Positions 1 through 64,000 of a stretch of 64,000 nt of DNA are shown piece after piece. Position 1 is the stretch's first letter, and every line of letters begins with the position of its first letter. The position numbers and the translations under genes are program-made. Source of the stretch: an uncultured Opitutia bacterium (GTDB taxonomy: Bacteria; Verrucomicrobiota; Verrucomicrobiia; Opitutales; Puniceicoccaceae); NCBI GenBank assembly GCA_913056175.1, contig CAJXLM010000003.1:1-64000 (forward strand). The letters are read 5' to 3'. A model generated the notes under the pieces. It did not search any database and had not been told where the DNA came from. It worked only from the letters and a program-made list of their open reading frames with translations.

Positions 1-231
1 GGTCTCACCCCGACGGTGAACCTCGACGTGCACGCCCGCCGGTCCGAATGGTGGGACTTCGTCGAGCAGCTCGACCGCGGGATGATCGTGGGCAGCGAGG
101 AGTTCGTCGCCCACCACTGCCGCCGCTGGCGCGGCTACGATTCCTCCGTCCCCCTGCGCACCCTCGCCGACGACGCCCGAGCCCGGCTCTGCACCGCCCG
201 CCCCCTCCGACGAAGGCGAAGATTCCGCTGA
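1..231 (+). CDS. C-terminal end of an unrecognised protein (5' end outside window)
   Basis: The frame is open from the first base and stops with TGA at 229-231, giving the last 76 residues of a protein whose start lies outside the window. The visible part contains a WWDFVEQLDRGM stretch, a HHCRRWRGYDSS stretch and an arginine-rich tail. Tryptophan, aspartate and histidine content looks like a folded domain rather than a chance reading frame. I do not recognise the family and assign no function. A GTG at 16 could start a 71-residue protein, but the frame is already open upstream, so a truncated longer gene is more likely. Confidence 0.4.
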   Translation, partial: GLTPTVNLDVHARRSEWWDFVEQLDRGMIVGSEEFVAHHCRRWRGYDSSVPLRTLADDARARLCTARPLRRRRRFR

Positions 232-1547
232 GGGAATCCTGCTTCCACCCGTTCCCCCGGGGAAAGCAACCCTCGAAGCCCCAAGCGAACCGAGGAGAAG
301 GGCCGAACCCTCCACCGCCCACGGCAAGGTCCGCACGCCCTAGCGTCGGCATTGCCTTCGTTCAGCTTTATCCCGGCCACAAGGCCGCTTGAACCTTGTG
401 TCTAGCGAGAAGATTCCGGTGATTCCGCCCTCCCCGACCGACCCTTTCCCTCGGGGAACCAAGGAGCGTTCGATCGTGATTTTGAAGGTTTGTCCCTCAA
501 ATTCGCTCTTGTTGCTCGAGATAGGGCGGGGGGATTGGTGGGGATGACGATTACGGGGCGGGGAGAATCTTGCGGGGCTGGGGGTGGTGTGGAGAGCGCA
601 CGGGCGGGGAGTGGGATGGGGGGTGGCGATGGGCCTCGACCGGCTTCTCATTCCCGAAGTGGGGCTGGGCGATGAGGGGCGGGGTGTGGGGGGCGCGTCC
701 GCGGGCGTAGGCCGATCGCCCGATTCCACGCCCTTGGACGGTTTTCCCTTACGGGGGGGTTCGGCATTGGGATCCGCGAGGTCGACCATGATTGAATCGA
801 GTCCCGTGCCCAACCGATCCTCGGGCGGGTGGGCCGTCGCGGGGAGCTTCTCCCCGGCGGCACCGGAGCCGGAGGGGGTTGGTACGGATCCCATCGATTC
901 CATCCAGGAAAACGATGTGGATTCCGCAGGAGGGATCGGGTCGGGCGGAGGATCCTTTCGCCGCCGGCATTCCTACTCGTGGTTTCTCCACTCCTGCTTG
1001 CTCGTCCTTTTTTGGAGCCGTGCGCGAACTCGCCACCACCAAGAGCGAAAAACACCTTACGATCTCCGGGTAGACGGGTTAGGCGGTTGCCGAACGATTC
1101 ACCGATCGCGGATCCACGATTCCCGACGGGCGCTCCCGGACGGGCTTGTGCCCAAGACAAGAGGCACGAGCGAGGAGGAAAAGTCCGCCGCAGCCGTGCA
1201 TGAACCGACCACCTACCCGTCACGGCGGACGCTCCAGCGACCGCCGTGAGGCACAGGTACTGACACAACCTCGTGGGAGGCGACCGACCAGCCGTTGCCG
1301 AGACCGTTTCCCGGGGGCCGACCCGTGCTCCCCGGAAAGAGTCGGCCCCCGTTCAGCGCCAAGCTCGCTGAGCGTTTCCGGGAGGCTCGCCCCCCTGTCG
1401 CGGTACGGCGGACCGCCCCTCCCGGACCGGAGAGCCCTGTCCGCTCGGGTCCGCAGGGTCGGGTGCTCCTCCCGCGGACGGCCGCACCGATGTCCCCCCT
1501 CCGGCGGTGGCGGCAAAGCTTTTCCCCGGAGCGATTGCTGCCGTTGC
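232..1547. other. 1.3 kb stretch without a credible gene
   Basis: No frame here looks like a real protein. The open frames on both strands are arginine-, glycine- and proline-rich, overlap each other and lack domain-like sequence. Base composition is less extreme than in the neighbouring genes, and GATTCC or its complement recurs several times. One strong inverted repeat is present at 1312-1351. I looked for the conserved cores of RNase P RNA, tmRNA, SRP RNA and 6S-like RNAs by eye and did not find a convincing one. It may be a long untranslated or structured-RNA region or a decayed gene. Confidence 0.5.
1312..1351. repeat. Perfect 11 bp inverted repeat (stem-loop) in the gene-free stretch
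   Basis: CGGGGGCCGAC at 1312-1322 is followed after 18 nt by its exact reverse complement at 1341-1351. No run of T follows on either strand, so it is not a standard intrinsic terminator. It could be part of a structured RNA or a bidirectional transcription barrier between the first gene and the glycerol locus. Confidence 0.5.
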
Positions 1548-2309
1548 TCAATCCGCGACGGTCACGCTGACCCCGTTCTTGCGGAACTCGTCGAGAATCC
1601 TCGGGTCCTCCGGGCGGGTGGTGATCAGTCGGTCGATCCGGTCGAGGGAGGAGAAGAAGAAGGAGGAACAGCGGCCCAGCTTGGTGTGGTCGGCGAGGAC
1701 AATGACTTCCTGCGCGATCGGGATGAGGCGTTCCTTGAGGCGGGCCTGACCCCCGTTGACCTCACTGGCTCCGCGCTCCGCGTCGATCCCGTCCACCCCG
1801 AGAAACATCTTCTGGATGAGGAAACGCTGGAGAGCCTCCTCCGCGAGGATCCCCGTGTAGGAGCGGGAGCGCAATTCGTAATCTCCCCCCGTACAGATGA
1901 GCGAGACCTTGTTCCGGGAGCTCAGGCTCACGATGACATGGTTCGCATTCGTGATGACCGTGCTCTCCCGGTCCGGAAAGAAGGCAGTCATGCTGAGGAC
2001 GGTGGAGGAAGCGTCGAGGAAGACCGTCTCCCGCTCCCGGACCAGACCACAGGCGATCTTGGCGATGGCCATCTTTTCCTCCCGGTGCAGCGCCTCCCGC
2101 TCGGGGAGGGGGAGCATGTAGCGGGTGGCTCCCACCGGGACAGCCCCCCCATGGATTCGCCGCAGTTCGCCGAGCCGCTCGAGGTGGACAAAATCCTGGC
2201 GGACCGTTTCCTCGCTCACCTGGAGGATCCGGGTCAGCTCCTGGGTGCGCACCGCCCCCTTGGCACCGAGGTAGGAGAGAATCTGATTGCGGCGTTCTTC
2301 GCGAAGCAT
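1548..2309 (-). CDS. glpR: DeoR-family transcriptional regulator, GlpR-like
   Basis: A 253-residue protein with the DeoR layout. An N-terminal winged helix-turn-helix (about residues 1-58) includes [14 protein letters not shown] and ends in RIHGGAVP; a C-terminal sensor domain of the isomerase-like DeoR fold binds a phosphorylated sugar or polyol. Start ATG at 2309; the open frame continues upstream through the antisense of glpK, but the DeoR N-terminus begins exactly at MLREERR. It is divergent from glpK-glpD across a 267 bp spacer, so the expected role is a repressor of glycerol catabolism responding to glycerol 3-phosphate. The family is clear; the GlpR assignment rests on the neighbours. 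Confidence 0.85.
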
Positions 2310-2357
2310 GGTGGGTTGGAAGGAACAAAGTTGGATCGGGGCTTTCCCGGGATTTTC

Positions 2358-2383
2358 CCGGTAAAATTGCTGATTTTTACTGG
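2358..2383. promoter_or_regulatory. Candidate operator between the GlpR-like gene and glpK
   Basis: CCGGTAAAA (2358-2366) and TTTTACTGG (2375-2383) form an inverted repeat with one mismatch and an 8 nt spacer, in the most A+T-rich part of the spacer. Weak divergent promoter-like boxes overlap it: TTGCTG then TGTGAT 18 nt later towards glpK, and TTGTGT then TAAAAA 18 nt later towards the regulator. A site for the adjacent DeoR-type regulator is inferred. Confidence 0.35.
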
Positions 2384-2576
2384 TTTTTCCTGTGATTACA
2401 CAACCCAAAAACCTGTATTGGAGGCTGCATCCCTTTCCTCTTGGCAAATCCCATGTTGCCCTGTTCCGGGCCTTGCCCGATCTCCCGACGCACCGCAACC
2501 TTCGGCAACCACTCGGGGCGCGGCCCCCGTCGCCGACCCCGGATCCACCCCACCCCCATTCCCAGTTACCCCACTC

Positions 2577-4073
2577 ATGGCGCCGGAAAAGTACATTCTT
2601 TCGCTCGACCAGGGAACCACCAGTTCCCGGGCCATCCTTTATGATCAGGAAGCGCGGGTTGTCAGCTCCGCCCAGCGCGAATTCCCGCAGTACTATCCCG
2701 AGACCGGTTGGGTCGAGCACGACCCCGTAGAGATCTGGTCCTCGCAGAGCGCGGTGACAGCGGAGGCGATGAGCCGGGCCGGCATCGACGCCGACCAAAT
2801 CGCCGGGGTCGGCATCTGCAACCAGCGGGAGACGGTGGTCGTCTGGGAGAAGGCCACCGGCTATCCCGTCCACCGTGCCATTGTCTGGCAGGACCGGCGC
2901 ACCGCCCAGCTCTGCCGCGAGCTCGCCGCGGACGGGCTGGAGCGTATCTTTGCCGAGAAGACCGGACTCCGGCTGGATCCCTATTTCTCGGGAACGAAGC
3001 TCACCTGGCTCCTCGACCATGTCGATGGCCTCCGGGAGCGTGCCGAGCGGGGGGAGGTACTCTTCGGGACGATCGACAGCTGGTTGTTGTGGCGACTGAC
3101 CGAGGGAGTCGTGCACAGCACGGACGTCTCCAACGCCTCGCGCACCCTCCTCTTCAACCTGCACACGCAGGATTGGGACGACGAACTCCTCGCCCTCCTG
3201 CGCATTCCCCGGGCGATGCTCCCTCGTGTGGCCGGCAACAGCGAGGTCTACGGCGAGGTCACCAGCAACCACTTTCCCTCCGGCGTACCCATTGCGGGAT
3301 CCGCCGGGGACCAGCACGCCGCCCTTTTTGGCCAGAATTGCCTGCGCCCCGGCCTCGCCAAGAACACCTACGGGACCGGTTGCTTCCTCCTCATGAATGT
3401 GGGGGCGGAGCCCATTCCCTCGCAGCACAACCTCCTCTCCACCGTCGCCTGGCGCATCGGCGACCACACCGAGTACGCATTGGAGGGCTCGATCTTCATT
3501 GCCGGTGCGGTCGTGCAGTGGCTCCGCGATGAGCTGCAGATCATCCGGACGGCGGAGGAGTGCAGCGAGCTGGCGGCGACCACGGACAACGGCGGGGTCT
3601 ACCTCGTCCCCGCATTCGTGGGCATGGGCGCGCCCCACTGGGATCCCTACGCGCGCGGGTCGATCCAAGGCCTGACCCGCGGGGCCAACCGGGCGCATCT
3701 CTGCCGTGCGGCCATTGAGTCGATCGCCTTCCAGAGCGTCGACCTCAGCCGAAGCATGCGAGCGGATTCCGGCATGGAAATCGAGGAACTCCGCGTCGAC
3801 GGCGGAGCGGCGGCCAGTGACCCCCTCCTCCAGTTCCAGGCGGACCTCCTCCGGGTGCCGGTGGCCCGACCCCGCAACATCGAGACCACCGCCCTCGGGG
3901 CGGCCTTTCTCGCCGGCCTTGGCGTCGGCTTCTGGAAGGACCGGGACTCCCTCTCCTCCATCTGGGAGCTGGACCGCACCTTCGAACCGCAGTTACCGGA
4001 GGCGGACGTGGCCCAGCTCCGGCACAACTGGGACCGAGCCGTTGAGCGCTCGAAACACTGGGCCGACGAATAA
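2577..4073 (+). CDS. glpK: Glycerol kinase
   Basis: Phosphorylates glycerol with ATP to sn-glycerol 3-phosphate in the cytoplasm. The 498 residues match the usual length. FGGY-family signatures in order: the phosphate-binding loop DQGTTSSR (11-18), NQRET (82-86), WQDRRT (104-109), DPYFSGTK (134-141) and [13 protein letters not shown] with the catalytic Asp at 245. These are the residues that separate GlpK from other FGGY kinases. The chosen ATG begins [13 protein letters not shown], close to the canonical N-terminus; the frame is open far upstream without homology. glpD starts 8 nt after its stop, so the two form an operon. No glpF-type facilitator is in the window. Confidence 0.97.
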
Positions 4074-4081
4074 CCCCCACC

Positions 4082-5740
4082 ATGTCCGACCCATCTCCAG
4101 CCAACCCGCCCGCTCCTCCCCCGGAAATGCACCGGACGCACCATCTCCATCGCGCCCGGGAGGAGGCCGGCGGGTTCGATGTCATTGTCGTGGGCGGTGG
4201 CGCCACCGGCCTCGGTGCCGCCGTGGACGCGGCCACCCGCGGCTACCGCACCCTCCTCATCGAGCAGGAGGACTTTGCCAAGGGCACCTCGAGCCGATCG
4301 ACGAAACTCGTCCACGGAGGGGTGCGCTACCTCAAGCAGATGAACATCAGCCTCGTCCTCGAGGCCCTGCACGAGCGCGGGCTCCTCGCCCGCAACGCCC
4401 GGCACCTCGCCCACAGCCAGGATTTCGTGATCCCCTCGTACACCCAGTTCAACCGAGGTTTCTACGGGATCGGGCTGAAAGTCTACGACAAGCTCGCCGG
4501 CAAGCTCGGCCTGAACCCTTCGAAGATTCTCAGCCGGGCCCGCACCCTGCGGATGCTGCCGAACCTCGAGCCCGGCCACCTTGTCGGCGGCGTTCTCTAC
4601 CAGGACGGCCAGTTCGACGACAGCCGTCTCGCGATCAACCTTGCGCAGACCGCCGTCCGCGAAGGGGCCTGCGTACTCAACTACACCCGTTGCCGCGGAT
4701 TCGAAAAGGAGAACGGAAAGATTGTCGGGGTCGAGCTGGAGGACCGGATCGGTGGGGAGAACTTCGTCGTGAAGGGAAAGGCCGTGATCAACGCCACCGG
4801 GATCTTCGTGGACCAGCTTCGCCACGCCGACGAGGCATCCGCGGAGAAGAGGGTAACCGTGAGCCAGGGGATCCACCTCGTCCTTCCGCGGAAGTTCCTG
4901 CCCGGCGAAGCCGCGATCATGGTGCCAAAGACGGCGGACGGGCGAGTGCTTTTCGGGGTGCCCTGGCACGACCGGGTCATTTTCGGGACTACGGACACCC
5001 CGCGCACGGAGGCCCAGCTCGAGCCGCGCGCCCTCCACGAGGAGCGGGACTTCGTCCTCGAGCACGCGACCAAGTATCTCGAGAAGGATCCCAGCGAGTC
5101 GGACATCCTCAGCGTCTACGCCGGCCTCCGGCCGCTCGTGAGCGCTGGCTCCGGCGCCAAGACTTCCTCGCTTTCCCGGGACCACACCATCCTCGTTTCC
5201 GACAGCGGGCTCATCTCGATCACCGGCGGGAAGTGGACCACCTACCGGAAGATGGCGGTCGACGTCGTGGACAAGGCCGCGGCAACGGCAAACCTTCCCA
5301 CCAAGGAGAGCGGCACCGAGCACCTCGCCATCCACGGTTCGGCGGAACATCTCCCCACCCCCACCGGGACCGGGGACACCATGGAGGTGTACGGAACGGA
5401 TGCCTCCGGTATCAAGGCCCTCGAGGCGGAGCGACCCGAGCTGGCCAAGCCACTCCACGACCGCCTCCCCTACCGGAGCTCCGAAGTCATCTGGCACGCC
5501 CGCCACGAGATGGCCCAGACCGTCGAGGATGTTCTGGCGCGACGCACCCGGGCCCTCCTCCTCGACGCCCGGGCCGCAGCGGAAGCCGCGGACACCGTGG
5601 CCGACCTCCTCGCCCATGAGCTACAGCGCGACGAGAGCTGGGCGAAACAGAGCGCGGAACACTTCCGGGAGATCGCCGCCGGCTACGATTACGCCAATCC
5701 GGCCTCCACGGCGCACGAGACGGTCGGGAAGGTCGCCTGA
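4082..5740 (+). CDS. glpD: Aerobic-type FAD-dependent glycerol-3-phosphate dehydrogenase
   Basis: Oxidises glycerol 3-phosphate to dihydroxyacetone phosphate, passing electrons via FAD to the quinone pool; a peripheral inner-membrane enzyme. The 552-residue length and order fit GlpD: FAD-binding GGGATG near residues 38-43, then the family stretches GTSSRSTKLVHGGVRYL and SITGGKWTTYRKMA, and a C-terminal helical domain. The N-terminus carries a proline- and histidine-rich extension of about 30 residues; Met16 is an alternative start. It lies directly behind glpK and with it completes glycerol entry into glycolysis. Confidence 0.96.
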   Translation: MSDPSPANPPAPPPEMHRTHHLHRAREEAGGFDVIVVGGGATGLGAAVDAATRGYRTLLIEQEDFAKGTSSRSTKLVHGGVRYLKQMNISLVLEALHERGLLARNARHLAHSQDFVIPSYTQFNRGFYGIGLKVYDKLAGKLGLNPSKILSRARTLRMLPNLEPGHLVGGVLYQDGQFDDSRLAINLAQTAVREGACVLNYTRCRGFEKENGKIVGVELEDRIGGENFVVKGKAVINATGIFVDQLRHADEASAEKRVTVSQGIHLVLPRKFLPGEAAIMVPKTADGRVLFGVPWHDRVIFGTTDTPRTEAQLEPRALHEERDFVLEHATKYLEKDPSESDILSVYAGLRPLVSAGSGAKTSSLSRDHTILVSDSGLISITGGKWTTYRKMAVDVVDKAAATANLPTKESGTEHLAIHGSAEHLPTPTGTGDTMEVYGTDASGIKALEAERPELAKPLHDRLPYRSSEVIWHARHEMAQTVEDVLARRTRALLLDARAAAEAADTVADLLAHELQRDESWAKQSAEHFREIAAGYDYANPASTAHETVGKVA

Positions 5741-5771
5741 AACCCGGCTGCGGGAACCGCGGCCCACGCAG

Positions 5772-6692
5772 CTATTCCCGGTCGGAGACCCCGCGGTGGC
5801 GGAGGTGGTCCTCCGTGGCCGGCTCCACATGGACGAGGACTCGGAGGATTTCCGGGTGATGGGAGGAGAGGTCCTCCTTCACACGGGTCGCGATGGCGTG
5901 GCCGTCCTCCACCGAGAGGTGGGGATCCACCTGGAGGTGAAGATCGACCTCATAGAAATCCCCCACCCGGCGGACCCGGAAGTCGTGGAAGGCCCGCGCC
6001 CCGGCGATCGGCAGGATATGCTCGCAGAAATCCTCGATCCGGGCCCTTTCCGGTGCGGTGTCCAACAGGGAGGCGAGGGCGCGCGTTATAATCCTCCCGC
6101 CCTCGAGGAGCAGCCAGAAGGCGAGGAGGAGCGTGAGGAGCGGATCGAGGAAGGCAAGACGCTCGCCACCCCACCACGTGGCGAGGAGCGCGACCGTGAC
6201 GGCAAGAGAGGAGAGGCTGTCCACTCGGTGGTGCCAGGCATTGGCGGCGAGCAGCCCGGAGCGCAGGCGCCGGGCCGTCCGGCGTGTCCAGTGGAAGAGG
6301 AACTCCTTGACCCCGAGAGAGACCGCCGCGACCGCGGCCGCGGCGGCTCCCGGTGCCGCGTAGTCCCCTGAGCGGAGGAGGAAGCCGGCCCTCACTCCCA
6401 GCCAGGCACAGAGGCCGACGAGGAGCAGGCCGAGAAAGGCCTCCGCGAGGTTGGCGAACTTATGGTGGCCGTAGGGGTGGCGGTCGTCCTCCGGCAGGCG
6501 GGACACGGCCAGCCCGACAAGCACAGCGACATCCCCAGCAAGGTCCACAAGGCTATGCAGCCCGTCCGCGACCAGCGCCTGGGCTCGGAACGCCAGCCCC
6601 GCGGCGACCTTGAGGACACCGAGCAGCAGGTTAACGACGACGCTGGCGACGGTGACCCGGTAGGCAGCATCCGGCACCCTGCGGCTTTCCAT
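5772..6692 (-). CDS. Cation diffusion facilitator (CDF) metal exporter
   Basis: A proton-coupled exporter of divalent metals, probably Zn(2+), in the inner membrane. About six hydrophobic segments are followed by a C-terminal cytoplasmic domain. The transport-site motifs are HSLVD in the second membrane helix and HHRVD in the fifth, the His-x3-Asp pairs typical of Zn/Cd-selective CDF proteins. The C-terminal part ends with the usual beta-strand and histidine pattern (VDLHLQVDPHLSVEDGH). I chose the ATG at 6692 (306 residues); an upstream ATG at 6725 adds 11 residues but sits close to the hairpin behind rpoC. Same strand as rpoC but separated by that hairpin, so probably a separate unit. Confidence 0.88.
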   Translation of the reverse strand: MESRRVPDAAYRVTVASVVVNLLLGVLKVAAGLAFRAQALVADGLHSLVDLAGDVAVLVGLAVSRLPEDDRHPYGHHKFANLAEAFLGLLLVGLCAWLGVRAGFLLRSGDYAAPGAAAAAVAAVSLGVKEFLFHWTRRTARRLRSGLLAANAWHHRVDSLSSLAVTVALLATWWGGERLAFLDPLLTLLLAFWLLLEGGRIITRALASLLDTAPERARIEDFCEHILPIAGARAFHDFRVRRVGDFYEVDLHLQVDPHLSVEDGHAIATRVKEDLSSHHPEILRVLVHVEPATEDHLRHRGVSDRE

Positions 6693-6740
6693 GGCAGCCC
6701 CGGGGCGGGAACCTCGCACCGTCATCGGGGGGACGACCCG

Positions 6741-6773
6741 CGCGGCGGGGCCGGAATCCCCGGCCCCGCCGCG
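6741..6773 (-). terminator. Strong hairpin downstream of rpoC
   Basis: A perfect 14 bp inverted repeat (CGCGGCGGGGCCGG and its complement) with a 5 nt loop lies just past the rpoC stop. It is G+C-rich and lacks a T-tract on the minus strand, so it is a terminator-like or mRNA-stabilising hairpin rather than a textbook intrinsic terminator. Confidence 0.5.
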
Positions 6774-6785
6774 GCGGTCCCTCCC

Positions 6786-10940
<4,155 letters not shown>

Positions 10941-10970
10941 GGCAAATGAATCCGTTGGGGGTTCGGGAAA

Positions 10971-14738
<3,768 letters not shown>

Positions 14739-14798
14739 GGTCGCGTTTCCTGGGATGGGCGGGGGGACGGGGATGAACGGGCGTTCTCAGGGAAGCAG

Positions 14799-14828
14799 GA
14801 AAACCGCACGGGCCGGGGCCCGCGCGGT
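14799..14828 (-). terminator. Attenuator-like hairpin between rplL and rpoB
   Basis: On the minus strand an inverted repeat with about 11 paired bases and one mismatch (14803-14828) is followed directly by TTTT. The rplL-rpoB spacer is the classical place for a partial terminator that lowers rpoBC expression relative to the ribosomal proteins in E. coli. Its function here is inferred from structure and position. Confidence 0.45.
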
Positions 14829-14866
14829 CTCGCCGAGTGAATCCTGCGAAAAGAGAGCTTCGATTG

Positions 14867-15256
14867 TTACTTGAGCTCGACCTTGGCGCCGGCCTCTTCG
14901 AGCTTCTTCTTGGTTTCCTCGGCGTCGTCCTTGCTCGTGGCTTCCTTGACCGGCTTCGGCACGCCCTCGACGAGCTCCTTGGCCTCCTTCAGGCCGAGCC
15001 CGGTGATGCTGCGGACCTCCTTGATGACGCCGATCTTGTTGGAGCCGAAGTCGGTAAGGACGACGTCAAACTCGTCCTTTTCCTCCTCTTCCGCGGCGGC
15101 CTCGCCACCGGCCGGAGCGGCTCCGGCGGCTACGGCCACGGGAGCAGCGGCGCTGACGCCCCACTTCTCCTCGAGCTCCTTGACCAGTCCGGCGATCTCC
15201 AGCACGGGCTGGGCGGAAAGCCACTCGATTACTTGTTCTTTGGTGATGTCTGCCAT
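14867..15256 (-). CDS. rplL: 50S ribosomal protein L7/L12
   Basis: The stalk protein of the large ribosomal subunit, 129 residues, which recruits translation factors and is bound in multiple copies to L10. It has the N-terminal dimerisation segment, an Ala/Gly/Pro-rich flexible hinge (about residues 38-55), and a C-terminal domain with the conserved KIGVIKEVR and [12 protein letters not shown] stretches. A strong AGGAGG-type ribosome-binding site sits 6 nt before the ATG, unusual among its neighbours and fitting the need for several copies per ribosome. Confidence 0.98.
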
Positions 15257-15415
15257 GATGACCTCCTGAGGAGACGGTCACCGCTGGGGTGGTTTCAAGG
15301 GCCTCGGGCCCTCCGTCGCCTTCACTCTCGGTGATTCAGCTTGGATGTGGTTGTTCGGGTTGGCGGGGAAGGAGAAGACTCCACCCCCAAAAGGTACGCG
15401 GTCGGGGCCGGGAGC

Positions 15416-15928
15416 TCAGGAAGCGTCGTCGACCCTTGCCTGGAGGACCTGGACCATGTCGCGGGGGACCGCGGAGAGGACCTGGACGACCCCGGTGGCC
15501 GGCTGTTGCAGAAGGGAGAGCAGCTGGGCGCGCAATTCATCGAGCCCGGGCAGTTCCGCCAATTCGAGCAATTGCTCGCGGGTGAGGGCCTGGTCGCCGA
15601 CGACGCCGGCCTTCAGGTCCACCTTCTCCTTGTCCTTGAAGAACTTCTTGAGGATCTTGGTCACCCCGGAGGGGTTCTCGCCGCCGAGTACGATCGCGGT
15701 GGGGCCGTTCAGCCACTCGCGCATGTCCGGCTGCTCGCGCCGCTGCAGGGCGAGGTTGAGGACGCTGTTCTTGACGACGTGGAACTCGGCGTTCTCCGCG
15801 GCGAGGGACTGGCGCAACTGCTCGGTCTCCTCGACGTTGATTCGCTCGTAGTTCGTGAGGATGACGTAGTCGGACTTGCCGAGGTGCTCATCCACCTCGC
15901 GGACGAGAAATTCCTTTTCGGGTCTCAT
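15416..15928 (-). CDS. rplJ: 50S ribosomal protein L10
   Basis: Base of the L7/L12 stalk, 170 residues, binding 23S rRNA with its N-terminal domain and L12 dimers with its C-terminal helix. Family features include the N-terminal MRPEKEFLVREV start, NYERINVEETEQLR and VKNSVLNLALQ. A GGAGAAG precedes the start. Only 22 nt separate it from rplA, so the long L10-binding leader found here in E. coli is not present. Confidence 0.96.
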   Translation of the reverse strand: MRPEKEFLVREVDEHLGKSDYVILTNYERINVEETEQLRQSLAAENAEFHVVKNSVLNLALQRREQPDMREWLNGPTAIVLGGENPSGVTKILKKFFKDKEKVDLKAGVVGDQALTREQLLELAELPGLDELRAQLLSLLQQPATGVVQVLSAVPRDMVQVLQARVDDAS

Positions 15929-15950
15929 GGCGGCGCTTCTCCGTTCGGGC

Positions 15951-16652
15951 TCAGAGGGAGTGGTAGAGCTGGGAGCTCAGGGGGATGGAGGGACTCATCG
16001 TCGCACTCAGGTGCAGGGACTTCACCAGGCGGCCCCGCAGGTCCTCCGGGCGGGCCCGAGCGAGGGCCTCGAGGGCGGCATGGATGTTCTCGACGAGCTG
16101 CTCGCGCTGGAAGGAGCGCTTCCCGACAACGATGGCGAGGTTGCCGGTCTTATCCATCTTGAATTCGACCCGCCCCGCCTTCACCGCGGTGATCGCCTCG
16201 GCGAGGTTGTCGGAGACGGTCCCGGTCTTCGGGTTGGGCATGAGCCCGCGCGGGCCGAGGATGCGGGCCGCCTTGCGCACCTCCTTCATGGCGGCGGTGG
16301 TGGCCACGGCGACGTCGAAATCGAGCCAGCCTTCCTGGACGCGGGCGAGGAGATCGTCGAGGCCGGCCTCGTCCGCCCCGGCTTCGAGGGCCGACTGCGG
16401 ATCGTCGGTGAAAGCGATCACCCGGAGAGTCCGGCCCGTCCCGTGCGGCAGGCTCACGGTGCCGCGCACCATCTGGCTGCTCTGCTTCGGATCGACGAGG
16501 AGGCGGGCCTGGAGCTCCACGGTCTCATCGAAACGGGGTGCCGGAAACTGCTGGAGGAGCGCGATGGCCTCCTCGAGTTCCCGGGATTCCGTGCCGGCGG
16601 GAGCCTGTTCGGCGGCGGAAAGGTAGCGCTTGCTGCGATGGGCGGTGGTCAT
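15951..16652 (-). CDS. rplA: 50S ribosomal protein L1
   Basis: Large-subunit protein of the L1 stalk, which helps release deacylated tRNA from the E site and can act as a translational repressor. The 233 residues match the family length. The L1 signature is seen in ILGPRGLMPNPKTGTV, preceded by a two-domain alpha/beta arrangement. It sits between rplK and rplJ in the standard order with short spacers, so it is part of one ribosomal transcription unit. Confidence 0.98.
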   Translation of the reverse strand: MTTAHRSKRYLSAAEQAPAGTESRELEEAIALLQQFPAPRFDETVELQARLLVDPKQSSQMVRGTVSLPHGTGRTLRVIAFTDDPQSALEAGADEAGLDDLLARVQEGWLDFDVAVATTAAMKEVRKAARILGPRGLMPNPKTGTVSDNLAEAITAVKAGRVEFKMDKTGNLAIVVGKRSFQREQLVENIHAALEALARARPEDLRGRLVKSLHLSATMSPSIPLSSQLYHSL

Positions 16653-16675
16653 GGCGTAACGTGGGGGGAAGCCCT

Positions 16676-17101
16676 TCAGTCCTCGACCTCGATGCCCATG
16701 CTCCGGGCGGTCCCCTCAATGATGCGGGAAGCCGCTTCCGGGCTGGAGGCGTTCAGGTCGTTCTTCTTGATCTCGACAATCTCCTCGATCTGCTTGCGGG
16801 TCACCTTGCCCACCTTGTCGCGGTTGGGAACCCCGGAGGCCTTGGCGATGCCCGCGGCCTTCTTGAGGAGGACGGGCGCCGGCGGACTCTTCAGGATGTA
16901 GCTGAAGGACTTGTCCGCGTACACGGTGATCACCACCGGCAGGATCGTGCCACTCTGCTCCTTGGTGCGGGCGTTGAAGTCCTTGCAGAAGCCCATGATG
17001 TTCACGCCATGAGCCCCGAGGGCGGGACCCACGGGCGGGGCGGGGTTGGCGGCTCCTGCGGGCAGCTGCAAGCGGATTTCTCCTACGATCTTCTTCGACA
17101 T
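16676..17101 (-). CDS. rplK: 50S ribosomal protein L11
   Basis: Large-subunit protein of the GTPase-associated centre, 141 residues. It shows the N-terminal proline-rich segment ([18 protein letters not shown]), then NFCKDFNA-type sequence and the RNA-binding C-terminal domain. The site of thiostrepton action and of RelA stimulation in other bacteria. Its ATG is 6 nt from the nusG stop, so it is translated from the same message. Confidence 0.98.
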
Positions 17102-17107
17102 GATTGC

Positions 17108-17686
17108 TTACTCGTCCTCGACGCGCTCCACCTGGTCGTACTCGAGCTCCACCGGCGTGAAGCGGCCGAAAATGGAGACGGAAACCTTGAGACGACCGCG
17201 CTCGGTGTCGACTTCGTCGATCCGGCCGGTCAGATTGGAGAAGGGCCCTTCGTTGATCTTCACCTCCTCGCCGACAGTGTACTCGATCGCCGGGCGCTCC
17301 TTGCCCTCGGCGTCCGAGACCTGCCGCTGGATGCGCTCGATTTCCTCGGGCTTCAGGGGCACGGGGGTCTCGCCCCCGACGAAGTTGAGCACGCCCTGCG
17401 CATCCTTCACGAAGTACCATGCCCGCTGGTCGAGGTTGCCGTCGTCGTCGTACAGGCGCATGCGCACGAAGATGTAGCCCGGGTAAAACTTCTTCGTCTT
17501 CTGGGTGCGCTTGCCGCCCTTGAACTCGCTGACCGTCTCCGTGGGCATGAGCACCTCGGAGATCCGGTCGCTCATTTCCTCGACCTCGATGAACTTATCG
17601 AGGTAGGTCTTCGCCTTCTGCTCCTGGTTGGACAGGGTTTGCACGGCGTACCAGCGATGCCCTGTCAGCGAAGTTTCCGCAGTCAT
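17108..17686 (-). CDS. nusG: Transcription elongation/antitermination factor NusG
   Basis: Binds RNA polymerase across the cleft and couples it to Rho or the ribosome. The NGN domain begins at HRWYAVQTLSNQE and contains FYPGYIFVRM; the C-terminal KOW domain carries GPFSNLTGRIDEVD. I chose the ATG at 17686 (192 residues), close to the normal length. An upstream ATG at 17716 would overlap the secE stop as ATGA and add 10 residues, so the start is uncertain. It lies between secE and rplK in the standard order. Confidence 0.95.
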   Translation of the reverse strand: MTAETSLTGHRWYAVQTLSNQEQKAKTYLDKFIEVEEMSDRISEVLMPTETVSEFKGGKRTQKTKKFYPGYIFVRMRLYDDDGNLDQRAWYFVKDAQGVLNFVGGETPVPLKPEEIERIQRQVSDAEGKERPAIEYTVGEEVKINEGPFSNLTGRIDEVDTERGRLKVSVSIFGRFTPVELEYDQVERVEDE

Positions 17687-17712
17687 GGAATTCCCGTTCG
17701 TGGCTGGGCTGC

Positions 17713-17925
17713 TCATTCCGCGGGGCGGACCCATTCCGTGACGAGTTCGATGCTGTTCAGCAGGAAGAAGTCGGACGCCCCGATGAAGGTCCCGAGAATC
17801 GCAATCCCAATCAAGACGACGATCGTGTAATCGCGCAGCTCCCGCCGAGTCGGCCAGGAGGCTTTCTTCAGCTCGATGAGGGTCTCGCGCCAGAAGGTGC
17901 GGATTTTACGAAAGGGATTCTTCAT
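17713..17925 (-). CDS. secE: Preprotein translocase subunit SecE
   Basis: The small essential subunit that clamps SecY in the Sec translocon. At 70 residues it is the short, single-span form. A cytoplasmic amphipathic helix contains the signature ELKKASWPTRREL, followed by one transmembrane helix (about residues 34-57). It follows tRNA-Trp and precedes nusG, as in many bacteria. Confidence 0.96.
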   Translation of the reverse strand: MKNPFRKIRTFWRETLIELKKASWPTRRELRDYTIVVLIGIAILGTFIGASDFFLLNSIELVTEWVRPAE

Positions 17926-17946
17926 GATCGGAGAGGTTCCGGGGAC

Positions 17947-18022
17947 TGGCGGGAGAAGAGGGACTCGAACCCCCAGCCTACGGTTTTGGAGACCGTTGCT
18001 CTTCCAGTTGAGCTATTCTCCC
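17947..18022 (-). tRNA. trnW: tRNA-Trp (anticodon CCA)
   Basis: A complete cloverleaf on the minus strand: 7 bp acceptor stem GGGAGAA/TTCTCCC, D arm GCTC...GAGC, anticodon stem ACGGT/ACCGT with loop CTCCAAA, variable loop AGGCT, and T arm GGGGG TTCGAGT CCCTC. The discriminator is G and the 3' CCA is encoded. The anticodon CCA reads UGG. It lies between tuf and secE. Confidence 0.97.
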
Positions 18023-18088
18023 CCAAAGTCCGGCGAGAGTCACGGTCGCCGGTGGAGACCAGCGGACCCGGTGACTGCGCCCGGTCGC

Positions 18089-19279
18089 TTATTCCTCGAC
18101 CTCCGCGATGCGTCCGGCGCCGATGGTGCGGCCCCCTTCGCGGATGGCGAAGCGCTGGCCCTGCTCCATGGCGATCGGCTTCTGGAGGTCGATGATGATG
18201 CTGAGGTTGTCCCCCGGCATGACCATCTCGACGTCCTCGGGGAGATCGATGATCCCGGTGACATCGGCCGTACCCATGAAGAACTGGGGACGGTACCCCT
18301 TGAAGAAGGGGGTGCTACGTCCGCCCTCGTCCTTGCCGAGCACGTAGATTTCCGCCTTGGCCCGGTGGTGCGGGGTGATGCTGCCCGGCTTGGCAATGAC
18401 CTGGCCGCGCTCGATGGCATCCTTCTCCACCCCGCGGAGCAACAGCCCGACATTGTCGCCGGCCTGGCCGGAGTCGAGGGTCTTGCGGAACATTTCCACA
18501 CCCGTGACGACCGACTTGCCCTCCTTCTCCATGCCGACAATGGCCACTTCCTGGCCGACCTTGATCTGGCCGCGCTCGATCCGGCCGGTGGCGACCGTAC
18601 CCCGCCCGGTGATGGAGAAGACATCCTCCACCGACATCAGGAAGGGCTTGTCGATGGCGCGTTCCGGCTCGGGGATGTCGGTGTCGAGAGCGTCGAGGAG
18701 GTTCTGGATGGCCGCCTTGCCCTCGTCCTTGCCCTCGAGGGCGGCAAGGGCGGAGCCCCTGACGATCGTGATGTTGTCCCCGTCGAACTCGTACTTGGAA
18801 AGGATTTCGCGTACTTCCATCTCCACCAGTTCGACCAGCTCCTCGTCGTCCATGAGGTCGACCTTGTTGAGGAAGACCACAATGTTCGGCACCCCCACCT
18901 GGCGGGCGAGCAGGATGTGCTCGCGGGTCTGCGGCTTGGGGCCGTCCGCGGCGCTCACCACGAGGATCGCCCCGTCCATCTGGGCCGCCCCGGTGATCAT
19001 GTTCTTGACGAAATCAGCGTGGCCCGGGCAGTCCACGTGGGCGTAGTGGCGCTTGTCCGACTCGTACTCCACGTGGGAGACGGCAATCGTGACGATCTTG
19101 GAGTCATCGCGGACCGTGCCGCCCTTCGCGATGTCCGAGTAGCTCTTCACTTCCGCCATGCCTTTCTCCGACTGCGTCTGGAGGATCGCAGCGGTGAGCG
19201 TGGTCTTGCCGTGGTCGACGTGACCGATCGTGCCCACGTTCAGGTGCGGCTTCGTGCGTTCGAATGATTCCTTGGCCAT
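18089..19279 (-). CDS. tuf: Elongation factor Tu
   Basis: GTPase that delivers aminoacyl-tRNA to the ribosome; 396 residues, full length. G1 is GHVDHGKT (19-26), G3 includes DCPGHAD, and G4 is NKVD. The C-terminal beta-barrel domains contain [12 protein letters not shown] and the tRNA-contact motifs. It is flanked by tRNA-Thr upstream and tRNA-Trp downstream on the same strand, a common arrangement in which tRNAs and tuf share a transcript. It is the only tuf copy in this window. Confidence 0.99.
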
Positions 19280-19325
19280 GTGCTGGTTTTCGTGCTTGTT
19301 GTTGCGTTGAGTCGGAGGATAAAGA

Positions 19326-19401
19326 TGGAGCCCTCGAGCGGATTCGAACCGCCGACCTCGTCCTTACCAAGGACGCGCTCTGCCGACTGAGCTACAAGGG
19401 C
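19326..19401 (-). tRNA. trnT: tRNA-Thr (anticodon GGT)
   Basis: A complete cloverleaf on the minus strand: acceptor stem GCCCTTG/CGAGGGC with one T-G pair, D arm GCTC...GAGC, anticodon stem CGTCC/GGACG with loop TTGGTAA, and T arm GGCGG TTCGAAT CCGCT. The discriminator is T and the 3' CCA is encoded. Anticodon GGT reads ACC and ACU. It lies 46 nt upstream of tuf. Confidence 0.97.
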
Positions 19402-19524
19402 GGAGGAGAAATCTAGAAGGTGGTGGGAACGGGTGCGCGGAGGAGCCAATGGTTGACAGGCGAAAGCGGTGGAGAATGAGTATTTTCCCGCCCACCGTCA
19501 ACCCCCCTTTCCGTAAATTTTCCC

Positions 19525-19881
19525 ATGGCTGAGTCCCCACCCGAAAAGATCGTCAAGATTGGCGAGGAAATCGCGATCCTCTGGCCCGACAAAACGGAAA
19601 GTTACTTTCCTCCAGAGTTCCTCCGCCGGCATTCCCCGAGCGCCTCCAACCAGGGCGAGGTGGACATTCTCGGGCAGCGGCACGGGGGGGACGGGCCCAA
19701 GTTCTTCGCCGGGGTCCGCGTGATCAGCTGGGAAAGGGTGGGCAACTACGCCGTCGCCTTCCACTTCTCGGACGGGCACGCCACCGGGATCTACAGCTGG
19801 TCCTATCTCCGGCAGCTTCAGCAGGAGCGGCAGCGGGAGGAGGATTCCGGGACGGCGGATCCCTCAGGCCCCGAGGACTAG
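19525..19881 (+). CDS. DUF971 (GBBH-like N-terminal) domain protein
   Basis: A 118-residue single-domain protein. It matches the pattern of the domain found at the N-terminus of gamma-butyrobetaine hydroxylase: IAILWPDKTESYFPPEFLRRHSP, then VGNYAVAFHFSDGHATGIYSWSYLR. Stand-alone copies are common and have been linked with iron-sulfur or Mrp-type proteins in other genomes, but their role is not settled. A perfect TTGACA lies at 19453-19458, though the best -10-like box (TATTTT, 19481) is 22 nt away. Its 3' end overlaps the converging menA gene by 18 nt. Confidence 0.8.
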   Translation: MAESPPEKIVKIGEEIAILWPDKTESYFPPEFLRRHSPSASNQGEVDILGQRHGGDGPKFFAGVRVISWERVGNYAVAFHFSDGHATGIYSWSYLRQLQQERQREEDSGTADPSGPED

Positions 19882-20745
19882 CCCGCCGGCGAGGAGGAGG
19901 CCGTAGCCGAGGAGGGAGCGGGCCGCGGCCGCGAGGAAGCGGCCGTAGGCGGCCCGGTCGTGCTCGCCGGGCAATGCGCGCAGCAACCGCACCAGCGGGA
20001 CCAGGCCGACCAGGCTGACGAGCGTCCACGGGCGGCCCCCGGCGCCCGCCCACCAGACGACGAGGAGGACCGCTCCGGCGAGGCTGGCCCCGAGGAGGGC
20101 AAAGGAGACCCACCGGCCCAAGCGAACCGCGAGGGTGCGCTTGCCGGTCCGCCGGTCGTTGGGGAGGTCCCGGTCGTTGTTGATGACCAGGAGGTTGTTG
20201 ACCAACAACCCGATGACCACCCCCGTTGCCCAGACCCCGCGGGGAAAGCTTCCCACCTGGACATAGGCCGTCACCCCCACCGCGACCAACCCGAAGAAGA
20301 GGACCACAAAAACGTCCCCGAGCCCACGGTAGCCGAGGGCAAGGGGCCGGGCCGTGTAGGCGACCGCGGCGACCACGCTGGCCAGCCCCACCCCCAGCAA
20401 CCACCAGCCGCCCCAGACCAGCAGGGAAAGCCCGAGGAGGAAGGCGCCGGCGAGAACCCCGTAGGCGGCCCGGCGCATCATCTCCGGGCGAACCTGACCA
20501 CTCGCCACCGCCCGCCGCGGTCCCGTTCGCTTCTCGTCGTCCGCCCCCTGGACCGCGTCGTAGTAATCGTTGGCGTAATTCGTGCCGACCTGCACGAGCA
20601 GGGCGAAGAGCGCACAGAGCAGGGCGGGCAGCGGCCGGAAACCGCCCGCCTCGGCCGCCACCGCCGAGCCCACCACCACCGGCACCAATGCTGCCGGCAA
20701 GGTGCGGGGACGAGCCGCCTCCCACCAGAGGGCGGGGCCGCTCAT
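19864..20745 (-). CDS. menA: 1,4-dihydroxy-2-naphthoate polyprenyltransferase (MenA)
   Basis: UbiA-superfamily membrane enzyme that attaches the isoprenoid tail to dihydroxynaphthoate in menaquinone synthesis. The 293-residue protein has eight or nine hydrophobic segments. The two Asp-rich motifs are NYANDYYD and NNDRDLPNDRRTGKRTLAVRLG; the second is typical of MenA rather than UbiA. I chose the ATG at 20745 because MSGPALWWEAARPRTLPA matches the family start; the frame continues upstream without homology. It implies menaquinone as a respiratory quinone. Divergent from the SufU-like gene. Confidence 0.9.
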   Translation of the reverse strand: MSGPALWWEAARPRTLPAALVPVVVGSAVAAEAGGFRPLPALLCALFALLVQVGTNYANDYYDAVQGADDEKRTGPRRAVASGQVRPEMMRRAAYGVLAGAFLLGLSLLVWGGWWLLGVGLASVVAAVAYTARPLALGYRGLGDVFVVLFFGLVAVGVTAYVQVGSFPRGVWATGVVIGLLVNNLLVINNDRDLPNDRRTGKRTLAVRLGRWVSFALLGASLAGAVLLVVWWAGAGGRPWTLVSLVGLVPLVRLLRALPGEHDRAAYGRFLAAAARSLLGYGLLLAGGLVLGA

Positions 20746-20884
20746 GCGGGGAAGCAGGGCCGGCCCCTGCGCGGAGACGACCCGGCCGGCGCCCACCACG
20801 GGCGGACGCGGGCGGGTCCCGGTCCCGGGCGGGAAAGGAAACGGAGTTGCGGCTGCGCCATCCCCGCCGAATGTTGGGCGGCGA

Positions 20885-21337
20885 ATGGAGGAACGCGAGG
20901 GAAAGAAAACACCGGGGGAACTCTACCGGGAGTCCCTCCTCGCCCTGTACCGGCAACCGCTGGGGGGAGGTCCCCTCCCCCCCGGTCGGCAGTGGACGGA
21001 GGCGTCCAACCGCACCTGCGGCGACCGCGTCCGCTTCGCCGTGGAAAAGGAGGGGGAAACCATTGTCCGGTGCTGGCAGGAGACCGCCGGTTGCGCCGTC
21101 ACCACGGCGACGGCCTCCCTGCTGGTGCGGGCCCTCCCGGGGCGCTCGGTTCCGGCGGTGCGGGAGCTTTTCCGGGAGATCCGCGGGTCCCTCGGGTCCG
21201 GCGGCGAGCCCGCGGGGGAGGCCTTGCCCCCTGAGGTGGCCGAACTCGAGGCGGTCCGGCAGCTGCCCAGCCGCCGGGAATGCGTGCGGACCGCGTTGCG
21301 GGCGGCGGAGCGAGCCCTCGCGGAGGCAGCACCATGA
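20885..21337 (+). CDS. sufU: SufU-type iron-sulfur scaffold / zinc-dependent sulfurtransferase
   Basis: A 150-residue protein of the IscU/SufU fold. The ligand set is visible: Cys45 with Asp47 (NRTCGD), Cys70 (ETAGCAVTTAT) and Cys133 (SRRECVRTAL), matching the Cys, Asp, Cys and Cys of SufU. The GCAVT context and C-terminal RRECV motif resemble SufU more than IscU. In Gram-positive systems SufU accepts sulfur from SufS. No suf genes are nearby. Its stop overlaps the next ATG as ATGA, so it is translationally coupled to a copper-type P1B-ATPase, an unusual partner. Confidence 0.8.
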   Translation: MEEREGKKTPGELYRESLLALYRQPLGGGPLPPGRQWTEASNRTCGDRVRFAVEKEGETIVRCWQETAGCAVTTATASLLVRALPGRSVPAVRELFREIRGSLGSGGEPAGEALPPEVAELEAVRQLPSRRECVRTALRAAERALAEAAP

Positions 21338-23319
21338 GCGGTTGTGGTTCCTGTTGCTCCTCTCCGGCTGCCGGGGCCAGCGCCCCCCGGGAGGAGGACC
21401 GCTTCTTCTGGCTCCGGCTGGGGATCGCCCTTGTCCTCGCCGGACAAAGCATGGTCTTCGGCCTCGCCATCAACGTGGCCAGCCCCACCCCCGGCTCCCC
21501 CAGCTATTTCTGGCTCCACCTCGCCCTGTTCGCCTCCGCCGTGGTGGCCATCGGGCTCCTCGGTCCCCGGCTGGCCCGGGAATCGTGGGCGGCTCTCCGG
21601 CGGGGCCGGATCACCGTGGAAGCCCTCTTTGTGACCAGTTGTCTCGGGGCCCTCGTGGGCTCATTGGTGGCGACCTTCACTGGGGAAGGGGCCGTCTACT
21701 ACGAGGTGGTGGCCATCGTCCTCGTGGTCTACGCGGTCGGCAAGAAGATCGGGGACAGCTCCCGCCGGAGGGTCCTCGCGGAAATCAGCCAGTACCGGCA
21801 GTCCCTTGAGCGCGCCCGATTCGTCGAGGCCGATGGCACCTGGCGGGAAGTACCGCTGGCCGAGCTCCCCCCGCGAGCCCTCATCCGGGTGGAGCCCGGG
21901 GAGGTCGTTCCGGTCGACGGGATTGTCGAGCAGGGCACTTCCTCCGTGCAGCAGGCCCAGCTCACCGGCGAGCCCACCCCTGTGTACAGCCGCCCCGGCT
22001 CGGAGGTGCACGCCGGCTCCTCGGTCCTCGACGGCAGCCTCCTCCTCCGCATGACCCATGGGGAGGGAGAGCGCCGCATCGACACCATCCTCTCCTGGGT
22101 CGAGCAAGCCCGCGAGCGTCCCTCCCGCCTGCAGAACTGGGCCGACCAGACCATCGGCTGGTTCTTCCCGGTGGTCGCTACCGTCGCTGCGTTCACCCTC
22201 GTCGGCTGGCTCCTTGCCGGATCCGGCTGGGCCCGGGCCCTCTTTAACTCCATGGCCGTCCTCCTCGTCGCCTGCCCCTGCGCCCTCGGCCTGGCCACCC
22301 CGATTGCCGTCTGGAAGGGGCTCTTCCGCCTCGCCTCGCACGGCCTCCTCTGCCGGCACGGCGAGGTCATGGACGCCCTTGCCCATACCCGCCGGGTCTT
22401 CCTCGACAAGACCGGGACACTCACCGACACCGCCCTTGTCGTGAAGGACTTCGAAGTCCTCACCAACGGCACCGGTCCGGATCCCGAACGCCTGCGCGCG
22501 TGGGTGGCCGCGGTCGAGGAGGGGCAGGCCCACCCGGCGGCCCGGGCCCTCGCCGCCCTCGAGGAGAACCCCGGCGTCGAAGTCCTCCGGCGGGAACTGG
22601 TCCCCGGCGAGGGAATCCGCGGCTGGATCCGCACCGAAGAGGGGGAACGCGAGCTGGCCATCGGGAGCGCCCGGCTCGGCGGCGGGCGGGAAGCCGCGGC
22701 CGGCACCGCCCCGAGCCCCGATGGAAAGTCCCTGGCCATTGCCCTCGACGGGGAACCGGTAGCCCGTGCCCGGGTGGAGGAGATTCTCCGGCAGGGTGCC
22801 ACCGAGACCCTGCGGGGCCTCGCCGAGAGGGGCATCGCCGTGAGCATCCTCTCCGGGGACCCCGAGCCGCAGTGGACCTCGATCGGCGAGGTCGCCGTGG
22901 AGGCTGGCCGGAGCCCGGAGGAAAAGCGGAGGGCCGTGGTCGATGCGGTGGGGGCCGGCGAGGAACCCCTCTTCGTGGGGGACGGCATCAACGATACCCC
23001 CGCGATGGCCGGAGGAGCCGCCTCCGTCGCGGTGGACGCGGGCACCTCGCTGACCCGGGCGACGGCCGACGCCGTCCTCCTCCAGAACGATCTCGGCCGC
23101 CTCCTCGACGGCGTCGATCTCGCCCGGCGCGTCCACGCCGGGGTCCGCGGGAACATCCGCTTCGCCGTTCTCTACAACCTTATCGGGATCACCCTCGCCG
23201 CCGCCGGGATCCTCCATCCCATCGTGGCCGCCCTGCTCATGCTCTTCTCCAGCGCCACCGTTTCCGTCCGGGCCCTCCTCAGCGCGGAGTTGCCCGGGTG
23301 GAAGAGGAACCCTTCCTGA
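21334..23319 (+). CDS. Cu(+)-type P1B-ATPase without a classical metal-binding domain
   Basis: A 661-residue heavy-metal transporting ATPase. Motifs in order: TGE (211-213), CPC in the sixth membrane helix (314-316), the phosphorylated Asp358 in DKTGT, HP (400-401) and GDGIND (549-554). The last two helices carry YN (614-615) and M-x-x-S-S (636-640), the copper(I) signature. About eight transmembrane helices are predicted. There is no CxxC heavy-metal-associated domain; instead the N-terminus begins MSGCGSCC, a short cysteine cluster that could bind metal. The gene overlaps the SufU-like gene by ATGA. Copper export or delivery (CcoI/FixI-like) are both possible. Confidence 0.92.
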   Translation: MSGCGSCCSSPAAGASAPREEDRFFWLRLGIALVLAGQSMVFGLAINVASPTPGSPSYFWLHLALFASAVVAIGLLGPRLARESWAALRRGRITVEALFVTSCLGALVGSLVATFTGEGAVYYEVVAIVLVVYAVGKKIGDSSRRRVLAEISQYRQSLERARFVEADGTWREVPLAELPPRALIRVEPGEVVPVDGIVEQGTSSVQQAQLTGEPTPVYSRPGSEVHAGSSVLDGSLLLRMTHGEGERRIDTILSWVEQARERPSRLQNWADQTIGWFFPVVATVAAFTLVGWLLAGSGWARALFNSMAVLLVACPCALGLATPIAVWKGLFRLASHGLLCRHGEVMDALAHTRRVFLDKTGTLTDTALVVKDFEVLTNGTGPDPERLRAWVAAVEEGQAHPAARALAALEENPGVEVLRRELVPGEGIRGWIRTEEGERELAIGSARLGGGREAAAGTAPSPDGKSLAIALDGEPVARARVEEILRQGATETLRGLAERGIAVSILSGDPEPQWTSIGEVAVEAGRSPEEKRRAVVDAVGAGEEPLFVGDGINDTPAMAGGAASVAVDAGTSLTRATADAVLLQNDLGRLLDGVDLARRVHAGVRGNIRFAVLYNLIGITLAAAGILHPIVAALLMLFSSATVSVRALLSAELPGWKRNPS

Positions 23320-23344
23320 GGGCACCCACGGAAGGCCCGAACGC

Positions 23345-24502
23345 ATGCGGATTGCCCTCGTCACCGAGACCTTTCCGCCCGAGATCAATGGGGTCGCCAT
23401 GACCCTCGAGCGGCTCGCGCTCGCCATGGGCGAGGCGGGCCACTCCGTGGAGGTCGTCCGGCCCCGCCAGCGGAACGCGCCCGGCCCGGAGCGACCCTCC
23501 TACCGCGAGGTGGAGGTGGGGGCCGTGTCCCTGCCCGGCTACGAGGAACTCAACCTCGGTCTCCCCGTGGCCACCCGGCTCTACCACCACTGGGGCCGGC
23601 AGCGGCCCGACGTGGTCTACCTCGCCACGGAGGGACCGCTCGGGGCGGCGGCCCTCGCCGTCTGCCATGCCCGGGGAGTCCTGCCCGTCTCGGGTTTCCA
23701 CACCAACTTCCAGGAGTACGTCCGGCACTATCAGCTGCGCTGGCTGGAGCTGCTCATGCGCACCTACCTCCGCTTCCTGCACAACTCCACCCTCCGCACC
23801 TTTGGACCCTCCGCCGACCTGCTCCGCCGACTCCGCCGGGAGGGATTCCACCGGCTTCGCCTCCTCGAACGCGGCGTGGACACCCGCCTCTTCCGGCCCG
23901 ACCGGCGGCGTGCCGACCTCCGCCGGGATTGGGGAGCCGGCGCGGAGGCGCCGGTCTTTCTCTACGTGGGACGGCTCGCCGCGGAAAAGAATATCGGCCT
24001 GCTCGCCGGTCTCTGGCCGGAGATCCGGGCCACCCGGCCGGACGCCCACCTCGTCCTCGTGGGAGACGGCCCCCTGCGACCCGAGCTGGAGAACCGCCTC
24101 CCGGAGGCGCGCTTCACTGGCACGCGGAACGGCGAAGACCTCGCCAGCCACTACGCCTCCGCCGATTACTTCCTCTTCCCCAGCCTCACCGAGACCTACG
24201 GCAATGTCGTCGCCGAGGCGATGGCCAGCGGCCTCGGGGTCCTCGCCTACCGCTACGCGGCCGCCGCCCAACTCATCGAGGACGGCGGCAACGGCTGGAC
24301 CGTGCCGCCCGGAGACGCCGCCACCTTCCGGGAGCGGGCGCTCGCCCTGGCCGGCCTCCCTCCGGCCCGGGTCCAGGCCCTCCGCGCGGCTGCCCGGGCA
24401 ACCGCGCTCTCCCGCTCCTGGGAGGGGGTCTTCCGCCGCTTCGAGGGGGAACTGCAGGCGGCGGTGGCGGAACGCCGTGCCGAGGCCGGCCAACAAGCCT
24501 GA
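23345..24502 (+). CDS. GT4-family glycosyltransferase
   Basis: A 385-residue GT-B fold glycosyltransferase. The N-terminal domain has the MRIALVTETFPPEINGVA start and GFHTNFQEYVRHY, a stretch shared with the sulfoquinovosyl-, mannosyl- and glucosyl-diacylglycerol branch of GT4. The C-terminal nucleotide-sugar domain has FLYVGRLAAEKN and the E-x7-E motif in ETYGNVVAEAMASG. A lipid-linked acceptor is therefore plausible, but donor and acceptor cannot be told. It follows the P1B-ATPase after 25 nt. Confidence 0.85.
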   Translation: MRIALVTETFPPEINGVAMTLERLALAMGEAGHSVEVVRPRQRNAPGPERPSYREVEVGAVSLPGYEELNLGLPVATRLYHHWGRQRPDVVYLATEGPLGAAALAVCHARGVLPVSGFHTNFQEYVRHYQLRWLELLMRTYLRFLHNSTLRTFGPSADLLRRLRREGFHRLRLLERGVDTRLFRPDRRRADLRRDWGAGAEAPVFLYVGRLAAEKNIGLLAGLWPEIRATRPDAHLVLVGDGPLRPELENRLPEARFTGTRNGEDLASHYASADYFLFPSLTETYGNVVAEAMASGLGVLAYRYAAAAQLIEDGGNGWTVPPGDAATFRERALALAGLPPARVQALRAAARATALSRSWEGVFRRFEGELQAAVAERRAEAGQQA

Positions 24503-24559
24503 AGCTCTCGTCTCACCTTCCCATTTGCGTTCACTTTCCCCAGCCACCACCCTTGCCCC

Positions 24560-26089
24560 ATGAAGATGCGAATGCTGCCTGCCTCCCTTGGCCGATCCCT
24601 CGTCGCCCTCCCGACCCTCCTCCTCGGATCCCTTGCCCTCCATGCCCAGGAGGAAGAGAGCCCGGGCTGGCCGGCGCCCGACCTGACCCTCGACCCCTCG
24701 CCGCTCGGTGAGTTCGCCGACGGCCAGCGGGTCAGCTACGCGGGCATGCTCGAGGAGGCGACCCCCTCCGTGGTCGGGGTCGTCACCCGGCAGGTCATCG
24801 AGCCGGGCGAGTCCGGCCCACCGCAAAGCCTCGAGGAGATGCTCCGCCGCTTCTACGGGATGCCGGACAACGGCAACGGCGAGAATGGGAACGGGCCGGA
24901 TTTCGAGCGGCGCATTCCCGGGGGGATGGGTTCGGGCGTGATCGTGTCGCCCCAGGGCTACATCCTCACGAACAACCACGTCGTGCGCTTCCGCAATTCC
25001 GATGAGGTGGCCGACGAGATTCTCGTGCAGCTCAGTGACGGCCGGGAGATCGAGGCCCGGCTGGTCGGGGCGGACGAGAAGACGGACATCGCCGTCCTCA
25101 AGGTGGATGTGGACGAGCCCCTCTCGGCCCTTCCCCTCGGCAACAGCGACGACCTCCGCGTGGGCGACGTCTGCTTCGCGATCGGCAACCCTCTGCGGGT
25201 GGGACTCACCGTGACCAAGGGCATCGTCTCCGCCACCGGCCGGACCGATCTCGGCATCCTCGGCATGCAGGGCTACGAGGATTTCATCCAGACGGACGCC
25301 TCCATCAACATGGGCAACTCCGGCGGACCCCTCGTGGACGCCAAGGGCCGTCTCATCGGGATCAACACGGCCATCCTCTCCCGGACCGGGGGCAACATCG
25401 GCATCGGCTTCGCCATCCCGGTGAACCTCGCCGTCTATGTGATGGAGAATCTCATCGAGTTCGGCACCGTGCCACGCGGATTCCTCGGGGTGGTCCCCGG
25501 CAACCTCACCCCTGACCTCGCTGAGGCCTTCGGGCTCGATTCCATCGAGGGCGCCCTCGTCCGGCAGGTGGAGCCGGGCAGCGCGGCCGCCCGCGCCGGC
25601 ATCGAGCACGGCGATGTCATCCTCTCCGTGGACGACCGGGCCATCGGGTCCGCCCAGGAACTCCGCCTGGCCATCGCCCAGACGCCGCCGGGCGAGACGG
25701 TCGATCTAATCATCGTCCGCGACGGGGAAGAGATGACCAAGGAAGTGGTGCTGGGCGACCTGACCGCCGCCATCAACGGGGCTGGCGGGTCCACCGACCG
25801 CGCGGACACCGCCGCCGGGCTGGTCGACGCCCTCGAGTTGGAGCCGCTCAGCGAGCGCAACCGCTCGAGTTTCTCCGTGCCCGCGCAGATCGAGGGCCTC
25901 CTCATCACCGAGGTGAATTCCTCCAGCCGATTCTCCCAGTACTTCCAGCCGGGAGCGGTCATCAGTGAGATCAACGGGACCGCCGTCCGCTCCGTGGACG
26001 ATCTGGAGAGCGCCCTCCAAACGGGCCAGAACCTCTTCTACGTCTGGTTCGACGGCGTCTACAACTTCGTCTCCATCCCGCTCGAGTGA
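24560..26089 (+). CDS. degP: HtrA/DegP-family periplasmic serine protease
   Basis: A 509-residue exported protease for misfolded envelope proteins. A signal peptide covers about residues 1-29, ending ALHA. The trypsin-like domain has the full catalytic triad His140 (TNNHVV), Asp176 (KTDIAVL) and Ser254 (GNSGGPL). A first PDZ domain (about 325-400) carries RGFLGVVPGNL and GIEHGDVILSVD; a second, less canonical PDZ follows to the C-terminus. A glycine- and asparagine-rich linker (MPDNGNGENGNG) sits in the LA-loop region. It converges with aguB. Confidence 0.93.
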   Translation: MKMRMLPASLGRSLVALPTLLLGSLALHAQEEESPGWPAPDLTLDPSPLGEFADGQRVSYAGMLEEATPSVVGVVTRQVIEPGESGPPQSLEEMLRRFYGMPDNGNGENGNGPDFERRIPGGMGSGVIVSPQGYILTNNHVVRFRNSDEVADEILVQLSDGREIEARLVGADEKTDIAVLKVDVDEPLSALPLGNSDDLRVGDVCFAIGNPLRVGLTVTKGIVSATGRTDLGILGMQGYEDFIQTDASINMGNSGGPLVDAKGRLIGINTAILSRTGGNIGIGFAIPVNLAVYVMENLIEFGTVPRGFLGVVPGNLTPDLAEAFGLDSIEGALVRQVEPGSAAARAGIEHGDVILSVDDRAIGSAQELRLAIAQTPPGETVDLIIVRDGEEMTKEVVLGDLTAAINGAGGSTDRADTAAGLVDALELEPLSERNRSSFSVPAQIEGLLITEVNSSSRFSQYFQPGAVISEINGTAVRSVDDLESALQTGQNLFYVWFDGVYNFVSIPLE

Positions 26090-26119
26090 GCCCGGGGGCG
26101 GACCGCGCGCGCGGCGCCC

Positions 26120-26986
26120 TTACTCCTGCCGGGTAAGGGTGCCGTACAGCTCCGGCCGCCGGTCAGCGAGGATGCCCCACTCTTCCCGGGCCCGGGCAAT
26201 CGCGTCCAGGTCGAAGCGGGCCGTGGCCACCCCGGACTCCTCCCGTCCGAGCCCGGCTACAATCCGCCCGCGCTCATCGGCAATGAAGGAACTCCCGTAG
26301 AAGGTCACCTCCGCCTCCGCGCCGCGCTCCGTGCCGACCCGGTTGCTCGCCAGCACCGGCACGAGGTTGCAGGCGGCGTGCCCGCACATGGCCGCGCGCC
26401 AGGCGGGCTGGCTGTCCAGGGAAGCGTCCTCCGGCTCGGACCCGATCGCGCTCGGGTAGAGCAGAATTTCCGCCCCGCCGAGGACGAGGGCCCGGGCCGT
26501 CTCCGGGAACCACTGGTCCCAGCAGATGGCCGGCCCGAGCCGGCCGGACCGCGTGGGGAAGGTGTGGAAGCCCGTATCTCCAGGCCGAAAGTAGAAGGTT
26601 TCCTCGTAGCCGCGACCGGAGGGGATGTGGGCCTTGCGGTAGATGCCGGCCACGGAGCCATCCGCGTCGAGGAGGGCCAGCGAGTTGTAGAAGGAATCGC
26701 CGTCCCGCTCGTAGAGGGAGAGGGGCAGGACCACCCCGAGCTCCGCGGCCAGCCCCCGGAAGTGGGCGACCAGCCCGCTGGAGGCGAGGGGTTCGGCCCG
26801 TTCCTGCCAGGAGCGGTCCCGCTCCACGCCGAAGTAGGGACCCTCGAAGAGCTCCGGGAGCAGGATCAGGCCGGCCCCGCGGCCGGCCGCCTCCCGGACC
26901 CACGCCTCCGCCCGCTCGACATTTTCCCCGCGGCTCGGGCCGCAGGCCATCTGGACCACCGCGACGGTACAGTCTCGCTCGCTCAT
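26120..26986 (-). CDS. aguB: N-carbamoylputrescine amidohydrolase
   Basis: Hydrolyses N-carbamoylputrescine to putrescine, the last step of the agmatine route. Nitrilase-superfamily triad: Glu45 (LPELFEG), Lys118 (YRKAHIPSG) and Cys155 in CWDQWFPE, a signature of this subgroup. At 288 residues it has the usual length; the ATG at 26986 is chosen because the family N-terminus starts at MSERDCTVAVVQMACG. It is the last gene on the minus strand behind the kinase (76 nt gap). AguA and arginine decarboxylase are not in the window; the later steps to spermidine are encoded at 38855-41256. Confidence 0.92.
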   Translation of the reverse strand: MSERDCTVAVVQMACGPSRGENVERAEAWVREAAGRGAGLILLPELFEGPYFGVERDRSWQERAEPLASSGLVAHFRGLAAELGVVLPLSLYERDGDSFYNSLALLDADGSVAGIYRKAHIPSGRGYEETFYFRPGDTGFHTFPTRSGRLGPAICWDQWFPETARALVLGGAEILLYPSAIGSEPEDASLDSQPAWRAAMCGHAACNLVPVLASNRVGTERGAEAEVTFYGSSFIADERGRIVAGLGREESGVATARFDLDAIARAREEWGILADRRPELYGTLTRQE

Positions 26987-27062
26987 GGCGGCACCGTAGC
27001 GGGTGCGGACCCCGCCGGGCAAGCGGGAGGAAGGACCCGCCGGCGCCCGGCGCGGCCCATCC

Positions 27063-28526
27063 TCAATCCCGGCCGACGCGCAGCAGCTCCCTCCACACCC
27101 GGCACCGCTCCCGAAGGAAGGCGGCGAGGCCCGGGTCCGGATCCACCCGGTCCGTTCGGCTGGCGGCCGCGCCCAGGGTGGGCCCGGGTGCGGCTCCCCC
27201 GGCCACCGCCGCCAGCCGGGCCGCCCCGAGCGGCGCGGCGAGATTGGCCTGCGCGGGCAGGTCGAGCGGGCGGCCGAGCGCGCTGGCGAGAAGCCGCACC
27301 CAGAAACGGCTCCGGCTTCCTCCCCCGACCGCGGCAAGCCTCTCCACCGGCACGCCGGCGCTCTCCTGGGCCTCCACCGCCTCGGCCATCTGCAGGACTA
27401 CCCCCTCGAGCGTGGCGTAGGCGAGGTGGCCGATCCCGGTCGAAGCCCGCAGCCCGCTCATCCGACCGGTGGCACCCGGGTCGTTGTCCGGCGTGCGGAT
27501 CCCGGAAAGCGCCGGGAGGAAAAGAGGCGCAGCAGCGGCATCGCCCCCCTCCCAGCAAGAGGCGGCCGCCGCCGCCAGCCGGTCGGCCGGGCTCCCGGTG
27601 AGCCCGGCGAGCCAGTTCAGCGCGCTCGTACCGTTCATGACCACCCCCATGGACAGCCAGGTGCCCGGCACCGCGTGCGGCACCGTGAGCACCGCCCGCT
27701 CCGGGCCCGGGTGAAAGGCTCCGTCCACGAGACAACTCACCGCGGAGGTGCCCAGGGTGAGGACCCCCCGGCCCGGGTGGGCCGCGCCCACCCCGAGGGT
27801 GGCCGCGCTGTTGTCGCCGGCCCCGGCCGCCACCGGCACTCCGGCGGGCATTCCCCAGCGCCGGGCCCACTCCGGGCGCAAGCCCCCCACCGTCCCCGCG
27901 GAGGCATGGACCTCGGGCAGGCGGTCCTCCCGCCACCCGGCCGCGGCGATCAACTCCGGATCCCAGCGACCGGTCGCGTTGTCGAGAAACTGGGTACCCC
28001 CGGCATCGCTCGGGTCAGTCGACCGCTCCCCGGTGAGAAAGAGGACGAGGTAGTCCTTGGGCAGGAGCAACCAGCGCGCCCGGTCGAGCACGGCCGCTTC
28101 GTGCCGCCGCAGCCAGAGCAACTTGGAGGCGGGGAATCCTGGGTCCGGCCGCCCGTTCGTGCGGCGGCCGATGTCCGGCACACGCTCCTCGAGCTCCGCG
28201 GACTCGCGCACCGCCCGCTGGTCGTTCCAGAGCAGGGCCGGACGCACCGGACGGTCCCGCCCGTCGAGAAGGACAAGGCCGAGCATCTGCCCGGAACACG
28301 CGATGCCCCGGATCCTCCCGAGGGCCTCCCCGTGGGAGGCGGCGAGAGCGTCGAGGGCCGCCTCGAGCGCTGCCGTCCACGCCCGGGGATCCTGCTCGCT
28401 CGCCCCCACGGCGGGCACGGACACCTCCAGGGGGGTCTCCGCGCTGCCGAGAATCTCGTCGCCGGGACCGCGCAGGAGGACCTTGATTCCGGAAGTCCCG
28501 AGGTCGATGCCGAGGTCGACACTCAC
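27063..28526 (-). CDS. FGGY-family carbohydrate kinase, xylulokinase-like
   Basis: A 487-residue sugar kinase with the length and order of XylB: DLGTSGIKV (8-16), SGQMLG (78-83), WNDQR (100-104) and the catalytic Asp238 in AAGAGDNSAA. The xylulokinase motif is usually SGQMHG; here the histidine, which lies near the sugar, is leucine, so the substrate may not be D-xylulose. GTG start overlapping the stop of the SorC-type regulator by 4 nt, hence translationally coupled. It belongs to the divergent transport locus and probably phosphorylates the imported or oxidised carbohydrate. Confidence 0.88.
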   Translation of the reverse strand: MSVDLGIDLGTSGIKVLLRGPGDEILGSAETPLEVSVPAVGASEQDPRAWTAALEAALDALAASHGEALGRIRGIACSGQMLGLVLLDGRDRPVRPALLWNDQRAVRESAELEERVPDIGRRTNGRPDPGFPASKLLWLRRHEAAVLDRARWLLLPKDYLVLFLTGERSTDPSDAGGTQFLDNATGRWDPELIAAAGWREDRLPEVHASAGTVGGLRPEWARRWGMPAGVPVAAGAGDNSAATLGVGAAHPGRGVLTLGTSAVSCLVDGAFHPGPERAVLTVPHAVPGTWLSMGVVMNGTSALNWLAGLTGSPADRLAAAAASCWEGGDAAAAPLFLPALSGIRTPDNDPGATGRMSGLRASTGIGHLAYATLEGVVLQMAEAVEAQESAGVPVERLAAVGGGSRSRFWVRLLASALGRPLDLPAQANLAAPLGAARLAAVAGGAAPGPTLGAAASRTDRVDPDPGLAAFLRERCRVWRELLRVGRD

Positions 28527-29509
28527 CCGCCAGCCGCCGCACGGGCCAGTACCGCCCGGGCCGTGTCTTCGTCCGTGACGAGGGTATTCACCATCCCGGT
28601 GGACAGGAGGCCCGCCAGCACGGGTATCTTGTGCGCACCGCCCGCCGCGAGAATGACATCGTCGATCCGGCGGAGATCCTCGAAACTGAGCCCGACCACT
28701 TGTTCATTGATCGGGTGGTCGATCCGCTCGCCATCCTCGTCGATCACGTTGCCGAGAAAATCGCCGACTCCACCCCGCCGGCGGAGTTCCTCCTCGGTCA
28801 CTCCCGGGGGGAGACCGTCCCGCACAAGGATGGACTGGTCGGACAGGTCCCCGGCGGCCACGGCCATCGCCTCGACTGAGCGCACCTTCTCGAGGTGATC
28901 CCGGAAGACGGCCAGCTCCATGATGGTCGCCCGCGACTCGGCATTCCCCGCGTAGAGCGGAGCCGTAAAGTAACTGTGGCTGGCCCCGAAGAGGTCGGCG
29001 AGCCGCCGGGTGATCTCGAAGCTGTTGAGGTCCGACCCGCGGGAAAGGCCCCCCATCACCGAGACTACCTCCTGGTCGGGACGCTTCGACGGAATCACGA
29101 AGCGGGTGGCGAGGTTGAGGGTGTTGCCCCAACCCATCCCGAAAAGGCGCACCTCCGGGTCGGCAAGCCGTTCGGAGAGAAACTGTCCGAGCGCTGAACC
29201 CACCATCGTCTGGACCCGGTCAGGCGATTCCGGGCTGGGGGCCACGTAGGCCCGGCGCAGGCCAAAGCGCTCCCGGAGCGCGGCTTCCGCGTCCGCGCAG
29301 GAGGCGTAGCGGGTGTTGAAGCTGATCCGGACCATCCCGCGGCGCCAGGCCTCGGCGATCGACTTGTTCACCCGCAGGCGGGTCACCTTCAGCTTGGAGG
29401 CCACCTCACTCTGGGTCAGCCCCTCCACGTGGTAGGCCCAGGCGACCTGGGCAAGAAAGCGTTCCTCCGCATCGACGGTCGCCGTCGCCGATTTGGAAAC
29501 CCGGCTCAT
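28523..29509 (-). CDS. SorC-family transcriptional regulator
   Basis: A 328-residue regulator with an N-terminal helix-turn-helix (GLTQSEVASKLKVTRLRVNKSI, split around residues 30-52) and a large C-terminal sugar-phosphate-binding domain including GWGNTLNL, VVSVMGGLSRG and AGGAHKIPVLAGLL. The family (SorC, DeoR of Bacillus, LsrR) usually responds to a phosphorylated substrate. It lies within the transport operon, 5 nt after the permease stop and overlapping the kinase start. It is the obvious candidate for control of the divergent promoter at 32640-32814. Confidence 0.9.
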   Translation of the reverse strand: MSRVSKSATATVDAEERFLAQVAWAYHVEGLTQSEVASKLKVTRLRVNKSIAEAWRRGMVRISFNTRYASCADAEAALRERFGLRRAYVAPSPESPDRVQTMVGSALGQFLSERLADPEVRLFGMGWGNTLNLATRFVIPSKRPDQEVVSVMGGLSRGSDLNSFEITRRLADLFGASHSYFTAPLYAGNAESRATIMELAVFRDHLEKVRSVEAMAVAAGDLSDQSILVRDGLPPGVTEEELRRRGGVGDFLGNVIDEDGERIDHPINEQVVGLSFEDLRRIDDVILAAGGAHKIPVLAGLLSTGMVNTLVTDEDTARAVLARAAAGG

Positions 29510-29514
29510 GATCC

Positions 29515-30348
29515 CTACTTCACCGCCCCCATCGTAAGACCGCGGACGAGTTGCTTGGAGGCGATCAGTGCGAAAATGATCACGGGAATGACGATGAGGG
29601 TCGAGGTCGCCATGATTTTCCCGTAGGGCAGGTTGTAGCCCTCCATGAAGCTGACGGCCATCGCCGGGGCGGTCTTCGCGTCGTTCCGGGTAAGCACGAT
29701 CGCATACAGCAACTCATTCCACGAGAAGATAAAGGAAAAAATCGCGCTGACCGCGACTCCCGGCATGGCCAGGGGCAGGCAGATCGACCGGAAGATCCGG
29801 AAGGGGGAGGCCCCCTCGAGGACGGCCGCCTCGTCCAGCTCCCGGGGAATCGAACGGAACTGGTCGGTACAGATCCAGATGACAATGGGCAGGTTGAACG
29901 TCAGGTAGATGAGGATCAGCGAGATCCGCGTGTCGAGCAGCCCGAGCGAGCGGGCGATGAGGAAGAGGGGGAGAGCCAGGACGATGGGCGAGACCATCCG
30001 GTTCGTGATGAACCAGAACCAGAGATGCTTCTTCCCCCGGAACTCGAAGCGGGCCAGGGCGAAGGCCGCCGGGGTTCCCAGCCCGAGGGCGAGAATCGTC
30101 GTCCCCACCGCCACGATCAGGGAGTTGATCATGGTGAAGCCGACCCCATCCTCGAAGAGGACTTCCCGATAATTCTCCAAGGTCGGCTGAAAAATCCAGA
30201 CCGGCGGGGACTCGAGGGCGACGACCTGGGTCTTCAGGCTGGTCGTCACCATCCAGTAGAAGGGAAAGACGCAGAAAAGGAGAATGGCGAGCAGGAGGAG
30301 GATTTGTCCCCCCAGGGATCGCTTCGGTCCGACGGTACGCCTGGCCAT
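29515..30348 (-). CDS. Sugar ABC transporter permease, MalG/AraQ type
   Basis: Inner-membrane permease of a CUT1-type carbohydrate importer, 277 residues, six transmembrane helices. The EAA loop that contacts the ATPase reads ELDEAAVLEGASPFRIF and then ICLPLAMPG, well conserved. The C-terminus KQLVRGLTMGAVK is typical of the MalG/AraQ class. ATG at 30348 chosen to begin MARRTVGPKRS; the frame continues upstream through the other permease without homology. It pairs with the permease encoded 20 nt upstream. Confidence 0.93.
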   Translation of the reverse strand: MARRTVGPKRSLGGQILLLLAILLFCVFPFYWMVTTSLKTQVVALESPPVWIFQPTLENYREVLFEDGVGFTMINSLIVAVGTTILALGLGTPAAFALARFEFRGKKHLWFWFITNRMVSPIVLALPLFLIARSLGLLDTRISLILIYLTFNLPIVIWICTDQFRSIPRELDEAAVLEGASPFRIFRSICLPLAMPGVAVSAIFSFIFSWNELLYAIVLTRNDAKTAPAMAVSFMEGYNLPYGKIMATSTLIVIPVIIFALIASKQLVRGLTMGAVK

Positions 30349-30368
30349 GGGATGAATCGGGGCCCCCG

Positions 30369-31247
30369 TTACTGCACCTCCCGGTAGAAGAACCGGATGT
30401 ACAGCTGGCTGAGGACAATGGTGAGGATGAGGAGAAGGATGGCCTGCGCGGAGGCGAGGCCCTGGTCGAAGGCCCGGAAACCGGTCCGCTCGATGAGCAG
30501 GGAGATGAACTCGGTAGCCGCTCCCGGCCCACCCCGCGTGAGGGTGAAGACCATGTCGAAGAGCTTGAGCGTGTCCGCGGTGCGCAGGATGAGCACCGCC
30601 ACGAGACCGGGCACGAGGAAGGGCAACTGCACGTGCCGGAGGATGCGCCACCACTTGCGGGTCTCCAGCCGGGCCGCCTCCTCGATCTCCCCGGGCACGG
30701 TGGTCAGCCCGGCCAGCAGCACGAGGGCGACGAAGGGCGTCCACTGCCAGACGTCCCAGAAGATTACGGTAAGAAAGGCGTTCGTCGGGTCCCCGATCCA
30801 ATTGACCGGCTCCGCTCCGAAGAAGCCGAAGAACTGGTTCACCACCCCGTATTTGATGTTGAACATCACCTGCCCGAGCAAACCGACCACCGCGTAGGTG
30901 GTCGCCATGGGGAGGACGAGACTCAACCGGGTGAGGGTGCGCAGAAAACCGACCCCGGGCTGGTGAAGCAGGAGCGCGATCACCAGCCCGAAGCCGATCT
31001 GCAGGGGGAGGACGATCCCGAGGAGGAGAAGGGTCCTCCCGAGGGCGTCCCAGAAGGCGTCGCTGGTCAGTACGCTGGCGTAGTTCGCCAGCCCGATGAA
31101 CTCGACGTCCTTGAGGTCAATCAGATTGAAGTAGTGGAGGGAGGTCCACACCGCGTAGACGAGCGGGGCGATCCCGATCACCGCGAGGGCGAGGACGGCG
31201 GGGCCCAGAAAGGCCCAGACAATCCGGGGGGAAGTGCGCCGGTTCAC
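30369..31247 (-). CDS. Sugar ABC transporter permease, MalF/AraP type
   Basis: Partner permease of the CUT1 importer, 292 residues with six predicted transmembrane helices. The EAA-like loop is EIEEAARLETRKWWRI followed by QLPFLVPG; the usual glycine is replaced, so contact geometry with the ATPase may differ slightly. FDMVFTLTRGGPG is the conserved loop of this class. GTG start at 31247, 45 nt downstream of the substrate-binding protein gene. Confidence 0.92.
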   Translation of the reverse strand: MNRRTSPRIVWAFLGPAVLALAVIGIAPLVYAVWTSLHYFNLIDLKDVEFIGLANYASVLTSDAFWDALGRTLLLLGIVLPLQIGFGLVIALLLHQPGVGFLRTLTRLSLVLPMATTYAVVGLLGQVMFNIKYGVVNQFFGFFGAEPVNWIGDPTNAFLTVIFWDVWQWTPFVALVLLAGLTTVPGEIEEAARLETRKWWRILRHVQLPFLVPGLVAVLILRTADTLKLFDMVFTLTRGGPGAATEFISLLIERTGFRAFDQGLASAQAILLLILTIVLSQLYIRFFYREVQ

Positions 31248-31292
31248 GCGTCGACCTGCGGTGTGGACCCGATTCCCGAGAGAGCCGCCGTC

Positions 31293-32639
31293 CTACTGGG
31301 CCAGCGGCTTCTCGCCGTCGTAGTAGCCGGCTTTTTCGAGGACGGCCTCCATCTCTTCGCCGATCCGGTTGGCCCCTTCCTCCACGGTGAGCTCCCCGAG
31401 CATGATCCGGGTCCCGTGGACCTGGACGATCTCGGAGATCTCCGGCCACTCGGCGAAGCGGGGGCGGAACTCCGGCACGCCTTCCTGCCAGCTCTCCACG
31501 AGCGCCGGGACGAAGGTGTACTCCTCGGCCACACCGGGCTCCTCGTAGACCGCCTCAATGGCCGGAACGCCCCCGCGGTCGAGGTACTCGCGGGCATTCT
31601 CTTCCCCGGTGATCCACTGGATGAAGAGCCAGGCGGCTGCCTGCTCCTTCTCGGAGGCCTGGCTCGTCACGGCCAGGGAGAATCCGCCGAGGGCCGGCTT
31701 GCGCCCGGCCGGTCCCGCCGGCTCCGGCGCCACCGCCAGACAGTCCGCGATCTTCGAGGTCTCCGGATTCGCCAGCGAGGAGTAGAAGGCCGACCACTCC
31801 GTGATCATGGCCACGTCTCCCTGCGCCAGTCCGTTCACCGTTTCCGCGTGGTCGTAGGAGACAATCCCGTCGGGCATGTATTCCATAAGGTCCTGCCGGA
31901 ACTCCAGGCCCCGCAGGGAACCCTCCGAGTCGAGGTTCGAGCGGAAGTTCTCGTCGAGGAAGGAACCCCCGAACGGCCAGATCATCCGTGCGAAACTGTC
32001 CGCGCTCTGGGTCTCGTTGCGCTTCGACTGCAGGGCGAAGGCGTGTTGGCCGTCCCCGGTGAGGGCCGGCGCGTAGACCTCCAGAAGCTCGGTCCAGGTC
32101 TCCGGCGGACCGTCGAAGCCGGCCTCCTCGAGCATGCACTCATTGTAGAAGAGCAGGCCGCTGTAGTTGTCGAAGGGGATGCCGTAGGTGACCCCGTTCC
32201 AACTCCCGAAGGCGTCCACGAGCAGCGGGAAGAAGTCGTCCAGCTGGAAGTTCGGGTTGTGCAGCGCCGGGTCGTCCATGAACTTCGACACCGGCTCGAT
32301 CCAGCCGTTCTCCGCGTAGTTCCCGATCCAGACGAGGTCGATCAGCGCGATGTCCAGATCGCCCCCCGCGACAAAGTCCCGGACCTGCTGGCCAAGGGCG
32401 TTCTCGTAGGGAACCTCGGTGATGTTGATGTTGATGCCGGTCTTCTCCTCGAATTCGGGAATCATCTGCTTGGCCGCCTCGTAGCCGGGGCGGAGGAGGA
32501 AGATGACATCCACGGTGGTCCCGGAGTAAGGCTGCGCCGCCTCCTCGAGGGACCATGCCTCGGCACGGGGGGCCAGGCCGAGGGTGAGGGCGCCCGCGAG
32601 CACAGCCGCGGCCACCGAACGATACGTTCGTTTTCTCAT
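31293..32639 (-). CDS. Sugar ABC transporter substrate-binding protein
   Basis: Periplasmic carbohydrate-binding protein, 448 residues. A classical signal peptide (about residues 1-28, MRKRTYRSVAAAVLAGALTL onward) ends at AEA with no lipobox cysteine, so it is soluble in the periplasm. The mature part has the family-1 binding-protein pattern (TGININITEVPYENAL, GGDLDIALIDLVW, GIPFDNYSGLLFYN, PALGGFSLAVT). Start ATG at 32639 is chosen for the signal peptide. First gene of the minus-strand half of the locus; the ligand cannot be read from the sequence. Confidence 0.93.
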   Translation of the reverse strand: MRKRTYRSVAAAVLAGALTLGLAPRAEAWSLEEAAQPYSGTTVDVIFLLRPGYEAAKQMIPEFEEKTGININITEVPYENALGQQVRDFVAGGDLDIALIDLVWIGNYAENGWIEPVSKFMDDPALHNPNFQLDDFFPLLVDAFGSWNGVTYGIPFDNYSGLLFYNECMLEEAGFDGPPETWTELLEVYAPALTGDGQHAFALQSKRNETQSADSFARMIWPFGGSFLDENFRSNLDSEGSLRGLEFRQDLMEYMPDGIVSYDHAETVNGLAQGDVAMITEWSAFYSSLANPETSKIADCLAVAPEPAGPAGRKPALGGFSLAVTSQASEKEQAAAWLFIQWITGEENAREYLDRGGVPAIEAVYEEPGVAEEYTFVPALVESWQEGVPEFRPRFAEWPEISEIVQVHGTRIMLGELTVEEGANRIGEEMEAVLEKAGYYDGEKPLAQ

Positions 32640-32693
32640 GGTGATCAGTTGGGTTGAGGTAATGGTTGGGGGAACAAGTTCGCCGGTCGGTCG

Positions 32694-32757
32694 AAGGTTC
32701 AACCTTGACATGCGAATGTTCGATCGCAGATACAAAAGTTGTTTCCTCCGGCGTCAA
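32694..32757. promoter_or_regulatory. Divergent promoter with palindromic operator in the carbohydrate locus
   Basis: On the plus strand TTGACA (32705-32710) has a GATACA about 18 nt downstream, pointing to the ATPase gene. On the minus strand TTGACG (32752-32757) has TGTATC 17 nt downstream, pointing to the binding-protein gene. A 13 nt palindrome AAGGTTCAACCTT (32694-32706) overlaps the plus -35 box, and TGCGA...TCGCA (32711-32728) fills its spacer. The layout suits control of both halves by the SorC-type regulator; binding is inferred. Confidence 0.45.
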
Positions 32758-32814
32758 CCCTTTTCCGCCTCCCTTCCTTTCCCGCCCCACCCCGATCCCC
32801 GACCCGACGGAGCC

Positions 32815-33885
32815 ATGGCCGAAGTAACCCTTACCTCAATCGACAAGCACTACGGCGACTTCCAGGCGCTGAAGGAGGTCAGCCTGGCCGTCCCGGACGG
32901 CTCCTTCACGGTTTTCGTGGGGCCCTCCGGCTGCGGCAAGTCCACCCTCCTGCGGGCCATCGCCGGTCTCGAGGAGATCTCCGCGGGGTCCATCGGGATT
33001 GGCGGGCAGGACGTCACCACGGTGCCCCCCTCGGACCGCGGGGTCGGCATGGTCTTCCAGTCCTATGCCCTCTACCCGCACATGACCGTGCGGGAAAACA
33101 TGGAGTTCGGCCTGAAGATCGGGGGGGAGAAAAGGGAGGTGCGGGAGCAGCGCATCGCCGAGGCGGCCCGCATCCTCCGGCTGGGGGACTACCTCGAGCG
33201 CCGTCCCTCCCAACTCTCCGGCGGCCAGCGCCAGCGGGTGGCGATTGGCCGGGCCATCGTCAAGCAGCCACGGGTCTTCCTCTTCGACGAACCCCTCTCC
33301 AACCTCGACGCCAAGCTGCGGATCCAGATGCGGGTGGAGCTGGAGGCCCTCCACCACACCCTCGGGGCCACCATGATCTACGTGACCCACGACCAGGTGG
33401 AGGCCATGACCATGGCCGACCAGATCGTCGTGCTCAACGAGGGGGAGATTGAGCAGGTCGGCCCCCCTCTCGAGCTCTACCACCGCCCGGCCACCCGTTT
33501 CGTGGCCGACTTCATCGGCGCCCCCAGCATGAATTTCCTCGCGGTGGGGATGACCGGGGGCGTGGCGAGCTACCGCGGAACCCCGCTGGGGGGCACCTGG
33601 GAACTCCCCGACGGGGAGTACACCCTCGGGATCCGCCCGGAACACCTCCGCGCCGGTTCCGGAGGGGCGGAGGAGGTCCGGCTGTCCGCGACGGTCCGGG
33701 TCGTCGAACAGCTGGGGGGCGAGACCTACCTGCACGCGGAGACCGGCCCCGGGGACAGCCTCGTCGTCCGCACCGAGGGGGATCGGGGCTCGCGGGTCGG
33801 GGAGGAGCTCGACCTCGGTCTTCCCCGGGACCGGGTCCACCTGTTCGACCGGTCGGGCGCCCGTGTGGAGGAGGGGGGTGCCTGA
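32815..33885 (+). CDS. Sugar ABC transporter ATP-binding protein, UgpC/MalK/MsmX type
   Basis: ATPase of the CUT1 importer, 356 residues. Walker A GPSGCGKST (36-44), signature LSGGQRQRVAIGRA, Walker B VFLFDEPLSNLDAKLR, then the switch histidine in YVTHDQ. A C-terminal OB/TOBE domain (from about residue 240) is typical of MalK-like subunits. It is transcribed away from its permeases, across the shared promoter. Its stop overlaps the next start (TGATG), so it forms an operon with the dehydrogenase and phosphatase genes. Confidence 0.94.
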   Translation: MAEVTLTSIDKHYGDFQALKEVSLAVPDGSFTVFVGPSGCGKSTLLRAIAGLEEISAGSIGIGGQDVTTVPPSDRGVGMVFQSYALYPHMTVRENMEFGLKIGGEKREVREQRIAEAARILRLGDYLERRPSQLSGGQRQRVAIGRAIVKQPRVFLFDEPLSNLDAKLRIQMRVELEALHHTLGATMIYVTHDQVEAMTMADQIVVLNEGEIEQVGPPLELYHRPATRFVADFIGAPSMNFLAVGMTGGVASYRGTPLGGTWELPDGEYTLGIRPEHLRAGSGGAEEVRLSATVRVVEQLGGETYLHAETGPGDSLVVRTEGDRGSRVGEELDLGLPRDRVHLFDRSGARVEEGGA

Positions 33886-35237
33886 TGGACACGGCGCCGG
33901 CTCCCTTCCCCTCCAGCCGCGAACGGCTCGCCGGGGCCGTCCAGGAATCGGCCACCGTGGCCGAGGTTCGGGTGGGCCGGAACCTGCTCGAGGAGCTGCC
34001 CGCCTTCCTCCGCGCGCACGGCGCGGACGGCTCGGTCTGCCTCTTCGCGGACGGCAACACGTGGAAGGCGGCCGGCGAACGCGCGGCCGGGATCCTCGAC
34101 CGGGCCGGGTGGCAGTGCACACCCTTCATCCTGCCCGGCCGCCCCCGGGTGAGCCCGGACCGGCGCACCGGCGATGAGCTCCGCGCCTTTCTCGCCGGTC
34201 GCGAGCACTACCTCGTTGCCGTCGGCTCGGGGGTCCTCAACGACCTCGCCAAGTACGCCGCCTTTCAGCTGGAACGACCCTACGCGGTCATCGCCACGGC
34301 GGCCTCCATGGATGGCTACACCTCAGCGGGATCCCCCCTCTCCGAGGACGGCTTCAAGATCACCCTGCCCTGCCGTCCGGCCCGGGCCGTCCTCGGGGAT
34401 CTCGGCATTCTCGCGGAGGCGCCCGCGGAGATGAATGGCTGGGGCTTCGGCGACCTTGCCGGCAAGCTTCCCGCCGGGGCCGACTGGATCCTCGCGGACG
34501 GTCTCGGAGTCGAGGCGGTCGACCCGATCGCCTGGGCCCTCGTGCAGGAGGACCTTCCCCGGCAACTCTCCCGGCCCGCCGCGTTGGCCACGGGCGATCC
34601 GGAGGCCGTCGGGGAACTCTTCTGCGGGCTCAACCTCGTCGGGCTGGCCATGGAAAGGCACGGCAGCTCCCGCCCCGCCTCCGGTGCCGACCACCAGATC
34701 GCCCACCTCTGGGAAATGGAAGGTCTCTCCCTCGGTGGGGAAAAGGTCAGCCACGGGGCCTGTGTTTCCGTGGCCACCGTGGCCATGCTCCGGCTCTACC
34801 GGTGGTGGCTCGCCCGGGATCCGCGAGAGGCCCCCCCCACGGAGAGAACCACTCCCCCGGCCTCCGCGGAGAGCGAATTCGCCCTCCTGCGCTCCCTCCT
34901 TCCCCACCCGACCATTGCCGCCCGTGCCGAGCGGGAATTCACCCCCAAGCTACTCTCCCCCGGGCAGCGGGAGGAACGGCTCACCCTCCTCCGGCGGGAG
35001 GGGGCCGCCCTGCAGGGTCGGGTCGCCGACCACCTCGACCGCATCGCCGACCTCCCCGACCGCCTCGCCCGGGCCGGCGCCCCGATTCGTCCCGACCAGA
35101 TTGGCATCGACGGCGAGCGTCTCCGGCGCTCCGCGCGGGCGGCCCGCTTCCTCCGCTCCCGCTATACCCTCCTCGACCTTCTCGCCGAGACGGGCCAGCT
35201 GGACCGGGCCATCGACGAATCCCTCGGCGACGATTAG
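33885..35237 (+). CDS. Glycerol-1-phosphate dehydrogenase-like enzyme (AraM/EgsA type)
   Basis: An iron-containing-alcohol-dehydrogenase-fold enzyme, 450 residues. The G1PDH pattern is seen in VAVGSGVLNDLAKY (nucleotide binding, about 112-124), ASMDGYTSAGSPL and GWGFGDLAGK. Likely metal ligands are Asp189, His270 (GADHQIAHLWEM) and His290 (SHGACVSV), with spacing close to that of glycerol dehydrogenase. Family members reduce dihydroxyacetone phosphate to sn-glycerol 1-phosphate; Bacillus AraM is one. A related polyol or sugar-phosphate substrate is equally possible here. Sandwiched between the transport ATPase (overlap) and a HAD phosphatase. Confidence 0.85.
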   Translation: MDTAPAPFPSSRERLAGAVQESATVAEVRVGRNLLEELPAFLRAHGADGSVCLFADGNTWKAAGERAAGILDRAGWQCTPFILPGRPRVSPDRRTGDELRAFLAGREHYLVAVGSGVLNDLAKYAAFQLERPYAVIATAASMDGYTSAGSPLSEDGFKITLPCRPARAVLGDLGILAEAPAEMNGWGFGDLAGKLPAGADWILADGLGVEAVDPIAWALVQEDLPRQLSRPAALATGDPEAVGELFCGLNLVGLAMERHGSSRPASGADHQIAHLWEMEGLSLGGEKVSHGACVSVATVAMLRLYRWWLARDPREAPPTERTTPPASAESEFALLRSLLPHPTIAARAEREFTPKLLSPGQREERLTLLRREGAALQGRVADHLDRIADLPDRLARAGAPIRPDQIGIDGERLRRSARAARFLRSRYTLLDLLAETGQLDRAIDESLGDD

Positions 35238-35246
35238 CCCTCCCCC

Positions 35247-36167
35247 ATGGAACTCTTCCGCCAGCATCCCGGGCCCATCGACACGGCCACCGCCTTTGCC
35301 GGCTATGAGGTCGCCCGGCACCGCCTGCCCGCCGCCGTCTCTCCCGCCTCCACCGGGCGGGCCCGCCACCTCGGCGACCTCGTCGACCGCTACGACGCCT
35401 TCCTCCTCGACGGCTACGGTGTCCTCAACCGGGGGGACCAGCCGGTCCCCGGTGCCGTCGAACGACTTGCCCAGTTGCGTGCCGCCGGCCGGAAGATTGT
35501 CGTCCTCACCAACGGGGCGACGCCCACCGCGGAGGCCGCCCGGGCCAAGTACCGCGCCCTCGGGTTCGCCTTGGCGCCGGAGGAATTGGTGGCCAGCCGC
35601 GAGATTGCCAGCCTGCACCTGCGGGGAATCCTGCCCTCCGGCACCTGGGCCGCCATCGCCGGGGAGGGGGACTCGTTCCCCGATCTCTCCGTCCCCCTCG
35701 AGGACCTCCAGAAAAACCCGGGGCTGCTCGCCACCGCCGACGCCTTCCTCTTCCTCTCCAGCGACCGCTGGAACTGGTCCTGGCAGGACCGACTCGTCGA
35801 GGCCCTGCGGGCCCGGCCACGGCCGGTGGTCGTCGCCAATCCCGACCTGGTGGCCCCCCGCGAGGACTGGCTCTCCGTGGAGCCGGGGACCTACGCCCAC
35901 CACCTCGCCGATGAGTGCGGGATCGAGCCCCGCTTTTTCGGCAAGCCCTTCGCCGAGGCCTTCACCATCGCCATGGCCCGCACCGGGATCCCCCCCCACC
36001 GTACGGTCATGGTCGGCGACACCCTCCACACGGATGTCCTCGGGGGCACTGCCGCCGGTTGCGACACGGTCCTCGTGGCCGACCATGGACTCTTCGCCGG
36101 GCTCGACCCGGAGCCCTTCATCGAGCGCTCCGGCCTCCGCCCCCACTGGATTGTCCCGACGACCTAG
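35247..36167 (+). CDS. HAD-IIA (NagD/AraL-like) phosphatase
   Basis: A 306-residue haloacid-dehalogenase-superfamily phosphatase of class IIA. Nucleophile motif FLLDGYGVL with Asp55, motif II VLTNGAT, the Lys of motif III in FFGKPFAEAF, and motif IV VGDTLHTDVLGG. In the first motif the second aspartate (normally D-x-D) is Tyr57, an altered form also seen, with other aromatic residues, in some class IIA branches. Bacillus AraL, its nearest functional parallel, hydrolyses sugar phosphates next to AraM. It follows the dehydrogenase by 9 nt and converges with modC (4 bp overlap). Confidence 0.82.
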   Translation: MELFRQHPGPIDTATAFAGYEVARHRLPAAVSPASTGRARHLGDLVDRYDAFLLDGYGVLNRGDQPVPGAVERLAQLRAAGRKIVVLTNGATPTAEAARAKYRALGFALAPEELVASREIASLHLRGILPSGTWAAIAGEGDSFPDLSVPLEDLQKNPGLLATADAFLFLSSDRWNWSWQDRLVEALRARPRPVVVANPDLVAPREDWLSVEPGTYAHHLADECGIEPRFFGKPFAEAFTIAMARTGIPPHRTVMVGDTLHTDVLGGTAAGCDTVLVADHGLFAGLDPEPFIERSGLRPHWIVPTT

Positions 36168-37279
36168 GGCCGCTCTTCCGGGGCGGGCGGTGCTGCCGGC
36201 CCCGGGGCCTTGCCCACGCCGCCCGGCAGCACCCTGAGCCGGTGCAGCTGTACGCGCACCGGATCACCGGGACGGAGAGGGTGGGTCTCGAGGAAAGCCT
36301 TCGGCACGGGAACGGGAAGCACCTCCCCGGCGAGGCGGACCCGCACCCGCGCGGTGGTTGCCCCCGGCTCCTCCAGCGACTCGACCGTCCCGTCCAGCAG
36401 GTGGTCCACACTGCTGCGCGCCCCCTCGCCCACGAGGAGGCTCGTTTCCTCCGGCCGGAGGAGGAAGCGTACGGCCTCCCGTCCGCGCACCTCCCCCTCC
36501 GGCAGGAGGACCGGGCCCCATTCGGTGAGGAAGGTGGCCTCCCCCCCCGCGGCACCCGCGGCCCGGCGGCGACCCCGGAGCACCACCGCCCCGGAACCTT
36601 TCCCGCCCTCGAGCCACCCGGCCATGGCGGCGACGGAACCACTCGCGCGAATCCTCCCGTCTTCCAACAGGAAGATCTCGTCGGCGAGGGCGAGCATCTC
36701 CTCCGGGGAATGGCTCACATGGAGCACGGGGATCCGCAGGCTCTCCTGCAAGCCGGCGAGCAGGGGCAGGATCTCGTCCTTGCGGGGCGCATCCAGGGAG
36801 GCGAGGGGCTCGTCGAGGAGGAGCAGGTGCGGCCGGGAGGCCAGCGCCCGGGCCATGGCCACGCGCTGCTGCTCGCCGAGCGAGAGCTGCCCGGGAAAAC
36901 GGTCGAGGAGGGATTCGATCCCGAGGACCGCCAGAACCTGCTCCCGGGGGAGGGCCCAGCCCCCCCTGCCCGCCCGGCGCTCCGCGTAGGCGAGATTCCC
37001 CCGCACGCGGAGGTGGGGGAAGAGACTCGGCTCCTGGAAGACGAACCCGACCCGGCGGCGGTGGGGCGGAAGAAAGCGGGACCCGTCCTGCCAGGTCTCC
37101 CCTCCCACCTCCACCCTTCCCCGCGCCCCCCTCTCCAATCCGGCGATCGCGCGGAGGAGGGTGGTCTTGCCGCTCCCGGAGGGGCCGAAGAGACCGGAGA
37201 CCCCCCGCCCCGGGAAGCCGGTGTCCACCTCCAGGCGGAAGCCCGGCCGCTCGAGGACCAGCTGCACCCGCACGCTCAT
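36164..37279 (-). CDS. modC: Molybdate ABC transporter ATP-binding protein
   Basis: ATPase of the molybdate importer, 371 residues. Walker A GPSGSGKTT, signature LSLGEQQRVAMARA (LSGGE is usual), Walker B LLLLDEPLASLD, and switch His in HVSHSPEE. The C-terminal third holds the MOP/TOBE-type domain that binds molybdate in ModC. Overlaps the modB stop by 4 nt (ATGA). Molybdate supply implies molybdoenzymes elsewhere in the genome. Confidence 0.92.
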   Translation of the reverse strand: MSVRVQLVLERPGFRLEVDTGFPGRGVSGLFGPSGSGKTTLLRAIAGLERGARGRVEVGGETWQDGSRFLPPHRRRVGFVFQEPSLFPHLRVRGNLAYAERRAGRGGWALPREQVLAVLGIESLLDRFPGQLSLGEQQRVAMARALASRPHLLLLDEPLASLDAPRKDEILPLLAGLQESLRIPVLHVSHSPEEMLALADEIFLLEDGRIRASGSVAAMAGWLEGGKGSGAVVLRGRRRAAGAAGGEATFLTEWGPVLLPEGEVRGREAVRFLLRPEETSLLVGEGARSSVDHLLDGTVESLEEPGATTARVRVRLAGEVLPVPVPKAFLETHPLRPGDPVRVQLHRLRVLPGGVGKAPGPAAPPAPEERP

Positions 37280-37962
37280 GGCCCCACCCGCTCCCGCCGA
37301 CCGCGCCCGCCCCAGCCGTAGACCACGAGCAGCAGGAACAGGGAAAGCCCGAGGAGGACGGCCGAGAGGATCCCCGCCTTGCCGTACTCCAGGGTTTCTA
37401 CGTGGTCATAGATCGCGATGGAGGCCACCCGGGTCTCCCCGGGCAGGTTTCCCCCGATGAGGAGGACGACCCCGAACTCGCCGAGGGTGTGGGCAAAACC
37501 GAGAACGGCCGCCGTGAGGAAGCCGCGCCGGGCGAGGGGCACGGCCACGGTGAGAAAGCGGTCCCGGGGACCCGCCCCCAGCGTCGCGGCGACTTCGAGG
37601 GGCCGGCCTCCCACCCCGTGAAAGGCGGTCTGCAGGGGTTGCACGACGAAGGGCAGGGAGTAGAGCATCGAACCGATCACGAGGCCCTCGAAGGTGAAGG
37701 CGAGGGAGCGGCCGCCGAGGGCCTCCAGCAATCCGCCCACCGGACCCCGCGGGCCGAGAGCCACCAGCAGGTAGAACCCGAGCACCGTGGGGGGGAGGAC
37801 GAGAGGCAGGGCCACCACCGCTTCCACGAGGAAGCGCCCCCGCCAGGAGGTGCGGGCCAGCCACCAGGCCAAGGGGGTGCCCACAAGGAGGAGAAGGACC
37901 ACGGTCACGGCGGCCAGCCGCAGCGAGAGGCCAAGGGCGACCCAGTCACCGGACTCGCTCAT
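37276..37962 (-). CDS. modB: Molybdate ABC transporter permease
   Basis: A 228-residue inner-membrane permease with five or six hydrophobic segments. The ModB pattern includes ALPLVLPPTVLGFYLL near the first half, LEVAATLGAGPRDRF as the ATPase-contact loop, and FAHTLGEFGVVLLIGGNLPG. ATG at 37962 starts MSESGDWVALGLSL; the longer open frame upstream lacks homology. Translationally coupled on both sides. Confidence 0.93.
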   Translation of the reverse strand: MSESGDWVALGLSLRLAAVTVVLLLLVGTPLAWWLARTSWRGRFLVEAVVALPLVLPPTVLGFYLLVALGPRGPVGGLLEALGGRSLAFTFEGLVIGSMLYSLPFVVQPLQTAFHGVGGRPLEVAATLGAGPRDRFLTVAVPLARRGFLTAAVLGFAHTLGEFGVVLLIGGNLPGETRVASIAIYDHVETLEYGKAGILSAVLLGLSLFLLLVVYGWGGRGRRERVGP

Positions 37963-38747
37963 GGGCCCGCCCCAGAACGGTAACCCCACTCCCGCAAGCG
38001 GGCGGCGACCCGCTCGCCGCGGAGGAAACGGAGGAAGTCGGCGGCTGCGGACCGGTCCTCCAGGGCGACCGCCTGTTGCTCGATCGCCGGGTAGGACGCG
38101 GCCGGAGGAAGCCAGAGGGATCCCGCCGGCTCCCCTCCCCCGCCCCGTGCGAGAACCTGTGCATAGGCCACGAATCCGAGCTCGGCCGCCCCGCTGTCCA
38201 CGAGCTGGAAGGCCTGGGCAACATTCTGGCCCCGCACGATCCTTCCGCGCAGCGCTTCCCAAAGACCGCGCCGCTCGAGCAGGGCCCGCGCCGCCGCGCC
38301 GTAGGGGGCGAGGGAGGGGTTGGCGAGGGCGAGATAGCGGAAACCGCCCTCCGCGAGGAGGCGCCCCCCGGCGAGATCGAGGCCCTCCCGCGGGCTCCAC
38401 AGGGCGAGCTGCCCCACGGCATAGGTGAACCGGGAGCCGGCCACGGCGAGGCCCTCTTCCTCAAGGAGGCGCGGGCGCTCCGCGTCCGCCGCCAGGAAGA
38501 CCCCGTAGGGAGCCCCGTGGCGGATCTGCGCGTAGAGTTGGCCGGTCGATCCATAGCTGGGCACCAGCTCCACCCCTGACTCCCGGGCGTAAAGGGGCAG
38601 GAGCGCCTCGAGGGCCGGACGGAAATTGCTGGCCACCGCCACGCGCAACTCCTCCGCCCGGAGGAGCTGCGGCCCGGAGAGGAGGATACCGGCGCACCCG
38701 ACAAGCACTAGCGCGATCCACCCTCCACTGCCGCAACCTGCCTTCAT
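37959..38747 (-). CDS. modA: Molybdate-binding periplasmic protein
   Basis: A 262-residue substrate-binding protein with an N-terminal signal segment (hydrophobic run about residues 10-28, ending LLRAEE). The ModA pattern is present: LRVAVASNFRPALEALLP, SYGSTGQLYAQIRHGAPYGV, ALANPSLAPYG and NVAQAFQLVDSGAAELGFV. ATG at 38747 is chosen to expose the signal peptide. First gene of modABC. No recognisable molybdenum-cofactor riboswitch or ModE site was seen in the 107 bp upstream. Confidence 0.92.
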   Translation of the reverse strand: MKAGCGSGGWIALVLVGCAGILLSGPQLLRAEELRVAVASNFRPALEALLPLYARESGVELVPSYGSTGQLYAQIRHGAPYGVFLAADAERPRLLEEEGLAVAGSRFTYAVGQLALWSPREGLDLAGGRLLAEGGFRYLALANPSLAPYGAAARALLERRGLWEALRGRIVRGQNVAQAFQLVDSGAAELGFVAYAQVLARGGGGEPAGSLWLPPAASYPAIEQQAVALEDRSAAADFLRFLRGERVAARLREWGYRSGAGP

Positions 38748-38854
38748 TGTGGGGTCAGGATGCCTCCGCCCCGCCGCGGGGCCAACCCGGGAGTTGCCGG
38801 GACGGCCGGGATCCCGGGGGCGCGGACCTCCCGCGGGGGCCTTCCCCGGCACAC

Positions 38855-40063
38855 TCAGCCGAGCCGCTCCCGGAAGGTGCGGTAGTCAAAGGTGCGGGTC
38901 GTCCGGCAGTTGCCGTCCTCCCCGAGGACGGCGATGTCCGGCAGGCGCACGCCGTTGAAAGTGGTGGTCTTTACCATCGTGTAGTGGCCCATGTCCCCGA
39001 ACAGGAGCCGGTCCCCCACCGCGAGCGGCCGGTCGAAGGAATAGTCCCCGAGGACATCGCCCGCCAGGCAGGTCAGGCCTCCGAGCTGGTAGGTGTAGGC
39101 CTTCTCGCCGGGACGCCCGGCCCCGAATACCTCCGGGCGGTAGGGCATCTCGAGGACGTCCGGGAGGTGGGCGGTGGCGGAGGTGTCGAGGATCGCGTAG
39201 CGGCCCCCGGGTCCGGCGAGGTCCAGCACGGAGGCCACGAGCACGCCGGTGTTCAGGCCCACGGCCTCCCCGGGCTCAAGATACACGGTCAGGCCGGTCC
39301 GCTCGCAAAAGGAACGGACGATCCGCACAAGACGCTCGCGGTCGTAGCCCTCCCGGGTCAGGTGGTGCCCACCCCCGAAATTCACCCAGGAGAGCCGGGG
39401 GAACCAGCGGGCAAAGCGGTCCTCAAAGGCCACGAGGGTCCGCTCGAGCGCGTCGGCGTCCTGCTCGCAGAGGGTGTGGAAGTGCAGGCCGCTCACCCCC
39501 TCCGGCAAGCCCTCCACGGCCAGCTCGGCCGCCCGCGTGCCGAGGCGGGAGTCCGGCCCACCCGGGTCGTAGAGGGGGGTCTGCCCCTCGGAATGCTCGG
39601 GATGCACCCGCAGGCCGAACGCGAGGGCGGGGGACACGCCCTGCGCCCGATCCACCCACCGCCGGGCCTGTCCGGGTGAGTTGAAGACGAGATGGTCGCA
39701 GAGACCGGCCATGGCGAGGAGATCCTCCCGCCCGTAGGCGGGGGCGTAGCCGTGCACTTCCCCGCCGATCTCCTCGCGGGCCAGCCGGGCCTCGTGGGGC
39801 GAGGATGCGGTGGCCCCGTCCAGCGCGCCCCTGATGGACCCGAGCAACGGGCCGGGCGCGTAGCCCTTCAGGGCGAGGAGGAGTCGGGCCCCGGTTTGCT
39901 CGCGAAGACGGCCGAGCAGGGTGAGGTTCTCGCCCAGCTGCCGCTCCACGAGGACAAAGGCCGGGGTGCGCACTGCCCCCAGGATCGCCTCCCGCTCCTC
40001 CGCGCGGGGAAACCGCACGGGAGCCGCCGGACCGGGAGGCAGCTCCTCCCCTCCCCCGTTCAC
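38855..40063 (-). CDS. nspC: Carboxynorspermidine/carboxyspermidine decarboxylase
   Basis: PLP-dependent decarboxylase, 402 residues, converting carboxyspermidine (or carboxynorspermidine) to the polyamine. Fold type III features: the PLP lysine at residue 66 (LLALKGYAPG), SPHEARLAREE, WVNFGGGHHLTREGYD, the phosphate-binding LEPGEAVG, and FGDMGHYTMVKTTTFNG near the end. GTG start overlapping the upstream synthase stop by 4 nt. With the synthase it forms the S-adenosylmethionine-independent route from putrescine. Confidence 0.94.
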   Translation of the reverse strand: MNGGGEELPPGPAAPVRFPRAEEREAILGAVRTPAFVLVERQLGENLTLLGRLREQTGARLLLALKGYAPGPLLGSIRGALDGATASSPHEARLAREEIGGEVHGYAPAYGREDLLAMAGLCDHLVFNSPGQARRWVDRAQGVSPALAFGLRVHPEHSEGQTPLYDPGGPDSRLGTRAAELAVEGLPEGVSGLHFHTLCEQDADALERTLVAFEDRFARWFPRLSWVNFGGGHHLTREGYDRERLVRIVRSFCERTGLTVYLEPGEAVGLNTGVLVASVLDLAGPGGRYAILDTSATAHLPDVLEMPYRPEVFGAGRPGEKAYTYQLGGLTCLAGDVLGDYSFDRPLAVGDRLLFGDMGHYTMVKTTTFNGVRLPDIAVLGEDGNCRTTRTFDYRTFRERLG

Positions 40064-41256
40064 AACGGGAGCTCCACGCGGTGCCGGGGCAATCCGCTGC
40101 GCTCCAGCTCAGCGAGGAAGGGGTCGGGGTCGAGCTGCTCCACATTGAAGACTCCGGCCCCCGACCACTGCCCGGTCAGCATCATCTTCGCCCCGGCCAT
40201 CGCCGGGACTCCGGTGGTATAGGAAATGGCCTGGGAGCCGACCTCCTCGTAGCAATCCTCGTGGCGGCAGAGGTTGTAGAGGTACACCCGGCGGGGCTCG
40301 CCCCCCTTTTTTCCGCGGGCGATCACCCCGATGCAGGTGCGCCCGCGGGTGCGCGCGCCGAGATCGCCGGGGTCGGGGAGGACGGCCTTGAGGAACTGCA
40401 GGGGGATCACCTCCCGGCCCTCGTACTCCACGGGGTCGATGCGGGTCATCCCGACATTCTCGAGGACCTCAAGGTGCTTCAGGTAGTTGTCCGAAAAGGT
40501 CATCCAGAACTGGGCCCGGCGCAGGCCGGGCAGGTGCCGGGCGAGGGACTCGAGCTCCTCGTGGTACATCCGGTAGATGCGCAGCGGGCCAATCCCGTCC
40601 GGGAAGTCAAAGGACTCCGCGGTGCTCAACGCCGGGGTCTCCACCCACTCACCGTCCTCGTAGTGGCGGCAGGGCGCGGTCACCTCGCGGATGTTGATCT
40701 CGGGGTTGAAGTTCGTGGCGAAGGGCAGCCCGTGGTCGCCGGCGTTCGCGTCGAGGATGTCGAGCTCCTCGATGCGGTCGAAGTCGTGCTTGGCGAGCCA
40801 GGCGGTGTAAGCATTCGTCACCCCGGGGTCGAAGCCGCATCCGAGGAGGGCCATGAGCCCGGCCTCCCGGAACCGGTCCTCGTAGGCCCACTGCCAGGAG
40901 TACTCGAAGCGGGCGGTCTCCGGGGGCTCGTAGTTCGCGGTGTCGAGGTAGGGGACCCCGGTGGCCAGGCACGCCTCCATGAGGGTGAGGTCCTGGTACG
41001 GCAGGGCCACGTGGAGGAGGAGGTCGGGCCGCTCCCGCCGCAGGAGGGCCTCCACCTCCTCCGGACGATCCGCGTCGACCTGGGCCGTCCGCAGGCCGCC
41101 GCCGAGCTCGTCGGCAATGCGGCGGCACTTCTCCTCGTTCCGACTCGCGAGCACGATGTCGCCAAAGACTTCGGGCTGCTGGGCGCACTTGTGGGCCACC
41201 ACGCGGCCCACGCCGCCGGCGCCGAGGATGAGAACACGGGAGGAATCGCTGCTCAC
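40060..41256 (-). CDS. Carboxynorspermidine/carboxyspermidine synthase (saccharopine dehydrogenase family)
   Basis: Condenses aspartate semialdehyde with putrescine or diaminopropane using NADPH. Family features: the dinucleotide-binding LILGAGGVGRVVAHKCAQ at the N-terminus, VALPYQDLTLMEACLATG, GCGFDPGVTNAYTAWLAK and AGDHGLPFATNFNPEINI. I chose the GTG at 41256 (398 residues, the usual length), since the upstream extension is low in homology and proline-rich. First gene of the two-gene polyamine operon, divergent from a small membrane protein gene. Confidence 0.93.
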   Translation of the reverse strand: MSSDSSRVLILGAGGVGRVVAHKCAQQPEVFGDIVLASRNEEKCRRIADELGGGLRTAQVDADRPEEVEALLRRERPDLLLHVALPYQDLTLMEACLATGVPYLDTANYEPPETARFEYSWQWAYEDRFREAGLMALLGCGFDPGVTNAYTAWLAKHDFDRIEELDILDANAGDHGLPFATNFNPEINIREVTAPCRHYEDGEWVETPALSTAESFDFPDGIGPLRIYRMYHEELESLARHLPGLRRAQFWMTFSDNYLKHLEVLENVGMTRIDPVEYEGREVIPLQFLKAVLPDPGDLGARTRGRTCIGVIARGKKGGEPRRVYLYNLCRHEDCYEEVGSQAISYTTGVPAMAGAKMMLTGQWSGAGVFNVEQLDPDPFLAELERSGLPRHRVELPL

Positions 41257-41335
41257 GGGGCTGATCGTGCCCAGCTGGCCCGGCAGGGCAAGAGAAGGGC
41301 TTGGCCCGCGGGATTTTTTTGGCAGAGTCCGGGGT

Positions 41336-41608
41336 GTGAGCGACAATCCCCCGCCACCCGCCAGCACTCCGAAACGGCCCAGCTTCGGCCTCTGGGTCTG
41401 GCTGGTCTACGCCGGGCTGGTCGCCTTCGCGATCCCCTGGTACTGGCCGGAGGAAGGGGCGCCCGTGTTCCTCGGGATGAGGGCACCCCAACTGACGACG
41501 CTGCTCGGTGGGATCGGGATCGCCGCCTTCAGTTGCTGGCTCTTCGCCCACCAGATCCCCGAGGCGGAGGGAGACGGGGGCCGGGAGGAAGAGCCCCCGG
41601 GGGACTGA
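41336..41608 (+). CDS. Small two-helix membrane protein, weakly DUF3311-like
   Basis: A 90-residue protein with GTG start. A proline-rich N-terminus is followed by two hydrophobic segments (about 18-35 and 53-71) separated by a short loop with WYWPEEGAPVFLGM, then an acidic tail. The arrangement resembles small DUF3311 proteins that accompany sodium:solute symporters, but the symporter in this window is 12 kb away. Divergent from the polyamine operon. Function unknown. Confidence 0.55.
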   Translation: MSDNPPPPASTPKRPSFGLWVWLVYAGLVAFAIPWYWPEEGAPVFLGMRAPQLTTLLGGIGIAAFSCWLFAHQIPEAEGDGGREEEPPGD

Positions 41609-41611
41609 GCC

Positions 41612-42127
41612 TCAGGAGGCCGGCGCGGCAACGAGGCAGCCGACGATTTCCTCCGCCAGGCTGGTGAAGAGGGAATCGGTCGACTCAATCGTCTTGCGGT
41701 TCACCGCCGAGAAGGTGCTCCGGGTGGTCGTGCCGGCGACTTGCAGCCGGGTGGTCCCGGTCATCTTCCAGCGGTTCATCAGGCGATTGCGCTCCAGGTC
41801 CTCGACCGTCACCACGAGGGTATCCCGCGCGGAAGAGGCGGAGGGAGCGGCCGAGAGCAGGGTCACCTGCGTGCCCCGGTTGCCGAGGGCCTTGTTCAAG
41901 GCGTCCTCGAAACCATCGCGGTTCTGCGCATCCACCCTCTCCACCGCCGCGGTATCCAGGTAGACTTCCAGGCGGGGAACCGCTGCCTGCGGGCAGGGCG
42001 CCATCCTCACCTCGGTGGGCAGGGCCTGGCCCACGGTCTTGCGGGCCGCGGTCACACAGCCGGTCAGGACCGTCGCCAGCAGCGCGAGGAGAAGGAGGTG
42101 CAGGAGGGGACGACGGGGGGATTGCAT
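41612..42127 (-). CDS. Predicted lipoprotein of unknown function
   Basis: A 171-residue protein with a lipoprotein signal: a hydrophobic run (about 8-20) ending in LTGC, so Cys23 is the likely lipidated residue. The mature part is a single domain with alternating strands (PRLEVYLDTAAVE, DTLVVTVEDLERN, TGTTRLQVAGTT), recalling small outer-membrane lipoproteins that measure or bind cell-envelope components, but I do not recognise the family. It has its own promoter-like sequence and converges with the small membrane protein gene. Confidence 0.7.
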   Translation of the reverse strand: MQSPRRPLLHLLLLALLATVLTGCVTAARKTVGQALPTEVRMAPCPQAAVPRLEVYLDTAAVERVDAQNRDGFEDALNKALGNRGTQVTLLSAAPSASSARDTLVVTVEDLERNRLMNRWKMTGTTRLQVAGTTTRSTFSAVNRKTIESTDSLFTSLAEEIVGCLVAAPAS

Positions 42128-42155
42128 AGGCGGACCCTGACCTCCCCGCCCGTGG

Positions 42156-42185
42156 ATTACAAGATTATCGAATCGATACGATCAA
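42156..42185 (-). promoter_or_regulatory. Predicted promoter of the lipoprotein gene with palindromic spacer
   Basis: On the minus strand TTGATC (42180-42185), an 18 nt spacer and TGTAAT (42156-42161, five of six matches to the -10 consensus) lie 28 nt before the ATG. The spacer contains a 13 nt palindrome, TATCGA-A-TCGATA (42166-42178), a possible repressor site. The stretch is strikingly A+T-rich for this genome. Confidence 0.5.
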
Positions 42186-42191
42186 TCTGGT

Positions 42192-43646
42192 TTATCCCCT
42201 GCGGGCGGCCGCCGCCCACTCGTACACTTGCGAGTACTGGCGCGCCGACGCACCCCAGGACGCGTCCCGCCGCATCCCGTTCTGCTGGAGGGCCGCCACG
42301 CGGGTGGGCTCGGTCTCCCAGAGGTCCACCGCACGGAGAAGCACCTCGAGGAGGGCCTCGGAGAGGATCGGCTCGAAGAGGAAACCGGTCCCGTGGGGCT
42401 CCTCGGCGGGGAGGACGGTATCCGCCAGCCCGCCCGTCTTCCGGACCACGGGAATGGCCCCGTAGCGCATCGCGTACTGCTGGCTGAGCCCGCAGGGCTC
42501 GAAGCGACTGGGCATGACGAGGAAGTCTGCCCCACCCATGATGAGGTGGGCGAGGCGCTCGTTGTAGCCGAGGTAGACACCGACCTCGCGGGGCCGGGCC
42601 CGCGCCTCCGCCGCAAAGCGCTCCTCCTCGAGGGAATCGCCGGAGCCGAGCAGCACGAACTGCGCCCGGGTCGACCCGAGGAAACGGTCCATGATGTCGA
42701 GGAAGAGGTCCATGCCCTTCTGGGCAAAGAGCCGGGAGACCACCCCGAAGAGGGGGCGGGAGAGGTCCGGATCGAGCCCGAATTCCTCCCGCAGGGCCTC
42801 GCGCGCCACGGTGCGCCCGGAAAGATCGTCCGCGGAGATCGGGGCCGGCAGGTGGGGATCCGTGGCCGGATCCCACGCCGCTTCGTCGATCCCGTTGACG
42901 ATCCCGATGAGATCGGCCGCCTTGAAACGGAGGACCCCGTCGAGACCGCAGCCACCCACGGGGCCCTTGATTTCCTCCGCGTAGGTGGGGCTCACCGTGG
43001 TCAGCTTGTCCGCGTGGTAGAGTCCGCCCTTCAGCCAGTTGGCCGCGCCGACGTCCCCGAACCCGTCGGGACGGAGGGTCCAGCCGGGCAGGCCGGTGTC
43101 GGGGAAAGTCTCCACGGGGAACCGGCCCTGGTGCTCGAGGTTGTGGATGGTGAGCACGCTGGCGGTTTGCCCGAGCGGCGTGCCCGAGAGGATCGTGTTC
43201 AGGTACGCGGGGATGAGGGCGGTGGTCCAGTCGTGCACGTGGACGACGTCGGGGATCCAGCCGAGGACAAGACAAAGTTCGAGGGCTCCCCGCGAGAGGA
43301 GGCCGAAGCGACGGTGGTTGTCCGGATAGGCGCCCTCCCGGGTGTGGTAGATCCCGGCACGGTCGAAGTACTCCTGGTACTCGAGCAGGTACACGGGCAC
43401 CTTCGAACCGGGCAACTCGGTCTCGGCAACGGCCGCGAACTGCACGCCCACCCCGGTATGCACGAAAAGGATCTCCTCGCGCCGACGAGGGGGCTGGGTG
43501 GTGCGAAGGCCCCGGTACTGCGGGAGCACGAGCCGCACGTCGTGCCCGAGGGCCTCCAGGTGGGGAGGCAGTGCTCCCACCACGTCTCCGAGTCCGCCTT
43601 CCTTGGCGAGGGGGGCGGCCTCCGGTGCTACAAAAAGAATCTTCAC
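42192..43646 (-). CDS. glgA: Glycogen synthase
   Basis: GT5 enzyme that elongates alpha-1,4-glucan from ADP-glucose, 484 residues, full length. N-terminal K-x-G-G motif (KEGGLGDV, Lys15) for ADP-glucose binding; HVHDWTTALIPAYL; C-terminal FGVVSRLFAQKG, SRFEPCGLSQQYAMRYGAIP and KTGGLADTV. GTG start at 43646, preceded by a clear GGAGGA ribosome-binding site. The start overlaps the stop of the upstream exosortase gene as GTGA, an unusual pairing. No other glg gene is nearby. Confidence 0.93.
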   Translation of the reverse strand: MKILFVAPEAAPLAKEGGLGDVVGALPPHLEALGHDVRLVLPQYRGLRTTQPPRRREEILFVHTGVGVQFAAVAETELPGSKVPVYLLEYQEYFDRAGIYHTREGAYPDNHRRFGLLSRGALELCLVLGWIPDVVHVHDWTTALIPAYLNTILSGTPLGQTASVLTIHNLEHQGRFPVETFPDTGLPGWTLRPDGFGDVGAANWLKGGLYHADKLTTVSPTYAEEIKGPVGGCGLDGVLRFKAADLIGIVNGIDEAAWDPATDPHLPAPISADDLSGRTVAREALREEFGLDPDLSRPLFGVVSRLFAQKGMDLFLDIMDRFLGSTRAQFVLLGSGDSLEEERFAAEARARPREVGVYLGYNERLAHLIMGGADFLVMPSRFEPCGLSQQYAMRYGAIPVVRKTGGLADTVLPAEEPHGTGFLFEPILSEALLEVLLRAVDLWETEPTRVAALQQNGMRRDASWGASARQYSQVYEWAAAARRG

Positions 43647-44674
43647 GTGCGTCCTCCGTTCGTGTTCAGGGAAATTGGTTCGATCGGGCCGTCCTCCCCA
43701 TCGTCCTCCCAGCGGGCCCGGTAGTTGAACAGGGGCAGGAGGAGGAGAAGGCCCGCACAGGTGAAGCCGAGGACGGCGTAGCCGGTGAGGTCGTGGACCC
43801 TTCCGGCAATCGCTTCCGGGCCAAAGGCATGCGCCCACGCCGTCAGGAAAAGGCTCCGGAAAAGGTTCATGACAAAGGCAAACGCCATGGCGCACCCGAC
43901 CAGGGCCCACTTCTTCCACCAGCGGTCCAGAAACACCGCCGCCAGGAAGGAACCGGCGAAGAGGCAGGCCGTCAGCGACCGGATGCCCGAGCAGGCATCC
44001 TCGACCCCCACCTCGCCCCGAGCGAGCACGAGAACATTGCCCCTTTGCTCGAGGGGAATCCCGAGGATGTCGAAAACCTGGAAGACCACCGCGGTCACTT
44101 GGTGGAGCAGAAAGAGGCTCACCCGCACCTCCGCGAAGCTGAGGAGGGGCAGGGAAAGGATCCAGATCAGGGCGGGAAAGACGAAGAGACCGGTGAAGAG
44201 AAGTCGCTCCCCGACGGTCGCGGGCTGCCGCGGATCCCGTCCCCCCGCGAGGAAGGCGAGGGCGAGCACGGTCGCGGCGAACCCGTAAGCCGCCGCCTGC
44301 CCGCCGGGGAGGAGGGGGTTGTCGGTGAGGGCCTGCAGGAATCCCCCGAGAAAGAAGAGGAGCAACCCGCCAATCACCGCCAACCAGGCCACCCCCCCGA
44401 GGAGGCGGCTGAGGATCCGCCCGCCCGGGGCCTCCGTCCGCAGGGGCCTCCCCTCCCAGCGACCCTCCACGAGGTAGCGCCGCACCGTCGGCCAGCGCTC
44501 GTGGAGGACGTAGGCCACGAAGACCGGAACGAGGAACCCGAAGCTGTAATCCTCCCGGTTCGACCACCAGTGCCACTGGTCGTAGACAAGGAACCCGGCC
44601 ATTGCCAGCGCGAGAAAGGCACCCTGCCGAACCCATCGGGGGATCCGGGCTTCCTGCTGCGCGACGGTGTCCAT
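43643..44674 (-). CDS. Exosortase (EpsH/Xrt family transpeptidase)
   Basis: A 343-residue polytopic membrane protein of the exosortase/archaeosortase family, predicted to cleave PEP-CTERM-type sorting signals and attach the protein to a cell-envelope acceptor. The catalytic residues are Cys228 (EDACSGIRSL), Arg273 (MNLFRSLFLT) and His294 (HDLTGYAVLG), each at the boundary of a predicted membrane helix. About eight or nine helices are visible. It lacks the C-terminal EpsI domain of fused forms. No PEP-CTERM substrate is encoded in the window. It overlaps glgA and is divergent from the HIT gene. Confidence 0.92.
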   Translation of the reverse strand: MDTVAQQEARIPRWVRQGAFLALAMAGFLVYDQWHWWSNREDYSFGFLVPVFVAYVLHERWPTVRRYLVEGRWEGRPLRTEAPGGRILSRLLGGVAWLAVIGGLLLFFLGGFLQALTDNPLLPGGQAAAYGFAATVLALAFLAGGRDPRQPATVGERLLFTGLFVFPALIWILSLPLLSFAEVRVSLFLLHQVTAVVFQVFDILGIPLEQRGNVLVLARGEVGVEDACSGIRSLTACLFAGSFLAAVFLDRWWKKWALVGCAMAFAFVMNLFRSLFLTAWAHAFGPEAIAGRVHDLTGYAVLGFTCAGLLLLLPLFNYRARWEDDGEDGPIEPISLNTNGGRT

Positions 44675-44805
44675 GACCCTACCCCCAAGGCTTCCCCCGG
44701 GAGCGCCCGGCTGACAAGCCCGGAGTTTTCGGATTGAAGCTTCGGGGGAGCCCGCTCATCCTCCCTCTCTATTGTGCCATCCCCTCCGCACCGACCCGTT
44801 TCCGG

Positions 44806-45318
44806 ATGAGTGGGCAGTACGAATACCTGCACGCCCACTGGAGGATGCCGTACATCCAGGCGGGGAGCGGGGAGGACAACCCGGGAGGCAACCCCTTCCT
44901 GCGCATCCCGGAGGCCGAGGACGAGCGCTCGGTCCTCCTCCTCTACCGCGGAACCCACACCTACCTGGTGATGAACAAGTTTCCCTACAACGCCGGGCAC
45001 CTCCTCGCGGTTCCCTATCGTGAGGTCGGCGATCTCGAGGAGCTGGAGGAGACGGAATCCGCCGACCTCTGGGCCACCATCCTCCGCGCCAAGCGCCTCC
45101 TCCGCCTCGCCCTCGATCCGGCCGGCTTCAACATCGGCTTCAACCTTGGCGATGCTGCCGGGGCCGGCATTCCCACCCACCTGCACTGCCATATCGTGCC
45201 CCGATGGACGGGCGATACCAATTTCCTGCCCATTCTCTCGGGGACCCGCGTGCTCCCGGAAGCGATGGAAACCATGTGGGAACGCCTGCGCTCCTTCGTG
45301 CCGCAGGTCTCCGGCTGA
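44806..45318 (+). CDS. HIT-domain nucleotide hydrolase/transferase
   Basis: A 170-residue histidine-triad protein. The triad reads HLHCHIVPRW, preceded by NKFPYNAGHLLAVPYREV and FNIGFNLGDAAGAGIP, a pattern of the Ap4A-phosphorylase-like HIT group that acts on dinucleoside polyphosphates or AMP-lysine type substrates. ATG at 44806 is preferred because MSGQYEYLHAHWRMPYI matches the usual start. The phoH start codon follows after 2 nt, so the genes are co-transcribed. Confidence 0.88.
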   Translation: MSGQYEYLHAHWRMPYIQAGSGEDNPGGNPFLRIPEAEDERSVLLLYRGTHTYLVMNKFPYNAGHLLAVPYREVGDLEELEETESADLWATILRAKRLLRLALDPAGFNIGFNLGDAAGAGIPTHLHCHIVPRWTGDTNFLPILSGTRVLPEAMETMWERLRSFVPQVSG

Positions 45319-45320
45319 TC

Positions 45321-46304
45321 GTGCCCGCTGAGACCGCCACCGTCCTCGAGTTCGACTCGCCCCGCCTCCTCGCCCAGCTCTATGCCGGGGAGGTCGACAA
45401 TCTCGCCAGTGCTGAGGCCACCCTTGGCGTGAGCCTCTCCACCCGCGACGACTGGCTGAGGATCGAGGGCGGGGAGGAAGGGGTGGAGGCGACCCGCGAG
45501 CTCTTCGCCATCCTCCAGCTCGCCCGCGCCCAGGGGCTGCGGATCCGGAGGGCCGATTTCGAGAAGATCCTCGCCGGGGTCGCCGCCGGGGAAGCGGCCG
45601 AGCTCCGCCACCTCTTCGAGGAGCCGGTCCTCCTCCAGCTGAAGCGGAAGAGCATCGTCCCGAAGACGCTCCACCAGAAACAGTACCTCAACGAGATCCG
45701 CACCCACGACGTCTCCCTCGGGATCGGCCCGGCCGGCACCGGGAAGACCTACCTCGCCATGGCGGCCGCCCTCGAGGCCTTCTTCACCGGCACCGTGGAG
45801 AAGCTGATCTTCACCCGGCCCGCCGTGGAGGCCGGCGAGGCCCTCGGCTTCCTTCCCGGCGACCTCCAGGAAAAGATCCTCCCCTACCTCCGGCCCCTCT
45901 ACGATGCCCTCTACGAAATGGTCGGCGTGGAGGAAACCCAGCGGATGATGGACCGCCAGCAGATCGAGATCGCCCCGCTCGCCTACATGCGCGGCCGGAC
46001 CCTTTCCCGGTCCTTTGTCATCCTCGACGAGGCCCAGAACACCACCCCGGAGCAGATGATGATGTTCCTCACCCGCCTCGGCGAGGATTCCCGGATGGTC
46101 ATCACCGGGGACATCACCCAGATCGACCTGCCCCGGAGCAAGAAGTCGGGGCTCAAGCAGGCCGTCCAGGTCCTCCGCGAGGTCGAGGGAATCTCCCTCT
46201 TTACCTTCGACGGGGCCGATGTCGTGCGCCATCCTCTCGTCCAGAGGATCATTGAGGCCTACGAGTCCCAAGCCATCGAGGGACCCGGCGTCCCCCTCGC
46301 CTGA
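45321..46304 (+). CDS. phoH: PhoH-family ATPase
   Basis: A 327-residue cytoplasmic P-loop ATPase/RNA helicase-like protein. An N-terminal KH-like region is followed by Walker A GPAGTGKT, TRPAVEAGEALGFLPGDLQEK, and Walker B FVILDEAQNTTPEQMMMFLTRLG. GTG start at 45321, immediately after the HIT stop. The order phoH-pgpH-ybeY is widely conserved and links it to ribosome maturation and RNA turnover. Confidence 0.93.
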   Translation: MPAETATVLEFDSPRLLAQLYAGEVDNLASAEATLGVSLSTRDDWLRIEGGEEGVEATRELFAILQLARAQGLRIRRADFEKILAGVAAGEAAELRHLFEEPVLLQLKRKSIVPKTLHQKQYLNEIRTHDVSLGIGPAGTGKTYLAMAAALEAFFTGTVEKLIFTRPAVEAGEALGFLPGDLQEKILPYLRPLYDALYEMVGVEETQRMMDRQQIEIAPLAYMRGRTLSRSFVILDEAQNTTPEQMMMFLTRLGEDSRMVITGDITQIDLPRSKKSGLKQAVQVLREVEGISLFTFDGADVVRHPLVQRIIEAYESQAIEGPGVPLA

Positions 46305-46315
46305 TCCTTCACCGC

Positions 46316-48727
46316 ATGGGATCCTCTCCTCCCAGACGCCGGGAACGCTCGCGCCGTTCCCTCCCCCGCGGCCGCGCGGCGCTGCGCCGGCGCGGGGAGG
46401 AGCTGTCCACCGGCCGCATCCTCCGAGTGGCGGCTGCCTATGCCGCAGCGGCGCTCCTCCTCATGGTCATCGCCTTCGCCGGCCTTTCCCGGAACGACCC
46501 CCAGATTCGCCAGGGCGAGGTCGCCTCCGAGCGGATCGTGGCCGACTTCGGGTACGATTTTCCCAGCCGGGTGCGCACCGAGGAGCGCCGTGCCCTCGCC
46601 CGCGAGAAGGTTCCCCCCTTCTACGATGTCCGCATGGAGGAGTTCGAGAAATTCGCCCGCACCCTCAACGGCCTCGAACTGGACTACAGCGACCGCACGG
46701 AGGCGGACAACGGCGCGGGCGCGGAACTCTCCGATCTGGACCGCCAGCAGGAGGCCGCCGCCTTCGTGCGCCGCTTTCTCGAGGAACGGAGGGTGGAGCT
46801 GCCCGTGGAAGCCACCGCCCTCTTTCTCTCCGAGACCAATCCCGGCCAGCGGAAACGCCTCCTCGGGGCTGCCCTCGCCGAGCTCGAGGACCTCTACCGC
46901 GAGGGCATCATCGGCAACGATCCCGACTTCACCGGCATCGGCAGCTACAACCTCATCCTCCCCGAGGAGACGGACGGCGAACGGCAACGCCTGCGGATCC
47001 AGCGGGTGTACGACGCCAAGGTCGCCCTGCGCAACCGACTCGCCGAGCTGGACATCAATGACCGGCTCTTCAACGCGCTCTTCGTCCTCGCCAGCACCGC
47101 CATCGAGCCCAACCTGCGGTTCAACCCCGAGGTCACCCGCGCCCGCCGGGACGAGGCCGCCGCCAGCGTCGGGGAGGTCGTCGTCGAAGTGCCCGCCGGC
47201 GAGACCCTCATCGAACCCGGGGTGAAGGTGTCCCCGCTCGCCTTTGAGAAGCTCGCCCGGTACCGCCAGGAGGAGGCCGCCCGGGTCTCCGGCTTCCTCA
47301 CCTCCGACCCCCTCTTCCTCCAGCGCTCCTTCCTCGCCGTTCTCCTCCTCGCCGCCGCCGGGGGCGTCCTCCGGCTCGCCCTCCCCTCCGTACTCACCAG
47401 TCCCCGCCGCATGGGCACCCTCGGCTTGCTGGTCGTCGCCAACCTCCTCCTCTTCCGCCTGCTCCTGCTCCTGAACAGCCCGGAATGGCTCGGGCCCGAC
47501 CCCACCCTCTCCGCGGTCCTTACCTCCGCAGCCCCCATTGCCTTCGCCCCGGTCACCGCCGGGATCCTGCTCGGGCCCCTCGTCGGGCTGCTCACCGCCT
47601 TCACCGTGAGCGGGTTCTACGCCCTCATGTTCGGGGACTCCCTCCTCCTCTTCCTCGGGGCCAACCTCGCCACCCTCGTGGGCCTCTTCCTCGCCCGGGA
47701 CATCCGGCTCCGGGCCAATGTCGTCAGCGCCTGCACCCTTGCCGGGGTGGCCTTCGCCCTCTGCCTGCTCCTCGGGGGAGTCCTCGAGGGGACCCCCCTC
47801 GGTGCCCTCGGCCGGGAGGTCGCCTCCGCCCTCGTCGCCGGAGCACTCACCGGGGTGGCCGTCCTCGGGATCCTGCCGGTCCTCGAGAAGCTCTTCGCCT
47901 ACAGCACCGACATCACCCTCCTCGAGTACACCGACTTCAACCACCCCTTGCTCCGCCGGATGCAACTGGAGGCCCCGGGGACCTACCACCACAGCCTGAT
48001 GGTCGCCAGCCTCTCCGAGAACGCCGCCGCCGCCATCGGGGCCAACCCGCTCGTCTGCCGCGCCACGGCCCTCTTCCACGACGTCGGCAAGCTGGTCAAG
48101 CCGGAGTACTTCACCGAGAACCAGATGGGCCGGGAGAATCCCCTGGTGGCCCAGAAGCCCTCCCTGGCCGCGGTGATCATCAAGCGCCACGTCAAGGAAG
48201 GGCTCGAGCTCGCCCGCCAGTACAAACTGCCCCGCGTCTTCCGGGACATCATCCGCGAGCACCACGGCACCAGCCTTATCCAGTACTTCTACCGCGAGGC
48301 GGTCCAGCGGCAGAACGGGCCCGGGGCGAACGAGGAGGACCGCCTCGAGGAGGTCCAGGAGGAGACCTACCGCTACGACGGTCCCAAGCCCCACAGCCCC
48401 GAGTCCGCCATCATCTTCTTCGCCGATTCGGTGGAGGCGGCCAGCCGCTCCCTCCCCAAGGTCAACGCGCAGAGCATCGACGACTTGCTCGAGGCCATCT
48501 TCCGCGAGCGAATGGAGGACGGACAACTCGACGAGTGTTCCCTCACCCTCCGCCAAGTCGCCGAGATCCGGAAGAGCTTCAGCCGCACCCTTCTCAACAG
48601 CCTCCACGCGCGGATCGCCTACCCGGAGCGCCCCGACAGCGCCGACACTGCCGGAAGGAACAGCGCCCGCGAGCGGGCCCAGCCACGCCCACCCCGTGCG
48701 CGGGATCGAGATCAGCAACCGGTGTAG
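46316..48727 (+). CDS. pgpH: 7TM-HD cyclic di-AMP phosphodiesterase
   Basis: An 803-residue membrane protein. A basic N-terminus and one membrane anchor are followed by a large extracytoplasmic 7TMR-HDED sensor domain (about 60-330), seven transmembrane helices (about 340-545), and a cytoplasmic HD domain with YHHSLMVASL, FHDVGK and the more distal HH pair in IREHHG. HD proteins of this class hydrolyse cyclic di-AMP. The C-terminus is rich in arginine and proline and overlaps ybeY by 32 nt. Confidence 0.9.
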   Translation: MGSSPPRRRERSRRSLPRGRAALRRRGEELSTGRILRVAAAYAAAALLLMVIAFAGLSRNDPQIRQGEVASERIVADFGYDFPSRVRTEERRALAREKVPPFYDVRMEEFEKFARTLNGLELDYSDRTEADNGAGAELSDLDRQQEAAAFVRRFLEERRVELPVEATALFLSETNPGQRKRLLGAALAELEDLYREGIIGNDPDFTGIGSYNLILPEETDGERQRLRIQRVYDAKVALRNRLAELDINDRLFNALFVLASTAIEPNLRFNPEVTRARRDEAAASVGEVVVEVPAGETLIEPGVKVSPLAFEKLARYRQEEAARVSGFLTSDPLFLQRSFLAVLLLAAAGGVLRLALPSVLTSPRRMGTLGLLVVANLLLFRLLLLLNSPEWLGPDPTLSAVLTSAAPIAFAPVTAGILLGPLVGLLTAFTVSGFYALMFGDSLLLFLGANLATLVGLFLARDIRLRANVVSACTLAGVAFALCLLLGGVLEGTPLGALGREVASALVAGALTGVAVLGILPVLEKLFAYSTDITLLEYTDFNHPLLRRMQLEAPGTYHHSLMVASLSENAAAAIGANPLVCRATALFHDVGKLVKPEYFTENQMGRENPLVAQKPSLAAVIIKRHVKEGLELARQYKLPRVFRDIIREHHGTSLIQYFYREAVQRQNGPGANEEDRLEEVQEETYRYDGPKPHSPESAIIFFADSVEAASRSLPKVNAQSIDDLLEAIFRERMEDGQLDECSLTLRQVAEIRKSFSRTLLNSLHARIAYPERPDSADTAGRNSARERAQPRPPRARDRDQQPV

Positions 48728-49169
48728 GGGCCTCCGCCTCGCCGCCGAAGAGGTCGCTGCAGCCCTCCGCTGTCTCGACGCCCACTTCCCCCGGCGCCCG
48801 CCTCCCGGCAACCTTTCCGTGGTCTTCCTCGACGAGAGCACCATGGGGGAGCTGCACGGGCGCTTCCTCGCCGATCCCTCCCCGACCGATGTCATTACCT
48901 TCCCCGGCGATCCCTCCTTCGGCGAGGCCGGGGAAATTTGCGCGGGCGCTGAACGGGCCGCGCGCGTGGCCGACGCGCACAACCACGGCCTCGACGCCGA
49001 GTTGACCCTCTACCTGGCCCACGGCTGGCTGCACCTCGCCGGATACGACGACCGCACCCCCGGGGAGCGCGCCCGCATGCGGGCGGCCGAACAGGAGGCC
49101 CTCGCCCAGGTCCGGGAAGGTCCGGGCCTTCCCTCCTTTGCGCTGGTGAGCGCTCCACCCGACCCCTAG
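48696..49169 (+). CDS. ybeY: Endoribonuclease YbeY (rRNA maturation factor)
   Basis: A 157-residue metalloprotein for 16S rRNA 3'-end maturation and ribosome quality control. Family features: LSVVFLDESTMGELHGRFL, PTDVITFPGDPS and the metal motif HGWLHLAGYDD. His109 and His113 are present, but the third ligand position, usually His, is Asp119. Comparable changes occur in other phyla, so activity is not excluded. GTG start at 48696, inside the end of pgpH. Confidence 0.88.
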   Translation: MRGIEISNRCRGLRLAAEEVAAALRCLDAHFPRRPPPGNLSVVFLDESTMGELHGRFLADPSPTDVITFPGDPSFGEAGEICAGAERAARVADAHNHGLDAELTLYLAHGWLHLAGYDDRTPGERARMRAAEQEALAQVREGPGLPSFALVSAPPDP

Positions 49170-49179
49170 GATTCCTCCC

Positions 49180-49938
49180 GTGCTGCGCAATCTCCGCAAC
49201 GCCTTCTTCACCGGCCTGGTGCTCCTCCTCCCCCTCGGAGTCACCTACATTGTGGTGAACTTTATCGTCGTCCGGGTCGGCGTGCCCGCCAGCCAGGTCT
49301 TCTTCTGGTACCTCGACGAAAATGTGCGGAACATCGCCCTGTTCAGCACGATCCTCAGCATCCTCTCCGTCCTCGCCCTCGTCGTCTTCATCATCGGGCT
49401 GGGCTTCTTCTCCCGCTACGTCATCGGCCGACTCGTCATCAATACGGTTGAGAAAATTCTCAGCCGTCTTCCTTTTATCAATACTGTCTATCGCTGGGTA
49501 AAACAGATTGTAGATACATTTACCCAACAGCAGAAAACCGTTTTCCAGGAAGTCGTCCTCATCCAATACCCCCGCCGGGGCGTCTGGGCCGTCGGATTCC
49601 GTACCAGCGAGACCCGCGCGGAAATCCAGGCCAAGACCGGCCTGCAGCTATCCAACATCTTCGTGCCGACCACCCCCAACCCCACCAGTGGCTTCCTCCT
49701 CCTCGTTCCCTCCGACGAGGTGATCCCCCTCGAGATGAGCGTTTCCGACGGGATGAAGCTGATCATCTCCGGCGGGGCCGTGGCTCCCCCCTACGAGACC
49801 AACGACCCCGTGGAAAAAGAGCGACTCGACTCCCTCGTCCTTCCCCCGGGCGAAGTGCCCGGGCCGGAGGCGGCCTTCGGGGAAGGCGGAGAGCCCCACC
49901 CCTCCCTCGGTGCCGGGTCCGCCCGGCCCTCCCCCTGA
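49180..49938 (+). CDS. DUF502-family membrane protein
   Basis: A 252-residue protein with two N-terminal transmembrane helices (about 9-31 and 50-77) and a cytoplasmic domain with LPFINTVYRWVKQIVDTF and VVLIQYPRRGVWAVGF, the family core. Function is unknown; a paralogue family in plants (COV) affects vesicle trafficking. GTG start at 49180. Codons around 49441-49540 are A/T-ending (39% G+C over 100 bp) while the rest of the gene has the usual G/C-ending codons. The C-terminal tail is low-complexity and acidic. Confidence 0.88.
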   Translation: MLRNLRNAFFTGLVLLLPLGVTYIVVNFIVVRVGVPASQVFFWYLDENVRNIALFSTILSILSVLALVVFIIGLGFFSRYVIGRLVINTVEKILSRLPFINTVYRWVKQIVDTFTQQQKTVFQEVVLIQYPRRGVWAVGFRTSETRAEIQAKTGLQLSNIFVPTTPNPTSGFLLLVPSDEVIPLEMSVSDGMKLIISGGAVAPPYETNDPVEKERLDSLVLPPGEVPGPEAAFGEGGEPHPSLGAGSARPSP

Positions 49939-50195
49939 CGCCCGGCGAGGCCTTCGCCTCCTTCCCGCCCACGGGGGGAGTTTGGGAGGGATCGATGGAT
50001 CTCCGTCCCCTTTTCCCGGCACCGGCGGACCGGGCCGTTTACCTTCCCCGGGACGCGCGCTCCGGAGGGTGGCCCTGGTTCCCGGGGGAGCACGGGTCGA
50101 TCGGGGGTCCGTCCCCGAAAAAATCCGGTGCCGCAGGCAGCGGGGACAGGCATCGACCTCCCCGCCGGGAACGCGCCCGGCCGGTGCGGGAAGGG

Positions 50196-51194
50196 CTAGG
50201 CTGGTAGGCCCGGGGCGGGCCCGGTGGCGACCAGGCAGGTTTCCCCTTGCCAGGTGCGGGCGAGGCGGCGGGCGGCGAGCTGGGCGCGGACGCCACTGCA
50301 GCAGCCGATCACCGCGCGCTGGCCGGGGGCGGGGAGGGGTCCGTGCGGTCCGACTTCCTCCCAGGGAATCCGAACCGCCTGCGGGGCGAGGGCGGGTCCC
50401 TCCTGCGGCCCGCGCACATCGAGCACGAAATCCTCCTCGCGGATCTCGGCGGGCCCGAGGAAGCAGAGCCGCGCCGCCCCCTCCGGTTCCGGGGCCCGGT
50501 CAAAGCGAAATCCCCCGAACCGCCAGCCCGGAGCTTCCACGGTGACCAGTTGGCCCAGCGGGGAGGGTTCGAGGCCGGCGAGAATGCCGAGGGTCATTTG
50601 TGCCTGCAGGTTGCCGAGCAGGCCGACCACCGGGCCGAGCACGCCCTCGCTGGCGCAGCTCCCCGCGCGTACGGGCAGGTCGGGAAAGACCGCGTGCAGG
50701 GAGGGTGCCGCCCCGCAGAACGCACCGGCATAACCGGAGAGTCCGGTCACGGAGGCGCTCACCAAGGGTACGCCCTGCCCGCGCCCGTAGTCGGAGAGGG
50801 AATAGCTCACCGAGAAGCGATCGGCGCAATCGAGGACGAGGTCGTGCCCGTCGAGCTCCGCGCCGAGCCCGTCCGGCTCGAGAAAGCGGGTCCGGGCCAC
50901 CAGCTCCACCTCCGGGTTCAATGCGGACAGCCGCTCCACGGCCACCTCCGCCTTCAGCCGTCCGGCATCCTCTTCCCGGAAGAGCACCTGTCGGTGAAGG
51001 TTCGTCCGGTCCACGCGGTCCCCGTCGAACAGGGTCAGCCGCCCGATTCCCGCCCCGACCAGGGCGGGGGCGGCCGTCGCGGCAAGGCCGCCCGCGCCCA
51101 CCACCGCCACCCGGGCGGCGCGCACCGCGTGCTGCCCGCGCTCTCCGAAAGCGGGCACGGCGATCTGCCGGGCGTAGCGATCCTCCCCGCTCAC
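50196..51194 (-). CDS. thiF: ThiF/MoeB-family adenylyltransferase with C-terminal rhodanese-like domain
   Basis: Activates the C-terminal glycine of ThiS by adenylation so that it can receive sulfur. N-terminal ThiF fold: RYARQIAVPAFGERGQ, VVGAGGLAATAAPAL, the DGDRVDRTNLHRQ motif with the adenylation residues, and DCADRFSVSY. From about residue 265 a rhodanese-like domain follows (FVLDVRGPQEGP, with a CCSGVRAQLAA loop). 332 residues from GTG 51194, overlapping thiE by GTGA. Last gene of the operon. Confidence 0.88.
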   Translation of the reverse strand: MSGEDRYARQIAVPAFGERGQHAVRAARVAVVGAGGLAATAAPALVGAGIGRLTLFDGDRVDRTNLHRQVLFREEDAGRLKAEVAVERLSALNPEVELVARTRFLEPDGLGAELDGHDLVLDCADRFSVSYSLSDYGRGQGVPLVSASVTGLSGYAGAFCGAAPSLHAVFPDLPVRAGSCASEGVLGPVVGLLGNLQAQMTLGILAGLEPSPLGQLVTVEAPGWRFGGFRFDRAPEPEGAARLCFLGPAEIREEDFVLDVRGPQEGPALAPQAVRIPWEEVGPHGPLPAPGQRAVIGCCSGVRAQLAARRLARTWQGETCLVATGPAPGLPA

Positions 51195-51787
51195 CGGGTT
51201 GCCTCCAGCCACTCTCGCACCCGGGCCGGAGGGTCCGCGTGCAGGGTCACGTCGGTGACCACCGCCAACGCGTCCGCCCCGGCGGCGAGGACCTCGGCCG
51301 CGCGCTCGACGGTGAGCCCTCCAATGGCCACCAGGGGCAGGCGGCCGATCCGCCGCTTCCACGCGGTGATCCGCTCCGTTCCCTGCGGTGCCCACGGCAT
51401 GACCTTGAGGCGCGTGGGGTAGATCGGGCCGAGGGCCACGTAGTCCGGTCCGGCGGCGAGCGCGGTTTCCAGCTCGGCCTCGTCGTGGGTGCTCACTCCC
51501 AACTGCACCCCGGATCGCCGGAGGGCCTCCCGGTCGGCGGCGGCGAGGTCCTCCTGGCCGAGGTGGACATAGCCGACTCCCTCGGCGAGGGCTTCCTCCC
51601 AGTGGTCATTGACCACCAGCCGGGCCCCCGCCCCTTCGCAGAGGCGCCGGGCCTCCCGGATTTCCCGGCGGAGCTCGGCACCCTCGAGCTCCTTGTTGCG
51701 CAGCTGGACGAAGCGGAGGCCCGCGGGGAGGAGCTGCCGCAGCCAGCCGGCATCCTCGAGGATCGGATAGAAGCGGTCGGGGATCAT
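51191..51787 (-). CDS. thiE: Thiamine-phosphate synthase
   Basis: Joins HMP pyrophosphate and thiazole phosphate to thiamine phosphate. A compact 198-residue TIM barrel with [54 protein letters not shown] and [14 protein letters not shown], the family's substrate-binding loops. The ATG at 51787 overlaps the thiG stop (ATGA). The stretch upstream in frame belongs to thiG's shadow. Confidence 0.93.
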
Positions 51788-52557
51788 GGGAGGAAGGCCT
51801 GCCCGATCACCGGGGTCGAAGGCGCGGCCATGTCGCGGGGCTCCATGGGGTCGGCAGCGCGGCCGAGGCGACCCGCCTCGAGGGCCCGGGCCATCGCCTC
51901 GGCCATCGCGGGGGGGTCGCCGGCCCGCGCGACGGCGGTGTTCAGGAGCACCGCGTCGTAGCCGAGTTCCATGGCCCGCAGGGCGTGCGAGGGCAGTCCG
52001 ATCCCGGCATCCACCACCAAGGGGATCTCCGGAAAACGGGCGCGCAGGGTGCGGAGGGCGTACTCGTTGGCCAGCCCGAGTCCGGACCCGATCGGGGATC
52101 CCCACGGCATGAGCACCTCGCACCCCGCTGCCACCAGCCGATCCGCGAGGACGAGGTCCTCGGTGGTGTAGGGGAACACCTGGAATCCCTGCCGACTCAG
52201 CTCGCCCGCTGCCTCCACCAGCCCGAAGGGATCCGGCTGGAGGGTATCCGTGTCCCCGATCACCTCCAGCTTGACCCAGGGGGTGTCAAAGAGTTCGCGG
52301 GCCATTGCCGCGGTGGTGATCGCTTCCTTCGCCGAGTGGCAGCCCGCCGTGTTCGGGAGCACCCTGACCCCCAGCCCGCGGATCAAGCGCCAGAAGTCCT
52401 CCCCCGCCCGGCTTCCCCCGGCCTCCCGGCGCACGGAGACAGTGGCCACCCCGGCCCCGGAGCGGCGGAAGGACTCGGCGAGAACCGCCGGGGAGGGGTA
52501 CTGCGCCGTCCCCAGGAGCAGCGGCGAGTCGATGGCGGACCCGTAAAAAGTCGGCAC
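51784..52557 (-). CDS. thiG: Thiazole synthase
   Basis: Builds the thiazole phosphate ring from deoxyxylulose 5-phosphate, dehydroglycine and ThiS-thiocarboxylate. A 257-residue TIM barrel; the Schiff-base lysine is Lys97 in [39 protein letters not shown] and [12 protein letters not shown] are the canonical loops. It lies 3 nt behind thiS. Confidence 0.96.
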
Positions 52558-52560
52558 GGC

Positions 52561-52758
52561 CTATCCTCCCTGCTGGGGGCTGACCACCTCGAGACGGTCC
52601 CCGGGGTGGACGGAAGTGACCTCCCGCTGGGCGGCCGGTACGAACTCCCCGTTCAGGGCGGTGGCGACCGCCTGGTCGGCGTAGCCCAACTCGTCCAGGA
52701 TGGCCGAGAGGGCGCTCTTTTGCACTTCGCGGGTCTCCCCGTTCACGGTGATGGTCAT
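52561..52758 (-). CDS. thiS: Sulfur-carrier protein ThiS
   Basis: A 65-residue ubiquitin-fold sulfur carrier ending in Gly-Gly, the site of adenylation by ThiF and thiocarboxylation. It reads MTITVNGETREV at the start, VATALNGEFVP in the middle and GDRLEVVSPQQGG at the end. The ATG at 52758 overlaps the thiO stop (ATGA). Confidence 0.95.
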   Translation of the reverse strand: MTITVNGETREVQKSALSAILDELGYADQAVATALNGEFVPAAQREVTSVHPGDRLEVVSPQQGG

Positions 52759-53753
52759 GGTGTGGCGATCTCCTCTTCGTGGCTGGCTAGCATCTCCGCC
52801 GCCTGCCGGGCGAGGGACGGGGCGAGGAGGAAGCCGTGCCGGTACAGTCCGTTGAGAAAAAGGGTCCGGCCTTCCCGGCGGACCTTCGGGAGGTGATCGG
52901 GGAAGGCGGGGCGGGCGTCCGCCCCGACCTCGAGCAACTCCCCCTCGCCGAAGGAGGGATGCAGGGCGAAGGCGGCGCTGAGGAGCTCGAGAACCGACCG
53001 CACCGTCGCCCGGTTTCGTTCCCCCGATTCGATGGAGGTGGCTCCGAGCATGTAGACGCCCCCGCCCCGGGGGACGATGTAGAGCGGGATGCGCGGGTGG
53101 AGAAGCCGGACGGTCCGGCGCAGCCGGACTTCCGGGCATCGCAGGACGACCATCTCGCCTTTCACCCCGCGGAGGTCCTCCAGCCGGTCGCGCGCGGCGA
53201 GCCCCCGGCAGTCGAGGGTCCAGCCCGGGCCGGGTTCGCCGTGCCGCCGCTCGATCGTCACTCCCCGGGCCGCCAGCCCCTCCACGAGCTGCGCCAACGC
53301 CCCCCGCGGGTCGAGGTGGGCTTCCTCCGGAAAAAACAGGCCTCGGGAGAAACGGCCGGCGAGGTCGGGCTCCAGGCTGCCGATCTGTTCGGCCCCGACG
53401 GTCTCATGAGCCCGGGTGCGGCGGGCAAAGCGGTCCAGTTCGCGTTGGTCGCGGCCGAGGGCGACCACCAGGGAGCCCTCGCGGGTTACGCAGTCCACCT
53501 GCCGCTCCCACCAGTCCGCCGCCTCCTCACCGAGACGCACGACCGGTTCCTCCGCGGTCTCTCCCTCGCACCACGGGGCGAGCATGCCACCGGCCCACCA
53601 CGAGCAACCGTGCTCCCCGGGTGGACCCGCCGGATCGAGCAGGCGGACCCGCCAGCCGCGGTCGACCAGTTCGGTGGCCGCGCACAGGCCGGCCACGCCT
53701 GCTCCCAGGATGGTGAGCGGCTCGTCGCGGGCGGGACTCGGTCTTTCCTCCAT
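52755..53753 (-). CDS. thiO: Glycine oxidase ThiO
   Basis: FAD enzyme that oxidises glycine to the imine used for the thiazole ring, the aerobic alternative to ThiH. 332 residues of the DAO family: ILGAGVAGLCAATELVDRGW at the N-terminus, GCSWWAGGMLAPWCEGE, and VYMLGATSIES near the end. First gene of thiO-S-G-E-F behind a TPP riboswitch. No Shine-Dalgarno lies before the ATG; instead GGAGGAAAG follows it, opposite a CCTCCTC in the leader, which may form the riboswitch's translational off-state. Confidence 0.92.
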   Translation of the reverse strand: MEERPSPARDEPLTILGAGVAGLCAATELVDRGWRVRLLDPAGPPGEHGCSWWAGGMLAPWCEGETAEEPVVRLGEEAADWWERQVDCVTREGSLVVALGRDQRELDRFARRTRAHETVGAEQIGSLEPDLAGRFSRGLFFPEEAHLDPRGALAQLVEGLAARGVTIERRHGEPGPGWTLDCRGLAARDRLEDLRGVKGEMVVLRCPEVRLRRTVRLLHPRIPLYIVPRGGGVYMLGATSIESGERNRATVRSVLELLSAAFALHPSFGEGELLEVGADARPAFPDHLPKVRREGRTLFLNGLYRHGFLLAPSLARQAAEMLASHEEEIATP

Positions 53754-53794
53754 GGCTCTCGGCGGGTCGCCGGGGGGGGAGAGGAGGAGTGCGA

Positions 53795-53883
53795 CCCCTT
53801 CCCTCCGCCGGCATCACCCGGGTCAGGTTCGATGGGTTGGCGCGGGTGCGCCTCTCAGCCCCGCAAGGGGCACCCCAAGGATA
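53795..53883 (-). promoter_or_regulatory. TPP riboswitch (THI element) of the thiO-S-G-E-F operon
   Basis: On the minus strand the conserved THI-element blocks occur in order: GGGGTGCC, GGGCTGAGAGG, the stem around CGCACCCGCG, CGAACCTGACCCGGGT, GATGCCGGCGGAGGGAA. The outer stem is CCTT/AAGG. It lies 41 nt before the thiO ATG. No T-tract terminator follows, so control is more likely translational. Confidence 0.95.
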
Positions 53884-53994
53884 GGTCGCAGCAAACCCAC
53901 GGTCCGCCCCTGGGTCAAGCCCGGCGCCCCCGGTGCGGAAAGGGGCCGGGGATTCGGGCTTGCCCGCGGGGCCTTCCTCCTCCCATTCTCTGCA

Positions 53995-54088
53995 GTTCTG
54001 CCACGGGGAGTGCGGGCGACCGCACTGAGAAATCGCCTGACCGGGCGATGACCCGCGAACCTGATCTGGATCATGCCAGCGAAGGAAC
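53995..54088 (+). promoter_or_regulatory. TPP riboswitch (THI element) upstream of the sodium:solute symporter gene
   Basis: On the plus strand the element reads CACGGGGAGTGC, GCACTGAGA, GACCCGCGAACCTGATCTGG, ATCATGCCAGCGAAGGAAC in order, with the outer stem GTTC/GAAC. The start codon of the symporter gene follows about 107 nt later with no other gene between. It is oriented away from the thiO riboswitch, with about 110 nt between the two. Confidence 0.95.
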
Positions 54089-54195
54089 CGGCAGGGTGAA
54101 GGCGGCCGCGTGGCGCGCCTCTCCCCCCGGCCTCGCGGGGATTCCGGACTGGTTCGGGCAGTTGCGTCCGACCTGTATCCCTTCCCCGCAAGCCC

Positions 54196-55665
54196 ATGAT
54201 CTCCCTGCCTCTCCTCCTGATCCTCCTCCTCACCGCGGCGGTCTTCCTCGGCATCGGCCTGGTGGCGGCCCGCCAGCAGCTCGGCCTCGAGGACTACCTG
54301 ACCGGCGGTCGCCGGGGTGGACCCGGCCTCGCCTTCGCCACGGTCACGGCCACCACGGCCGGTGCCTGGATCCTCCTCAGTCCCCCGGAAGCGGCGACCT
54401 GGGCCGGGGTGGCCGGACTCGCCGGGTACGCGGTCGGGCAGGCCGCCCCGCTGGTGGCCTTCTCGGTGATCGGCCCGCGGATGCGCCGCCTCATGCCCCA
54501 CGGCCACAACCTCACCGAGTACGCCCGGGTCCGCTTCGGGGCCGGCATGCTCCGCTTCACCGTGGGCATGATCCTTTTCTACATGTTCGTGGCGCTGACC
54601 GCGGAGCTGACCGGGGTGGCCCTCGCCTTCCAGTTGGTCGCGGACCTGCCCCCGCTGCTCACCGCCGTCGTGGTGGCGGGAGCGGTCGTCGCCTACACGA
54701 GCTGGGGAGGGCTGCGGGCCTCCGTGTGGACCGATGCCTTCCAGTGCGTGGTCATCCTGCCCCTGCTGCTGGTCCTCTTCGCGGTGACCTGGCTGCGCCT
54801 GGGCGGAATGGAGGGAGCCCTCGCCCCGGTCGCCGACGCCCGCCCGGAACTGCTCCGTTTCGATCACGGACCGGGGGTCAAGTTCGGGATCACCCTGGTC
54901 CTCGCCATCCTCTCCGCGAACCTCTTCAACCAGGGATTCTGGCAGCGGGTGTACCTCTGCCGGGACGACCGGACGGTCCGCCGCGGCTTCCTCGGGGCGG
55001 CCGTGGTCATCGTGCCGGTCATCGCGCTCGCCGGGCTTTTCGGGATCTTCGCCCTCGGCACGGGCCTCGAGGCCGGGGAGTCCTCCGTGGCCCTCTTCCG
55101 GGTCGTCCTGGAGGTCCTTCCTCCCTGGGCGGTCGCCCTCGTCCTCGTGCTGGGGCTCGCCCTCGTCATGAGCAGCATGGATTCCCTGCTCACCGGGATG
55201 GCCAGCGTGATTACCACCCAGCAGCACGCCCGCCGCCCGGAGCTCGGCACGGGGCAACTCCTCCGCTTCTCCCGCTGGTGGACCGCGGCCCTTGCGGTTC
55301 CCGCCGTCCTCATCGCCTCCCAGGGGTACAGCGTGCTCTACCTCTTCCTGCTCGCCGACCTCGTCGCCGCCGGCATGGTGGTGCCCCTCTTCGCCGGCCT
55401 CTACAGCCGCCACCTCCGCGGGCGGGATGCCATCGCGGCGAGCGCCGCGGGCATGGCCGTGGGTGCTCTCTTCTTCCCCCTGCCGAACTTCGATCCGTGG
55501 TTGCCCTACGTTCCCTTTGCCGGGGACTTCCTGGCGAGCTTCGCCGCAGCCCTCCTCGTCTCGACCGCGCTCACGGTCGCCCGGGCCCGCCAGCGGGGAC
55601 GCAGCCGGGCCTACGATTTCGAACGGCTCGAGCGGGAAGTGGAGGTGCTGCCCGGGCGGGGTTGA
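54196..55665 (+). CDS. SSS-family sodium:solute symporter under TPP riboswitch control; candidate thiamine or precursor transporter
   Basis: A 489-residue membrane protein of the solute:sodium symporter family with about 13 hydrophobic segments. Family features include the N-terminal DYLTGGRR, GHNLTEYARVRFG, YTSWGGLRASVWTDAFQ (the SSS signature region) and VMSSMDSLLTGMASV. Its only upstream element is a TPP riboswitch, and thiamine synthesis genes lie opposite. Predicted SSS-type thiamine-linked transporters (ThiV) are known from comparative genomics, so uptake of thiamine, HMP or a thiazole compound is a reasonable inference. Confidence 0.88.
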   Translation: MISLPLLLILLLTAAVFLGIGLVAARQQLGLEDYLTGGRRGGPGLAFATVTATTAGAWILLSPPEAATWAGVAGLAGYAVGQAAPLVAFSVIGPRMRRLMPHGHNLTEYARVRFGAGMLRFTVGMILFYMFVALTAELTGVALAFQLVADLPPLLTAVVVAGAVVAYTSWGGLRASVWTDAFQCVVILPLLLVLFAVTWLRLGGMEGALAPVADARPELLRFDHGPGVKFGITLVLAILSANLFNQGFWQRVYLCRDDRTVRRGFLGAAVVIVPVIALAGLFGIFALGTGLEAGESSVALFRVVLEVLPPWAVALVLVLGLALVMSSMDSLLTGMASVITTQQHARRPELGTGQLLRFSRWWTAALAVPAVLIASQGYSVLYLFLLADLVAAGMVVPLFAGLYSRHLRGRDAIAASAAGMAVGALFFPLPNFDPWLPYVPFAGDFLASFAAALLVSTALTVARARQRGRSRAYDFERLEREVEVLPGRG

Positions 55666-55694
55666 GCCCGCGCCCGGGCAGCCAGCGGGGAACC

Positions 55695-55955
55695 TCAGCC
55701 CTCCGGGCGAAGGCGCGCGAGGATCGTCCCCTTCCGGAAGGTGCCGCCTTCCTCCACGAGGACCTCCTCGAGGTGGCCGCCCACTGGAGACTCGACGTCG
55801 AGGGTCGCCTTGAGGACCTGGATCTCGCAGAGGGCCGTTCCCTTCCGGACCGGGGAACCGGGGCGGACAAACCAGTTGGCCAGGTAGGCCTCGTCGTCCT
55901 CCCCGGCTCCCTCCGGCCAGAAATCGGCCGAGTTCAGCTCGACCGGCTCACTCAC
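55695..55955 (-). CDS. Free-standing lipoyl (biotinyl/lipoyl attachment) domain protein
   Basis: An 86-residue protein that is a single lipoyl domain. The attachment turn reads EIQVLKATLDVESPVGG, where Lys is the likely lipoylated residue; the usual DKA is LKA. It normally forms the N-terminus of an E2 acyltransferase, but here a stop follows the domain and no E2 core or peripheral-subunit-binding domain is present. GTG start overlaps the E1 beta stop (GTGA), so it is part of that operon. Either a swinging-arm protein for an E2 elsewhere or a truncated E2. Confidence 0.82.
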   Translation of the reverse strand: MSEPVELNSADFWPEGAGEDDEAYLANWFVRPGSPVRKGTALCEIQVLKATLDVESPVGGHLEEVLVEEGGTFRKGTILARLRPEG

Positions 55956-56989
55956 GAGAGAAGGGAGCGCAAGGCGGTGGAGATGTCCGCGGTGCCGGGA
56001 ATCACCTCGTTCTCGAGGGGCCGCGCGTAGGGGATGGGCACGTCCGGGAGGGCGAGGCGGCGGACCGCCCGGAGCGAATCGAGGGCCCCCTCCGCGGTGC
56101 GGGCGATCACCTCCCCGGTCACGCCGAAGGAGCGGTAGTCCTCGTCCACGACGAGCAACCGTCCGGTCTTGCGGACCGACTCCACGACGGTCGCCGAATC
56201 GAGGGGGACGAGCGAGCGCAGGTCGATGACCTCGACCTCCCCGGCTCCCGCCGAACGGAGTTCCTCCGCGGCATCGAGGGCGCGCTGCACGTGGATCCCG
56301 AGGGTCACCACGGTGGCATCGCCCCCCTCCCGGACGACCGCCGCCTTGCCGAAGGGAATCGTGTAGTCCTCCTCCGGCACCGCCGTCTTCGGCCCGGGCG
56401 GCGACGGCATCCAGCCGAGGCCCATGAGGCGCTTGTGGAAGAGGTAGACGACCGGGTCGTTCGAGCGGATCGCGCTGTGCATGAGCCCCTTGGCGTCGTA
56501 GGCGTTGCTCGGAACCACGACCTTCATCCCCGGCAGGTGGGCAAAGGTGCCGTAGAGGGTCTGCGAGTGCTGGCCCGCATCATTGTAGCCTCCCCCCACC
56601 CCGGCGGTGAGCACCATGGGAACGGAGACCGCTCCCCCGCTCATGTAGGTGTTCTTGGCCATGTTGTTGTAGATCTGGTCCATGGCCACGCCGAAGAAGT
56701 CGACGAACATCAACTCGGCGATCGGGCGCATGCCCGCCTGGGCCGCCCCCACCGCCGCGCCAATGTAGGCGGTCTCACTGATCGGCACGTTCATGACCCG
56801 GTCGGGGCCGAACTGGTCGAGCAGGCCCGTCGCGCTGGAGAAGATCCCGCCGTACTCGGCGACATCCTCGCCCATGAGGAAAACCTCCGGGTTCTCCCGC
56901 ATCTCGTGGGCCACCGCCTCGACGATGGCCCGGCTCATGGTGAGCTGGCGGCCCGTCGCCGCCGTGCTTGCCTCGGTTGTCGTACTCAT
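55952..56989 (-). CDS. 2-oxoacid/acetoin dehydrogenase E1 component, beta subunit
   Basis: A 345-residue transketolase-type beta subunit of a thiamine-diphosphate E1. VFLMGEDVAEYGGIF, MNVPISETAYIGAAVGAA, ELMFVDFFGVAMDQIYNNMAK and VPMVLTAGVGGGYNDAGQHSQ are family hallmarks; the conserved His of the last motif is in the active site. The sequence style is closest to acetoin dehydrogenase AcoB or branched-chain E1 beta. ATGA overlap with the alpha gene. Confidence 0.9.
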   Translation of the reverse strand: MSTTTEASTAATGRQLTMSRAIVEAVAHEMRENPEVFLMGEDVAEYGGIFSSATGLLDQFGPDRVMNVPISETAYIGAAVGAAQAGMRPIAELMFVDFFGVAMDQIYNNMAKNTYMSGGAVSVPMVLTAGVGGGYNDAGQHSQTLYGTFAHLPGMKVVVPSNAYDAKGLMHSAIRSNDPVVYLFHKRLMGLGWMPSPPGPKTAVPEEDYTIPFGKAAVVREGGDATVVTLGIHVQRALDAAEELRSAGAGEVEVIDLRSLVPLDSATVVESVRKTGRLLVVDEDYRSFGVTGEVIARTAEGALDSLRAVRRLALPDVPIPYARPLENEVIPGTADISTALRSLLS

Positions 56990-58005
56990 GACTGCACTCC
57001 TCCTGCCGTGTAGGGTTCCACCGGGTCGGTAAAGACATGTTCATAGGCCTCCTCGGGGGAGGGCTCGGGTTGCTCCTTCGCCCAGGCGATGGCTTCCTCG
57101 ACGCGCTCGGAAGAGCGGTCCCGCATCGCCTGAACGTCCTCCGCGGACACGCCGTGCCGACGCAGGGTCGCCGCCAGCCGTTCGATGGAGTCGCGCTGCT
57201 GGGCGAGCTCGGTGTCCCGGTCCGGCCGATAGGTCTCCGGATCGCCCATGAAGTGGCCCATCCGGCGGTGCACCTGGATTTCCAGGAGGGTGGGACCGTT
57301 GCCGTCTCGGGCCCGCCGCACGGCCTCCCCGGCCGCTTCGTAGACGTCGCAGGCGTCGTCCGAGTCCACCCGCACGCCCGGCAGGGCGAAGCCGCGGGCC
57401 CGCTGGGAACCGTCCTTCACGTCCGTGACCTGTTCCTTCGGCATGCTGATCGCCCAGTCGTTGTCCTCGATGACGAAGAGGACCGGAAGCCGCTGGACCG
57501 CCGCGAAGTTGAGGGACTCGAGGAATCCGCCCTGGTCGATCGCTCCCTCCCCAAGGAAGGCGACCGCCACAGCATCGGTTCCCCGCTTCTTGGCGGCGAG
57601 GGCGGCACCCACCGCGGGAGGACAACCCTGGGCAATGATCCCGGAGCAGGCAAAGTTCACCTCGGGATCGAAGAGGTGCATGTGGCCGCCCTTGCCCCGG
57701 CAGAGACCGGTCGACCGGCCGAAGATCTCCGCGGTCATGCGCTTGAGGTCGACGCCCTTGGCGATGGCGATGTGGTGCGGACGGTGCGGCCCGGTCACCG
57801 TGTCGTCGGGACGCAGGTGGATGCAGACGCCGGCACCGGAAGCCTCGTGGCCGGCCGCCAGGTGGAGCTCTCCGGGGATCGGGCCGGCGGAGATGTCGAA
57901 GGCTGGCTGCTTGCCCTCGAGATACTCCTGCACGAGCCGCTCCTCGTAGAGCCGCGCGGTCACCATGTTCTCGAACATGGTTCGTAGCTCGGGAATACTG
58001 ATCAT
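56986..58005 (-). CDS. 2-oxoacid/acetoin dehydrogenase E1 component, alpha subunit
   Basis: A 339-residue TPP-binding E1 alpha subunit. The TPP motif is AFLGEGAIDQGGFLESLN followed by FVIEDNDWAISM; GPHRPHHIAIAKG and RGKGGHMHLFD are further active-site loops. ATG at 58005 chosen, giving MISIPELRTMFENMVTARL, the usual start; upstream sequence in frame is alanine- and proline-rich. Oxidative decarboxylation with the beta subunit and lipoyl protein is expected; substrate (acetoin, pyruvate or a branched-chain keto acid) is unresolved. It needs thiamine, made or imported by its neighbours. Confidence 0.9.
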   Translation of the reverse strand: MISIPELRTMFENMVTARLYEERLVQEYLEGKQPAFDISAGPIPGELHLAAGHEASGAGVCIHLRPDDTVTGPHRPHHIAIAKGVDLKRMTAEIFGRSTGLCRGKGGHMHLFDPEVNFACSGIIAQGCPPAVGAALAAKKRGTDAVAVAFLGEGAIDQGGFLESLNFAAVQRLPVLFVIEDNDWAISMPKEQVTDVKDGSQRARGFALPGVRVDSDDACDVYEAAGEAVRRARDGNGPTLLEIQVHRRMGHFMGDPETYRPDRDTELAQQRDSIERLAATLRRHGVSAEDVQAMRDRSSERVEEAIAWAKEQPEPSPEEAYEHVFTDPVEPYTAGGVQS

Positions 58006-58314
58006 GATGGGAGGGGCGGGCCGCCGGCGCGCCGCTGCCGCGGAGGAAGCGGTCGGCGACGGGGGATCCCGCCGGGTTGGTTGGGGGTTGACTGGGGTGG
58101 TCGGGGTCGGGGCTCCCTCGTGCGAGGGCACCACGCCCCGGAAACAATTGCACTAAAAGGCATACAAAACTCCGCCCGCCCGTCAACCGATTCCCCGTGG
58201 CCGGGGGGACCGTTTCCCCCGCCCAGCCCGCGCCAGCCCTGTCCCAAGCCTTGCCTTGACCCCCTCCTCGCAACCGCCACTCTCGGCGCTTTCCGGCCCA
58301 CCTCCCTCTCCGCC
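58006..58314. promoter_or_regulatory. Divergent spacer between the E1 alpha gene and the 2-hydroxyacid dehydrogenase gene
   Basis: 309 bp without a gene. On the minus strand a TTGACG box is followed 16 nt later by TATGCC, a weak promoter for the E1 operon, in the only A+T-rich part of the spacer (about 58143-58170). A palindrome CCCTCG-TG-CGAGGG at 58115-58128 would form a small hairpin in the E1 leader. Nothing clear was seen towards the plus-strand gene. Confidence 0.3.
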
Positions 58315-59298
58315 ATGAAGCCTCCCCTTGTCATTCTCGACGGCCACACCACCACTCCGCTCGAAGTCGGCCAACACGATTCGGCCCAGCCGGACTGGGC
58401 GGCCCTCGAGGATCTGACCGCGCTGCGCGTCTACCCGCGGACGCAACCCGGGGAAATCGTGGAACGGGCCCGCGACTACGAACTCGTCCTCACCAACAAG
58501 GTAGTGCTCGACCGAAAGACCCTCCGGCAGCTCCCCGACCTGCGCTACATTGGGATTATGAGCACGGGGACCAATGTGGTGGACCTGGAGACCGCGGCCG
58601 AGCAGGGCATCACCGTGACCTATGTTCCCGCCTACTCAACCCCCTCGGTCGCCCAGCACACGATCGCCCTGCTCCTGGAGATTGCCACCCACCTGAGAGC
58701 CCACGCCGACCTGGTCCGGACCGGGGCGTGGTCCTCGCAACCGGACTTTACCGTCAGTGCGGGGCCGGTCCTCGAGCTGGAGCGCAAGCGCTTCGGCATG
58801 CTCGGCTGTGGGGCCATCGGCCAGGCCACCGCCCGCATCGCCGAAGCCCTCGGCATGGAAATCCTCGTGCACTCGCGCACCGTGCGCGAGGTGGACTTCC
58901 GCGCCCGCTGGGTCGGCGAGGAGGAATTGCTCGAGCAAAGCGACGTCCTCTCCCTCCACTGCCCCCTCACCGAGGAGACCCGCGAGTGGGTGAATCGGGA
59001 CCGCCTCGCCCGCCTGCGGGAGGGAGCCATCCTCCTCAACACGAGCCGCGGGCCGCTCGTGGACGACGAAGCCGTCGCCGAGGCCCTCGCCGGCGGCCGT
59101 CTCCGTGCCTATGGGGCGGATGTCCTCACCACCGAGCCTCCCCCGGCCGACCACCCACTCCTCCACGCCCCGAACGCCCTCATCACCCCGCACGTCGGCT
59201 GGGCCTCCCGCGAGGCGCGGGCCCGCCTGATTTCCCAGCTCGCCTCGAACGTGCGTGCCTACCTCGACGGGGACCCCATCCACACCGTCGCGCCCTGA
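58315..59298 (+). CDS. D-2-hydroxyacid dehydrogenase (glycerate dehydrogenase-like)
   Basis: A 327-residue NAD(P)-dependent dehydrogenase reducing a 2-keto acid such as hydroxypyruvate or glyoxylate. The nucleotide site is FGMLGCGAIGQATARIAEALGM; catalytic Arg lies in MSTGTNVVD..., Glu in the TTEPPPADHP region and His in TPHVGWAS. NTSRGPLVDDEAV is the family signature. ATG at 58315 begins MKPPLVILDG. Followed after 16 nt by a rhodanese gene. Substrate not determinable; HprA-like is the best match in style. Confidence 0.88.
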   Translation: MKPPLVILDGHTTTPLEVGQHDSAQPDWAALEDLTALRVYPRTQPGEIVERARDYELVLTNKVVLDRKTLRQLPDLRYIGIMSTGTNVVDLETAAEQGITVTYVPAYSTPSVAQHTIALLLEIATHLRAHADLVRTGAWSSQPDFTVSAGPVLELERKRFGMLGCGAIGQATARIAEALGMEILVHSRTVREVDFRARWVGEEELLEQSDVLSLHCPLTEETREWVNRDRLARLREGAILLNTSRGPLVDDEAVAEALAGGRLRAYGADVLTTEPPPADHPLLHAPNALITPHVGWASREARARLISQLASNVRAYLDGDPIHTVAP

Positions 59299-59314
59299 GC
59301 CCCCCTTCCCCCCC

Positions 59315-59653
59315 ATGAGCACCCACGCGCCCCTTCCCCTGGAAATCGACCCGGCCACCGCCCGGACCCTCCGCACGGAAAACGCGGACACCCTCTTCCT
59401 CGACGTGCGCGAGCCCTTCGAGCGGGAGATTGTCGACCTCGAGCCCGACCGTGCCGTCCCCTACGGCGAGATTCCCGGAGCCTGGAACAGCCTGCCCCGC
59501 GACAAGCCGGTGGTGGTCTACTGCCACCACGGCAGCCGCAGCCTCCGCGTCGCCGAGTTCCTCCGCGCCCACGGGGTGGCCGGTGCCACCTCCCTCGCCG
59601 GCGGCGTGGAACGCTGGGCCGTCGAACTGGACCCCACCCTTCCCCGCTACTGA
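59315..59653 (+). CDS. Single-domain rhodanese-like sulfurtransferase
   Basis: A 112-residue rhodanese domain: TLFLDVREPFEREIVDLE, a middle segment with IPGAWNSLPRDKPVVVYC, and the active-site loop CHHGSRSLRVAEFL whose first Cys is the predicted persulfide carrier, then SLAGGVERWA. Small soluble proteins of this kind move sulfane sulfur. ATG at 59315, 16 nt after the dehydrogenase gene; thrH follows after 26 nt. Confidence 0.9.
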   Translation: MSTHAPLPLEIDPATARTLRTENADTLFLDVREPFEREIVDLEPDRAVPYGEIPGAWNSLPRDKPVVVYCHHGSRSLRVAEFLRAHGVAGATSLAGGVERWAVELDPTLPRY

Positions 59654-59679
59654 ACCCCGGCCGCCTCCCCTCCCCGCTC

Positions 59680-60297
59680 ATGCACTTGGTGACCCTCGAC
59701 CTCGAAGGCGTTCTCATCCCGGAGATCTGGATTGCTCTCGCCGAGCTCACCGGGGTCGAGGAACTCAAGCGGACGACCCGGGACGAGCCGGACTACGACG
59801 CACTCATGCGCTACCGGCTGGAGATCCTCGAGCGGGAGCAAATCCGGCTTTCCGCGGTCCAGGAGGCGGTCGCCTCGCTGAGCCCGCTCCCCGGGGCGGC
59901 CGCGTTTCTCCGCTGGCTGCGCTCCCGGACCCGGGTGATCCTCCTCTCGGACACCTTCCACCAGTTCGCCCACCCGCTCATGGCCCAGTTGGACCACCCG
60001 ACCCTCTTCTGCCACGAACTGGTCATCGACCCGGACGGGCGGATCCGGGACTACCGCCTCCGGCAGCCCGACCAGAAACGGCGGGCCGTGCTCCGCTTCC
60101 AGGATCTCGGCTTCCGGGTGGCCGCCGCCGGGGACTCCTACAACGACGTCAGCATGCTGGAAACGGCGGAGCGGGCTGTCCTCTTCCGCCCGCCGGAACG
60201 CCTCGCCGCCGAGCGGCCGGACTGGCCCGTCGCCCGGGACCACGCCGAGCTCCGGGCCGCCCTTGAGGACTTCCTCGGCCCGGCCGACTCAACCTGA
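59680..60297 (+). CDS. thrH: ThrH-type phosphoserine phosphatase / homoserine phosphotransferase
   Basis: A 205-residue HAD phosphatase. The motif I variant LDLEGVLIPEIW (Asp7, Glu9) with Glu in place of the second Asp is the hallmark of ThrH. Motif II is LLSDTF and motif IV AAAGDSYNDVSML. In Pseudomonas ThrH dephosphorylates phosphoserine and can pass the phosphate to homoserine. It may serve serine synthesis, in line with the adjacent glycerate-type dehydrogenase. Confidence 0.9.
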   Translation: MHLVTLDLEGVLIPEIWIALAELTGVEELKRTTRDEPDYDALMRYRLEILEREQIRLSAVQEAVASLSPLPGAAAFLRWLRSRTRVILLSDTFHQFAHPLMAQLDHPTLFCHELVIDPDGRIRDYRLRQPDQKRRAVLRFQDLGFRVAAAGDSYNDVSMLETAERAVLFRPPERLAAERPDWPVARDHAELRAALEDFLGPADST

Positions 60298-60307
60298 CGG
60301 TCGACCC

Positions 60308-61132
60308 ATGAGCGACCCACCCCCCGAGCTCCTCGCCGTCGACATCGGCAACACCCACACGGATTGGGCGCTCTTCCGGGGCGCCACGCTCCTTGAGCGC
60401 GGGCGCGGGCCCACCCGCCCGGAAGGCGATGAGCCCTCCGGGTGGGAGGTTGGGCTCTCCCGGGCCCCCCGGGGCCTCCCGGTCGTCGCCTGCACGGTGG
60501 TCCCGGAAATCGAGGACCTCCTCTCCCGTGCGGCCACCGCTCACGGGCGCACCTGCCACTTCCTCGACCACCACTCCCCCCTGCCCTTTCCCCTCCGCTA
60601 CCGCCTCCCCGGCGAACTCGGCCCCGACCGCCTTGCCAACGCCATCGGGGCGGGTCTCCACGCCGATCCGCCCTACGTCGTCGTCGACCTCGGCACCGCC
60701 CTCACGGTCGACGGAGTGACCCGGACCGGCGGCTACGAGGGCGGGGCCATCGCCCCGGGGCCGGCCATCATCGCCGACTACCTCCACGAGCGCACCGCCC
60801 GGCTGCCCCTGCTCGACCTCGCCAGGGCCAGGCAGGCCACCGGGATCGGGAGGACCACCGCCGAGGCCATGGAAATCGGCTGCTCCGTGGGCATGGCCGG
60901 TATGGCCGAGGCCCTCACCGCGGAGGTGCGGCGCGCCCTCGCCCGCATCGACGGGGAGGAGCCGGTCGTCCTCCTCACCGGTGGCGGCCACGCCTGGGTC
61001 CGCGGGACTTCCGTGGGAGAGTGGCCCTTTTATCCCGACCTCACCCTCGAGGGACTGCGCTCCTGGGCGACCCGGTTCCCACTGCACCCGGAGGCACCCC
61101 ACACGGACGATGGAAGGATCCCCACCCGCTGA
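60308..61132 (+). CDS. coaX: Type III pantothenate kinase
   Basis: First step of coenzyme A synthesis. A 274-residue ASKHA-fold enzyme: LAVDIGNTHTDWALF (phosphate 1 loop), GPDRLANAIGAG, VVVDLGTALTVDGV (phosphate 2 loop) and GGAIAPGP. Met is the first residue at 60308, 10 nt after thrH. The C-terminal part has an adenosine-type VLLTGGGHAW. Its end overlaps the next gene by 23 nt. Confidence 0.94.
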   Translation: MSDPPPELLAVDIGNTHTDWALFRGATLLERGRGPTRPEGDEPSGWEVGLSRAPRGLPVVACTVVPEIEDLLSRAATAHGRTCHFLDHHSPLPFPLRYRLPGELGPDRLANAIGAGLHADPPYVVVDLGTALTVDGVTRTGGYEGGAIAPGPAIIADYLHERTARLPLLDLARARQATGIGRTTAEAMEIGCSVGMAGMAEALTAEVRRALARIDGEEPVVLLTGGGHAWVRGTSVGEWPFYPDLTLEGLRSWATRFPLHPEAPHTDDGRIPTR

Positions 61133-62168
61133 GCTCGCGGGTCGACTCACCGCCCTCGTCGAGTTCCTCCGCGCGGCCGTGGTCGAACGACGCTCCGCTT
61201 CCTCCACCGCGGCGGACGCGGCGGTCGAGCGCGAGGGCGCGGACGACGTCCTCTACGGCATCGACCGGGTGAGCGAGGAATCCCTCCTCGCCTGGTTCCG
61301 TGACCATTGGCCGGCGGGCCTCCCCGCCGAACTGGTCGCCGAGGGTCTCGCCGAAGAGGGACCCGTGCCCGTGGGGGCCTCCCCGGACCGCGATCCCCTC
61401 TTCCGGATCATTGTCGACCCGATCGACGGGACCCGCGGGCTCATGTACGACAAGCGCCCCGCTTGGGTCCTCGCGGGCATCGCCCGGCGGGAGGGACCGG
61501 GCGTTCCGGACATCTCCGCACTCCTCGCCGGCGCCATGGCGGAAATCCCGCCCCGCAAACAGGAAATTGCCGACCGCTACACCGCCTGGTGGGAGCCCGG
61601 CCGCGGCTGGCGCCTGGACGGAGAACGCCGCCACCTGCCCTCCGGCGAGAGCGGGCCACTCGAGCCCGCCCCCTCCACCGCCACCGACCTCCGCCACGGC
61701 TTCGCCAGTTTCGTTTCCTTCTTTCCGGAGGGTCGCCGCGAGCTCGGGGCGATCGAGGAGGACTTCCTCGCCCGGCAATCCGGAACCCTCTCCTCCGGCA
61801 AGCCCCTCGTCTTCACCGACCAGTACATTTCCACCGGCGGCCAGTTCCACGAAATCCTCGCCGGCCGCGACCGCATGGTGGCCGACCTGCGTCCGCTGGT
61901 CTTTGCCCGCGACCCGGCCTACCGCGACTGCCTGCCCTGCCACCCCTACGATGTCGCCGCCCTGCCCGTCCTGCGGGCCGCCGGCTGCCCGGTCACCGAT
62001 CCGTGGGGCGGGGAGCTCCACCTGCCCCTCGATACCCGTACCCCCGTCGCCTGGGTGGGCTACGCCAATCCCGCACTCGCCGCCCGCCTCGGTCCCCACC
62101 TCCGCGCGGCGCTCGCCGCCCGCGGTTATTCCCCGCCGACCGGCGGAGTCCCACCCCCGCCGTCCTGA
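61110..62168 (+). CDS. Inositol monophosphatase-family protein
   Basis: A 352-residue Mg(2+)-dependent phosphatase of the IMPase/FIG fold. The metal motif is IIVDPIDGTRGLMYDKRP; upstream acidic residues in EGLAEEG supply the other metal ligand. The C-terminal motif usually written WD-x-A is CHPYDVAALPVLRAAGCPVTDPW. The protein is longer than SuhB (about 270) because of extra segments in the middle. Substrate unknown; could be a sugar or nucleotide phosphate. It overlaps coaX. Confidence 0.82.
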   Translation: MEGSPPAELAGRLTALVEFLRAAVVERRSASSTAADAAVEREGADDVLYGIDRVSEESLLAWFRDHWPAGLPAELVAEGLAEEGPVPVGASPDRDPLFRIIVDPIDGTRGLMYDKRPAWVLAGIARREGPGVPDISALLAGAMAEIPPRKQEIADRYTAWWEPGRGWRLDGERRHLPSGESGPLEPAPSTATDLRHGFASFVSFFPEGRRELGAIEEDFLARQSGTLSSGKPLVFTDQYISTGGQFHEILAGRDRMVADLRPLVFARDPAYRDCLPCHPYDVAALPVLRAAGCPVTDPWGGELHLPLDTRTPVAWVGYANPALAARLGPHLRAALAARGYSPPTGGVPPPPS

Positions 62169-62224
62169 AACTTTCCTGCTCGCCTGGTCCGATTCCTGCA
62201 CGCTAGGACATTCCACCCCCGCCC

Positions 62225-63703
62225 ATGAATTCACCCGATGCGGAAGACCCGGGACCCTCCGGCCCTTTCTTCGAGGAGATGCACGCGTCCGACGGAAGCG
62301 TGCGCAAGCCCTACGACCAGCTCGCCGCCTGGCTGGAGCATACCCCCCTGGAGGAGCTCCGCCGGAAACAGCACGAGGCCGAGGCCCTCTTCCGGCGCAT
62401 CGGCATCACCTTCGCGGTCTACACGGAAGGAGGGGACCCGGAGAAACTGATCCCCTTCGACATCATCCCGCGCCTGCTCTCCGCCTCCGAGTGGTCCTTC
62501 CTTGAGCGGGGCCTCGCCCAGCGCACCCGCGCGCTGAACGCCTTTCTCGCCGATGTCTACCACGGCCAGGAAATCCTCCGGGCCGGCCACCTCCCCGCCG
62601 AACTCGTCCTCGCCAACGATGCCTACCGTCCCGAGATGCAGGGAGTCGACCTGCCGGGAGGGATCTACAGCCACATCTCCGGCCTCGACCTCGTCCGGAC
62701 CGGCGAGAGCGATTTCTACGTGCTCGAGGACAATTGCCGGACGCCCTCCGGAGTCTCCTACATGCTCGAGGACCGCGAGGTGTCCATGCGGCTCTTCCCC
62801 GACCTGCTCGCCAATCACCGGGTCCGGCCCGTCGAGTACTACCCGGACGAACTCCTCCGGACCCTCCGGGAAACCGCCCCTCCCGGAGCCTCCGCCGATC
62901 CGGTCGTCGTTGTCCTCACCCCGGGCATTTACAACAGCGCCTACTACGAGCACTCCTTCCTCGCCGACAAGATGGGGGCCGAACTCGTCGAGGGGCAGGA
63001 CCTCTTCGTCGAGAACAACCAGGTCTTCATGCGGACGACCACCGGACCGCGAAAGGTGGACGTGATCTACCGGCGGGTCGACGACGACTTCCTCGACCCG
63101 CTCGTCTTCGATCCGGACTCCCTCCTCGGGGTTCCCGGCCTCCTCAACGCCTACCGGGCCGGGCAGGTCAGCCTTGCCAACGCGGTGGGCTCCGGCCTCG
63201 CCGACGACAAGGCGATCTACTCCTACGTGCCGGACATGATCCGCTTCTACCTCGCCGAGGAGCCCCTCCTCGCCAATGTGCCCACCTGGCGCTGCGGGGA
63301 GGCGGACAACCTCGCCTACGTGCGCGACCACCTCCACGAGCTGGTCGTCAAGGAAGTCCACGGCTCCGGTGGCTACGGCATGCTCATCGGGCCCCGCTCC
63401 ACCCGGGCGGAGCAGGAGGCCTACGCCGCCCGGATCGCCGCCGCCCCCCATCAATTCATCGCCCAGCCCACCCTCGCCCTGAGCGCCTGCCCCACCCTCG
63501 TGGAAGAGGGGATTGCCCCCCGGCACGTCGACTTCCGGCCCTTCGTGCTCTCCTCCGGCAAGGAAACCCGCATCGTGCCGGGCGGCCTCTGCCGGGTGGC
63601 CCTCCGCAAGGGCTCCCTCGTCGTCAACTCCTCCCAGGGAGGGGGCACCAAGGATACCTGGGTCCTCGAACCGCCCGCCCCCCCGCCCCCCGACGATGCT
63701 TAG
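62225..63703 (+). CDS. Circularly permuted ATP-grasp protein (DUF404/DUF407)
   Basis: A 492-residue protein. The family is recognised by FYVLEDNCRTPSGVSYMLEDRE, YNSAYYEHSFLADKMGAELVEG, VDVIYRRVDDDFLDPLVF, LANAVGSGLADDKAIYSYV and VKEVHGSGGYGML, the last being part of the permuted ATP-grasp site. These enzymes are predicted to make peptide-like bonds and occur in fixed operons with an alpha-E domain protein and often a transglutaminase. It overlaps the following gene by 8 nt. Confidence 0.92.
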   Translation: MNSPDAEDPGPSGPFFEEMHASDGSVRKPYDQLAAWLEHTPLEELRRKQHEAEALFRRIGITFAVYTEGGDPEKLIPFDIIPRLLSASEWSFLERGLAQRTRALNAFLADVYHGQEILRAGHLPAELVLANDAYRPEMQGVDLPGGIYSHISGLDLVRTGESDFYVLEDNCRTPSGVSYMLEDREVSMRLFPDLLANHRVRPVEYYPDELLRTLRETAPPGASADPVVVVLTPGIYNSAYYEHSFLADKMGAELVEGQDLFVENNQVFMRTTTGPRKVDVIYRRVDDDFLDPLVFDPDSLLGVPGLLNAYRAGQVSLANAVGSGLADDKAIYSYVPDMIRFYLAEEPLLANVPTWRCGEADNLAYVRDHLHELVVKEVHGSGGYGMLIGPRSTRAEQEAYAARIAAAPHQFIAQPTLALSACPTLVEEGIAPRHVDFRPFVLSSGKETRIVPGGLCRVALRKGSLVVNSSQGGGTKDTWVLEPPAPPPPDDA

Positions 63704-64000
63704 CCGCACCGCCAACAACCTCTACTGGCTCGCCCGCTACATGGAGCGGCTGGAAAACCTCGCCCGGCTCCTCGAGGTGAGCGAGCGGCTCTCCCTGCTG
63801 CCCGACCAGACCGGGGAGGAAAACGCCAACTGGCAGCTCGCCCTGATCGTCTCGGGCGCGCCCCCGGCACCCATTCCCGCGGACGCTCCCGACCGGCACG
63901 CGCAGCTGCTCCACTACCTGGTGGCCGACCCCGCCAATCCCTCCAGTCTCCTCGCCTCCCTCGACCAGGCCCGCCGGAATGGCCGGGCCGTGCGCATCTC
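63696..64000 (+). CDS. Alpha-E domain protein (DUF403), 5' part only
   Basis: The frame runs from ATG at 63696 to the window edge, giving about 101 residues. It starts MLSRTANNLYWLARYMERLEN, the hallmark of the alpha-helical alpha-E domain that accompanies permuted ATP-grasp enzymes. The rest of the gene, and possibly a transglutaminase gene, lies beyond the window. Confidence 0.9.
   Translation, partial: MLSRTANNLYWLARYMERLENLARLLEVSERLSLLPDQTGEENANWQLALIVSGAPPAPIPADAPDRHAQLLHYLVADPANPSSLLASLDQARRNGRAVRI

Follow-up and report, generated by a model that had tools for sequence, protein, structure and literature searches.

Here, we found that an uncultured Opitutia bacterium carries a lone sodium:solute symporter gene, thiV, behind its own TPP riboswitch aptamer, and that this unit diverges from a second TPP aptamer leading the thiazole operon thiO-S-G-E-F. 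We assign a probability of roughly 0.7 to the reading that the symporter mediates TPP-repressed, Na+-coupled import of HMP, or of a precursor converted by TenA, in an HMP auxotroph; within it, the substrate, the sodium coupling, the direction of regulation and the auxotrophy are what we infer. A thiamine-linked SSS symporter had already been proposed from the bare sequence, and the phylogenetic tree, the conservation of the riboswitch, the gene neighbourhood and the gaps in the pathway all support this proposal.

The window, i.e. the whole 64-kb stretch of DNA that we analysed, was scanned with Rfam cmscan for the TPP model RF00059 at its gathering score of 54.3 bits. The leader of the symporter gene contains an aptamer (THI element) at 53994..54105 on the plus strand (60.7 bits, E = 1.9e-9), and the leader of thiO-S-G-E-F contains one at 53782..53887 on the minus strand (71.3 bits, E = 4.9e-12); both matches span model positions 1-105, i.e. 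the full length, and exceed the gathering score, with 106 bases between them. Indeed, the sequence-only reading had described two complete THI elements lying close together on opposite strands, one ahead of thiO-S-G-E-F and the other ahead of a lone SSS gene. The covariance model bears out both elements, including the plus-strand one for which this check had been proposed, and the Pfam and NCBIfam matches agree with the gene assignments. The scan found no further TPP match in the window, and only three in the entire source genome. Moreover, the plus-strand aptamer can be aligned with six other aptamers from thiV leaders.

The divergent intergenic stretch between the two aptamers (53888..53993, 106 bases) is the expected site of both promoters; promoter and terminator scans of it gave neither a sigma-70-like nor an intrinsic-terminator-like match. 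In the symporter leader, no Shine-Dalgarno-like sequence and no terminator was recognised, and folding both leaders as single strands gave results no better than those for shuffled sequences. Thus, no expression platform can be assigned, and control by rho or at the ribosome site would be only a guess. That TPP represses expression from both leaders is presumed by analogy with known TPP riboswitches.

The symporter gene (54196..55665, plus strand; 489 aa) is the single gene behind the plus-strand aptamer, and its ATG at 54196 agrees with the gene starts of its relatives. The sole Pfam match of the product, a predicted Na+:HMP (pyrimidine) importer, is SSF (PF00474; 86.7 bits, cut-off 22.8). 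Its scores against other SSS proteins are bimodal: same-phylum proteins from three genomes (G465, G361 and G451), a Halomonas protein and haloarchaeal proteins score 205-480 bits, and all others 89 bits or less. The nearest relatives that we found are 49-52% identical, and the haloarchaeal homologues about 40% (one 35%). In a maximum-likelihood tree, the window symporter falls into a 13-row clade with 100/100 support that contains neither PutP, PanF or ActP of E. coli nor any of about 38 SSS paralogues. A firm placement among SSS proteins of characterised, non-thiamine function, which would have spoken against the original proposal, was looked for and not seen in this tree. A scan of named genomes gave one distant SSS protein, from Hydrogenedentota (L034), which lacks a TPP element and clusters with the paralogues.

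Residues common to the clade and rare outside it are E65, G77-Y78, P85, Y129, A136-E137, T139, W249 and D388. Residues A52, A55, S326 and S327 of the symporter align with A53, M56, S340 and T341 of PutP, which we take to be Na2-site residues, and this alignment makes sodium coupling plausible. The published HMP/thiamine signature consists, in SiaT numbering, of Tyr 78 in TM2, an acidic residue at 139 in TM3, and Phe 254 followed by His or a polar residue in TM6. At the corresponding region, the window symporter has Y78 (13/13 clade members), E137 (12/13) and F244-N245-Q246; the TM3 and TM6 residues align within 1-2 positions of those of SiaT, and the tyrosine about 5 positions off. From the bit scores and the tree, membership of the symporter in the published ThiV/SSSP group of the SSS family appears well supported; the tree was built without the ThiV proteins of SAR11 and Methylobacillus, and the link to SAR11 thus rests on the published description of the family together with the haloarchaeal and the thi-linked members.

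Is the association with thiamine a common feature of this clade? A TPP aptamer lies directly upstream of the gene in all seven bacterial members examined (the window, G465, G361, G451, Halomonas, G488 and G485, the last of which has a locus that ends at the contig end), and in none of the 38 loci of SSS paralogues, most of which extend only about 1.5 kb past the gene. The thiV ORF overlaps the thiO ORF in G465 and the thiD ORF in G361. No TPP aptamer was found at the haloarchaeal homologues where searched, and tenA, often as two copies in a row, adjoins five of the seven annotated ones (none is listed for the other two); one homologue also has thiD and a gene for thiamine-phosphate synthase nearby. 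The split between bacterial members with the aptamer and haloarchaeal members without it matches the published ThiV/SSSP group, which was described from Methylobacillus, SAR11 and Halobacteria and also next to thi genes (PMC4260697). The conserved links of thiV to thiO, thiD and tenA raise the likelihood that the family carries a pyrimidine.

The minus-strand aptamer leads thiO (52755..53753; glycine oxidase of the thiazole branch; Pfam DAO, TIGR02352 241.3 bits, cut-off 250.8), thiS (52561..52755; sulfur carrier; TIGR01683 63.5 bits, cut-off 37.45), thiG (51784..52557; thiazole synthase; Pfam ThiG 315.5 bits), thiE (51191..51790; thiamine phosphate synthase; NF000734 290.2 bits, cut-off 252) and thiF (50196..51206; ThiS adenylyltransferase with a C-terminal extension; Pfam ThiF 177.2 bits, TIGR02356 192.4 bits, cut-off 275), all on the minus strand. 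ThiO and ThiF score under their NCBIfam equivalog cut-offs, and neither has a better match to any other family. Beyond the symporter, the other strand encodes at 55698-58134 a free-standing 86-aa lipoyl-domain protein and the E1 alpha and E1 beta subunits of a TPP-dependent dehydrogenase; that these genes adjoin a vitamin B1 importer may be chance.

Can the bacterium make HMP itself? In the source assembly (2.61 Mb, 84 contigs, 96.5% complete) we found no match to ThiC, the enzyme that makes the pyrimidine half of thiamine, HMP, with a search that detects ThiC in 13 of 14 control genomes. Nor was thiC found in any of the three ThiV-bearing relatives from the same phylum that were tested (G465, G361, G451), while in the order at large 64 of 105 genomes of good quality carry it. 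As the genomes without thiC are drafts, 80-96% complete, and drafts can miss genes, the case for the absence of thiC is strong, not final. The source genome has ThiD and two ThiE in addition to the thiazole branch, and a ThiL-like protein on contig 8 whose match is split into two segments that both score under the family cut-off. Of the three genes that had been noted as absent here, thiC is thus missing genome-wide as far as the assembly goes, while thiD and a thiL-like gene lie elsewhere in the genome. The third TPP element, which at 51.8 bits falls narrowly short of the gathering score (with its operon at G000:C1:8754-11900, L082:1555-4934), leads an AIR-synthase-like gene, thiE2, thiD and tenA, the TenA product matching TIGR04306 with 147.2 bits (cut-off 130). 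The AIR-synthase-like protein, which is distinct from the ThiL-like protein of contig 8, has its best NCBIfam match to HypE (89.6 bits) and scores 71.9 bits against ThiL, both below cut-off.

The lack of a thiC match beside a complete thiazole branch is most simply read as HMP auxotrophy, a gap that SAR11 shares, and the bacterium seems unable to make HMP. Of the candidate substrates originally named (thiamine, HMP, thiazole or a salvage product), the missing thiC step narrows the choice to the pyrimidine side, and thiazole is unlikely given that its branch is present. A CytX-type HMP permease (Transp_cyt_pur, PF02133) had no match in the source genome. On contig 30 (L135:489-3657, G000:C30), an ABC permease and an NMT1-family binding protein lie beside an ORF that by eye resembles dihydropyrimidinase; this locus has no TPP element and is unlinked to thiV, and it could represent a second pyrimidine uptake route.

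In the mechanism that we consider most likely, when TPP is plentiful, both aptamers would bind it and expression of the thiazole operon and of the importer would be lowered together. When TPP is short, both would be expressed, and the importer, driven by the sodium gradient, would bring in HMP or a precursor for conversion by TenA. The thiazole half would be made by ThiO-S-G-F, the imported HMP phosphorylated by ThiD, and the two halves joined by ThiE, after which a ThiL-like kinase would make TPP. If this is right, the organism relies on HMP supplied by its neighbours, and this compact gene under its own switch offers a test case for what ThiV carries. The closest precedent is SAR11, which lacks thiC and for which HMP uptake was measured in whole cells, with ThiV, under a TPP riboswitch, as the best candidate transporter (PMC11452348). 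In the literature we found no assay of any isolated ThiV protein, the SAR11 evidence being from whole cells.

The symporter might instead import mainly intact thiamine, as fungal Dur31/SSSQ does, with HMP uptake as a secondary activity. In Candida, pyrithiamine sensitivity requires Dur31, an SSS protein with a TPP riboswitch (PMC5997356), and McRose et al. leave the choice between thiamine and HMP undecided (PMC4260697). However, a cell that imports thiamine would have little use for a thiazole operon, and here the thiazole branch, thiE and thiD, all redundant under intact thiamine uptake, are retained with TPP elements ahead of them. Since thiC was also not found in the source genome and ThiV-bearing SAR11 cannot use thiamine (PMC11452348), intact thiamine is less favoured, and we regard it as an unlikely main substrate. 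An unrelated substrate such as proline or pantothenate, with incidental control by TPP, is very improbable. It is true that the best generic family matches of the symporter are the SSS superfamily, PanF and PutP, and that its haloarchaeal homologues carry the annotation of proline symporters, but the scores lie far below the NCBIfam equivalog cut-offs (68.3 against 328 for PanF, 56.9 against 515.5 for PutP), the protein falls outside both in the tree, and a TPP aptamer is kept in 7/7 bacterial clade members.

On the pyrimidine side, the presence of TenA makes the breakdown products of thiamine a real alternative: the symporter would mainly import amino-HMP or formyl-amino-HMP, from which TenA makes HMP. 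The tenA gene downstream of the third TPP element, in the same operon as thiE2 and thiD, and the frequently paired tenA genes adjoining the haloarchaeal homologues point in this direction, and the transporters for these two compounds have been stated to be unclear (PMC10470507). Yet thiV goes with thiO or thiD rather than tenA in the two nearest relatives whose flanking genes could be read, and SAR11 cells transport HMP (PMC11452348), and we consider breakdown pyrimidines a rather unlikely main substrate. For the clade as a whole, we see a small but appreciable chance that ThiV proteins are importers of amino-HMP and formyl-amino-HMP that work with TenA; if true, this would identify the uptake route that is missing for breakdown pyrimidines in bacteria and haloarchaea.

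We regard the window locus as a well-supported new example of a known riboswitch-ThiV arrangement, not a surprise. E. coli PanF (pantothenate) and PutP (proline) belong to the same Pfam family and their Na2-site residues align with the window symporter, but they are only 18-23% identical to it and lie outside its clade, and neither is known to be under TPP control. With the ThiV/SSSP group, which includes the ThiV proteins of SAR11 and Methylobacillus, the window symporter shares the SSS fold family, the upstream TPP riboswitch in bacteria, the links to thi genes and to TenA, a host without thiC and homologues in Halobacteria (PMC4260697, PMC11452348). What sets thiV apart here is its position as a lone gene with an aptamer to itself, facing away from the aptamer of the thiazole operon. 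The SSSQ/Dur31 proteins of fungi and some algae are also SSS proteins, with TPP riboswitches in many species and thiamine-related transport (PMC5997356, PMC4260697); they differ in forming a eukaryotic clade, in carrying thiamine itself and in having an intronic riboswitch that acts on splicing.

How common is this solution among related bacteria? A search of 132 genomes of the order for close relatives of the symporter returned paralogues only, about 30% identical or less over the best segment, and none of their loci that were read showed a TPP element. Thus, thiV is not simply common to the whole order, and the window genome is the sole clear ThiV carrier among the genomes searched. In G005 (L067:1409-2931, G005:C3), a TPP match of only 37.7 bits overlaps the start of an SSS gene whose product is not part of the ThiV clade and does not have the clade residues, and we did not count it; it is possibly a second, independent pairing of a TPP element with an SSS gene. 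No thiC match was found in this small genome. Within 1.3 kb downstream of the same gene are three matches to Acido-Lenti-1 RNA (RF01687, 50-60 bits; L067:3279-3325, 3421-3467 and 4461-4506).

The usual TPP-linked uptake gene of the order encodes a TonB-dependent receptor of one family, directly downstream of the element in 17 of 40 TPP loci read (L087 is an example); 13 of these 17 loci are in genomes without a thiC match, including G041 from the same family as the source. In the window genome, none of the TPP elements precedes a TonB-dependent receptor gene. The omr1 receptor was reported in a survey as an Opitutales strategy (PMC12442306), which would fit the order studied here. Omr1-type receptors also serve TPP-linked uptake, but are outer-membrane proteins unrelated to the symporter. 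The window extends the pattern of riboswitch and ThiV without thiC, for which SAR11 is the best-known case, to a lineage in whose order a TonB receptor frequently lies behind a TPP riboswitch. At several further loci (L070, L071, L073, L076 and L089 among others), a different ORF of about 780-810 aa takes the place of the receptor behind the TPP element. In L068 (G009), L077 (G090) and L079 (G040), the element is followed by an ORF of about 270 aa with an N-terminus that by eye resembles ThiM (hydroxyethylthiazole kinase), and then by thiE, joined at two of the three loci by thiD; we read these as salvage operons in other genomes of the order.
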